The translations under genes and the position numbers were made by a program. From Clostridia bacterium BRH_c25 (GTDB taxonomy: Bacteria > Bacillota_A > Clostridia > Lutisporales > Lutisporaceae), in the NCBI GenBank assembly GCA_001515955.1, contig LOES01000202.1, positions 1 to 40,667 of the forward strand: a stretch of 40,667 bases of DNA, read 5' to 3'. A model generated the notes under the pieces. It made no database searches, was not told the DNA's origin, and saw nothing but the letters and a program-made list of their open reading frames with translations. Shown here piece by piece: positions 1-40,667 of the stretch (position 1 is the first letter of the stretch; each line of letters starts with the position of its first letter).

Positions 1-542
1 ATACAGTCAGGACAATAAGAAAACAAAGCAAAGTGCCACTCGTATTCCTGGTATATTACAATTCTGTTTTCAAATATGGTGTGGAAAGCTTTATAAGCGA
101 AGCGGGCAGCGCAGGAATAGACGGGCTTATAATACCGGATCTGCCTATAGAAGAGAGAAAGGACATTATTGAAATAGGGGATAAATACGGGGTCTATCTG
201 ATACCCCTTGTGGCACCTACCTCGAAAGACCGTATTCAAAAAATCACGGAAAACGGCAGGGGGTTTGTGTACTGTGTGTCAACAGCAGGCGTCACAGGGG
301 TAAGGCAGAGCTTAAATACAGATATCAAGGAGTATATGAATATTGTATCGGGTTACACAAAGCTGCCGAAGGCTCTGGGCTTCGGAATATCCGGTCCTGA
401 AATGGCACAAAGCTATAAAGCTTACTGCGAAGGAATAATAGTAGGAAGTGCTATCGTAAGAACGGCTGCAGAAGCAGAAACCAGGGAGACTATGATAGAA
501 GGCGTGAGGAGCTTTGTCTCACGGATAAAAGAGGTATTATGA
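1..542 (+). CDS. trpA: Tryptophan synthase alpha subunit, 5'-truncated by window edge
   Basis: This is the C-terminal two thirds of TrpA, which cleaves indole-3-glycerol phosphate to indole and glyceraldehyde-3-phosphate and passes indole to TrpB. The reading frame is open to the window edge: residues T-V-R-T-I-R-K precede the VPLVFLVYYN stretch, so the real start lies outside and the apparent GTG at 33 is internal. The segment GIDGLIIPDLPIEER holds the catalytic Asp (Asp60 of the enteric enzyme), and the C-terminal part contains the phosphate-binding GFGIS motif followed by IVGSAIV. It is presumably the last gene of a trp operon lying to the left. A strong hairpin follows nine bases after the stop. 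Confidence 0.97.
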   Translation, partial: TVRTIRKQSKVPLVFLVYYNSVFKYGVESFISEAGSAGIDGLIIPDLPIEERKDIIEIGDKYGVYLIPLVAPTSKDRIQKITENGRGFVYCVSTAGVTGVRQSLNTDIKEYMNIVSGYTKLPKALGFGISGPEMAQSYKAYCEGIIVGSAIVRTAAEAETRETMIEGVRSFVSRIKEVL

Positions 543-550
543 AGAAGGGC

Positions 551-586
551 AGTGAACTCGTTTCAGCTTGCTGAAACGAGTTCACT
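551..586. terminator. Perfect 16-bp stem-loop between convergent trpA and ABC-F genes
   Basis: The arms at 551-566 and 571-586 are perfectly complementary around a 4-nt loop (cttg). The hairpin sits between the trpA stop and the convergent ABC-F stop, so it probably acts as a bidirectional transcription end. Neither flank has a run of T, so termination may need a factor or the hairpin may mainly protect 3' ends. Confidence 0.6.
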
Positions 587-592
587 AAACCG

Positions 593-2224
<1,632 letters not shown>

Positions 2225-2326
2225 CTATACCACCCTTTAAAATTTAAATTTTTAAACACCTATATGTTTTGCAATAAACATTTTACATTGAAGTTCAAAT
2301 ATTGCAAAATCATATTCCTTTATTTA

Positions 2327-2367
2327 GTGCCTCGCCTGCTTTAGAAGAGATATACTATACGAGGCAC
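2327..2367 (+). promoter_or_regulatory. Inverted repeat GTGCCTCG...CGAGGCAC around a TATACT -10-like box
   Basis: Arms 2327-2334 and 2360-2367 are perfect 8-bp complements and enclose TATACT at 2351-2356, a five-of-six match to a -10 box. No good -35 box lies at the right spacing. It may be an operator with a promoter, or a simple stem-loop. Transcription starting here would make a leader of roughly 460 nt before the MFS start. Confidence 0.35.
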
Positions 2368-2409
2368 CTAGCAATTATATCACATATAGCTTCAAGGGGC
2401 TACTTTATA

Positions 2410-2613
2410 ATGGATATAGTTGAATAATATCGAAAAACACTTGAAGCAGATAGAGAAATGTATTACAATGAACCTATAATATTGAAAAGAGATAAAAAAA
2501 TGACAAAAGTGAGTTCCGGCATAATTGAATATCTGGCTTATGCCCATGCTGTTACAGGAGATTTTGGAGCACAAGGGAGAAGTGTGTCCAAAATCGAATA
2601 TTATGTGAACTAA
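2410..2613 (+). pseudogene. Short broken reading frame, unknown product
   Basis: A frame starting at ATG 2410 reads MDIVE, meets TAA at 2425-2427, then continues open as YRKTLEADREMYYNEPI... to TAA at 2611-2613. The part after the stop could start at ATG 2458 (51 residues), but its upstream sequence is a poor ribosome site. The first ATG has AAGGGG about 10 nt upstream, so a five-codon leader peptide is possible. I do not recognise the sequence. It could be a decayed gene or a leader region. Confidence 0.3.
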
Positions 2614-2762
2614 AAGCCGGAACTTTACTAATAAAATTAGATAGCTATATTGAACGCACAAGAGTATTCACATTGGGTATAGTGCGAATTCAATAACTAC
2701 TATGGAAACATTTACGCGAAATTTGAATAAATAATAAAAATGTTTTTCGCGAAATATATAAG

Positions 2763-2793
2763 CCCCTAAGTAAGGTTTACTTAGGGGTTTTTT
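2763..2793 (+). terminator. Intrinsic terminator in the leader of the MFS gene
   Basis: An 11-bp perfect stem (CCCCTAAGTAA / TTACTTAGGGG) with a 3-nt loop is followed by six T. It ends about 18 nt before the AGGAGG of the MFS gene at 2828. No promoter fits in the 34 bp between terminator and start codon, so MFS transcripts must read through it, which suggests attenuation. Confidence 0.85.
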
Positions 2794-2827
2794 GTGTTCA
2801 AATTCATCTTATAGGAGGAGACCAACT

Positions 2828-4024
2828 ATGAATAATAACGTTCAATTAAAGAAAAACATTAATAGAAATTATATATATACACTGCTTCAGAATATTGACC
2901 TGACCAGGGGGGTATGGATGATATACCTTGCCGGCAAAGGCATGAGCCTCACACAATTGGGACTGTTGGAGACAGTATTTCACATAACCTCGTTTTTGAT
3001 GGAGGTTCCTACCGGGGCCATAGCCGATATTTTCGGCAGGAAGATAAGCAGAATATTGGGGCGGGCGCTTTCGCTTATAAGCGTCATAATACTGCTTGCA
3101 GCGGATGATTTCTTATGGTTCGCAATTTCATTTGTTTTTACGGCACTATCTTATAATCTGGAGTCAGGAGCCGGTGACGCGCTTATATATGATTCCTTAA
3201 AGGAGATCGGTGAAGAAGACAAATACATGAAAATATCCGGCAAAAAGGAGGTTTTCTATCAGGTTGCCGGCATTGTATCCTTCCTGGCAGGGGGCTATAT
3301 GGCAACAAGGAGCTATGGCATCGCCTTCACTATTACAATCATAGTTGGAGCAGTTGCCTTGCTGCAGTCCTTCGGCTTCAAGGAACCGTCCATTGGCAGG
3401 AGGCATGAGGCTGAGGAGAGGGGAAATGTATTTGTGAATCAGCTGAAGGAGAGTGTGGCGGTTGTCAGGGGGAATCCGAGGATAGGGTCTCTTATAGTAT
3501 TTACAGAAATAATACTCACCTTTTGTACCTGCATATTCTTTTATTTGCAGAACTTCCTTAAGGGCAATGGTTACAATGAGGCAGTAATAGGCATTATTTA
3601 TGCAGGCACATTCCTGGTCTCAGCTTTGACAGCGCCTCAGGTTCATAGAATTGAAAAAGTAATAAAGGAGCAGGGGATTCTGCTTTTGATACCCTTCATT
3701 ACAGTGGCATGCTTATGGGGAATAGCACTTAGTGCTTATCATTTTATATTTTTTATAGTTCTGATGATTACAGAAGAGATTGTTTATGTTGCCATGAGCG
3801 ATTATATCAACAAGATGATACCCAGTGAGAACCGTGCTACCATACTCTCTTTTTCAAGCATGGTATTCAGTTTCTTCATGATCACGGTCTTTCCGCTTGT
3901 GGGGATGCTTGGGGACAGGTACTCACTGAGCTTTGCAATAAAGTGCCTGGGAGGGCTGGGAATTGTATTTGTATTGATCAACAGCATTATACTGCTTACA
4001 ATCCGCTGCCAAAAGAGAACATAG
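2828..4024 (+). CDS. MFS transporter, probable drug-efflux type
   Basis: This 398-residue membrane protein has about 12 hydrophobic segments. The loop between the second and third segments carries the MFS motif A (GAIADIFGRKISRILG), which fits proton-driven export of small molecules. The start is set at ATG 2828 because ATAGGAGGAG lies 8-15 nt upstream; the longer frame from 2792 would begin inside the terminator's T run. The substrate is unknown. The terminator immediately upstream suggests transcription attenuation, a common arrangement for antibiotic-efflux and ABC-F genes in Firmicutes. A second MFS gene follows after about 107 bp. Confidence 0.85.
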   Translation: MNNNVQLKKNINRNYIYTLLQNIDLTRGVWMIYLAGKGMSLTQLGLLETVFHITSFLMEVPTGAIADIFGRKISRILGRALSLISVIILLAADDFLWFAISFVFTALSYNLESGAGDALIYDSLKEIGEEDKYMKISGKKEVFYQVAGIVSFLAGGYMATRSYGIAFTITIIVGAVALLQSFGFKEPSIGRRHEAEERGNVFVNQLKESVAVVRGNPRIGSLIVFTEIILTFCTCIFFYLQNFLKGNGYNEAVIGIIYAGTFLVSALTAPQVHRIEKVIKEQGILLLIPFITVACLWGIALSAYHFIFFIVLMITEEIVYVAMSDYINKMIPSENRATILSFSSMVFSFFMITVFPLVGMLGDRYSLSFAIKCLGGLGIVFVLINSIILLTIRCQKRT

Positions 4025-4131
4025 CCAGTTGTTACAAGATAAACTGGATTTATTGTTAAAAATTGATTTAGATATAGAAAGGCAATGTGTAAATAATAAA
4101 AGGGTGCAACTAAAGCCAAGGAGAAGAGCTT

Positions 4132-5349
4132 ATGTGTAAAGAAGCAAGGATTCTGCTGGTTATAAGTGCCTTATTCACTTTTGCCATAGGATTATCGAAT
4201 ATTTTTGTAAATGTGTTCTTTTGGAAGCAAACAAACGAGTATGTGGCAATTGCGACATATCATCTGATCCACTATGTAACTATACCTATAGCCTTTGTCA
4301 TTGCGGGAATGCTGGCAAAAAAGAAGAATGGCATATGGTCCTTGAGGATTGGACTGCTGACATACGCACTTTTCTTCATCCTGATATTGTTATTGGGCAG
4401 CAAAGGTAAAGCCTATATGTATCTGATGGGTATTATTTACGGTATGGCAACAGGGTTCTACTGGCTTGCCTTCAATACTCTCAGCTTTGATTTCACGCAT
4501 ATGAACAACAGAGATACCTTCAACGGCTTCAATGGATGCTGTGCGGGAATAACCGCCGCAATCTCACCCATGGCCGCTGCTTATACAATCAGCAGCTTAA
4601 AAGGGATGAAGGGGTACAATGCAGTTTTCGCCATGACACTGTCCATCTTTGTGATCCTGACTCTGATAAGCTTGCTGCTAAGGTGTAAAAATTATGGAAA
4701 CAGACTGAATTTTAAAAAGGCTTTCTCCCGCAATTGTGGAGAATGGGGCATTTTAAGGACATCTGCCACCCTTTGGGGCTTCAGAGATGTGATAATAGTT
4801 TTTCTGATAAATATACTTACCATTGAGGCAACCAAAAGTGAGCTTACCTTAGGAAAACTCACACTTATAAGCGCAATGATATCTTCTGCAGCATATGTCC
4901 TTGTACAAAAGGTGATAAAGCCTCCTCATAGAAGGCTATCAATACTCATTGGTGCTTCGGGCTCATTTGCAGCGGTGCTGGGACTGGTATTCAAGCTGGG
5001 ATATGCGACTCTGGTGTTTTATATTATGATGGATGCATTCTTCCTCCCGTTTTTTCTGATACAGCTGAATTCCGCCACGTTTAATATAATAGACCGGAAT
5101 CATGAGAAGGATATGAGAATAGAATATATGATCAACAAGGACCTGGTGCTGAACAGCGGCAGGATCATAAGTGCTTTGATACTAATTACTTTATTATCTT
5201 TGTTTAATGCTTCTTCAACATTGAAGTTTTATTTACTGTTCTTAGGTATTGTACCCATCGCTTCAGGCTATGTCCTCGGGAAGCTCAGGGGAGTGTTCGA
5301 GGGCAAGGATTCTAAAAAATTTTCCGCCCATAAGAGGATTATAAGATGA
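4132..5349 (+). CDS. MFS-like 12-TM transporter, unknown substrate
   Basis: This 405-residue protein is almost entirely hydrophobic helices with short charged loops, consistent with the major facilitator fold, although motif A is weak (GMLAKKKNG). AAGGAGAAGAGCTT gives a good ribosome site for ATG 4132. It follows the first MFS gene in the same direction but is not clearly related to it in sequence. The stop codon overlaps the left arm of a 16-bp hairpin (5348-5383). I cannot infer a substrate. It may be co-transcribed with the WYL regulator that follows. Confidence 0.75.
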   Translation: MCKEARILLVISALFTFAIGLSNIFVNVFFWKQTNEYVAIATYHLIHYVTIPIAFVIAGMLAKKKNGIWSLRIGLLTYALFFILILLLGSKGKAYMYLMGIIYGMATGFYWLAFNTLSFDFTHMNNRDTFNGFNGCCAGITAAISPMAAAYTISSLKGMKGYNAVFAMTLSIFVILTLISLLLRCKNYGNRLNFKKAFSRNCGEWGILRTSATLWGFRDVIIVFLINILTIEATKSELTLGKLTLISAMISSAAYVLVQKVIKPPHRRLSILIGASGSFAAVLGLVFKLGYATLVFYIMMDAFFLPFFLIQLNSATFNIIDRNHEKDMRIEYMINKDLVLNSGRIISALILITLLSLFNASSTLKFYLLFLGIVPIASGYVLGKLRGVFEGKDSKKFSAHKRIIR

Positions 5350-5383
5350 CAATAGCGTATAAAAGGATTTATACGCTATTGTC
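5348..5383 (+). repeat. Perfect 16-bp stem-loop overlapping the MFS stop codon
   Basis: Arms 5348-5363 and 5368-5383 (GACAATAGCGTATAAA and its complement) flank loop AGGA. The left arm includes two bases of the TGA stop. No T run follows, and the next gene's ribosome site starts six bases later, so this is an operator or a processing/stabilising structure as plausibly as a terminator. Confidence 0.6.
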
Positions 5384-5404
5384 TATTGGGAAGGTGATTA
5401 TGAA

Positions 5405-6346
5405 TTGAAGCTGGACAGGTTGGTCTCCATATTGGTGCTGCTGCTGAGGAAAGAAAAGGTACAAGCCAAGGAAATGGCAGAAATATTCGATGTTTCTGTC
5501 AGAACCATTCTTAGGGATGTGGAAGCTATAAACCTTGCAGGCATACCTATTGTGACATATCAGGGGGCAAATGGGGGTATAGGGATCGCTGAGGGCTACC
5601 GCCTTGATAAGAGCGTGCTTACAGAGGATGATATGTCTACTATCATATCCACATTAAGCGGAATTGCAGGAACAATACCCGACAGCAGGCACGGGATTCT
5701 GATGGAGAAGCTCAGGAACACTTTGCCGTCATCACAGCTTGTGGCTCTGGATGAAAAAGTAAAGCAGCTTGTAATAGATTTATCTCCCTGGGGAGCTAAT
5801 GAGCTGTTGAAGGATAGTGCTGCATGCATCAGGAAAGCAATAGAAAATCATAAGGAAATAGAATTTGCATATATAGATTCCGATGGTAAGAGGACAAGCC
5901 GCAGAGTTGAACCTTATTCCCTGGTGCTTAAGGGACAGAAGTGGTATTTATATGCCTGGTGTCATATCAGGCAGGATTTCCGTCTCTTCAAGCTCTCCAG
6001 AATGAGGGAGCTGACAGCCACGGCCATTGCCTACCAGCCGAGGAAGATATCCATGGATAAGCTTGACTGGGGGGATCCCTGGAGCTCTTATGAAAATATG
6101 ATTACTCTGGAGCTTGTTTTTGAAGAAGTGATGGAAAGCATTGTAGTGGATTGGTTTGGCGAAGATATAGAGAAGCAGGAAGATGGAAGGCTTCTGGCAA
6201 AAGCCATGCTTCCGGAAAATAATTGGCTGTATGGCTTCATCTTGAGCTTCGGCATGGGTGTGGAGGTTATAAATCCACCCCATATCCGAAAAATACTTGC
6301 AGAAATATCGAAGGGAATATATGAAAAATATTCTTCAGTAACATGA
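5405..6346 (+). CDS. WYL-domain transcriptional regulator (YafY/DeoR-like HTH)
   Basis: This 313-residue DNA-binding regulator has three parts. The N-terminal winged HTH (about 1-60) includes QAKEMAEIFDVSVRTILRDVEAI. The middle WYL domain (about 140-230) carries the diagnostic W-Y-L of KWYLYAWC and the basic segment FRLFKLSRM. The C-terminal WCX-type extension includes VVDWFGEDIE. WYL proteins sense small ligands or nucleic acids, with effector unknown here. The start is TTG 5405, with GGGAAGGTGA 8 nt upstream; the nearby ATG at 5400 is out of frame and stops at once. Its neighbours suggest it controls the following GyrI-like gene, the adjacent MFS genes, or both. Confidence 0.9.
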   Translation: MKLDRLVSILVLLLRKEKVQAKEMAEIFDVSVRTILRDVEAINLAGIPIVTYQGANGGIGIAEGYRLDKSVLTEDDMSTIISTLSGIAGTIPDSRHGILMEKLRNTLPSSQLVALDEKVKQLVIDLSPWGANELLKDSAACIRKAIENHKEIEFAYIDSDGKRTSRRVEPYSLVLKGQKWYLYAWCHIRQDFRLFKLSRMRELTATAIAYQPRKISMDKLDWGDPWSSYENMITLELVFEEVMESIVVDWFGEDIEKQEDGRLLAKAMLPENNWLYGFILSFGMGVEVINPPHIRKILAEISKGIYEKYSSVT

Positions 6347-6362
6347 CATACAGATGTCATGT
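6341..6362 (+). repeat. Inverted repeat at the WYL gene stop, sharing its core with the 27666 palindrome
   Basis: ACATGACAT (6341-6349) and ATGTCATGT (6354-6362) are perfect 9-bp arms around ACAG, and the WYL gene's TGA lies inside. The 16-mer TGACATACAGATGTCA (6344-6359) is one base different from the centre of the long palindrome at 27666-27713. A TATAAT at 6372-6377 lies just downstream but lacks a good -35, so an operator role is possible and unproven. Confidence 0.5.
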
Positions 6363-6405
6363 ATGCAATGTTATAATCAAGAAAAAGCTTAAGGAGGCCA
6401 TAATA

Positions 6406-6864
6406 ATGGATTATAAAATTGAGTTGAAAGAGCAGGGAGTGCAGTCTGTACTATCTATCAGAAAGATTATTTCAGTTGAGAAGCTTCCCCAGGAGATTGG
6501 AAAAGCATACGGGAGTATCATCCAGTATCTGAATGAATTGAGGGAGCAGCCGGCGGAGGCGCCATTTACAGCGTATTATAACCTGGACATGGAGCATCTT
6601 GATGTTGAGATGGGTTTTCCTGTTTCAAAACAGCTTGTAGGTAAGGAAGAAATCAAAGCAGGGGAGATTCCTGCAGGAAAGTATGCAGAGTGCACTTATA
6701 AAGGGCCTTATGCAGGGATGGCGCCGGTATATGATGCAATCAATCAATGGATAGGTGAAAAGGGGTATGCAGCGACGGGGACAGCCTATGAAGTCTATTA
6801 CAACTCACCGGAGGAAGTGCCTGAAAGTGAGCTTTTGACAAAGATAATGCTTCCTTTGAAATAG
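6406..6864 (+). CDS. GyrI-like / AraC effector-binding domain protein
   Basis: This stand-alone small-molecule-binding domain of 152 residues resembles the SBMC/GyrI family and the effector domains of BmrR and AraC-type regulators. Recognisable features are the opening segment with I-S-V-E-K-L, the central AYYNLDMEHLDVEMGFPV (a pair of acidic residues that commonly line the ligand pocket), PAGKYAECTYKGPY, and the C-terminal YEVYYNSPEEVPESEL. The start is ATG 6406, behind AAGGAGGCCATAAT; the frame from 6343 would overlap the WYL gene. Possible roles are drug binding, drug hydrolysis or sensing, in line with two MFS exporters upstream. Confidence 0.85.
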   Translation: MDYKIELKEQGVQSVLSIRKIISVEKLPQEIGKAYGSIIQYLNELREQPAEAPFTAYYNLDMEHLDVEMGFPVSKQLVGKEEIKAGEIPAGKYAECTYKGPYAGMAPVYDAINQWIGEKGYAATGTAYEVYYNSPEEVPESELLTKIMLPLK

Positions 6865-6986
6865 GGAGATATATATATCAGATGCAAGGAAGACTCCGGC
6901 AGAAAAGCTGCAGACGGTTCTTCGTTTTAGAGTGGAAAAAATTTGAAACATCAGATAATCTAAACTATAAAGAAGGAGGCGTTTAT

Positions 6987-7460
6987 ATGGTTGAAAAAGA
7001 CATCATTCTTGATGGCAGCCATATGCCGGACTATGATGAAATCGATGACTATATTAAACTGCCTGCACGGGAGCTGTGGAGGCAGTTTAACCATTTCGTA
7101 CAGCATAGATACAAGGCTTCACCAAGAATAATGTACAGCAAATGCTCAGCTAAGCCTGGTTGGAATGTGAAGTACCAGAAATCCGGGAAGTCCCTTTGTA
7201 CACTGTATCCTGAGAAGGACTGCTTTATTGCTTTGATAGTAATCACCCTGGATTTGCTGCCTGTAATCGAAGCTTTATCTGAAGAGCTTACTGAAGATGT
7301 TGTTAGTACAATCAGAGGAGCAAAGCCCTTCAATGGGACCAAATGGCTGATGCTTAAAGTGAATAGTGATTCAACGCTAAATGATGTCAAGCAGCTGCTG
7401 CTTTTGAAGCATGAAACGCAAAGAACCCCGGTATCCAAGTCCAAAGCTTATATTGTGTGA
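6987..7460 (+). CDS. DUF3788-like protein
   Basis: This 157-residue soluble protein has function unknown. It shows the features I associate with the DUF3788 family: an LPARELWRQFNHFVQHRY segment near residue 25, GWNVKYQKSGKSLCTLYP in the middle, then FIALIVITLD and a C-terminal KWLMLKV. AGAAGGAGGC sets the start at ATG 6987. Proteins of this sort often accompany GyrI-like and WYL genes in Clostridia, which supports grouping it with the preceding two, although about 120 bp separate it from the GyrI-like gene. No catalytic motif is evident. Confidence 0.75.
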   Translation: MVEKDIILDGSHMPDYDEIDDYIKLPARELWRQFNHFVQHRYKASPRIMYSKCSAKPGWNVKYQKSGKSLCTLYPEKDCFIALIVITLDLLPVIEALSEELTEDVVSTIRGAKPFNGTKWLMLKVNSDSTLNDVKQLLLLKHETQRTPVSKSKAYIV

Positions 7461-7508
7461 GTCGATATATAAGGCTATTGCGTAATGCAAACTTCTTTAT
7501 TTTACATC

Positions 7509-8366
7509 TTATCTTGCCTCCAGCATCTCAGCTGCATTGTAGGAGCTTCTTACAAGAGGAGCTGAGGCTACAAAGGAAAAGCCCATCTTCAGAGCCCGCT
7601 CCTTATACATTTTGAAAACCTCCGGTGATATGTACTCAACAACCGGATAGTGCTTTGCACTTGGAGCAAGATACTGCCCAACGGTAAGAAAATCACAGCC
7701 AACGGAGCGAAGGTCTTTGAATACCTCAAGGACTTCCTCTTCCTTTTCTCCAAGGCCTACCATAACCCCTGACTTGGTCAATACACTGCTGTCTATTGAC
7801 TTTACGCGCTTTAAGAGCTCCAAAGAGCGCTCATACAAAGCTGCAGGACGTACTTCCGAATACAACCGTGGTACTGTTTCAACATTATGGTTCAATATTT
7901 CAGGTTTTGCTTTCACTACTGTTTCCAATGCGTCATAGCTCCCAAGAAAATCAGGAATCAGCACCTCTACTACAATGTCGCTTTTTAGAGCTTTTATTGC
8001 TTTAATCACTTCGGAAAAGTGCTTTGCTCCTCCATCGGGCAAATCATCCCGAGTCACAGAGGTTATGACTACATGCTTTAGTCCAAGCTCAAGGGCAGCA
8101 TTGGCAACATTCTGCGGTTCCTCCGGGTCAACAGGCTGTGCTTCCGCATGGGTAACATTACAGAAGCTGCAGTTTCTGGTGCATTGGCTGCCCAGTATCA
8201 TGAAGGTTGCAGTCTTTTTGCTGAAGCATTCCATCCTGTTTGGACAGTTTGCCTCTTCACATACTGTATTTAAGGAGAAGCGCTGAAGGATTTCCTTTAC
8301 ATAATCCAAGCTGCGCCCCTTGTTCAAATCTATTCTCAGCCACTCAGGCTTTCTTTTCACTTCCAT
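7509..8366 (-). CDS. lipA: Lipoyl synthase (radical SAM)
   Basis: This enzyme inserts two sulfurs into protein-bound octanoyl chains, making the lipoyl group needed by GcvH and 2-oxoacid dehydrogenases. Both iron-sulfur sites are visible: the auxiliary-cluster motif C-x4-C-x5-C ([12 protein letters not shown]) and the radical SAM motif C-x3-C-x2-C (CTRNCSFC). The C-terminal RSSYNA supplies the Ser ligand of the auxiliary cluster. The start is ATG 8366 (285 residues), because AGGAGGTG lies 6 nt upstream of it; the frame can be extended to 8387, but that places the ribosome site inside the coding region. It is the last gene of the gcv-lip operon, 23 bp after lipB. Confidence 0.97.
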
Positions 8367-8389
8367 TGGGTTCACCTCCTGAAACATAA

Positions 8390-9049
8390 TTAAAGGGACA
8401 GCTCTTCCGAACCATCATAATTAAAGATTTTACAAAAGTAATCAAGCACAAGCTTGTTGACATAATCAAATTCTATAATTTTTCCTGTAAGCTTCTGAAT
8501 GGAGGTGACACTTTTGCCGGATATTCCGCAGGGTACAATAAGCTTGAAATGTTCAAGATTTGTGTTTACATTGAAAGCGAAGCCGTGCATTGTAACCCCG
8601 CGCTTCACTGCCAACCCGACCGCAGCAATTTTGTTATTTCCTACCCATACTCCCGGGAACTCAGTGCTTATTCCGCTTTTGATACCGTAGTTTTCTTTAA
8701 GCAGCGTAATAAAGGTCTCTTCCAGCTTCTCTACAAATTCCCTTATTCCAATTCCTTTATCTCTTAGGCTGACTATAGGGTATCCTACAATCTGTCCGTC
8801 CCCATGGTAGGTTACATCTCCGCCCCGTTCTATATGATATAAACCTATCCCGTTATCTTTCAGGTATTTTTCCGGCACAACCACATTGGATTCTGCGGCG
8901 TTTCTTCCCAAGGTTATAACGGGGGAGTGTTCGACCAGGATCAGGGTATCTCCGATCTCACCCTTTTGTCTCTTTTCCAGGATATCATACTGGACATCCA
9001 AAGCCTTTTTATAGTCGCATCTTCCTAAATGCAATACATTCAGCTTCAT
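8390..9049 (-). CDS. lipB: Octanoyltransferase
   Basis: LipB moves octanoyl from octanoyl-ACP onto lipoyl domains, the step before LipA. The 219-residue protein has the family motifs [17 protein letters not shown], the catalytic Lys in [25 protein letters not shown], and the catalytic Cys in [10 protein letters not shown] (about residue 174). AAAGGAGCTGTGGGA precedes ATG 9049. It lies directly upstream of lipA and downstream of the glycine-cleavage genes, so octanoylation and sulfur insertion are made with their main substrate GcvH. No lipoate ligase (LplA) or dihydrolipoamide dehydrogenase is in the window. Confidence 0.97.
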
Positions 9050-9099
9050 TTCCCACAGCTCCTTTACAGATATACTTCCCGATGAGCACGTAATTTGGT

Positions 9100-9131
9100 A
9101 ATACCCTCCGCCTGTGCAAGCAGAGGGTATT
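9100..9131 (-). repeat. Intra-operon hairpin between the 9139 gene and lipB
   Basis: AATACCCTC (9100-9108) pairs with GAGGGTATT (9123-9131) across a 14-nt loop. It lacks a T tract. Its arms share GATACCCTC/ATACCCTC with the hairpin at 9651-9685, so the unknown gene is bracketed by two related stem-loops that may set relative mRNA levels within the operon. Confidence 0.55.
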
Positions 9132-9138
9132 GTTCCAC

Positions 9139-9639
9139 TTAAAAATCAACCTTTACAAGTTTTCCGTTTTCGTTCATAGTAATTTGAGTAATTTTTGAAA
9201 GCTGCGGAACCCCATCCACCTTTACACATTCAATTAGCTGATATACCTTTGAGGTATTGCCGTTAATCTTATAAGCATCCCCCAATATCTTAAGAACCGA
9301 ATAGGGATGGTCGGGGTCTTTAAGACTTATGAAGGATGAATCTGCTTTTAGCACTGCATCAGTGATAAGCTTTGCATAATCAATGTTACTCAGGTCGGCA
9401 ATCAAATAATAATCAGCTTCATCATTAAGGTCTTCAAAGCCTTTCACCTGTTTGATCTTAAAATTGCTTTTGGCTACTGCGCTGACTGTTGCCATCAGGG
9501 GAAGAATTCCAAAACCCTTATGTCCTGAAATTATAACTGAATCCTTTCTCATAACGGCTTCTTCAATATAATTTGCATGACCTTCAGTCATAAACTTCTG
9601 GTCTGCAAGCTTCTTCAAAAATGGATTAATGTTAATCAC
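9139..9639 (-). CDS. Degenerate VirB11/CpaF (secretion ATPase)-like protein in gcv-lip operon
   Basis: This roughly 163-166 residue protein has no recognised role. From memory of the family, its layout follows the C-terminal RecA-like domain of type II/IV secretion ATPases. A helix (MTEGHANYIEEAVMRKD) leads into VIISGHKGFGILPL, where CpaF has a GGTGSGKTTL P-loop. YYLIADLSNIDYAKLITDAVLKADSSFISLKDPDHPYSVLKIL then matches the region with Walker B and the TTIHANSP-type loop. The P-loop Lys and Thr are replaced by Ile and Leu, so ATP hydrolysis is unlikely. The start is uncertain: the GTG at 9639 touches the AAGGAG, whereas ATT at 9630 sits 8 nt behind it. The gene lies between gcvPB and lipB and is bracketed by hairpins. 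Confidence 0.7.
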   Translation of the reverse strand: MININPFLKKLADQKFMTEGHANYIEEAVMRKDSVIISGHKGFGILPLMATVSAVAKSNFKIKQVKGFEDLNDEADYYLIADLSNIDYAKLITDAVLKADSSFISLKDPDHPYSVLKILGDAYKINGNTSKVYQLIECVKVDGVPQLSKITQITMNENGKLVKVDF

Positions 9640-9650
9640 TCCTTATTTTG

Positions 9651-9685
9651 TTGATACCCTCCCCTTTTTGAGGGGAGGGTATCAA
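9651..9685 (-). repeat. 14-bp stem-loop between gcvPB and the 9139 gene
   Basis: TTGATACCCTCCCC (9651-9664) pairs perfectly with 9672-9685 across a 7-nt loop. On the transcript it ends about 6 nt before the AAGGAG of the downstream gene. With no T run, it more likely slows ribosomes or RNases or partially attenuates the transcript than ends it. Confidence 0.6.
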
Positions 9686-9697
9686 TAGTATCAACAT

Positions 9698-11161
9698 CTA
9701 TTGTTTGTTGCCGTCCCACTTCAAGATGAGGCTTCTTGCTGCTTTGGCTTCATCTATTCTTCTCACCCTTGTATCGTGGGGAGCTGTTTTTAATACTTCC
9801 GGATTCTCTTTAGCTTCTTCGGCAATTTTTATCATTATGTCGATGAAGCTGTCAAGGGTTTCCAGGCTTTCAGTTTCGGTAGGCTCTATCATGATCGCAT
9901 TGTTTACAATGAGCGGGAAGTAGATTGTCGGTGGATGATAACCATAGTCAAGAAGACGTTTTGCAACATCAAGTGTCGCAATATGATTCTCATTTTCCAG
10001 AAGCTCGCTCAAAACAAATTCATGCTTGCATACCTGATCCATCGGCAGCTCGTAATATTTCTTAAGCTTGCTCATCATATAGTTTGCATTAAGTACAGCC
10101 TTAAGGCTTACTTCCTTCAGGCCGTCGGCACCCATGGAGAGTATATAGGCATACGCCTTTACCGCCACTCCGAAATTACCGTAGAAGCTTTTGACCTTGC
10201 CGATGGAATGAGGTCTGGCATAGTCCAGTACGTAGGAATCCCCCTTCTTCTCTATAACAGGAACAGGAAGGAATTTAACCAACTTACTCTTGACTCCTAC
10301 CGGTCCGCTTCCCGGCCCGCCTCCGCCATGAGGAGTAGAGAAGGTTTTATGTAAATTAAGGTGAATTACATCAAAGCCCATATCTCCGGGTCTTGCAATT
10401 CCCATTATTGCATTTGCATTGGCTCCGTCGTAATACAGCAGTCCGCCTGCTTCATGAACCAGATCAGCTATTTGCTTTATGTTTTGCTCGAAAAGACCAA
10501 GGGTACTTGGATTTGTCAGCATTAAGCCTGCAATTTCATCATTCAGTACTCCTTTGAGGGTTTCAAGGTCAACAGCCCCGTTTTTATCTGATTCTATTTC
10601 CACAATTTCAAAACCGGCAACAGCAGCACTGGCTGGATTTGTTCCGTGAGCAGAGTCGGGAACTATTATCTTTTTTCTTTTATTATCTCCCCGGCTCTCG
10701 TGATAAGCTTTGATAATCATCAGTCCCGTCAGTTCGCCATGAGCCCCGGCAGCGGGCTGAAGACTTACTCTTTCCATACCGGTTATTTCCGAAAGCATGT
10801 TATCAAGTCCGTACATCAGCTCAAGAGCTCCCTGAACAGTTTCAACAGGCTGCAGAGGGTGAATATTGCTGAAGCCTCCAAGGGCAGCCACGTCTTCATT
10901 TATTTTGGGATTATACTTCATGGTACAGGAGCCTAGAGGATAGAACCCTGTATCCACTCCATAATTCTTATTGGAGAGGTTTGTAAAGTGTCTTACCACA
11001 TCTACTTCACTAACCTCCGGAAGGTCAGCCTCATCTGTTCTCAGCAGGGAACCGGGAATCATACTGTCCAGGCCGGCTTCGGGAACATCGCAGGTAGGCA
11101 GGCTGTAGGCTTTTCTTCCTTCTTTTGAAAGCTCAAAAATCAGCTTGTTATAATCCTTCAT
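9698..11161 (-). CDS. gcvPB: Glycine dehydrogenase (decarboxylating) subunit 2
   Basis: This is the PLP-binding half of the split P-protein, which decarboxylates glycine and loads aminomethyl onto lipoyl-GcvH. The pyridoxal phosphate Lys is in [20 protein letters not shown] (about residue 272), preceded by [20 protein letters not shown]. The N-terminal stretch [14 protein letters not shown] is typical. The protein has 487 residues, normal for the split form of Firmicutes, Thermotoga and archaea. ATG 11161 overlaps the gcvPA stop by four bases (ATGA), which implies translational coupling and a one-to-one heterodimer. Confidence 0.98.
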
Positions 11162-12501
11162 CGTACCACCTCCATTACCTGAGCCAGCTTGTCAATCTGT
11201 TCTTTTGTCCTTTTTTCGGTAACACACAGCAATAATCCGTTCTTTAATTCAGGATATTCCTTATCCAGCTCAAAGCCTCCGAGGATATTCTGCTTCAGCA
11301 GCTCATTATTCACCTTGCTGCTTGGTGCTTCACCAGCTACTGCAAATTCCTTGAAGAAGGGCTTGTCAAACATCAGCTTGAAATTCCCGTTCCTGGTAAG
11401 CTGCTTCATTGCGTAGTGGGCTTTCTTTGCACTCTGCTCTGCTACCTCCTTCAGACCTTTCTTGCCCAGGGTAGTCATGTAAATTGTTGCCATAAGGGCA
11501 TTCAGACCCTGGTTGGAGCAGATGTTGGAGGTCGCCTTGTATCTGCGTATATGCTGTTCTCTGGCCTGCAATGTAAGTACGAAGGCTCTTTTGCCGTCCA
11601 CATCCTCAGACTGGCCTACAATCCTACCGGGCATTTTTCTCATCAGCTTGGAGGTAGTGGCCAGGAATCCCAGGTAAGGGCCTCCAAAGCTCATGGTGTT
11701 ACCCAGGGATTGTCCTTCTCCCACAACTATGTCCACCCCCGACTCTGAGGGGCTTTTCAGTATTCCCAGAGAGATAGGGTCTACATAGTCTATCAGCACC
11801 GCTTTGTTTGCATGGGTAATTTTTTCGATCTCAGTCAAGTCTTCAATTACTCCGAAGAAGTTGGGGTTCTGCACAATAACACCGGCAGTACCGGCCTCAA
11901 CCAAGGCTTTCAGCTTTTCAACATCAGTAGCGCCGTTTGTCATATCAGCTTCAACAACTTCTACATCACGGAATCTCAGGTAGCTTTTCAGTACTTTTCT
12001 TACTTCCGGGTGTACCGTCCTTGAAACAATTATTGAGCTGCGCCTTGCACTCTCTACTGCCATCATGGCAGCTTCAACACAGGCAGTCGCTCCGTCATAC
12101 ATGGAAGCATTTGTTACATCCATGCCGGTCAGGCTGCAAATCATTGTCTGATACTCGAAAATAACCTGCAGAGTCCCCTGGCTTATTTCCGGCTGATAGG
12201 GGGTATATGCAGTGTAAAATTCGGATCTCATTGCCAGATGACTTACAATTGAGGGAATATAGTGGTCATATGCTCCTGCTCCCAGGAAGCAGACCAGATC
12301 ATCAGCACTTTTGTTTGTGCTGCTCAGACTTTTCATATGGTCCAAAAGCTCCAGCTCAGAAAGAGCACTGCGTATATCAAGCTTTTTCTGGAGTTGGAGT
12401 TCCTTTGGGATATCCACAAATAAATCTTCTATGGACTTTACTCCGATGCTGTCGAGCATCAACTTTTCGTCGGCCTCGGTATTTGGCATATACCTATGCA
12501 T
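11158..12501 (-). CDS. gcvPA: Glycine dehydrogenase (decarboxylating) subunit 1
   Basis: This is the non-PLP-lysine half of the split P-protein. It begins [20 protein letters not shown], the usual start for this family. ATG 12501 has TAAGGAGG about 5 nt upstream and lies one base after the gcvH stop; the longer frame to 12543 would run back into gcvH. Family segments seen are [28 protein letters not shown] and YEYQTMI-type sequence, then [18 protein letters not shown]. Length is 447 residues. It pairs with GcvPB, encoded directly downstream with an ATGA overlap. Confidence 0.98.
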
Positions 12502-12502
12502 A

Positions 12503-12886
12503 TTATGCCTCCTTACTGCAGAAATCCTTGTACTCCTGCTCATTCATGAGGTTATCAAGACTAGCTTTGTCTGTAATTTCTACCACTACAATCCAGCTTC
12601 CATATGGATCCTCATTAATAAGCTGAGGTGAATTCGATAATGCTTCATTTACTTCAAGAACTTTCCCTGAAACAGGAAGGTATGAGTCGGAGGCAGCCTT
12701 TACGGATTCAATAACTCCGAAAACATCTCCGGCATTAAGTTCATCGTCTACTGAGGGCAGCTCAACATATACAATCTCTCCCAAAGCATGCTGTGCATAA
12801 TCGGTTATTCCTACATAGGCTTTTTCACCCTCGACTCTGATCCACTCGTGATCATCTGAATAAAGCAATCCTGATTTTGTTTCCAT
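12503..12886 (-). CDS. gcvH: Glycine cleavage system H protein
   Basis: This lipoyl carrier shuttles the aminomethyl group from the P-protein to the T-protein. At 127 residues it is full length. The lipoylated Lys is K63 in [11 protein letters not shown], at the turn of the hybrid-motif beta barrel, and [12 protein letters not shown] near the N-terminus is typical. ATG 12886 has AGGAGG close upstream. It lies between gcvT and gcvPA; the lipB and lipA that modify it are in the same operon. Confidence 0.98.
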
Positions 12887-12917
12887 TTTACATTCCTCCT
12901 AAATTATTATTCTCAGA

Positions 12918-14024
12918 TTATTTTCTGTAGTTTTTATTATAGAATTTCCTGCTTACAACCTTAGCTTTTACAGCGTTCTTTCTTATCTGGATATCTATCG
13001 GTGTGCCAAGCTCGGAATATTCAATGCCAACCATTGCCAGGCCAATATTCTTCTTCAGTGAGGGGGAATAGTAACCGGTTGTTACGAAGCCTATATTCTT
13101 GCCATTGGACAATACGTCATATCCATGTCTTGGTATTCCAGGCCCCTCCATCTCAAATCCGACTATCTTTCTCTTTAAGCCTTCGGACTTTTGCTTTACC
13201 AAGGCTTCCTTCCCAATGAAATTGGGTTTGTCAAGCTTTACAAACATACCGAAGCCTGCTTCCAGAGGTGTGATTTCTGATGAAAGCTCATTTCCATAAA
13301 GGGGAAGGTTGGCTTCGAATCTGAGGGTATCCCTGCAACCGAGTCCCGTTGGCATTGCGCCCTTAGCTTTGCCTGCTTCAAGTATTTTATCCCATACATG
13401 TTCGGCATCTTCATGCTTCATATAAATCTCGAAGCCGTCTTCTCCGGTGTAGCCTGTACGGGATACTAGACAGCTCCTGCCTGCTATTTTTACATCTGTT
13501 TTGAAGTAGAAGAAAGCAATTTCATTGAGATTTGTATCAGTAAGCTCCTGGAGTATTTTCTGTGCTTTTGGCCCTTGCAGAGCAACTTCCGATACATCCT
13601 CGGAAGTATTCTTAAGCTCAACATCATAGTTTCCTACATTGTCCTTCATCCATTGGAAGTCTTTATCAACGTTGCTGGCATTTATTACAAGCAAATAATA
13701 ATCATTAGTATGTTTGTAGACCAGAAGATCGTCGACAACACCCCCGTGGGGATAGCACATCATAGCGTAGATAACTTGGTTCTCATTCATTACTGATATA
13801 TCGTTGGTGACAAGATTCTGAACAAAATCTGTTGCTTGATTTCCTCTTACTTCAACCTCACCCATGTGGGATACGTCAAAGATTCCTGCATTGGCCCTTA
13901 CTGCTTCATGCTCTGCTGTAAGGCCTTCATACTGTACCGGCAGGGCCCACCCAGCAAAATCAATGACCTTACCGCCATATTTTCCATGAGCATTATAAAG
14001 GGCTGTCTTTTTGGGGTCACTCAT
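12918..14024 (-). CDS. gcvT: Glycine cleavage system T protein (aminomethyltransferase)
   Basis: GcvT transfers the methylene group from aminomethyl-lipoyl-GcvH to tetrahydrofolate, releasing ammonia. The 368-residue protein shows DFAGWALPVQYEG near the N-terminus, FDVSHMGEVEVRG, and GGVVDDLLVYK with the catalytic Asp (about residue 97-98), then SRTGYTGEDGFEIY and LGCRDTLRFEANLPLYGNEL. AAAAAAAGGAGGAGAAATGCT precedes ATG 14024. It is the first gene of the operon, directly behind the glycine riboswitch, so glycine induction should act on the whole gcv-lip set. Confidence 0.98.
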   Translation of the reverse strand: MSDPKKTALYNAHGKYGGKVIDFAGWALPVQYEGLTAEHEAVRANAGIFDVSHMGEVEVRGNQATDFVQNLVTNDISVMNENQVIYAMMCYPHGGVVDDLLVYKHTNDYYLLVINASNVDKDFQWMKDNVGNYDVELKNTSEDVSEVALQGPKAQKILQELTDTNLNEIAFFYFKTDVKIAGRSCLVSRTGYTGEDGFEIYMKHEDAEHVWDKILEAGKAKGAMPTGLGCRDTLRFEANLPLYGNELSSEITPLEAGFGMFVKLDKPNFIGKEALVKQKSEGLKRKIVGFEMEGPGIPRHGYDVLSNGKNIGFVTTGYYSPSLKKNIGLAMVGIEYSELGTPIDIQIRKNAVKAKVVSRKFYNKNYRK

Positions 14025-14093
14025 AGCATTTCTCCTCCTTTTTTTAGTCTATTTATTCATCTTTTCCTATTGGATATAATATATTATTCCAAT

Positions 14094-14140
14094 AAAAAAG
14101 GAATATAATAGCGCGATAACTAGACCTGCCATTATATTCC
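14094..14140 (-). terminator. Expression-platform terminator of the glycine riboswitch
   Basis: On the minus strand, GGAATATAAT (from 14140 down to 14131) pairs with ATTATATTCC (14109 to 14100), followed by six U (14099-14094). The 5' arm overlaps the closing bases of aptamer 2 (CAGAGGAATAT), so glycine-stabilised P1 should compete with this stem and switch transcription on. A further palindrome at 14069-14095 (TATTGGA...TCCAATA) follows before the gcvT ribosome site. Confidence 0.85.
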
Positions 14141-14405
14141 TCTGTACTTTTGCCTGAGAGCTTCTACACAGTTAGTGTATTTCACCTACGGCGCCGTATA
14201 ACGGACTCTTCAGAGTTCCATCCAATAACGATCCATTTGCCTGAAAGTGTCTATAAAAAGAAGGCTTGCTTTTTATATTGCTTCTTCGGCTATCTAGTGC
14301 TTATTAACATAACAGCTTTCAAGTCAATCAAAATGTTAATAATGCACTTCATTGATGTTGTGCCCTGTTGCATTAGATATCTCTCGCTATTTTCATCTGG
14401 GTCAA
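14132..14405 (-). promoter_or_regulatory. Tandem glycine riboswitch, aptamer 1 with a long P2 insertion
   Basis: Read on the minus strand. Aptamer 1 has GCGAGAGATATCTA, then after an insertion TAGATAGCCGAAGAAGCAA, ending with CTTTCAGGCAAATGGA. Aptamer 2 has GGAACTCTGAAGAGTCCG, CGCCGTAGGTGAAA, and CTCTCAGGCAAAAGTACAGAGG. These match the glycine aptamer core (gagag, rCCGaAGgrGcAA, CUCUCAGGCAAAAGgaCAGAGg). In aptamer 1 the P2 helix (TATCTA/TAGATA) is capped by about 76 nt instead of a short loop, and that insert is homologous to 26523-26595. The location before gcvT and the terminator platform support an ON switch. Confidence 0.93.
14294..14366. repeat. 73-nt structured repeat, copy A, inside glycine aptamer 1
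   Basis: This segment aligns without gaps to 26523-26595 at 61 of 73 bases. A 14-bp stem (14297-14310 with 14333-14347, one bulged base) closes a 22-nt loop and is followed by a conserved tail (TTCATTGATGT.GTGCCCT). Three pairs in the stem differ between the copies, and all three keep pairing (G:C to A:T, T:A to C:G, A:T to G:C). It carries no reading frame and looks like a small non-autonomous element or a conserved RNA module. Confidence 0.8.
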
Positions 14406-14423
14406 TATTATTCATTTAACTTA

Positions 14424-14451
14424 ATTATATAATAATATGTGAATAATACAA
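14424..14451 (-). promoter_or_regulatory. Probable gcv operon promoter
   Basis: On the minus strand, TTGTAT (14451-14446) and TATAAT (14429-14424) are separated by 16 bp. Transcription would start near 14417, a few bases before aptamer 1, which fits the riboswitch being a 5' leader. Confidence 0.6.
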
Positions 14452-14471
14452 TGATTGATATTTCTTTAACT

Positions 14472-14705
14472 TACATTGTACTTATCGATGAAAATGCATC
14501 CTGCCACCTGGCAATAGGAAAGGCATATTCTGTTTCCATAAAGAATGGCGGTAATATGACTGAAGAGGAATTGGAAAGACTGGGAGCAAATAATTCTCTT
14601 ACCCATGTGGACTTTATGATAGGCTCACGGGACCTTGATATAACCGGAATCACAGCAGATGGCAAGGAAGTGCAGGTGTTCAGGAACGGTAATTTTGCAT
14701 TCTAG
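14472..14705 (+). pseudogene. 3' fragment of an M29-family aminopeptidase
   Basis: The frame reads LIDENASCHLAIGKAY, then SLTHVDFMIGSRDLDITGI, and ends VFRNGNFAF-stop. This is the characteristic C-terminal end of M29 (AmpS/PepS/aminopeptidase T) metallopeptidases, including the metal-binding H-x-D region. Only about 75 of roughly 370-410 codons remain. The frame stays open back to GTG 14439, but there is no ribosome site and the upstream part overlaps the gcv promoter on the other strand. The rest of the gene is missing, so I treat it as a remnant. A second, shorter M29 tail lies at 18559-18648. Confidence 0.8.
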
Positions 14706-14726
14706 AGCTTTTCTTCTATTTACAGC

Positions 14727-14750
14727 AAAACGCCCGGCTTAGCCGGGCGC
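14727..14750 (-). terminator. Terminator of the alpha-galactosidase operon
   Basis: CGCCCGGC (14731-14738) and GCCGGGCG (14742-14749) form an 8-bp GC stem with loop TTA. On the minus strand it is followed by TTTTG, a short but usable U tract, 9 nt after the galactosidase stop. Confidence 0.8.
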
Positions 14751-14758
14751 AGAAACAT

Positions 14759-17098
14759 CTACTCTTCCATGGAAGCTATAATATAAAGCCGCGAACCGTA
14801 ATCTGATAGAATACGTATGTTTTCGTTATAACCGGTACCGGAAAACTGCTGTATCAATTTTATACCGCAATTGTTGAGCAGATCTCCTCCGGCTTGATAG
14901 CTTTCCTTGACCATACCGAACATATAACGTGAGGACAGCATAGTATGGACAACACCGTCTCCCCGGATTTTCACAGGCAGTACCCTGTTCACAAGATTAC
15001 CGAAGGCCTTTACGCTGATATACTGCTTACGTCCGCTGACTTTGTACAGTTCTTTATCCTCAAGACCATCGGTTCTTAATACATCATAACCAAGACCTAC
15101 CTTTGCACTGCCCTGGAAAAGACCTGCTATGGCAGTTTTTTTGTCCTCAGCTACACAAAGCCATAGGACCTTATCCTTGTCCAAGGGTTCGGATAATCTG
15201 TAAAAACGGCCAAACTGAAGAAGTCGGCGGTGTTTTTTATAAAATTTCACCTGCTCTTTTATTGCGGCCTTGTCAAAATGGAACAGTACAGTAAGATCAA
15301 GCTCATAACCCAATACCCCAAAGGAAGCAACATTAAAGCGTGTTTCTATGGGAGTATTACGCAAGGTCTGCATATTTGGACTTGCCGAAACATGGGCTCC
15401 CATGGTACTGAGGGGGTAGCCGTAAGATGTACCTCCCTGAATTGATAGCCTTGTATAGGCATCTGTATTGTCACTGGTCCACGTTTGCGGCATATAACAC
15501 AGCATGCCCAAATCGAACCTGTTTCCTCCCGAAGCGCAGGATTCAAAAAGTATTTCAGGAAAGCGTGCAGTCAGTTCCTCCAGTATCTCATAAAGTCCCA
15601 AGACATACCTGTGCATGAATTCACCCTGCCTTTCAGGAGAAAGTGCTCCGGAATACATATCAGACAGGTTGCGGTTCATATCCCATTTGATGTATTGTAT
15701 TTTTGCCTGGGAAAAGACTTGGGCCATTGTATCCGATATGAAACGGCGGACCTCCGGGAGAGTGAGATCCAGCACAAACTGGTTACGGCCGTAAGAGGGT
15801 TTTCTGCCGGGGGTATGAATGATCCAGTCGGGGTGTGAACGGTAGAGCTCGCTGTCTTCATTTATCATTTCAGGTTCCACCCACAGGCCGAACATTAGTC
15901 CGAGCTTATTGATTTCTGAAGCTAAGCCGGAAATACCCTCAGGCAATTTTTTTTCGTTGACATACCAATCTCCAAGGGAGCTTTTGTCATTATTCCGCTT
16001 GCCGAACCAGCCGTCATCCAGTACGAAAAGCTCTATGCCGAGAGAAGCCGCTTCTTTGGCAAGCTTTATAAGCTTAGCCTGATTAAAATCAAAATCGGTG
16101 GCCTCCCAATTATTTATCAGAACCGGCCTTTCCCTTTTCTGCCAATATCCTCTTACAATATAATTATTAACAAAGTCATGGAGGTTTTGACTAAGCTGAT
16201 TAAGACCGCCATCTGAATAGCAAAGCACCGCTTCAGGAGTAAAAAAGCTTTCTCCGGCCTCAAGCACCCAATTGAAGGAGGATGGATTTATACCTGTCAG
16301 TAGTCTTGTCTTTCCCTGATAGGTGACCTCACATATCTCACTATGGCATCCGCTGTAAATTAGATTGAATGCATAGCATACGCCCTGCTGTTCGTCACAG
16401 TTGTTTTTTATGAGCATGACAAAAGGATTGTGCCTGCTTGAGCTTGTACCGGTTTTTGAATCATTGACATATATACCCGTTCTGAGCACCCTGTCATTCC
16501 GGTTTCGTTCACAGGCCCAGCAGCCATCGAAGGTAGTAAAGCTGTAGTCGTGGTCAAAAAGATCAAGCTGTGCGCTCATCATGCGTCGGAGGTTCACATG
16601 GCTTCCGCTGTTGTTTTTCAGTGATGCAAAGCGGGTAATGACATCACAGTCGTGATAGACACAATAGTAAAGTGTCAGAACAAGCCTTTTTTCATTATCG
16701 CAAAGCTCGATTTCAGTAGTTTCACAATCATTTTCGCCGCCAAGTGCCGAGGGCAGGCCGGGTATCCCGGTACGGCCCTTATAGCTTCTATGGCTGTTAT
16801 ATAAAAAACCGGTGGTAATGCTTCCATCGGAAAAACTCAGTTCGATTGCAGGCTCACGGAAGTCACCCCTGCCTAGCCCTGAATATTCAAGGCATTGATC
16901 ATCCAGTCCTATATAGGGCTGCTTTGGGTCTGTATATATCATATCTCCATAGGGTATATGGTTTTTGGGCTGAAGAGGATAATAATCCTCCATCCTGCGC
17001 AGCCGCCTGCCGTAGTGGAGGTTCAAGAGTTCCCCGGTTGGCAGGACATTTATGATATAGCTGGAATTTCTAGTATCAAGATGTATTACGGTTTTCAT
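14759..17098 (-). CDS. Alpha-galactosidase, GH36
   Basis: This enzyme hydrolyses terminal alpha-1,6-galactosyl groups (melibiose, raffinose family). The 779-residue protein has the three-part GH36 layout: an N-terminal beta-sandwich, a catalytic TIM barrel (about 320-650) and a C-terminal beta domain. Visible motifs are LDDGWFGKRN, FGLWVEPEMINEDS, the nucleophile Asp in KWDMNRN (residue 473), ESCASGGNRFD, and the acid/base Asp in WTSDNTDAYTR (first D, residue 543). There is no signal peptide, so it works in the cytoplasm on imported sugar. ATG 17098 has AGAAGGTG upstream and overlaps the symporter stop (ATGA); an upstream GTG at 17107 is less likely. It is coupled to the GPH symporter gene. 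Confidence 0.96.
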   Translation of the reverse strand: MKTVIHLDTRNSSYIINVLPTGELLNLHYGRRLRRMEDYYPLQPKNHIPYGDMIYTDPKQPYIGLDDQCLEYSGLGRGDFREPAIELSFSDGSITTGFLYNSHRSYKGRTGIPGLPSALGGENDCETTEIELCDNEKRLVLTLYYCVYHDCDVITRFASLKNNSGSHVNLRRMMSAQLDLFDHDYSFTTFDGCWACERNRNDRVLRTGIYVNDSKTGTSSSRHNPFVMLIKNNCDEQQGVCYAFNLIYSGCHSEICEVTYQGKTRLLTGINPSSFNWVLEAGESFFTPEAVLCYSDGGLNQLSQNLHDFVNNYIVRGYWQKRERPVLINNWEATDFDFNQAKLIKLAKEAASLGIELFVLDDGWFGKRNNDKSSLGDWYVNEKKLPEGISGLASEINKLGLMFGLWVEPEMINEDSELYRSHPDWIIHTPGRKPSYGRNQFVLDLTLPEVRRFISDTMAQVFSQAKIQYIKWDMNRNLSDMYSGALSPERQGEFMHRYVLGLYEILEELTARFPEILFESCASGGNRFDLGMLCYMPQTWTSDNTDAYTRLSIQGGTSYGYPLSTMGAHVSASPNMQTLRNTPIETRFNVASFGVLGYELDLTVLFHFDKAAIKEQVKFYKKHRRLLQFGRFYRLSEPLDKDKVLWLCVAEDKKTAIAGLFQGSAKVGLGYDVLRTDGLEDKELYKVSGRKQYISVKAFGNLVNRVLPVKIRGDGVVHTMLSSRYMFGMVKESYQAGGDLLNNCGIKLIQQFSGTGYNENIRILSDYGSRLYIIASMEE

Positions 17099-18471
17099 CC
17101 GACACACCTTCTCTCATTAAGCTGTTGTCTGATTTCTACGAAATAAGTGCCGTTTAATTTAAAATATTTTACATAGACAAAAAGTGATAATACTATCAGA
17201 AGAGAGGGAAAGGCAAACATGAGAATGCTTATACCGGCCAATGCTGTTGGGCTCTGGGGCTGATTTGCCGTAAAGCCGAAAGCCGCCAGGCCCAGGCCGA
17301 TGACCATACCGGATACAGCCATGGCTACCTTGACCATAAAGGTCTGCATGGAAAACACTATGCTTTCGCTCCTGTATCCCAGCTTCCATTCGCCGTAATC
17401 AACAGCATCAGCCAGCATTACACTTGTCAATACCGTTGAAAAACCAAAGCCGAAGAATACCAGCATTCCTGAACCGTAAAGCGGAAGAATACTCTTGTCC
17501 GCATATCTGCCGGAAAGGAACAGCCCGACATAGCCGGCTAAGGGTAACAACGTTGATATAATGAATACCTTTCGTCTGGTGAGCCATTTTGCGAATACGG
17601 GGAAAAGAAGCATTGCCAGTACCTGTGCAGCCCCTGCTGCCAGGTAAAATGTTCCGTACAGCCCCTCGTTGCCGATATCATATTTAAAGTAGTATAGGCC
17701 CAGACCTGCAGTAATGTTTATTGCAAGAGTATAGGCTACTATCGACAGAATGATGGCAACCAGCTGGTCGTTTGTTAGTATTGTAGTAAAAATTTCTCTG
17801 AATTTAAAATTCTTGTTCTGGGGGATCACAACCTTTTCTTTCACAAACAGTACTGTAGTTACATTTGTAATGATAAAGACCATGGCAATTATGACTGCCA
17901 GCCAGAAAAAACCCGTCTGCTGCTGGGCTGGAGTCGGAAGCTGCCCTGGGGCTGTCTTTCCCATTGCCTTTACAGCTGCAAGGCCGAAGGAACCGACGGT
18001 AACATTACCTAATGCCGCAAATATCCGTGGAATCACAGAGATGGTGTTGCGCTCATTCTCAGTATCAGCCAGGGCAGGAATCATGGACCAGTAGGAGATA
18101 TCCTCCAGAGTATAGGTCATACCCCAAAGAATATAGACAACACTGAAATAAATGTACTGCCCGCTTCCTTGATACTGCGGATTGGAGAAGAGAAAGAGCA
18201 AAACAACCGAATTTAGCAATGTGCCTGCAAGGATCCATGGCCGGAACTTTCCTATGGGCGTTTTGGTATTATCAACCAGCCAGCCTGCCATAGGGTCATT
18301 TACTGCATCCCATATCCTGGAAGCAAGAAAAAGTATACCCAGGAATGCCGGTGCCAGGCCGATTACATCGGTAAAATAAAACATCAGAAAAGTATTAACA
18401 ATGCCGCAGGCCATATCCTTGCCGAGGGCCCCGACTCCGTAAGAGGCTTTTTCTCTAAAGGTAAGCTTCAT
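17095..18471 (-). CDS. GPH-family sugar:cation symporter (MelB-like)
   Basis: This 458-residue membrane protein with about 12 helices belongs to the glycoside-pentoside-hexuronide symporters. Diagnostic residues include RIWDAVNDPMAGWLVDNTKTPIGKFRPW after the second helix, whose Asp residues bind cation and sugar in MelB, and YTLEDISYWSMIPAL. The start is ATG 18471, with TTTTGGAGG 8 nt upstream; the frame from 18486 begins inside that ribosome site. It is followed with ATGA overlap by the alpha-galactosidase, so melibiose or a related alpha-galactoside is the likely cargo, driven by sodium or protons. Confidence 0.93.
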   Translation of the reverse strand: MKLTFREKASYGVGALGKDMACGIVNTFLMFYFTDVIGLAPAFLGILFLASRIWDAVNDPMAGWLVDNTKTPIGKFRPWILAGTLLNSVVLLFLFSNPQYQGSGQYIYFSVVYILWGMTYTLEDISYWSMIPALADTENERNTISVIPRIFAALGNVTVGSFGLAAVKAMGKTAPGQLPTPAQQQTGFFWLAVIIAMVFIITNVTTVLFVKEKVVIPQNKNFKFREIFTTILTNDQLVAIILSIVAYTLAINITAGLGLYYFKYDIGNEGLYGTFYLAAGAAQVLAMLLFPVFAKWLTRRKVFIISTLLPLAGYVGLFLSGRYADKSILPLYGSGMLVFFGFGFSTVLTSVMLADAVDYGEWKLGYRSESIVFSMQTFMVKVAMAVSGMVIGLGLAAFGFTANQPQSPTALAGISILMFAFPSLLIVLSLFVYVKYFKLNGTYFVEIRQQLNERRCVG

Positions 18472-18504
18472 TACAAATACCTCCAAAATTATCCAATATA
18501 TATA

Positions 18505-18534
18505 ATTATATCATCAGGAAAGAAATTACTCCAA
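18505..18534 (-). promoter_or_regulatory. Candidate promoter of the galactoside operon
   Basis: On the minus strand, TTGGAG (18534-18529) and TATAAT (18510-18505) are 18 bp apart. The -10 is perfect and the -35 weak (TTG only), as expected for an activated or regulated promoter. No operator palindrome is obvious. Confidence 0.4.
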
Positions 18535-18558
18535 TCTGTTTTTACTTTCATAGCCAAC

Positions 18559-18648
18559 CGGAGCTACAGCAGATGGAAAAGAAGTGCCGGTCTTCAGAAA
18601 CGGAGACTTTGTATTCCGGAGCAGGGGCCTGAGGTATGGAGGGTAGCA
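18559..18648 (+). pseudogene. Short 3' fragment of a second M29 aminopeptidase
   Basis: The frame reads PTGATADGKEVPVFRNGDFVF and continues to TAG at 18646-18648 as RSRGLRYGG. It matches the end of the fragment at 14644-14702 (ITGITADGKEVQVFRNGNFAF), but the nucleotide differences show it is a diverged second copy, not a recent duplication. There is no start codon or ribosome site. The two tails flank the alpha-galactosidase/symporter pair, one on each side, in the same orientation. Confidence 0.75.
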
Positions 18649-18656
18649 ATAAGTAA

Positions 18657-18693
18657 AAAGCATTAAAAGAGCCTTGCGCTCTTTTAATGCTTT
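18657..18693 (-). terminator. Intrinsic terminator, left behind by the amidohydrolase remnant
   Basis: The 16-bp arms 18657-18672 and 18678-18693 (AAAGCATTAAAAGAGC and complement) surround a 5-nt loop. On the minus strand TTTTTAC follows. It sits just after the stop of the amidohydrolase fragment (18697) and downstream of the zinc-ribbon-like gene. Confidence 0.75.
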
Positions 18694-18696
18694 ATA

Positions 18697-18837
18697 TTAC
18701 TCTTTATACACTATTACTCCGCCAAGAACCGTAGTAAGTGCGTTTATATCCTTCAGTTCAGTTTCGGGGCATTTCATAGGATCTCTGTCAAGTACTACAA
18801 AGTCGGCAAGCTTGCCTGCTGCTATCCCAGAAATTCC
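18697..18837 (-). pseudogene. C-terminal fragment of an amidohydrolase (YtcJ-like)
   Basis: On the minus strand a frame without start reads GISGIAAGKLADFVVLDRDP and ends GGVIVYKE-stop. The G-K-L-A-D-F-V-V-L-D block followed by a V-x-G-G-x-x-V-Y end is the C-terminal signature of metal-dependent amidohydrolases (amidohydrolase family 3). About 47 codons remain. Its upstream end overlaps the 3' end of the neighbouring 18822-19151 frame in another frame, so a deletion has joined the two. The native terminator is still in place. Confidence 0.7.
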
Positions 18838-19151
18838 GGGTTGGTCACATTGTCAGCCCTTATGGCTTTTCGCTCAATGGTGAAGTTGATAGTACTGTTC
18901 CGGTCATCCAGGCTGCAGGGGAAGGTCGCTCCGCACTGCTCGCACTTTAGATACTCATGACTTTCCTTAAGCTCTCTGTTGTCGAACAAAAATGGCAGCG
19001 CCTCGGGATCCTTGCTCCATTGGCCGCTTTCGGGAGTGTCAAGGTTATAGCTGTACAAATATGTAGCTTCACGCTTTACGGTAAAATGTGTGCCGTTGCA
19101 CTTTGTGCATATTAGAGACTCTTGTATCTTCAATTCACTTCTTCCTTTCAT
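18822..19151 (-). CDS. Small protein with two CxxC motifs, unknown
   Basis: I do not recognise this protein of 103-109 residues. It has a CTKCNG motif near residue 16 and CEQCGATFPC near residue 76, separated by a polar segment, which suggests one zinc ribbon formed by two CxxC knuckles. ATG 19151 lacks a ribosome site, while TTG 19133 has AAAGGAAG about 9 nt upstream and may be the true start. The last residues (VTNPEFLG) overlap the amidohydrolase remnant in a different frame, so the C-terminus may have been altered by that deletion. It is monocistronic. Confidence 0.5.
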   Translation of the reverse strand: MKGRSELKIQESLICTKCNGTHFTVKREATYLYSYNLDTPESGQWSKDPEALPFLFDNRELKESHEYLKCEQCGATFPCSLDDRNSTINFTIERKAIRADNVTNPEFLG

Positions 19152-19237
19152 ATGAAATTTATCAATGGCTTGATGATAATATTATCCCACTATGTTAAAG
19201 GCGTATTACAGAACATGCGAATAATAAACGGCAATCC

Positions 19238-19279
19238 AAAAAAAACACGCCTAAGGATATTTGATATCCGGGGCGTGTT
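19238..19279 (-). terminator. Terminator of the betaine/choline importer operon
   Basis: On the minus strand AACACGCC pairs with GGCGTGTT, with an inner GGATAT/ATATCC stem, followed by eight U. It lies 16 nt after the stop of the substrate-binding protein gene. Confidence 0.92.
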
Positions 19280-19294
19280 CCTCTGAACTACTTG

Positions 19295-20221
19295 TTATTT
19301 TATAAGGCCTTCAGCCTTTAACCATTCCTCTGCGACCTCTTTTGGATCTTTTTCTTCAATATCAACTTTATAGTTCAACTCGGTCATAGTTGCCGTATCA
19401 AGTTTTTTTGCAATGTTATTAAGAATTTCTGCCATCTCGGGATTTTTATCCAGTACTTCCTTTCTTACTACAGCAGATGGGTTATATACAGGGAAGAACT
19501 TCTTGTCATCCACAAGATTTACAAGGTCGAAGGCGGCTATTCGGCCGTCGGTTGCAAAACCCATGCCCAATTCAACTTGCTCATCCTTTAATGTTTTGTA
19601 TACTATACCCAATTCCATAGTCTTGAGATTATTATCACCAAATCTAAAGCCATAAGTTTCTTCCAGAGCAGGAAGTCCGTCAGGACGTGCAGTAAACTCA
19701 TGATCAGTTGCAAAAACAAGCTTATTGGGGTTTTCATTTACATAGGCTGACAAATCACTTAAAGTCTTAATTCCGAGTTCTTCACTTCCGCTTTTTCTCA
19801 TCATTATAGTATAAGTGTTGTCAAAAGGCGCATAATCTAACCAGACCAAATCTTTTTTAATATCTTCTGTTTTTACTTTTTCGTAACACTCTCCTGAATC
19901 TGTAATTGGTTCATCATTTTGAAGGTGCATCAGCCAAGCAGTACCAGTATATTCCCAGTAAAGGTCTATTTCACCTTTTACGAGTGCACTTCTAACCTTA
20001 TCGGAGCCTGCTATGTTAGTCTTATCTTCTACTTTAAAGCCTGCATTCTCAAGTGCCAGTACAGTGATTTGACCAAGGATCAACTGTTCTGAGAATTCTT
20101 TTGATCCAACCTTGATTACATCCGTGGTATTTGATGTACAGCCTGAAGCTGTAAATGCGAATGCTATAACGAGCACCATAATAAGTATTGTTCGGGTAAT
20201 ATTGTTTTTTGATAGTTTCAA
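19295..20221 (-). CDS. Glycine betaine/choline-type substrate-binding lipoprotein
   Basis: This is the extracytoplasmic solute-binding protein of an OpuC/OsmX-type importer. The 308-residue protein has a lipoprotein signal peptide with lipobox TASGC (Cys28). The mature part opens IKVGSKEFSEQLILGQI, the typical start of OpuCC/OsmF proteins, and includes LYWEYTGTAW, which contributes aromatic residues to the quaternary-amine cage. The start is TTG 20221, 7 nt after AAGGAGGA. It is the last gene of the operon, 12 bp after a permease. Choline, betaine or carnitine are the likely ligands; sequence alone does not separate them. Confidence 0.93.
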   Translation of the reverse strand: MKLSKNNITRTILIMVLVIAFAFTASGCTSNTTDVIKVGSKEFSEQLILGQITVLALENAGFKVEDKTNIAGSDKVRSALVKGEIDLYWEYTGTAWLMHLQNDEPITDSGECYEKVKTEDIKKDLVWLDYAPFDNTYTIMMRKSGSEELGIKTLSDLSAYVNENPNKLVFATDHEFTARPDGLPALEETYGFRFGDNNLKTMELGIVYKTLKDEQVELGMGFATDGRIAAFDLVNLVDDKKFFPVYNPSAVVRKEVLDKNPEMAEILNNIAKKLDTATMTELNYKVDIEEKDPKEVAEEWLKAEGLIK

Positions 20222-20233
20222 TGTAATTCCTCC

Positions 20234-20977
20234 TTAAAAAGTATAGTAATTTGAGATACGTTTTTCCAGCAATGTAAAAAGATGATCTGCCAGAATTGCC
20301 ATAAAGGCAGGAAGACTGGCACCCAGGACCAGTATTTGCCATCTGTTGACATTGTTCCCGGCTATAATGAAATCACCCAGACCCCCGGCTCCTATAAAGG
20401 CTGCCAGGATTGCTGACCCAATATTTATTGTTATTGCCGTACGTATACCGGCAATAATGATTGGAAGGGCTAAAGGCAGTTCTACTCTTGCCAGTATTCT
20501 AGAGGGTGTCATTCCCATTCCTTTGGCTGATTCTATGATAGATGGGTCAACTTCAAGAATACCTGCAAGTGTATTGTTCAGGATGGGAAGAAGAGAATAG
20601 ATCCATAAAGCGAATATAGCAGTTCTGGCACCTATACCTAAAAACCCGACAAATAATGCGACTACTGCCAGACTGGGAATGGTTTGGCCTATATTAACTA
20701 TATCTATTACCTTTGGAGCTATTCTTTTGTACTTGGGCCGGGTAATAAATATGCCTAACGGTACGGAAGTAGCAATAGCCAATCCGCTGGATACCAATAC
20801 CATATAAATATGCTGCCGCGACAATTGCATTATTTTTTTATAGCTTACAAACCTTTCAACTACTTTGTCCTGGGGGAATTGTACTACGAAGTAGCTGAAT
20901 CCGATTGCCAGGGCAAGCAGCAAAACCGGTAGCAGTATATTTACCAAGCTACGCCATGGCGTCTGTGTTTTTTTCAT
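20234..20977 (-). CDS. Betaine/choline ABC transporter permease
   Basis: This inner-membrane permease of 247 residues has about six helices and the binding-protein-dependent EAA-type loop (ESAKGMGMTPSRILARVELPLALP), which docks on the ATPase. The helix IGQTIPSLAVVALF and the AAFIGAGGLGDFI segment are typical of OpuCB/OsmW. ATG 20977 overlaps the ATPase gene by 29 bp, implying coupled translation. The operon has two different permease genes, here and at 22091, as expected for a heterodimeric channel. Confidence 0.93.
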   Translation of the reverse strand: MKKTQTPWRSLVNILLPVLLLALAIGFSYFVVQFPQDKVVERFVSYKKIMQLSRQHIYMVLVSSGLAIATSVPLGIFITRPKYKRIAPKVIDIVNIGQTIPSLAVVALFVGFLGIGARTAIFALWIYSLLPILNNTLAGILEVDPSIIESAKGMGMTPSRILARVELPLALPIIIAGIRTAITINIGSAILAAFIGAGGLGDFIIAGNNVNRWQILVLGASLPAFMAILADHLFTLLEKRISNYYTF

Positions 20978-22070
20978 CTTCGCTCACCGCCTTTAGCAGA
21001 TCATCAATATTCAAGATCCCCTTTACTTTTCTTTGGTGGTCTGCAACAAAAACAAACTTGCTGCCAAAGCTGAACATCTCTGACAGAGCATCCTGGAGAG
21101 TCATTCTGACATCAACGGTATTTGTTACCTTTTTCATGATACTGCCTATTTTTCCATGGTGATTCACCAGATTTTTATATTCTGCAAACCCAACCAATCT
21201 CTGGCTGCTGTCTGTAACAGCTAAAATCTTTATCCTTCTATCCTGTGCAGACTGAAGAATATTTTCTATTTCCTCTTCCTGAGAAACAACAAATGGCACA
21301 CGCATAGCTTTTTCGCAAGTTATAAGATGCATCATCTTAAGTGTACTGTTTCCGCCAATAAGGTCACTTACGAATTCATCTGCCGGATTGCTTAAAATTT
21401 CGTACGGTGTTCCAAATTGAACAATATTTCCATCGCGCATTACGGCTATCTTATCCCCCATCTTTATTGCTTCATCAATGTCATGGGTTACAAATACGAT
21501 AGTCTTCTTAAGCTTCTCCTGTATATGTAAAAACTCATTTTGAAGCCTACTCCGGGTTATGGGGTCCAATGCTCCGAAAGGCTCATCCATCAGCATTACA
21601 GGAGGATCTGCCGCTAACGCCCTGGCTACTCCGACACGCTGCTTTTGCCCGCCGCTGAGATTTGAGGGGCGTTTCTTCCTATATTCATCCGGAGCTAATT
21701 CTACCAGTTCCAGCAGTTCATCTACTCTCTTGCTGATTCTTTGTTTGTCCCAGCCCTTTTCCAAGGGTACTGTTGCAATATTATCCTCTATGGTCATATG
21801 AGGGAATAGGCCTATTCCCTGTATTACATAACCAATGCCCAATCTCAGCTTTATAGGGTCTATTGCGTCTATATCCTTACCCCCTATAAAAATCTTTCCG
21901 GATGTCTGTTTGATAAGTCTGTTGATCATTTTCATCGTTGTCGTTTTGCCGCAGCCTGACGGGCCGACCAAAATACAGATTTCCCCTTCTTCAATATGCA
22001 AATCAAGATTATCTACAGCAGGTTTGTCTTTACTGCCGTATTTCTTTGTAACGTTTTCAAACCTTATCAT
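20949..22070 (-). CDS. Betaine/choline ABC transporter ATPase with CBS domains
   Basis: This 373-residue nucleotide-binding subunit has Walker A GPSGCGKTT (about 36-44), Q-loop VIQGIGLFPHMT, signature LSGGQKQRVGVARAL and Walker B PVMLMDEPFGALDP. After about residue 250 come two CBS repeats (EKAMRVPFVVSQEEEIENIL..., then MKKVTNTVDVRMTLQDAL...ILNIDDLL). In the OpuA/OpuC family these sense ionic strength or c-di-AMP. ATG 22070 follows GGGAGGCAAAGTAGT. It lies between the two permease genes, the same order as osmY-osmV-osmW-osmX. Confidence 0.95.
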   Translation of the reverse strand: MIRFENVTKKYGSKDKPAVDNLDLHIEEGEICILVGPSGCGKTTTMKMINRLIKQTSGKIFIGGKDIDAIDPIKLRLGIGYVIQGIGLFPHMTIEDNIATVPLEKGWDKQRISKRVDELLELVELAPDEYRKKRPSNLSGGQKQRVGVARALAADPPVMLMDEPFGALDPITRSRLQNEFLHIQEKLKKTIVFVTHDIDEAIKMGDKIAVMRDGNIVQFGTPYEILSNPADEFVSDLIGGNSTLKMMHLITCEKAMRVPFVVSQEEEIENILQSAQDRRIKILAVTDSSQRLVGFAEYKNLVNHHGKIGSIMKKVTNTVDVRMTLQDALSEMFSFGSKFVFVADHQRKVKGILNIDDLLKAVSEDEKNTDAMA

Positions 22071-22090
22071 ACTACTTTGCCTCCCAGCTT

Positions 22091-22711
22091 TTATATTTCA
22101 TAATGCTTTTGCAATCTTCCCAAGCCTTTATCAGCCAGGATGGTCAGAACTGAAATGAGAACTGCTCCGATTATAATCATCTTATCGTTGCTGCGGCTGA
22201 TTCCATGAAAAATGTAAGCTCCCAGTCCGCCTGCGCCGATATAAGCAGCGATTGCTCCAATCCCAATTCCCATGACCACAGATGTCCTTACTCCTGCCAT
22301 TATTACGGGAAATGCAAGGGGAAGCTTGATTTTATACATGATTTTACGCGGCGAAATACCCATGCCATTCGCCGCTTCAATAATTGAAGGGTCAATGTTC
22401 ATTATTCCGATGTAAACATTCCGGATAATCGGCAATTGTGTATAAATTACTATACCTGCAATTGCAGGTGCTTTACCAATTCCCATAACAGGTATTAACA
22501 GTGAAAATAAAGCCAAGCTGGGTACGGTCATCAGTATTCCTGCAATACTCAAAACAATTTTGGCTGACTTGTTATAATAAGTAATCAAGACGCCGGTAAT
22601 AATGCCTAAAGCAATGGATATGAGCATTGCGGTTATTACAATAACAATGTGTTCCAGTGCCAATTCAAGTATGCTATCCCAGCGTTGGATGAAAAAGTTG
22701 AATAACTCCAT
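22091..22711 (-). CDS. Betaine/choline ABC transporter permease, first gene of operon
   Basis: This second permease subunit of 206 residues has about five to six helices. It carries the docking loop EAANGMGISPRKIMYKIKLPLAFP and the AAYIGAGGLGAYIF segment. It is related to, but clearly different from, the permease at 20234-20977. ATG 22711 has AAAGGAGGGGACCT upstream. As the first gene it is driven by the strong promoter with the embedded inverted repeat at 22819-22866, about 100 nt upstream. Confidence 0.94.
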   Translation of the reverse strand: MELFNFFIQRWDSILELALEHIVIVITAMLISIALGIITGVLITYYNKSAKIVLSIAGILMTVPSLALFSLLIPVMGIGKAPAIAGIVIYTQLPIIRNVYIGIMNIDPSIIEAANGMGISPRKIMYKIKLPLAFPVIMAGVRTSVVMGIGIGAIAAYIGAGGLGAYIFHGISRSNDKMIIIGAVLISVLTILADKGLGRLQKHYEI

Positions 22712-22818
22712 AGGTCCCCTCCTTTGAAAAAAATGTCTGAGTAGTTTGTATCACATCAAGTTAATAGTCATTCGAAGAGATACAAAGCCATACAAGCCAC
22801 ATAACGCATGTATAATAT

Positions 22819-22866
22819 ATATTATAATACTAACAACTTTATGTCAAATTTAAGTTGTTAGTATTA
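22819..22866 (-). promoter_or_regulatory. Strong promoter with 15-bp inverted-repeat operator
   Basis: On the minus strand a consensus -35 TTGACA (22847-22842) is followed by exactly 17 bp and TAATAT (22824-22819). The perfect 15-bp arms TAATACTAACAACTT (22825-22839) and AAGTTGTTAGTATTA (22852-22866) straddle the -35 box, and one arm fills the spacer, so a bound dimer or tetramer would block RNA polymerase. The BusR-like gene directly upstream is the natural candidate to bind. The hairpin lacks the position of a terminator for either gene. Confidence 0.8.
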
Positions 22867-22926
22867 AAAAGTTTTTTTGAAATAAATGTTATTTTTTTTG
22901 AGGCTAATGACAAAGTAGCGGCAATA

Positions 22927-22953
22927 AAGCAGCCATGTATGACATGGCTGCTT
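22927..22953. repeat. 12-bp stem-loop between the BusR-like gene and the betaine operon
   Basis: AAGCAGCCATGT (22927-22938) and its complement (22942-22953) surround ATG. There is no T run on either side. It is one of two hairpins in the 355-bp gap between the BusR-like gene and the importer; the other, at 23014-23062, is a clear terminator. Confidence 0.5.
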
Positions 22954-23013
22954 GTATAAGTATACACCGTTAGTCAGGTTATGAAGCTTTTGGGTGGTTT
23001 GTAATCAAGCTGG

Positions 23014-23062
23014 AAAAAAATAAAGGAATCCTGATTATTCTGCAGGATTCCTTTATTTTTTG
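23014..23062 (-). terminator. Terminator of the BusR-like gene
   Basis: AAATAAAGGAATCCTG (23018-23033) pairs with 23043-23058 across a 9-nt loop. Both flanks are runs of A or T, so it can act in both directions. It follows the regulator stop by a few bases and isolates the regulator transcript from the importer operon. Confidence 0.88.
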
Positions 23063-23066
23063 TTCT

Positions 23067-23726
23067 TCAAATTGGGGTGTTAACGAATTCATTTACTTTA
23101 TCTGATATGTTTTCTACATTGCCGACATATAGAATATTGTCGTTTTCCTGAAAAATCATATCCGGCCCCGGGGAAAGGAATAAATGGTCATTTCTCCGTA
23201 TGCCAATAATTGTTGCACCGGTATGGTACCAGAATTTAGTACTTCCAATTGTTTGTCCGATAATGTGGCTTTTACCGTCAATTCTTAATTCCAAAGGATA
23301 GATGATCCCTATATTTCTCAATTGTACCGAATGCTCTACCAATGAATTCAATTGTTCAACGATTCTTTGCTCCATGACTTGTTTCTTTCGGAATAAATCA
23401 CCAATACTTTCGCTTAAGTTCATCAGCTGACTTTTAGCTTGATATTCCTGAATAAACCCATGGGCCTTATCCTTGGATTTTATGCTGATACCGATTTTAT
23501 CAACTACTTCTACTACATCCATGTCGCTTAGCAGCTTGATCGCTCTTCTGATTGTCTCAGGGGAAACATTATATTTTCCTGAGAGAGTGGATCGTCCTTT
23601 TACTTTTTCTCCCTCTTTAAAATCACCGTGGTAAATACTATAAGCTATATCCAATGCGATTTTTTCATATTTAGGGATTTCCATATGAAAAGAACTTGAA
23701 TCATCATCACTGTGCAAGAACAACAC
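23067..23726 (-). CDS. GntR-type HTH regulator with RCK_C (TrkA-C) domain, BusR-like
   Basis: This is a repressor of the BusR type. The N-terminal GntR winged helix (residues about 15-85) contains YEKIALDIAYSIYHGDFKEGEKV and SGKYNVSPETIRRAIKLLSDMDVV. A helical linker (about 90-135) follows, then a C-terminal RCK_C domain with IGQTIGSTKFWYHTGATIIGIRRNDHLFLSPGPDMIFQENDNILYVG. In known BusR proteins this domain binds c-di-AMP and the protein represses betaine uptake genes. Its position upstream of the importer fits. The start is uncertain: GTG 23726 and TTG 23717 lie near AAAGGG, while ATG 23684 gives the conserved N-terminus but lacks a ribosome site. Confidence 0.88.
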   Translation of the reverse strand: MLFLHSDDDSSSFHMEIPKYEKIALDIAYSIYHGDFKEGEKVKGRSTLSGKYNVSPETIRRAIKLLSDMDVVEVVDKIGISIKSKDKAHGFIQEYQAKSQLMNLSESIGDLFRKKQVMEQRIVEQLNSLVEHSVQLRNIGIIYPLELRIDGKSHIIGQTIGSTKFWYHTGATIIGIRRNDHLFLSPGPDMIFQENDNILYVGNVENISDKVNEFVNTPI

Positions 23727-23803
23727 CCTTTCATAGTGTAATAAGCTAAATATATAATAGTTATTATATCATATATGAAAAAGCTCTATAATAGCCTTTT
23801 TTA

Positions 23804-23832
23804 TTGACACAAAGGGGCAGGGTCATTATAAT
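23804..23832 (+). promoter_or_regulatory. Consensus sigma-A promoter of the ABC-2 exporter operon
   Basis: TTGACA (23804-23809) and TATAAT (23827-23832) both match consensus perfectly with a 17-bp spacer. A small palindrome TACCCTGAGGGTA (23837-23849) sits at the predicted start site, and TTGATTA/TAATCAA repeats follow. Such a strong promoter with palindromes at +1 suggests repression, possibly by the ArsR-type protein encoded at 26674. Confidence 0.85.
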
Positions 23833-23902
23833 ACATCTACCCTGAGGGTATATGCAATTTGATTAGCTGCATAGTTAATCAAGAAGAATAAGGAGGGTTA
23901 GT

Positions 23903-24715
23903 TTGTATTGTAGAACACTCTATGCGACTTTTAGAAGGAATTTTATTATTCAGCTAAGGGCTTATCCAAAGGATTTTTTTATTGGTAATGTGCTGACTGC
24001 CATTTATACGGCTGTTTCTGCGTTCTTCATGTACCATCTTTTATTCAAGGGACAAATGAAGGATTCTTTTGCGGGCTATGCCGGTACTGCGGATTATGTA
24101 AGCTATGTCATCATCGGGAATTGCATGCATCTTCTAATGGTCAGGACACTTCTTAATGTTAGCCGAAGCCTGATTACGGAATTAAGGGAGGGAACTCTTG
24201 AGAGCCTTATGCTTGCGCCCTTTCAGAGAGTGCAGTATTTTATGGGGAACATGCTGCAGCAGACTGTTACTACTTTGGGGGAGGCAGCGGTAATGCTGCT
24301 GGTATGCCTGCCCTTCGGAGTACGCTTTAGCGGCTTTAACGGCCCGGCGGCTTTAATAGGAATGATGCTTTCTCTGGCCTCATACTTCTCTCTGTCTCTG
24401 ATATTGGCAGCATTTATGCTTTATACCAGAGATACATACATTTCACAGAATACACTTTTTGCCATATTGTTTCTGATCTGCGGAGTAACCTTTCCGGTGC
24501 AGTATCTGCCGGAGCCGCTGCAGTGGCTTGCTCAAGGAATACCTGTTACTCTTTCTCTGGAGCTTATAAGGAACAGTACTCTTGGAGGAATGACAGCAGT
24601 GGCCCAGATGGGAAGCTATATAAGGATCGCAGCAATGAGCGCAGTATACTGTGTTGTCGGCTTTACGCTGATAAAAAGAGTCGAGTCCGCAGCACTTGAA
24701 AAAATATTTGGTTGA
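23903..24715 (+). CDS. ABC-2 type exporter permease
   Basis: This 270-residue membrane protein has about six helices of the ABC-2/DrrB class. Features are the amphipathic N-terminus FRRNFIIQLRAYPKDF, ELREGTLESLMLAP (the coupling-helix region with TLE) and the C-terminal VTFPVQYLPEPLQWLAQGIP re-entrant loop. The start is TTG 23903, with AAGGAGGG 5 nt upstream. It is the first gene of an operon with an ATPase and a second ABC-2 permease. The substrate (drug, lipid, peptide or polysaccharide) is unknown. Confidence 0.88.
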   Translation: MYCRTLYATFRRNFIIQLRAYPKDFFIGNVLTAIYTAVSAFFMYHLLFKGQMKDSFAGYAGTADYVSYVIIGNCMHLLMVRTLLNVSRSLITELREGTLESLMLAPFQRVQYFMGNMLQQTVTTLGEAAVMLLVCLPFGVRFSGFNGPAALIGMMLSLASYFSLSLILAAFMLYTRDTYISQNTLFAILFLICGVTFPVQYLPEPLQWLAQGIPVTLSLELIRNSTLGGMTAVAQMGSYIRIAAMSAVYCVVGFTLIKRVESAALEKIFG

Positions 24716-24730
24716 TGGGGGGTAATAAAA

Positions 24731-25711
24731 ATGCTGATAGCCGAGCACTTGAGCAAAACCTATGAAACTAAGGACTGGAACGGTTTTCTGAAAAGAAAGA
24801 AAACACAAATAGAAGCTGTAAAGGATGTAAGTCTTGAAATGCACAAAGGGCAGATAATAGGACTTCTCGGAATAAATGGAGCAGGTAAGACTACTACCAT
24901 AAAAATGCTTTCCACACTTCTGCTGCCGACCAAGGGCCATATTGATGTCGATGGCCTGGATGGGGTGAAGGATTCTATGACGGTAAAAAAGAGAATAAAT
25001 ATGATAACAGGCGGCGAGCGGATGATATACTGGCGTCTTACTGCCCGGGAGAATCTCTGGTACTATGGACAGCTTTACGACATAGACAACAAGCTGTTGG
25101 ATGAAAGGATACAAAGACTGCTTGACATGGTGGGCTTAAAAGAAAAGCAGGATATACCGGTGGAGCGGTTTTCAAAGGGAATGAAGCAGAGGCTGCAAAT
25201 AGCAAGAGGGCTTATTAATGACCCGGACTATATTTTTATGGATGAGCCTACTTTGGGTCTGGATGCATCTATTGCAAAGGAACTGAGGGAATATATAAGA
25301 GATCTGGCTTTTAAGAGGGGTAAGTCCATACTTCTTACGACCCACTATATTAATGAGGTGGAGGAGCTGTGTGAGTATGTCTATGTAATGGATAAGGGAA
25401 CCGTTATTGTTCAAGGTACGCCCAAAGCCCTTGCACTTATGGGAATGGAGAATAAAACCCTGTGCATTGAGCTTCATGAAAATCACGAACTGCTGCATGC
25501 AGGCCTTACAGAGGCATGCATGTCAATTGAAAAAAATTGCAGTATTCAGTGGGACAGCAAGAATATGACATATACCATAACCTCAAGAAGGGACTTGAGT
25601 GAGACTGTCACCAGGGTGCTTCTGGAGCATCGGGCATCCTTCAGAAATTTCTACCATCAGGAGCCCAGTCTGGAGGATGCAATAATAAAGCTGGCAAGGA
25701 GGGGCTATTGA
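24731..25711 (+). CDS. ABC-2 exporter ATPase
   Basis: This 326-residue nucleotide-binding protein has Walker A GINGAGKTTT (about 48-57), a Q-loop region MITGGERMIYW, signature FSKGMKQRLQIARGL, Walker B YIFMDEPTLGLDA and switch His in LTTHYINE. The C-terminal extension (about 235-326) resembles DrrA/CcmA-type exporters. It lies 15 bp after the first permease gene, and its TGA overlaps the ATG of the second permease gene. The three genes together form one exporter with a heterodimeric membrane part. Confidence 0.93.
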   Translation: MLIAEHLSKTYETKDWNGFLKRKKTQIEAVKDVSLEMHKGQIIGLLGINGAGKTTTIKMLSTLLLPTKGHIDVDGLDGVKDSMTVKKRINMITGGERMIYWRLTARENLWYYGQLYDIDNKLLDERIQRLLDMVGLKEKQDIPVERFSKGMKQRLQIARGLINDPDYIFMDEPTLGLDASIAKELREYIRDLAFKRGKSILLTTHYINEVEELCEYVYVMDKGTVIVQGTPKALALMGMENKTLCIELHENHELLHAGLTEACMSIEKNCSIQWDSKNMTYTITSRRDLSETVTRVLLEHRASFRNFYHQEPSLEDAIIKLARRGY

Positions 25712-26526
25712 TGGGTTATTTTGTGAAAATACTCAAAGCAGAGATGAGAAAGCAGCACAAGAACCGTTTTTTTGGCAAGAGCATATATGTTTCGCTTTTT
25801 ATTTGGCCGATGCTTACCTTTATCACTGCATATTACAGCTACAAGCCCTTCCCCTTGGATAAAATCGTAGGAGGCTTGGGTTACATAAATGAAAGTAATC
25901 TAATTATATTCGTACTAATGGGTTATATGTGCTTGATTTTCTTCCGCTGCTTTGTACAGTCCGCCTGGTTTTTTTCAATGGAAAGGACTTACGGCACCCT
26001 GGAACTTGTTTATCTGACACCGGCAAACAGGCTGGCCTTCATAATGGGGAATGCAGTTTCATCTTTGTTTGAAAGCATATGGCTATTTATGGTTTTTGCA
26101 ATAGGTGTTTTTATTTTGAATGCTTCCAGCTTCAAGATCGATATGGCATGTGCCGTTCTTGGCATTACATTGCTCATTGTTTTATCCATGCTATGGGGAA
26201 TGCTTCTGAATGCACTGTTTCTCTTTTCAAGGGATTCCGCCTTTTTATTTACAGTGCTGGAAGAGCCAATGGAGATATTCGCAGGTATCAAGGTGCCCGC
26301 AGTGGTATTCCCTGTATGGGCAAAAGCTGTAAGTGCTGTATTTCCACTGACCTATATCGCCGAAATGCTGAGGAGAATATTCATAAGGGGAGACGGCTTT
26401 TTACAAATAAGGGGTTTTGTAATCGTCAGTATTTTTATAGGCTTTATCATGCTGTCTGTGACTACTATATGCCTTAAGCTGGGTGAGCAATATGCCAGAA
26501 AGACCGGCAACATGGCATTATTCTAG
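25711..26526 (+). CDS. ABC-2 type exporter permease, second subunit
   Basis: This 271-residue protein has about six helices and the ABC-2 pattern ERTYGTLELVYLTPANRLAFIMGNA, equivalent to the TLE region of the first permease. The start is ATG 25711, with AAGGAGGGG 7 nt upstream; a TTG at 25708 is possible. The ATG overlaps the ATPase stop. Its own stop (TAG 26524-26526) lies inside copy B of the 73-nt structured repeat. Confidence 0.88.
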   Translation: MGYFVKILKAEMRKQHKNRFFGKSIYVSLFIWPMLTFITAYYSYKPFPLDKIVGGLGYINESNLIIFVLMGYMCLIFFRCFVQSAWFFSMERTYGTLELVYLTPANRLAFIMGNAVSSLFESIWLFMVFAIGVFILNASSFKIDMACAVLGITLLIVLSMLWGMLLNALFLFSRDSAFLFTVLEEPMEIFAGIKVPAVVFPVWAKAVSAVFPLTYIAEMLRRIFIRGDGFLQIRGFVIVSIFIGFIMLSVTTICLKLGEQYARKTGNMALF

Positions 26527-26595
26527 TACTTATCAGCATAACTGATTTCTGTTCAATCAAAATGCTGATAATGTACTTCATTGATGTGGTGCCCT
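26523..26595. repeat. 73-nt structured repeat, copy B, behind the ABC-2 operon
   Basis: This is homologous to 14294-14366 (61 of 73 bases, no gaps), with the same 14-bp bulged stem (26526-26539 with 26562-26576) kept by compensatory changes. Here its tail GTGCCCT (26589-26595) can pair with AGGGCAC at 26620-26626, giving a second hairpin that copy A lacks. The element starts at the permease stop codon and occupies the gap before the ArsR-type gene. Confidence 0.8.
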
Positions 26596-26673
26596 AATGC
26601 TGGAAACGGATTCTTTTACAGGGCACATGAAAAATGCTATAATAAGATAAAAAATAAGACGGCAGGGATGGTT

Positions 26674-27651
26674 ATGATATTATCTGTCAAGCAAGATAAG
26701 CAGCTGACCTTGGAGTTTGCATATTCTCCTTTTTTTGAGATGCTTTGCAGCCTTCATGTTCTCGTCAAGCCGGAGCATCATCTGGAGCGTCTGGACTGGG
26801 CGGCAGCCATGAAAGCCGGGATGCCTCACGGGCTATATGAAGAATTGATGTATTTTGGGCAAAACAGTGATGAATGGTGCGGTGCCATGGATCTGTATGA
26901 GGTATCCGACAATATAGTTGACCTGAATGTAGTTGCTGTATTGGATGCTGTTGCGGCCATGGAACCGGGAGAGTTTTTCAAGGTATTGTCCAATGGTGAA
27001 GGGCCGGCTTCCGTTCCACCGGATGGAGAAAATTTCAGAAGGTGCTTTAATGCATGTCTGAAGGCTTACTACTTTCAATTCTTTGAAAGTGAGCTGAGAT
27101 ATATGGAGCCGCTGCTTATACGCATCCTGAAAAAGCAGGTGGCTGTTTGTGATGAAATCGGTGTAAGAGAGTACATAAGAAGCATCCACAACAGGATTGA
27201 AGTAACAGAGGATAAGCTGATATTTTACAAGTACAAGACCTTTTCCTTTGATTTTGAGAAAATAAAGAAAATCACCGTAAAAATCAGCAGCTTCATAAAT
27301 CCGCATTTGCTGGTGGGAATCAACGATCCCAGCCATATACAGCTGACCTTCAGGGCACATCTGCAGGAGGCTGTTCCCGAGGTGCCTCTGGATCTTTACA
27401 AGACAATGAGGGCTTTAGGCGATGAGACGCGGTTAAGGATATTGAAGGCCGTACATCAGAAGCAATCCTCCACTCAAAGCCTTGCGGCAGAACTGAAGCT
27501 TACTGAGGCATGTATTTCAAAGCACCTGAAGGTTCTTTTCGAAGCAGGCCTATTATACAAGCACCGGAAAGGCAACTATATATATTATCTGATGAAGACA
27601 ATGCAGCTGGACCGCATTCCTTTGGACATATATCAGTATCTGGACGGATAA
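26674..27651 (+). CDS. ArsR-type regulator with large N-terminal domain
   Basis: In this 325-residue transcription regulator the last 90 residues are an ArsR winged helix (LYKTMRALGDETRLRILKAVH, then SLAAELKLTEACISKHLKVLFEAGLL and RKGNYIYYLM). The larger N-terminal part (FAYSPFFEMLCSLHVLVKPEHH...) resembles the domain found in DUF5937-type ArsR proteins; its ligand is unknown. No metal-binding CxC motif of classic ArsR/SmtB is seen. The start is ATG 26674, behind CAGGGATGG; ATG 26668 is an alternative. It follows the ABC-2 exporter and may regulate it. A 42-nt palindrome follows the stop. Confidence 0.85.
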   Translation: MILSVKQDKQLTLEFAYSPFFEMLCSLHVLVKPEHHLERLDWAAAMKAGMPHGLYEELMYFGQNSDEWCGAMDLYEVSDNIVDLNVVAVLDAVAAMEPGEFFKVLSNGEGPASVPPDGENFRRCFNACLKAYYFQFFESELRYMEPLLIRILKKQVAVCDEIGVREYIRSIHNRIEVTEDKLIFYKYKTFSFDFEKIKKITVKISSFINPHLLVGINDPSHIQLTFRAHLQEAVPEVPLDLYKTMRALGDETRLRILKAVHQKQSSTQSLAAELKLTEACISKHLKVLFEAGLLYKHRKGNYIYYLMKTMQLDRIPLDIYQYLDG

Positions 27652-27665
27652 GTAGAAGAATAGGA

Positions 27666-27713
27666 TATATATGATAATAGCTGACACACAGATGTCAGCT
27701 ATTATCATATATA
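27666..27713 (+). repeat. Perfect 21-bp palindrome with 6-nt loop
   Basis: Arms 27666-27686 and 27693-27713 are perfect complements around CACAGA. No T run follows, and the next start codon is 33 nt away. The centre TGACACACAGATGTCA (27682-27697) differs by one base from 6344-6359. Both copies lie just after a regulator gene and before a metabolic or sensor gene. Confidence 0.7.
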
Positions 27714-27745
27714 ATTAGGTTAAAATACATTTTGGAGGTAATAGA

Positions 27746-28672
27746 ATGATATATACGGTTACAGGGCCTATAAGAAAGGAAGAACTGGGGGTAACCCTTT
27801 CCCATGAGCATATTGCATGGGATTCACAGGCTGACGAAAGCTTGTATTTTGACAGAATATATAATGAGGGAAAAATAAATCACCTTTACGGCAAGCTGCT
27901 GCCGGTATTCCAAAAGCTATACCAGGAGGGCTGCAGGGCAGTCGTAGAGGCATCCACTCCAGATGGGGAGCAGAATCTGAAGCTTATGCAAAGGCTGTCA
28001 AAAGCATCAGGAGTCAGAATAATACCTAATACCGGATTGGTTTTTTCCAAAAATGTTTATCGGATACACCGAGAGAACTATGAAAAGGAGCTGGCTGCCC
28101 GATGGATAGAAGATTTTCAAAGTGGGCTTGATACAATTGACAGTGTGGTTATAAAGCCTTCACATATAAAGATATTTGTAAGCCGGGGAAGGCTGCCGGA
28201 GGTTGAAAGAAAGATCCTTGGGGCTGCGATAACAGCAAGCAAGACTGTAGGTATACCGGTACATTGCCATATTGTTGAGGCTCTTACTGCCAATGAAGTA
28301 TTTGATTTTTTGGAAAGCATAAAATGCGACTTTTCCAGATTCTTGTGGGCTCATGCAAGCGAGGAGGCAGATGAAGAGACAATAACAAGAGCTGTAGATA
28401 TCGGCATGTGGCTGGGCTTTGATGCTATCAGAACTGATAATCATGCCAAATACTGCGATTTAATAAAGAAAGCGGTGAAAAAAGGGTACTATAACAGAAT
28501 TTTACTGTCACAGGACTACGATTTCCATGAAGAAATTATAAATAAGGGTAATGCCCATCCCTGTGCAAGCATATTTACCGACTTTATTCCTTATTGTGAG
28601 GAAAAGGGACTTTCCCGTGACAGCGTTCTTAACATGATGACCGGCAACCCGGCTGAATTTTATAATATATGA
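27746..28672 (+). CDS. Phosphotriesterase-family metal hydrolase
   Basis: This is a 308-residue amidohydrolase-superfamily protein of the PTE/PHP type. Binuclear metal ligands can be followed: H20 and H22 in TLSHEHI, a probable bridging Lys in SHIKIFVS (about residue 143), His in VHCHIVEA, His in LWAHASEEAD and Asp in LSQDYDF. Family members hydrolyse phosphotriesters, lactones or phosphorylated sugar lactones; the native substrate here cannot be inferred. ATG 27746 has TTTTGGAGGTAATAG upstream. The ferredoxin-like gene follows 68 bp later in the same direction. Confidence 0.88.
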   Translation: MIYTVTGPIRKEELGVTLSHEHIAWDSQADESLYFDRIYNEGKINHLYGKLLPVFQKLYQEGCRAVVEASTPDGEQNLKLMQRLSKASGVRIIPNTGLVFSKNVYRIHRENYEKELAARWIEDFQSGLDTIDSVVIKPSHIKIFVSRGRLPEVERKILGAAITASKTVGIPVHCHIVEALTANEVFDFLESIKCDFSRFLWAHASEEADEETITRAVDIGMWLGFDAIRTDNHAKYCDLIKKAVKKGYYNRILLSQDYDFHEEIINKGNAHPCASIFTDFIPYCEEKGLSRDSVLNMMTGNPAEFYNI

Positions 28673-28740
28673 AATAGATATAAGGGTTATCCATATAATA
28701 TGATATAATCTGGTTAACAAAGTATATTGGTGGTGGGAAC

Positions 28741-30000
28741 ATGTCTCATGCAGCAGGGAAATCCGCATATAAGAGCTTGGAGGAAAGACTGAACAGATTT
28801 CCTCAGGGAGCACCGCCCTCGGAAACTCTGTATAAAATCCTGAGCATTCTGTTTAGCGAGAAAGAGGCAGAGCTTGCAGCCCAACTGCCTATAAAGCCCT
28901 TTACTGCCAAAACTGCCGCAGGCATATGGAAAATCAATGAGACACAGGCACAATTGATTCTCGATGAGCTTTCAGGAAGAGCGATACTTCTGGATACTGA
29001 GCATGAGGGAGTGCGGAGATATGTGCTTCCGCCGCCTATGGCAGGCTTTATAGAATTCTCAATGATGAGGACACGGCAGGATATTGACCAGAAGCTTCTT
29101 GGGGAGCTCTATTATCAGTATCTGAATGTGGAGGAGGATTTCATAAAGGAGCTGTTCTTCGGGACTGATACAAAGCTGGGAAGGGTTTTTGTCCAGGAAG
29201 AGGTGCTTTCCAGGGATAATGAGATCGAGATACTGGATTTTGAAAGAGCCAGCCATATAATTAGAAGTGCTTCCCATATAGGCATAAGTACCTGCTACTG
29301 CCGTCACAAGATGCAGCATGCAGGGCAGGCCTGCAATGCTCCGATGGATATATGCATGACCTTTAACGGCACAGCCGATTCGCTGATAAGACATAACCAT
29401 GCAAGGAGAGTGGATGCGGCAGAGTGCATCGAGCTCTTGCATCAAGCCTATGAAAGCAATCTGGTTCAGTGCGGCGAGAATGTGCGGAATGGAGTGACCT
29501 TCATTTGCAACTGCTGTGGCTGCTGCTGCGAGGCGATGGTGGCGGCACGAAAGTTCGGTATGCTTCATCCTGTCCAAACCACAGGCTTTATGCCGGATAT
29601 AAAAGCTGAGGACTGTATTGGCTGTGAAAGGTGTATCAAGGCTTGCCCTATCGGGGCAATTGAAGCGGATACTGCAAATGGCAAAGTAATGATAAATGAG
29701 GAGGTATGCCTCGGCTGTGGTGTATGCGCAAGATCCTGCATCAGGAAAGCAATAACTTTGGAAAGGCGCAGCGAGAAAATAATTACCCCGGTCAATTCGG
29801 TACATAGAATAGTTCTGATGGCCATAGAAAAAGGAACTCTGCAAAACCTGATTTTTGACAACCGCGCCTTTGGAAGTCATAGAGCTATGGCCGCCGTACT
29901 TTCGGCTATATTGAAGCTGCCTCCTGTAAAGCAGGTTATGGCAAGCAGTCAAATGAAGTCTGTTTATCTTGACAAGTTAATCAGCAGACTAAGCAAATAG
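28741..30000 (+). CDS. Two-cluster ferredoxin-domain protein with winged-helix N-terminus
   Basis: This 419-residue cytoplasmic protein begins with an HTH-like segment (about 45-95). A cysteine-rich middle follows (STCYCRHKM at about 182, ACNAPMDIC, and ICNCCGCCC at about 258). Two 4Fe-4S motifs come next, CIGCERCIKACP (from residue 292) and CLGCGVCARSC. The C-terminus is helical. Proteins of this layout occur in anaerobic Firmicutes, but I know of no assigned reaction; an electron-transfer or sensing role is likely. GGTGGTGGGAAC precedes the ATG. The candidate selenoprotein gene begins 42 bp downstream and may be co-transcribed. Confidence 0.8.
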   Translation: MSHAAGKSAYKSLEERLNRFPQGAPPSETLYKILSILFSEKEAELAAQLPIKPFTAKTAAGIWKINETQAQLILDELSGRAILLDTEHEGVRRYVLPPPMAGFIEFSMMRTRQDIDQKLLGELYYQYLNVEEDFIKELFFGTDTKLGRVFVQEEVLSRDNEIEILDFERASHIIRSASHIGISTCYCRHKMQHAGQACNAPMDICMTFNGTADSLIRHNHARRVDAAECIELLHQAYESNLVQCGENVRNGVTFICNCCGCCCEAMVAARKFGMLHPVQTTGFMPDIKAEDCIGCERCIKACPIGAIEADTANGKVMINEEVCLGCGVCARSCIRKAITLERRSEKIITPVNSVHRIVLMAIEKGTLQNLIFDNRAFGSHRAMAAVLSAILKLPPVKQVMASSQMKSVYLDKLISRLSK

Positions 30001-30042
30001 GATATCTGATGTTCTATATTATATGAGATAGGAGGAATTCAA

Positions 30043-30306
30043 ATGAAAAAGATTATTGTATTTGGGAGCAGGCATTGACCGGATTGTGAACCGATGAAAG
30101 AGTTTCTTTCAAATAATGGCATTAACTATGAGTATATTGAAATAACAGATAGTATAAGGAATCTCAAAATATATCTCAAGCTGAGAGATACAAGGCCTGA
30201 ATTCGATGAAATAAAAAGGATTGGCAGAGTAGGCATACCCTTTATAATTATAAACAACGGGGAAAAGCTTATATTTGAAAAGCCTGAATTGGATGAGCTG
30301 AGATAG
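30043..30306 (+). CDS. Glutaredoxin-like protein with in-frame UGA (probable selenocysteine)
   Basis: The frame starts at ATG 30043 behind ATAGGAGGAATTC and reads MKKIIVFGSRH-U-PDCEPMKEFL, with TGA at 30076-30078 in the first position of the glutaredoxin C-x-x-C motif. After it the frame stays open for 75 codons, with a normal Grx fold pattern (beta-alpha-beta, then VGIP with the cis-Pro, then a C-terminal helix). A 6-bp hairpin (30095-30100 with 30106-30111) with loop AGUUU begins about 17 nt after UGA, and the loop has G in its second position, as in bacterial SECIS elements. I infer Sec insertion at residue 12 (87 residues in all). The alternative is a nonsense mutation or read error; a start at ATG 30094 would lose the active site. 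Confidence 0.8.
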
Positions 30307-30352
30307 CGAATAAAGAAGTATGTATAGCATTTTGCTATACATACTTTATTCG
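30307..30352. terminator. Stem-loop between selenoprotein and ggt genes
   Basis: AAGTATGTATAGCA (30316-30329) pairs with 30333-30346, extended by CGAATA/TATTCG (30307-30312 with 30347-30352) with a 3-nt bulge. The loop is TTT. It starts right after the TAG of the selenoprotein frame and lies 12 bp from the convergent ggt stop, so it probably ends both transcripts, although no U tract is present. Confidence 0.65.
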
Positions 30353-30363
30353 AAGCTTCCAAA

Positions 30364-31974
30364 TTACCAGGCTGCAATTGTGCCATCCGCCCTCGGCTCA
30401 GTGCCTCCGGCCATTGTGCCCATTTCATCCCGCCATATGATTTGCCCTCTTCCGAAGCTTCCGGATTCGGTATTGGTTCTCATATTATGTCCTTTATTTG
30501 CCAGGGCTTGCATTGCACTGGAAGAAAAAGCCTGTTCCACTGCTATATCTTTTTCCTTGATCCACTGCCACCTGGGTGCATCCAGACAGTCCTGGGGGTT
30601 CATGTGGAAATCAACAGTGTTCATTATCACCTGGACATGACCTTGAGGCTGCATGAAACCGCCCATTACCCCGAAAGGCCCTATTGCTTCGCTTCCCTTG
30701 GCAAGGAACCCGGGGATTATGGTATGGTAAGGTTTTTTTCCCGGGGCTATACAATTTTCGTGGGCAGGGTCTGTGGAGAAATTACAGCCCCTGTTGTGAA
30801 GGCTTATTCCCGTTTCGGGTATCACAATACCTGAACCGAAGCCCATATAATTGCTTTGGATATAGGAGACCATGTTGCCTTCACCATCTGCGGCAGCCAG
30901 GTATACAGTACCGCTTCCCGCAGGCTGACCCGGCATAGGCATCAGCGCCTCATCCCTGATAAGCTTTCTTCTTGAAGAGGCATAATCATCGGAAAGCAGT
31001 TCGTCAATTGATACTTTCATGTGTCTGCGGTCTGCAATATAGCTGTGGCCGTCGGCATATGCAAGCTTCATTGCCTCCAGCTGACGGTGATAAGTCTCAA
31101 CAGAGTCTCTTTCTGAAAAGTCAAAGCCCTTGAGGATATTCAAAGCGATTAATGCTACAATTCCATGTCCGTTTGGAGGTATTTCCCACACATCATAGCC
31201 ACGATAATTGATATTCACCGGATCTACCCATTCCGGTTCGAAATTTTCCAAATCCTTCCCGGATAGATATCCTCCGGTATTCTTAGCAAAATCTATTATA
31301 TTTTCTGCCAGCTTTCCCCTGTAAAAGGCTTCGGCATTTGTTCCGCCAATAGCCTGCAAGGTTCTGCCATGTGCAGGAGAAGTCCACAGCTCACCTGCCC
31401 TGGGTGCCCTGCCCATGGGGGCGAAGGTTTCGAACCAGTGCCGGAATATTTCATCCTTCAGAGCTACCTTGTAGGTCTGGTATGCTATTTCCCAGTTTTT
31501 TGCTACGGTAGGTGCGATGGGATGTCCTTCAACAGCATAGGTCACAGCCGGAGACAAAGTCTCTGCAAGGGAGAGTCTGCCAAAACGCTTGGACAGTGCA
31601 TTCCATGCAGAGGGGGCACCCGGGACGGTGACAGGGACCCAGCCATGCTTGGGTATCCCGCGGCTTTCTGCCTTTTCGATAATATCTGTAGGAATAGAGG
31701 CTGGTGCAGGCCCACTGGCATTCAGACCATAGAGCTTTCCCTTCGACCATACCAGAGCAAAGGCATCTCCGCCGATTCCGTTTGAAGTAGGTTCCACTAC
31801 TGTCAGACAGGCAGCCGCAGCGACGGCAGCATCAATAGCATTGCCCCCCTTCTTGAGGATATCCAGGCCTGCTTGTGCTGCCAAGGGATGTGAAGTAGCA
31901 ACCATGCCCTTCCTTCCGTATACCAGATTCCTCCTGGATGAATAGTTGTACTTGTATGGATCAAATTTCATCAC
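30364..31974 (-). CDS. Gamma-glutamyltransferase family Ntn-hydrolase
   Basis: This 536-residue protein is of the GGT family, which cleaves gamma-glutamyl bonds (glutathione and related amides) after self-processing. The N-terminal MVATSHPLAAQAGLDILKKGGNAIDAAVA and TSNGIGGDAFALVW are typical, and the self-cleaving, catalytic Thr is in GSGTVYLAAADGEGNMVS (about residue 356), starting the small subunit. FMQPQGHVQV is also seen. There is no signal peptide, so it is probably cytoplasmic, like YwrD/GgtA-type homologs. GGGAGGGAACAAAA favours GTG 31974; ATG 31971 is an alternative. It is 24 bp downstream of the GH3 gene in the same direction. Confidence 0.93.
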   Translation of the reverse strand: MMKFDPYKYNYSSRRNLVYGRKGMVATSHPLAAQAGLDILKKGGNAIDAAVAAAACLTVVEPTSNGIGGDAFALVWSKGKLYGLNASGPAPASIPTDIIEKAESRGIPKHGWVPVTVPGAPSAWNALSKRFGRLSLAETLSPAVTYAVEGHPIAPTVAKNWEIAYQTYKVALKDEIFRHWFETFAPMGRAPRAGELWTSPAHGRTLQAIGGTNAEAFYRGKLAENIIDFAKNTGGYLSGKDLENFEPEWVDPVNINYRGYDVWEIPPNGHGIVALIALNILKGFDFSERDSVETYHRQLEAMKLAYADGHSYIADRRHMKVSIDELLSDDYASSRRKLIRDEALMPMPGQPAGSGTVYLAAADGEGNMVSYIQSNYMGFGSGIVIPETGISLHNRGCNFSTDPAHENCIAPGKKPYHTIIPGFLAKGSEAIGPFGVMGGFMQPQGHVQVIMNTVDFHMNPQDCLDAPRWQWIKEKDIAVEQAFSSSAMQALANKGHNMRTNTESGSFGRGQIIWRDEMGTMAGGTEPRADGTIAAW

Positions 31975-31998
31975 TTTTGTTCCCTCCCGTATAAACTG

Positions 31999-34185
31999 TT
32001 ATATCACTTCAAAGGTTGCCTTTAATAGGTCTTCATCTCTTGAGGAACTGCCTGCCATTACTTCAAACTCGCCAGGTTCAACAATTGTTCCGGCATTCCT
32101 ATCGACAAGTGAGAGGGAGGATACAGGAATTGTTATTTCAACAACTTTTCTCTCCCCCGGTTTTAGTGTCACGGAGCTAAAGCCTTTTAATTCCTTTGAA
32201 GGAGTAGTGATTGAGCTATAAATATCGTTGACATACAACTGTACTATTTCAGTGCCTTCATATCTCCCGGAGTTATGAACCTCAACCGATACCGTAAGCT
32301 CATCCCTCGCAGAAAGTCCGGATGAAGACAGCTTAAGATCTGAATATTCATAATAATTATAAGACAGCCCGAAGCCAAAAGCAAATAATGGTTCGGAGGT
32401 CATCTCAACATAGCTGTCTCCATGCCAGCCCGGCAGCTGATTGTAATATACCGGCAGCTGGCCTGTGTGTCTTGGAAAGGATATGGTCAGCTTTCCGCAG
32501 GGGTTGTAATCCCCGAAGAGTATCGAGGCCACAGCATTGCCCCCTTCCATCCCTGGATTCCAGGCTTCAAGAATTGCGTCGGCGTTTTCCTTAATCCAGG
32601 GAATAGTAAGAGGTTTGCCGTTTATCAACACTACAACCAAGGGTTTTCCTGTCTCCTTGAGTGCTTCAAGAAGCAGCTGCTGGCCTCCGGTCAAATCAAG
32701 CTCCGCCCTGTCGCGGGTTTCTCCGTTGAGGGTAATATCATCACCGACAACGGCGACAATAATATCTGATTCTGTGGCAAGCTCTATTGCCTTCTTCATA
32801 TTGCAGCTGTCTTCACTGTGCATATTGCAGCCTTTCTCATAGAGCACTTCCATAGTAGTTCCCGCACGTTTTTTTAAGCCTTCAAGCACTGTGACTATAG
32901 GGCTTGTGTCGTATTGGGGGTGGTAGCTCAGCATGGGGACTTCAGCTCTGGACAAGTCTCTGGCCCCGAAGGACCAGTCTCCAAGCTGGGACTGCACATC
33001 ATCACAGTTAGGACCTATTAAAGCGATCTTCTTGATGTCCTGTGAAAAAGGAAGTGCATTGTTTTTGTTTTTCAGGAGCACGATTGAATCCAAAGCGGTC
33101 TGACGGGCGATTTCTTTATGCTTGTCACAGCCTATGATTTCCCGGGCTTTTGTTGTATCCGGGAAACGCTTGTCATCAAACAGGCCCAGTCTGAATTTAA
33201 GCTCAAGTATTCTGCGGCAGGCTTCATCTATATACTCTTCTTTTATGACTCCCTTTTTAACCAGCTCTACTGCTGAAGCATAAAATTCCGGTGTGGACAT
33301 AATCATGTCGTTGCCTGCAAGCACGGCAATTTCACAAGCCTTTTCAATGTCGGGTGCAACTTTTTGCGTTTCATGGAGCCGGCCTACATTATTCCAGTCT
33401 GTGACTACAAGACCGGAAAAGCCCCATTCTTCCTTCAGTACTTTCTTGAGCAGCCACTCATTGGCGGAGCAGGGTATGCCGTCGACAGCATTGTAGCCTG
33501 CCATGAAAGTCGCACAGCCAGCTTCTGCGGCTGCTTTGAAAGGGGGCAGGAATATGGAGCGGAGCTTTCGCAATGAGACCTCAGCTTCTGCTGAATCCCT
33601 TCCTCCCAGAGTCTCTCCGTAGGCGGCATAATGCTTTGCACAGGCAAGTATGCTGTACGGGTTCTTAAGATTGCTGCCCTGGTAGCCATGTATCATCGCG
33701 GAAGCAAGTACACCCGTAAGATACGGATCTTCCCCAAAGGTCTCGTCAATACGGCCCCACCTTGCGTCTCTTCCAAGGCACAGCACCGGTGAAAAAGTCC
33801 AGTGGAGTCCGGTAAGGATGACCTCTTTTGCTGTTATACGGGCGACCTCCTCCAACAGCTCAGGATTCCAACTGGAAGCCATTGCAAGCTGGGAAGGGAA
33901 TACGGTGGCCCCGCTGTGAAAAGCATGGCCGTGTATGGCATCTATGCCAAATATTATAGGGATTCCCAGCCTGGTTTGGGCAGCCAGCTTCTGCAGGTGT
34001 ACCGGATCGTCTCCCGTAACATGAAGAAAAGAGCCGATGTGTCTTTCGGAAATCCACATTTCGGGATCGGTTCTTCCGTCCACCTGGCACATCTGTCCTA
34101 TCTTTTCTTCAAGGGTCATTCTGGACAGCAGATCCTTTGTCCTCTGTCCGGACGTATAAGAAGGATTTTTATATGTTTCCAGCAT
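31999..34185 (-). CDS. GH3 glycoside hydrolase (beta-glucosidase/xylosidase type)
   Basis: This 728-residue enzyme has an N-terminal TIM-barrel GH3 domain, a GH3_C sandwich and a fibronectin-III-like C-terminal domain (about 640-720). The nucleophile Asp is residue 263 in GLVVTDWNNVGRL. KHYAAYGETLGGRD matches the conserved KH motif. The likely acid/base Glu is residue 489 in NGETRDRAELDL. There is no signal peptide, so it acts on imported oligosaccharides. The start is ATG 34185 with AAGGACGG 8 nt upstream; the frame extends to 34296, but that part (rich in I, F and K) is not GH3-like. It is divergent from mglBAC. Substrate specificity cannot be fixed. Confidence 0.93.
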   Translation of the reverse strand: MLETYKNPSYTSGQRTKDLLSRMTLEEKIGQMCQVDGRTDPEMWISERHIGSFLHVTGDDPVHLQKLAAQTRLGIPIIFGIDAIHGHAFHSGATVFPSQLAMASSWNPELLEEVARITAKEVILTGLHWTFSPVLCLGRDARWGRIDETFGEDPYLTGVLASAMIHGYQGSNLKNPYSILACAKHYAAYGETLGGRDSAEAEVSLRKLRSIFLPPFKAAAEAGCATFMAGYNAVDGIPCSANEWLLKKVLKEEWGFSGLVVTDWNNVGRLHETQKVAPDIEKACEIAVLAGNDMIMSTPEFYASAVELVKKGVIKEEYIDEACRRILELKFRLGLFDDKRFPDTTKAREIIGCDKHKEIARQTALDSIVLLKNKNNALPFSQDIKKIALIGPNCDDVQSQLGDWSFGARDLSRAEVPMLSYHPQYDTSPIVTVLEGLKKRAGTTMEVLYEKGCNMHSEDSCNMKKAIELATESDIIVAVVGDDITLNGETRDRAELDLTGGQQLLLEALKETGKPLVVVLINGKPLTIPWIKENADAILEAWNPGMEGGNAVASILFGDYNPCGKLTISFPRHTGQLPVYYNQLPGWHGDSYVEMTSEPLFAFGFGLSYNYYEYSDLKLSSSGLSARDELTVSVEVHNSGRYEGTEIVQLYVNDIYSSITTPSKELKGFSSVTLKPGERKVVEITIPVSSLSLVDRNAGTIVEPGEFEVMAGSSSRDEDLLKATFEVI

Positions 34186-34650
34186 AAACACCGTCCTTAT
34201 TATTATATATATATATTTTAATTCAAAAGGAAAAAAACGGATAGAAATATTTTTAGAAATAAAAGATTGGGACATTAATATGTTGCTATCAGACAAGGAT
34301 TATTCGAAGTGAAATATGCATTCTTAAATTATTACCCGGATATCACAAAAAAGTACAGAATTTTACTAAAACTTTACTAATTATTTGACTTGAATTCCTC
34401 ATATTCTTGTGAAATATACCATTATATGGAGATAATGTTTGGCGATAGTATTAACGAAATACTTGCCCTGTCATTGCCATATTATCTATTATGCACTGAA
34501 AAATAGCCATTTGTCAACTATTAATCATATAAAATATTACCTGTAATTAAATTGTAAAAATATATTGACAATTAACTAAAATTTTAGTAGATTTTAACTA
34601 GAAAGGTGACTCGTGTTTGAGTAACCGAAAATAAAAAGGGGGAAGTATCA
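34186..34650. promoter_or_regulatory. 465-bp divergent control region between GH3 and mglB
   Basis: This is an AT-rich region with no gene. The right end holds the mgl promoter and palindrome at 34565-34593. Near 34200-34225 the minus strand has TTGAAT followed by AT repeats and TAATAA, a weak GH3 promoter candidate. Between 34335 and 34385 the motif TTTTACTAAAA / TTTACTAA appears twice, sharing ACTAAA with the mgl palindrome, so the same regulator might bind several sites. Confidence 0.5.
34565..34593 (+). promoter_or_regulatory. mgl promoter with 14-bp palindrome in the spacer
   Basis: TTGACA (34565-34570), a 17-bp spacer and TAGATT (34588-34593) form a promoter. The spacer contains the perfect palindrome ACTAAAATTTTAGT (34575-34588), which touches the -10 box. 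That is a typical repressor position. Confidence 0.65.
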
Positions 34651-35709
34651 ATGAAAAAGATTCTTGCATTAGTACTTGCGTTAACTCTCGTGTTCTCATT
34701 GGCAGCATGTGCTCCAAAGGCAGCTCCGGCAGCACCTGCAGGAGACGCTCCGGCAGCACCGGCAGCAGGAAATCCTACAATTGGTGTAACAATCTATAAG
34801 TATGACGACAACTTCATGTCCTTTGTAAGAAGAGCAGTTGAAAAGAATGCAGAAGGCAAAGCCGAGCTTATAATGAATGACTCACAGAACAACCAGTCAA
34901 CTCAGAACGAGCAGGTTGACATGATGATTTCAAAGGGCGTAAAAGCACTTGCAATCAACCTGGTTGATCCACAGGCAGCATCAACTATAGTTTCCAAGGC
35001 TAAGGCTGCCAATCTCCCTGTCATATTCTTCAACAAAGAGCCGGACGCTGCTGTGCTGGCAAGTTACGACAAAGCCTGGTACGTTGGAACTACTTCTTCA
35101 GAGTCCGGCGTAATGCAGGGTAAGGTTATCGTTGACGCTTGGAAAGCAGATTCAAAGCTTGACAAGAACGGTGACGGCAAATTACAGTATGTTCTCTTAA
35201 AGGGTGAACCCGGACATCCGGATGCAGAAGCCAGAACAAAGTATGCAATTGATGAGGTTAAGAATGCAGGTATCGAAGTTGAAGAGCTTGAGCTCCAGAC
35301 CGGTATGTGGGACAGCGTAAAGGGCAAGGAACTGATGGATGCCTGGATAGCCAAGCATGGCGAGAAGATAGAATTCGTTATCTGCAACAACGACGCTATG
35401 GCACTTGGTGCTATACAGTCCTTGAAGGCAAACGGATACTTCACCGGCGACAAGAAAATGCCTGTAGTAGGCGTTGACGCTATTCCTGATGCTTTAGAGC
35501 AGATAAAGAGCGGTCTGATGCTCGGTACAGTTCTTAACGATGCAGCAAACCAGGGGGGCGCAACAACAGAGCTTGCTATAAATGCTGCTAACGGCAAGGA
35601 CCCATTGGAAGGAACAAAGTGGACTCTTGATGACAAAAAAGCTGTTCGTGTACCGTACGTTCAGATCACAATGGATAACTTGAATGTAGCAGAAGAAGCA
35701 TATAAATAA
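34651..35709 (+). CDS. mglB: Galactose/glucose-binding lipoprotein
   Basis: This is the solute-binding protein of the Mgl importer. The 352-residue protein has a lipoprotein signal with lipobox SLAAC (Cys20), then a low-complexity Ala/Pro linker (23-44), then the periplasmic-binding fold beginning NPTIGVTIYKYDDNFM. The calcium site seen in enteric MglB is present as DKNGDGKLQ (about residue 172), and NNDAMALGAI and VVGVDAIPDA mark the sugar cleft. AAAGGGGGAAGTATCA precedes the ATG. It is first in mglBAC; a hairpin follows, as is common where the binding protein is made in excess. Confidence 0.96.
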   Translation: MKKILALVLALTLVFSLAACAPKAAPAAPAGDAPAAPAAGNPTIGVTIYKYDDNFMSFVRRAVEKNAEGKAELIMNDSQNNQSTQNEQVDMMISKGVKALAINLVDPQAASTIVSKAKAANLPVIFFNKEPDAAVLASYDKAWYVGTTSSESGVMQGKVIVDAWKADSKLDKNGDGKLQYVLLKGEPGHPDAEARTKYAIDEVKNAGIEVEELELQTGMWDSVKGKELMDAWIAKHGEKIEFVICNNDAMALGAIQSLKANGYFTGDKKMPVVGVDAIPDALEQIKSGLMLGTVLNDAANQGGATTELAINAANGKDPLEGTKWTLDDKKAVRVPYVQITMDNLNVAEEAYK

Positions 35710-35742
35710 TAGTAAATAATAGAAATTAGTATTATAATGAAG

Positions 35743-35770
35743 ACAAGGATGCATTAGCATGCATCCTTGT
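35743..35770 (+). terminator. Hairpin after mglB (partial terminator or mRNA stabiliser)
   Basis: ACAAGGATGCAT (35743-35754) pairs perfectly with 35759-35770 around TAGC and is followed only by TT. A further structured stretch with GGCTCC/GGAGCC, GCCG/CGGC and CCCGG/CCGGG pairs occupies 35781-35835 before the mglA ribosome site. This arrangement would let part of the transcripts reach mglA and mglC. Confidence 0.6.
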
Positions 35771-35866
35771 TTCAGATTAAGGCTCCGCCGGTGTTATCGG
35801 CAAAGCCATATTGTGGGAGCCCGGTATACCCGGGATTCCAGAACCAGATGGAATGGGGTGTGACCT

Positions 35867-37372
35867 ATGAATAGTAATGATGGGTATCTGCTTGAAATGA
35901 TCAACATCTCCAAGGAATTCCCCGGAGTGAAGGCACTGGACAACGTTCAGCTCAAATTGGGCAGAGGTACCGTCCATGCCCTGATGGGTGAAAATGGAGC
36001 AGGGAAATCGACTCTCATGAAATGTCTGTTCGGAATATACCATGCTGACAGCGGCGAAATTTACCTGGAGGGGAAAAAGGTAAGTTTCTTATCTGCCAAG
36101 CAAGCTTTGGATCATGGTGTGTCAATGGTGCACCAGGAGCTGAATCAGGTAAGGCAGCGTAATATTATGGATAATATATGGCTGGGACGTTACCCCAAAA
36201 AAGGACTTTTTATTGATGAAGAAAAAATGTATGTTGACACAAAAAAGATTTTTGAAGAATTGGATATTAGCCTTGATCCCCGGATGAAGGTAGGGAAATT
36301 AACAATATCTGAAATGCAAATGGTTGAAATTGCAAAGGCTGTTTCATATAATTCCAAGATAATTGTAATGGATGAACCGACTTCTTCTCTTACTGAAAGG
36401 GAAGTCAACCACCTGTTCAAGATAATAAGGGCTTTAAGAGGAAAAGGTGTAGGGATCATTTATATATCTCATAAGATGGAGGAAATTCTGAAAATTTCTG
36501 ATGAAGTTACAGTGATGCGTGATGGGAAATGGATTGCAACGAAGTCTGCAGGGGAGCTGACTACAGACATAATTATAAAACTCATGGTAGGCCGCGACCT
36601 GACCCATCGTTTCCCGGAGAAGACCAATAGGCCGGGGGAGACGATTCTGAAGGTTGAGAACTTGACAGCCACATATCAGCCCTCCATACAGAATGTTTCC
36701 TTTGAGCTTCGAAAGGGAGAGATTCTTGGAGTAGCGGGATTGGTAGGCTCCAAGCGTACCGAAATAGTTGAGACCTTATTTGGAATAAGACATAAAGTAT
36801 CCGGAGAAATTTCAATACATGGAAAAGCAGTAAAGAATGAGACTTCACAGCATGCAATAGACAATGGTTTTGCATTAGTTACTGAGGAACGCCGAACAAC
36901 GGGAATATATGCAATGTTGAACGTAAACTTCAATTCAACAATAGCCAATATAGGCAAATATATCAGCAAAATTGGCTTGTTTAATGAAAAGAAAGCTAAA
37001 GAGGATACCAAATGGGTAATAGACAGCATGAGTGTAAAAACTCCTTCCCAGAAAACACTAATCAGTTCATTATCCGGTGGAAACCAGCAGAAGGTCATAC
37101 TGGGAAGATGGCTGCTTACAGAGCCGGAAATCCTTATGCTGGATGAGCCTACCCGTGGTATTGACGTTGGTGCAAAGTATGAGATATATCAGTTAATGAT
37201 TGACCTGGCAAATAAAGGCAAGGGTATAATAATGGTTTCTTCGGAGATGCCTGAACTTCTGGGCATTGCAGATAGAATACTTGTAATGAGCAATGGCCGG
37301 ATTGCCGGAATATTAGAAGCGAAGGATACTGACCAGGAAGAGATTTTGCGCTTGACAGCCAAGTATCTATAG
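35867..37372 (+). CDS. mglA: Galactose/methylgalactoside ABC importer ATPase (two domains)
   Basis: This 501-residue tandem ATPase is of the sugar-importer (CUT2) class. Domain 1 has Walker [10 protein letters not shown] (about 43-51), signature [15 protein letters not shown] and Walker [12 protein letters not shown]. Domain 2 has the usual altered P-loop (GLVGSKRTE), signature [15 protein letters not shown] and Walker [13 protein letters not shown]. The altered second P-loop and the first signature are normal for MglA/RbsA. The start is ATG 35867 behind GGGGTGTGACCT. The gene precedes mglC by 18 bp. Confidence 0.94.
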
Positions 37373-37390
37373 GATAAGGAGTGATTAAAG

Positions 37391-38431
37391 GTGTTTAGCT
37401 CATTTTTCAACAAAATCAAGAATACCAAGATGAAAGATTTACTGACATGGGTGATGAACAATGCAATATTTGTTATATTATTAGTCCTATTGACAGTAAT
37501 AATTGTCATCTCTCCGGACTTCGTTACAATACTTAACTTCCGTAATATATTATCCCAGGCATCGACTCGTGTCATAATTGCTTTGGGTATAGGCGGGCTC
37601 ATTGTCACACAGGGCACCGACCTTTCAGCAGGACGCCAGGTAGGTCTGGCAGCAGTCATAAGTGCTTCGATGCTGCAGGCCCCTGAATATGTGTATCGTA
37701 TGTACCCTGATTTACCACAGCTTCCGGTAATACTGCCAATAATCGTAGTTGCGATAGTTTGCGGCTTTTTTGGGCTGATTAACGGTTTTGTTGTAGCAAA
37801 GCTTAAAGTTACTCCATTCATAGCTACATTAGGTTCTTCGATAATCATATATGGTGTAAACTCAATATACTTTGACCGGCCTCCCTATGGAGCACAGCCT
37901 ATAGGCGGCCTTGACGAAAAATTCATGCACTTTGCCCAGGGCAGCTTCAATATTGGCGGGTTCCTGGTACCATATCTGGTTATATATGCTGCAATTGCAA
38001 CAATACTTATATGGATTCTATGGAATAAGACCCGTTTCGGGAAAAACATATTTGCAGTTGGAGGTAATCCCGAAGCTGCTGTTGTATCCGGGGTAAACCT
38101 TATGAAGACAATATTTATTGTATATATGCTGGCAGGTGCAATGTATGGATTTGCCGGTGCTTTGGAGGCAGGCCGTGTAGGAAGTGCTACCAACAATACC
38201 GGTAACATGTACGAATTGGATGCAATAGCAGCCTGTGTAGTGGGCGGAGTGTCCTTCAGTGGTGGTATTGGTACCGTCGGAGGGATTGTAATAGGGGTTC
38301 TGATATTCCAGGTAATAAATTACGGGTTGGCGTTCATTGGAGTTAATCCTTATCTGCAGTATATTATCAAAGGTCTGATTATAATTACAGCAGTAACTAT
38401 AGATATGAGAAAATATATTAAGAGGAAATAG
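37391..38431 (+). CDS. mglC: Galactose/methylgalactoside ABC importer permease
   Basis: This 346-residue permease of the BPD_transp_2 (CUT2) family has about ten helices. It shows IALGIGGLIVTQGTDLSAGRQVGLAAVISASML near the N-terminus and the KVTPFIATLGSSIIIYGV segment, then GKNIFAVGGNPEAAVVSGVN. These segments are typical of MglC, including the longer extracytoplasmic stretch around residues 95-115. It starts at GTG 37391 with AAGGAGTGATTAAAG upstream. It forms the channel for MglA and MglB. Confidence 0.95.
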   Translation: MFSSFFNKIKNTKMKDLLTWVMNNAIFVILLVLLTVIIVISPDFVTILNFRNILSQASTRVIIALGIGGLIVTQGTDLSAGRQVGLAAVISASMLQAPEYVYRMYPDLPQLPVILPIIVVAIVCGFFGLINGFVVAKLKVTPFIATLGSSIIIYGVNSIYFDRPPYGAQPIGGLDEKFMHFAQGSFNIGGFLVPYLVIYAAIATILIWILWNKTRFGKNIFAVGGNPEAAVVSGVNLMKTIFIVYMLAGAMYGFAGALEAGRVGSATNNTGNMYELDAIAACVVGGVSFSGGIGTVGGIVIGVLIFQVINYGLAFIGVNPYLQYIIKGLIIITAVTIDMRKYIKRK

Positions 38432-38532
38432 CAAGTATTGGTAAAACAGAGAAAATTTTTGCGGAGTCTTAATAGCAAAGCTAAAGGTATTTCGTAAAAA
38501 ACATAGTTTTGTATTTTAATAGGGGTGCTTTA

Positions 38533-39696
38533 ATGAATGTGGATGTAATAATAGAGGAATTTGGAAATGTATTCAATATAAAAGAAGATGTCTATGGGTT
38601 CTTTGCACCCGGCAGGGTTAATTTAATAGGAGAGCATACTGATTATAACGGGGGGCATGTATTTCCATGTGCCTTAACCTTTGGGACTTATGCAGTCGCA
38701 CGTAAAAGGCATGACTCTAAATTAAGGCTTTTTTCAAAGAATTTTGACAGCCTGGGGATAATCGAAGCTGATATAAATGACTTGGTTTATGATAAAGCTC
38801 ACGATTGGGCAAATTACCCGAAGGGAATAGTAAAGACCTTCAAGGATGCGGGGTTTGGTATTGACAAGGGACTGGATATAATGTTCCTTGGAAACATTCC
38901 CAATGGAGCAGGCTTGTCTTCCAGTGCATCTATTGAGCTGGTAACCAGTGTTGCATTAAAGACATTATTCCGGTTGAATATAGAAATGCTTGATATGGTC
39001 AAGCTTAGCCAGAGGTCTGAAAACCGGTTCAATGGAGTCAACTGCGGAATAATGGATCAGTTTGCCTGCGGCATGGGCAGAAAGAACCACGCAATGCTTT
39101 TGAATACAATAACCTTGGAGTATAAATATGTCTCCGCGAACCTTGAGGGTATATCCATAGTTATTGCCAACACAAACAAACGCCGTGATTTGGCTGATTC
39201 AAAGTACAATGAAAGGCGGTGCCAGTGTGAGGCTGCTCTGTCTGCACTGCGGCAAAAGCTCCCCATAGCTTCTCTTGGAGATTTGTCCGAAGAAGAGTTT
39301 GAGGAAAACAAACAGCGGATAAACGATGAAGTTCAGAGGAAACGTGCAAAGCATGCAGTATACGAAAACCAGCGGACCATAAAGGCTGTAGATGCATTGG
39401 ATAAAGGTGATATAAAGAGCTTTGGCGAACTGATGAATGCTTCACATGTCTCCTTAAGGGACGATTATGAGGTTACCGGTACCGAGCTGGATACTCTGGT
39501 ATCGGCAGCCTGGAAAAACGGAGCAATAGGGTCAAGGATGACAGGCGCCGGCTTTGGCGGTTGTACTGTAAGCCTGGTTCACAACGATAGTATTTCAAGC
39601 TTCATTGAAAATGTCGGAAAGGAATATCTGGATAAAATCGGGTACAAGGCTGATTTTTATGTAGCTTCAATAGGTGACGGAGCAAGACAAATATAA
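38533..39696 (+). CDS. galK: Galactokinase
   Basis: GalK phosphorylates galactose to galactose-1-phosphate. The 387-residue GHMP kinase shows the substrate motif GRVNLIGEHTDYNGGHVFP (residues about 25-43), the ATP loop PNGAGLSSSAS, GIMDQFACGMG with the catalytic Asp, and the C-terminal GAGFGGC. The start is ATG 38533, behind AGGGGTGCTTTA; a TTG at 38509 is unlikely. It is 101 bp downstream of mglC and probably read from the mgl transcript or a weak promoter of its own that I cannot place. galT is not in the window. Confidence 0.97.
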   Translation: MNVDVIIEEFGNVFNIKEDVYGFFAPGRVNLIGEHTDYNGGHVFPCALTFGTYAVARKRHDSKLRLFSKNFDSLGIIEADINDLVYDKAHDWANYPKGIVKTFKDAGFGIDKGLDIMFLGNIPNGAGLSSSASIELVTSVALKTLFRLNIEMLDMVKLSQRSENRFNGVNCGIMDQFACGMGRKNHAMLLNTITLEYKYVSANLEGISIVIANTNKRRDLADSKYNERRCQCEAALSALRQKLPIASLGDLSEEEFEENKQRINDEVQRKRAKHAVYENQRTIKAVDALDKGDIKSFGELMNASHVSLRDDYEVTGTELDTLVSAAWKNGAIGSRMTGAGFGGCTVSLVHNDSISSFIENVGKEYLDKIGYKADFYVASIGDGARQI

Positions 39697-39699
39697 ATT

Positions 39700-39743
39700 T
39701 GTACAAGAGGTAGTTTTCCTTCATGAACTGCCTCTTGTTGTAC
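39700..39743 (+). repeat. Bulged stem-loop between galK and galE
   Basis: CAAGAGGTAGTT (39704-39715) pairs with AACTGCCTCTTG (39726-39737), with one G-T or mismatch position, and the flanking TGTA/TACA extends it with a 3-nt bulge. No T run follows, and the galE ribosome site begins about 18 nt later, so read-through is likely. Confidence 0.5.
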
Positions 39744-39775
39744 ATTCAAAAGTTTTTATACAGGAGGTTTTGCCC

Positions 39776-40667
39776 ATGGCGGTTTTAGTATGCGGAGGTG
39801 CAGGTTATATAGGTTCCCATTGTGTTTATGGTCTGATTGATGGAAAAGAAGAGGTTGTGGTAGCGGATAATCTTCAGACAGGTCATAGGGACGCTGTGCA
39901 CAAGGACGCTAAGTTTTACAAAGGTGATATAAGGGACAGGGAGTTTCTGGATAAGGTTTTTAAAGAGAACAAGCTTGATGCTGTAGTTCACTTTGCGGCA
40001 AATTCACTGGTAGGAGTGAGTATGAAGGAGCCTTTGGCGTATTATGACAATAATGTACATGGTACCCAGGTGCTGCTGGAGGCAATGAACAGGCACCGGG
40101 TCGGAAGGATTGTCTTTTCGTCCACTGCGGCTGCATACGGAGAGCCGGAGAGTATTCCGATACTTGAGACCGACAGGACGCTGCCGACTAACCCTTATGG
40201 AGAAACCAAGCTTGCAATGGAAAAAATGATGAAGTGGGCAGAGAATGCTCATGGCATTAAATTTATAGCCCTCAGGTATTTTAATGTGGCCGGAGCCCAT
40301 AAAAACGGAATGATAGGTGAAGATCACGATCCGGAGACTCATTTGATTCCGCTTATACTGCAGGTACCCCTTGGCAAGCGCGAAAGCATTGCTGTATTTG
40401 GAGATGATTATGATACTCAGGATGGCACCTGCATCAGGGACTATATTCATGTTGAGGATTTGACGGAAGCGCATATTCTTGCCCTCAACAGCTTGAGAGA
40501 AGGGTCTCCCAGCACTGTATACAATCTTGGAAACGGTGAAGGCTTCTCGGTGAAGGAAATAGTTGAAGCAGCAAGAAGAGTGACAAAGCATCCGATACCG
40601 TCAGTTATATGCCCGAGAAGGGCAGGAGACCCTTCCACCCTTATAGCCTCCGGCAAAAAGGCCATGG
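39776..40667 (+). CDS. galE: UDP-glucose 4-epimerase, 3'-truncated by window edge
   Basis: This NAD-dependent SDR enzyme interconverts UDP-galactose and UDP-glucose in the Leloir pathway. The frame is open to the window end (297 codons of an expected 325-340). The NAD motif GGAGYIGSH is at residues 7-15. SSTAAAYGEP holds the catalytic Ser/Thr. NPYGETK holds the catalytic Tyr141 and Lys145. RYFNVAGAH and IRDYIHVEDL follow. CAGGAGGTTTTGCCC precedes ATG 39776. It follows galK by 79 bp. Confidence 0.97.
   Translation, partial: MAVLVCGGAGYIGSHCVYGLIDGKEEVVVADNLQTGHRDAVHKDAKFYKGDIRDREFLDKVFKENKLDAVVHFAANSLVGVSMKEPLAYYDNNVHGTQVLLEAMNRHRVGRIVFSSTAAAYGEPESIPILETDRTLPTNPYGETKLAMEKMMKWAENAHGIKFIALRYFNVAGAHKNGMIGEDHDPETHLIPLILQVPLGKRESIAVFGDDYDTQDGTCIRDYIHVEDLTEAHILALNSLREGSPSTVYNLGNGEGFSVKEIVEAARRVTKHPIPSVICPRRAGDPSTLIASGKKAM

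Follow-up and report, generated by a model that had tools for sequence, protein, structure and literature searches.

A probable selenocysteine-containing glutaredoxin encoded across an in-frame TGA codon in Clostridia bacterium BRH_c25

In the 40,667-nucleotide stretch of DNA from Clostridia bacterium BRH_c25 that was analysed here (the window; contig LOES01000202.1), a glutaredoxin-like (Grx) frame meets a TGA codon where the first cysteine of its CxxC active site would stand, which raises the question of whether this codon ends a short leader, marks a broken gene, is read as tryptophan or is decoded as selenocysteine (Sec). The initial annotation had proposed the last of these from the sequence letters, and this interpretation is strongly supported by the comparison with relatives described below. 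The reading of the locus itself was borne out by sequence and translation: from the ATG, the eleven codons of MKKIIVFGSRH are followed by TGA, the codons for PDC, 72 more codons and TAG. The upstream codons and the AGGAGG site are both present, and the Grx pattern continues past the TGA with Cys15 and the cis-Pro of VGIP (Table 1). As was also predicted, the standard ORF list gives only the 70-residue piece starting at the later ATG.

Table 1. Positions of the features of the window, with strand and supporting detail
Feature	Position	Strand	Remarks
Lipoyl synthase	7509-8387	-	glycine cleavage/lipoate cluster
LipB	8390-9049	-	glycine cleavage/lipoate cluster
GcvPB	9698-11161	-	glycine cleavage/lipoate cluster
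GcvPA	11158-12543	-	glycine cleavage/lipoate cluster
GcvT	12918-14024	-	glycine cleavage/lipoate cluster
Two glycine riboswitch aptamers	14140-14215, 14219-14396	-	head of glycine cleavage/lipoate cluster
419-residue protein with C-terminal 4Fe-4S ferredoxin part and Cys-rich middle (CYCRH...CNCCGCCC)	28741-30000	+	stop 42 nt 5' of Grx start
AGGAGG ribosome-binding site	30030..30035	+	7 nt 5' of ATG 30043
Putative Sec glutaredoxin, complete frame	30043..30306	+	87 residues, MKKIIVFGSRHUPDC...DELR; TAG stop 30304-30306
UGA codon, residue 12, first position of UxxC, putatively decoded as Sec	30076..30078	+	TGA in 75 and TGT/TGC in 44 of 119 distinct relatives
TGT, resolving Cys15 of U-P-D-C	30085..30087	+	Cys in 59/59 TGA and 37/40 Cys members
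Shortened 70-aa ORF without active site, as given by gene callers	30094..30306	+	mechanical ORF list; database entry P0005
SECIS-like hairpin UGAAAG-AGUUU-CUUUCA	30095..30111	+	22 nt after UGA; G second in loop
CCC, cis-Pro66 of VGIP (residues 63-66)	30238..30240	+	Pro66 column invariant in 19-row alignment A2
14-bp hairpin, a probable terminator, between the Grx gene and the convergent ggt gene	30316..30346		z -5.98 for 30300-30360; T-rich tail on - strand
Gamma-glutamyltransferase-like gene (ggt)	30364-31974	-	349.7 bits, just below 357.85 cut-off; convergent with Grx

Searched against about 5.8 billion proteins, the window Grx had 137 database homologs. Among the best 120 of these, 112 cover about 80% of the query and have neither N-terminus nor active site, the window's own 70-residue piece, which lies on 13 public contigs (the longest of 314,049 bases), being one of them, and eight are longer, with Cys at residue 12 in six and Trp in two (P0003 and P0006). 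Homologs near the window with Cys at the Sec position, such as P0002 and P0004, are known from protein entries alone. The first scan of genome contigs returned 21 loci, 18 with TGA and three with TGT or TGC, and further searches of overlapping genome sets found matches in 13 of 22, 34 of 225, 148 of 249 and 45 of 391 genomes. Fonticella tunisiensis DSM 24455, a relative that can be cultured, is among the carriers of the gene (L008). From the returned loci, after dropping rows under 45 bits, 99 distinct members were read (59 TGA, 21 TGC and 19 TGT), and 21 extra rows with an in-frame stop, taken from the matches listed, added 16 new TGA members, four TGT members and one repeat; the TAA or TAG inside the match in the four TGT rows is the natural C-terminal end. 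Counted over the returned loci and the fetched listed rows, and thus leaving aside stop-free matches not returned as loci, the homologs that the initial annotation proposed to check at this column all carry either TGA or Cys, with no third state among the 119 distinct relatives read. An in-frame UGA aligned with the Cys of homologs is the pattern by which a bacterial selenoprotein is recognised. On a tree of the 99 rows there were six changes between Sec and Cys, at least three of them forced by starred branches, with too few columns to root the changes; the window falls in a group of eight, all with TGA (SH-aLRT 88, not starred).

When Cys was put in place of the TGA, the protein matched PF00462 (Glutaredoxin) with 34.9 bits, above the gathering score of 22.9. 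In NCBIfam it stayed under the cut-off of every model: the best match, to TIGR02196 (YruB-family glutaredoxin-like), scored 37.7 bits (cut-off 88.55), and the models of the UXX-star proteins, which are likewise small Grx-like selenoproteins, gave 23.2 of 66 bits (NF041212) and 17.8 of 72 bits (NF041114), which places it outside TIGR02196 and NF041212. UXX-star family 1 is listed with UxxT in the available text of PMC13188914, whereas the window protein keeps the resolving Cys. The predicted structure has a thioredoxin/glutaredoxin fold with the C/UxxC motif and the cis-Pro, at a mean pLDDT of 81.7 and only 65 for residues 11-20. Foldseek yielded nothing with an E-value of 0.001 or lower, so the protein is assigned to its family by the profile match, the active-site motif and the VIA-align Z, by which the best structural match was cGrx1 of C. 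oremlandii.

The protein cGrx1, the selenoprotein glutaredoxin-1 of Clostridium (Alkaliphilus) oremlandii, is a native selenoprotein with structures in PDB 7c10 and 7c12. The active site is UPDC in the window and CPHC/UPHC in cGrx1, and profile alignment to 7c10 showed an insert of about 13 residues before the cis-Pro strand of the window Grx that is absent from cGrx1; with this 13-residue gap the window protein does not belong to the compact, insert-free cGrx1 type. The two types are alike in that most cGrx1-type TGA genes carry the same hairpin as the window subfamily. Sec glutaredoxins (PF00462, UxxC) already appear in published inventories (PMC13188914, PMC9312934, PMC1794560) and share both domain and Sec motif with the window protein; as far as their available text goes, these inventories do not separate the window subfamily. 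A 2006 inventory table among these three sources gives two Sec glutaredoxins in Alkaliphilus metalliredigens, and one Alkaliphilus MAG in our set (G014) holds one TGA gene of each subfamily (L014 and L123), so earlier counts may already include the window subfamily under no name of its own. Our literature search met no title that singles out an insert-bearing Sec-Grx subfamily, which is no proof of absence. On sequence comparison, the window protein appears as an insert-bearing subfamily of the known Sec glutaredoxins, without an NCBIfam match above cut-off.

By analogy with cGrx1 and its fold, the window protein would be a selenol/thiol oxidoreductase, and it could act as a glutathione-type glutaredoxin. 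Another reading accepts the Sec but not the disulfide reductase, and takes the protein to be perhaps a peroxidase-like or metal-binding redoxin. This reading draws on the insert relative to cGrx1, on the metal binding suggested for UXX-star selenoproteins in the available text of PMC13188914, on the missing partner gene described below and on the poor case for glutathione in the host genomes, several of which are draft MAGs. When the 18 genomes with TGA from the first scan were searched for the glutathione ligases GshF and GCS2, GshF was above cut-off in none and GCS2 in seven, so that 11 of the 18 had neither, and glutathione as a general reductant found no support there. We nevertheless regard a non-reductase as rather unlikely, because both redox residues are kept, with Cys15 in every one of the 59 TGA rows and nearly all Cys rows, the cis-Pro is invariant in alignment A2 and the predicted fold is that of a Grx.

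Gene neighbourhoods out to 5.5 kb were compared between the window and 19 further loci, of which some have little flanking sequence (L001 on its upstream side, for one), and within this range no partner gene conserved beyond close kin was found; the upstream Fe-S protein and a phosphotriesterase-like gene are not shared by the relatives. The convergent ggt gene is common to L001 and L002, with 80.6% and 79.3% identity, respectively, to the window's neighbour, and pieces of it cut by the locus ends occur in L003 and L035. As ggt lies on the opposite strand and is limited to close kin, it was set aside as a functional partner and no pathway was built on it. Elsewhere in the window, a glycine cleavage and lipoate cluster occupies 7509-14396 on the minus strand, and the two glycine riboswitches at its head were the only Rfam matches in the whole window at gathering thresholds. 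An E-value search of Rfam over 29950-30400 gave just a weak C. elegans snoRNA match over the probable terminator hairpin.

The signal for recoding was placed by the initial annotation in a hairpin with loop AGUUU, within the spacing of bacterial SECIS elements (bSECIS) from the TGA, and the hairpin was found as placed. Its stem pairs 30095-30100 with 30106-30111 around the loop at 30101-30105, and ViennaRNA also pairs A30101 with U30105, giving a 7 bp stem and the loop GUU. The bSECIS limits in the available text of PMC13188914 (loop of 3-9 nt, stem of 4-16 bp, spacing of 16-37 nt, a G among the first two loop nucleotides, MFE <= -7.5) were applied by hand, and the window hairpin falls within them with 6 bp (7 with the A-U pair), loop AGUUU, 22 nt and -8.0 kcal/mol for 48 nt; by itself it reaches -5.2 kcal/mol and passes the -7.5 limit only when the flanks are included. 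Taken singly, the hairpin is weakly above chance and close to ordinary, with z -0.79 for the 48 nt from the UGA (dinucleotide shuffles), z -0.64 for the 36 nt after Cys15 (synonymous shuffles), z -2.45 for the 21-nt hairpin alone and a 7-bp stem equalled by 4.7% of synonymous shuffles. Across the relatives it is far beyond chance.

The 98 TGA genes compared comprise 75 of the window subfamily and 23 of the cGrx1 type, and of at least 28 TGA rows that one of the searches listed without returning them as loci, 13 were fetched. In 92 of the 98 the TGA is followed by a bSECIS-like stem of at least 6 bp, against 3 of 40 Cys genes. When the 98 TGA rows were shuffled synonymously, such a stem arose in 14.5 of them on average and in 22 at most. 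The mean z in synonymous shuffles was -1.72 for 59 TGA rows and +0.16 for the 40 Cys rows. Since the Cys rows are in general more remote homologs than the TGA rows, the contrast between TGA and Cys genes is unmatched for divergence, a weakness from which the synonymous shuffles are free. The codons follow the same division: Ala18 is written GCG in 20 of 21 cases among the 59 TGA members and in 1 of 27 among the 40 Cys members, Leu22 is CTT in 56 of the 59 TGA members and in 9 of 31 Leu codons of Cys members, and Ser stands at residue 23 in 53 of 59 TGA members against 3 of 40 Cys members. The sequence GAARGAG..YCTTTC stands in the window's register in 59 of the 75 window-subfamily TGA genes and 16 of the 23 cGrx1-type genes, and most of the others form another stem.

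In the alignment of 98 rows, 86.6% of cells pair, compared with 82.7% after shuffling and 39.5-64.3% in slid registers, and 23 cells show double changes, compared with a shuffled mean of 9.2 and none of 500 shuffles as high. With the partners slid by +3 columns there are 26 double-change cells, more than in the true register, at 39.5% pairing, and the first 59 rows gave five in the true register against 11 in the +1 register. The covariation is therefore supportive, and the evidence from synonymous codons is the stronger. Rebuilt stems are visible in L050, L151, L154, L156 and L175, among others. Together these comparisons indicate that the hairpin is conserved beyond the needs of the protein and is tied to the TGA.

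Six of the 98 TGA rows have no 6-bp stem. Three TGA members (L053, L055 and L057) are without the usual hairpin and may use another SECIS type; in L053 and L057 no qualifying stem at all was found in the first 48 nt. Three others (L158, L159 and L160) have a divergent hairpin, UUUCAAG...CUUGAAA, with a loop starting with G and a register that, judged by eye, is shifted by one base.

If the TGA were a normal stop, 30043-30078 would form no more than a short leader, with the 70-residue ORF as the real protein, as the 112 database homologs without an N-terminus might suggest. The segment before the TGA, however, evolves as protein, since among all pairs of the 59 TGA members 65% of single-base codon differences in codons 2-11 are synonymous, against 15% and 8% in the other two frames. 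The start used by the gene callers is poorly kept, codon 18 being ATG in just 7 of the 59 TGA members and Ala in 21, and an RBS-like sequence precedes it in 8 of 59, whereas codon 1 has one in 51 of the 58 TGA relatives whose upstream sequence is long enough. As the Cys-bearing relatives also read straight through, we consider a normal stop very improbable.

The 21 genomes from the first contig scan were searched for the Sec machinery. SelA and selD were above cut-off in 19, namely all 18 TGA genomes and G021, which has the Cys form; the two genomes where they were not (G016 and G020) both hold Cys forms. SelB was above cut-off in 18 of the 21, that is in 17 TGA genomes and G021, and is split across two contig ends in the TGA genome G005. 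A tRNA-Sec (selC) scoring above cut-off was found in G021 and in all TGA genomes of this set but four (14 of 18); those four, G001, G009, G012 and G019, are all MAGs. Each of the 19 selD matches above cut-off holds its own in-frame TGA, which offers a built-in check that UGA is decoded in these organisms. Among the close relatives of the window, G002 and G004 have all four genes above cut-off, as has G003 (with a partial selA match, 157-452 of 455, and a selD cut at the contig start), and G001 has selA, selB and selD with tRNA-Sec not above cut-off. Within the window there are no tRNA genes, and model R1 gave no second match at E below 0.5.

These genomes also speak against TGA read as tryptophan under code 4, for which the Trp at the Sec position of two of the eight longer relatives, P0003 and P0006, might be cited. 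Both come from short contigs (646 and 955 bases) and their Trp is most likely the product of a gene caller using code 4; no TGG occurs at column 12 among the 119 relatives, the Sec machinery is present in the first 18 TGA genomes and the long frames nearby stay open under table 11, which makes the code 4 reading extremely unlikely. A frame broken by mutation or read error, which a single premature TGA can resemble, has a negligible chance and is excluded in practice for the family by the same codon in the same column of 74 other distinct sequences, each TGA match in the search tables holding one TGA and no other stop; the read error that the initial annotation named as a way to be wrong is very unlikely for the same reason.

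The window gene therefore very probably encodes a selenoprotein of 87 residues with a glutaredoxin fold, in which Sec would be inserted at the UGA by way of the hairpin and would form part of a selenol/thiol redox site. Ribosomes would start at ATG 30043, and at the UGA the hairpin would recruit SelB with Sec-tRNA(Sec), so that, judging from the relatives, Sec is placed at residue 12. The Sec12-Pro-Asp-Cys15 motif may then work as in cGrx1: Sec12 would attack an oxidised substrate (candidates are disulfides and oxidised Cys, Sec or Met-sulfoxide enzymes), the mixed intermediate would be resolved by Cys15, and a reductant of the cell would restore the motif. As the nearest characterised relative, cGrx1, is a structurally solved selenoprotein, tests of activity are direct.

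A wider proposal, which we hold tentatively and give somewhat less than an even chance, is that these proteins form a separate, glutathione-independent subfamily of Firmicutes selenoredoxins in which a stretch of the protein sequence (K-E-F/Y-L-S) is fixed by the SECIS hairpin, with the same hairpin block in the second subfamily, that of cGrx1. If this is true, KEFLS would be a protein motif imposed by RNA, which would drift or vanish once Cys replaces Sec, and the intact hairpins in the Cys genes L126, L131 and L142 would mark recent changes from Sec to Cys.

A conserved selenoprotein subfamily would thus be present in databases mainly as fragments that lack the active site, and the selenoproteomes of its hosts are probably undercounted for this reason. 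Its Sec and Cys forms, some with the hairpin and some lacking it, could serve as a natural experiment on how a SECIS element in a coding region constrains the protein and how the element decays after a change from Sec to Cys.
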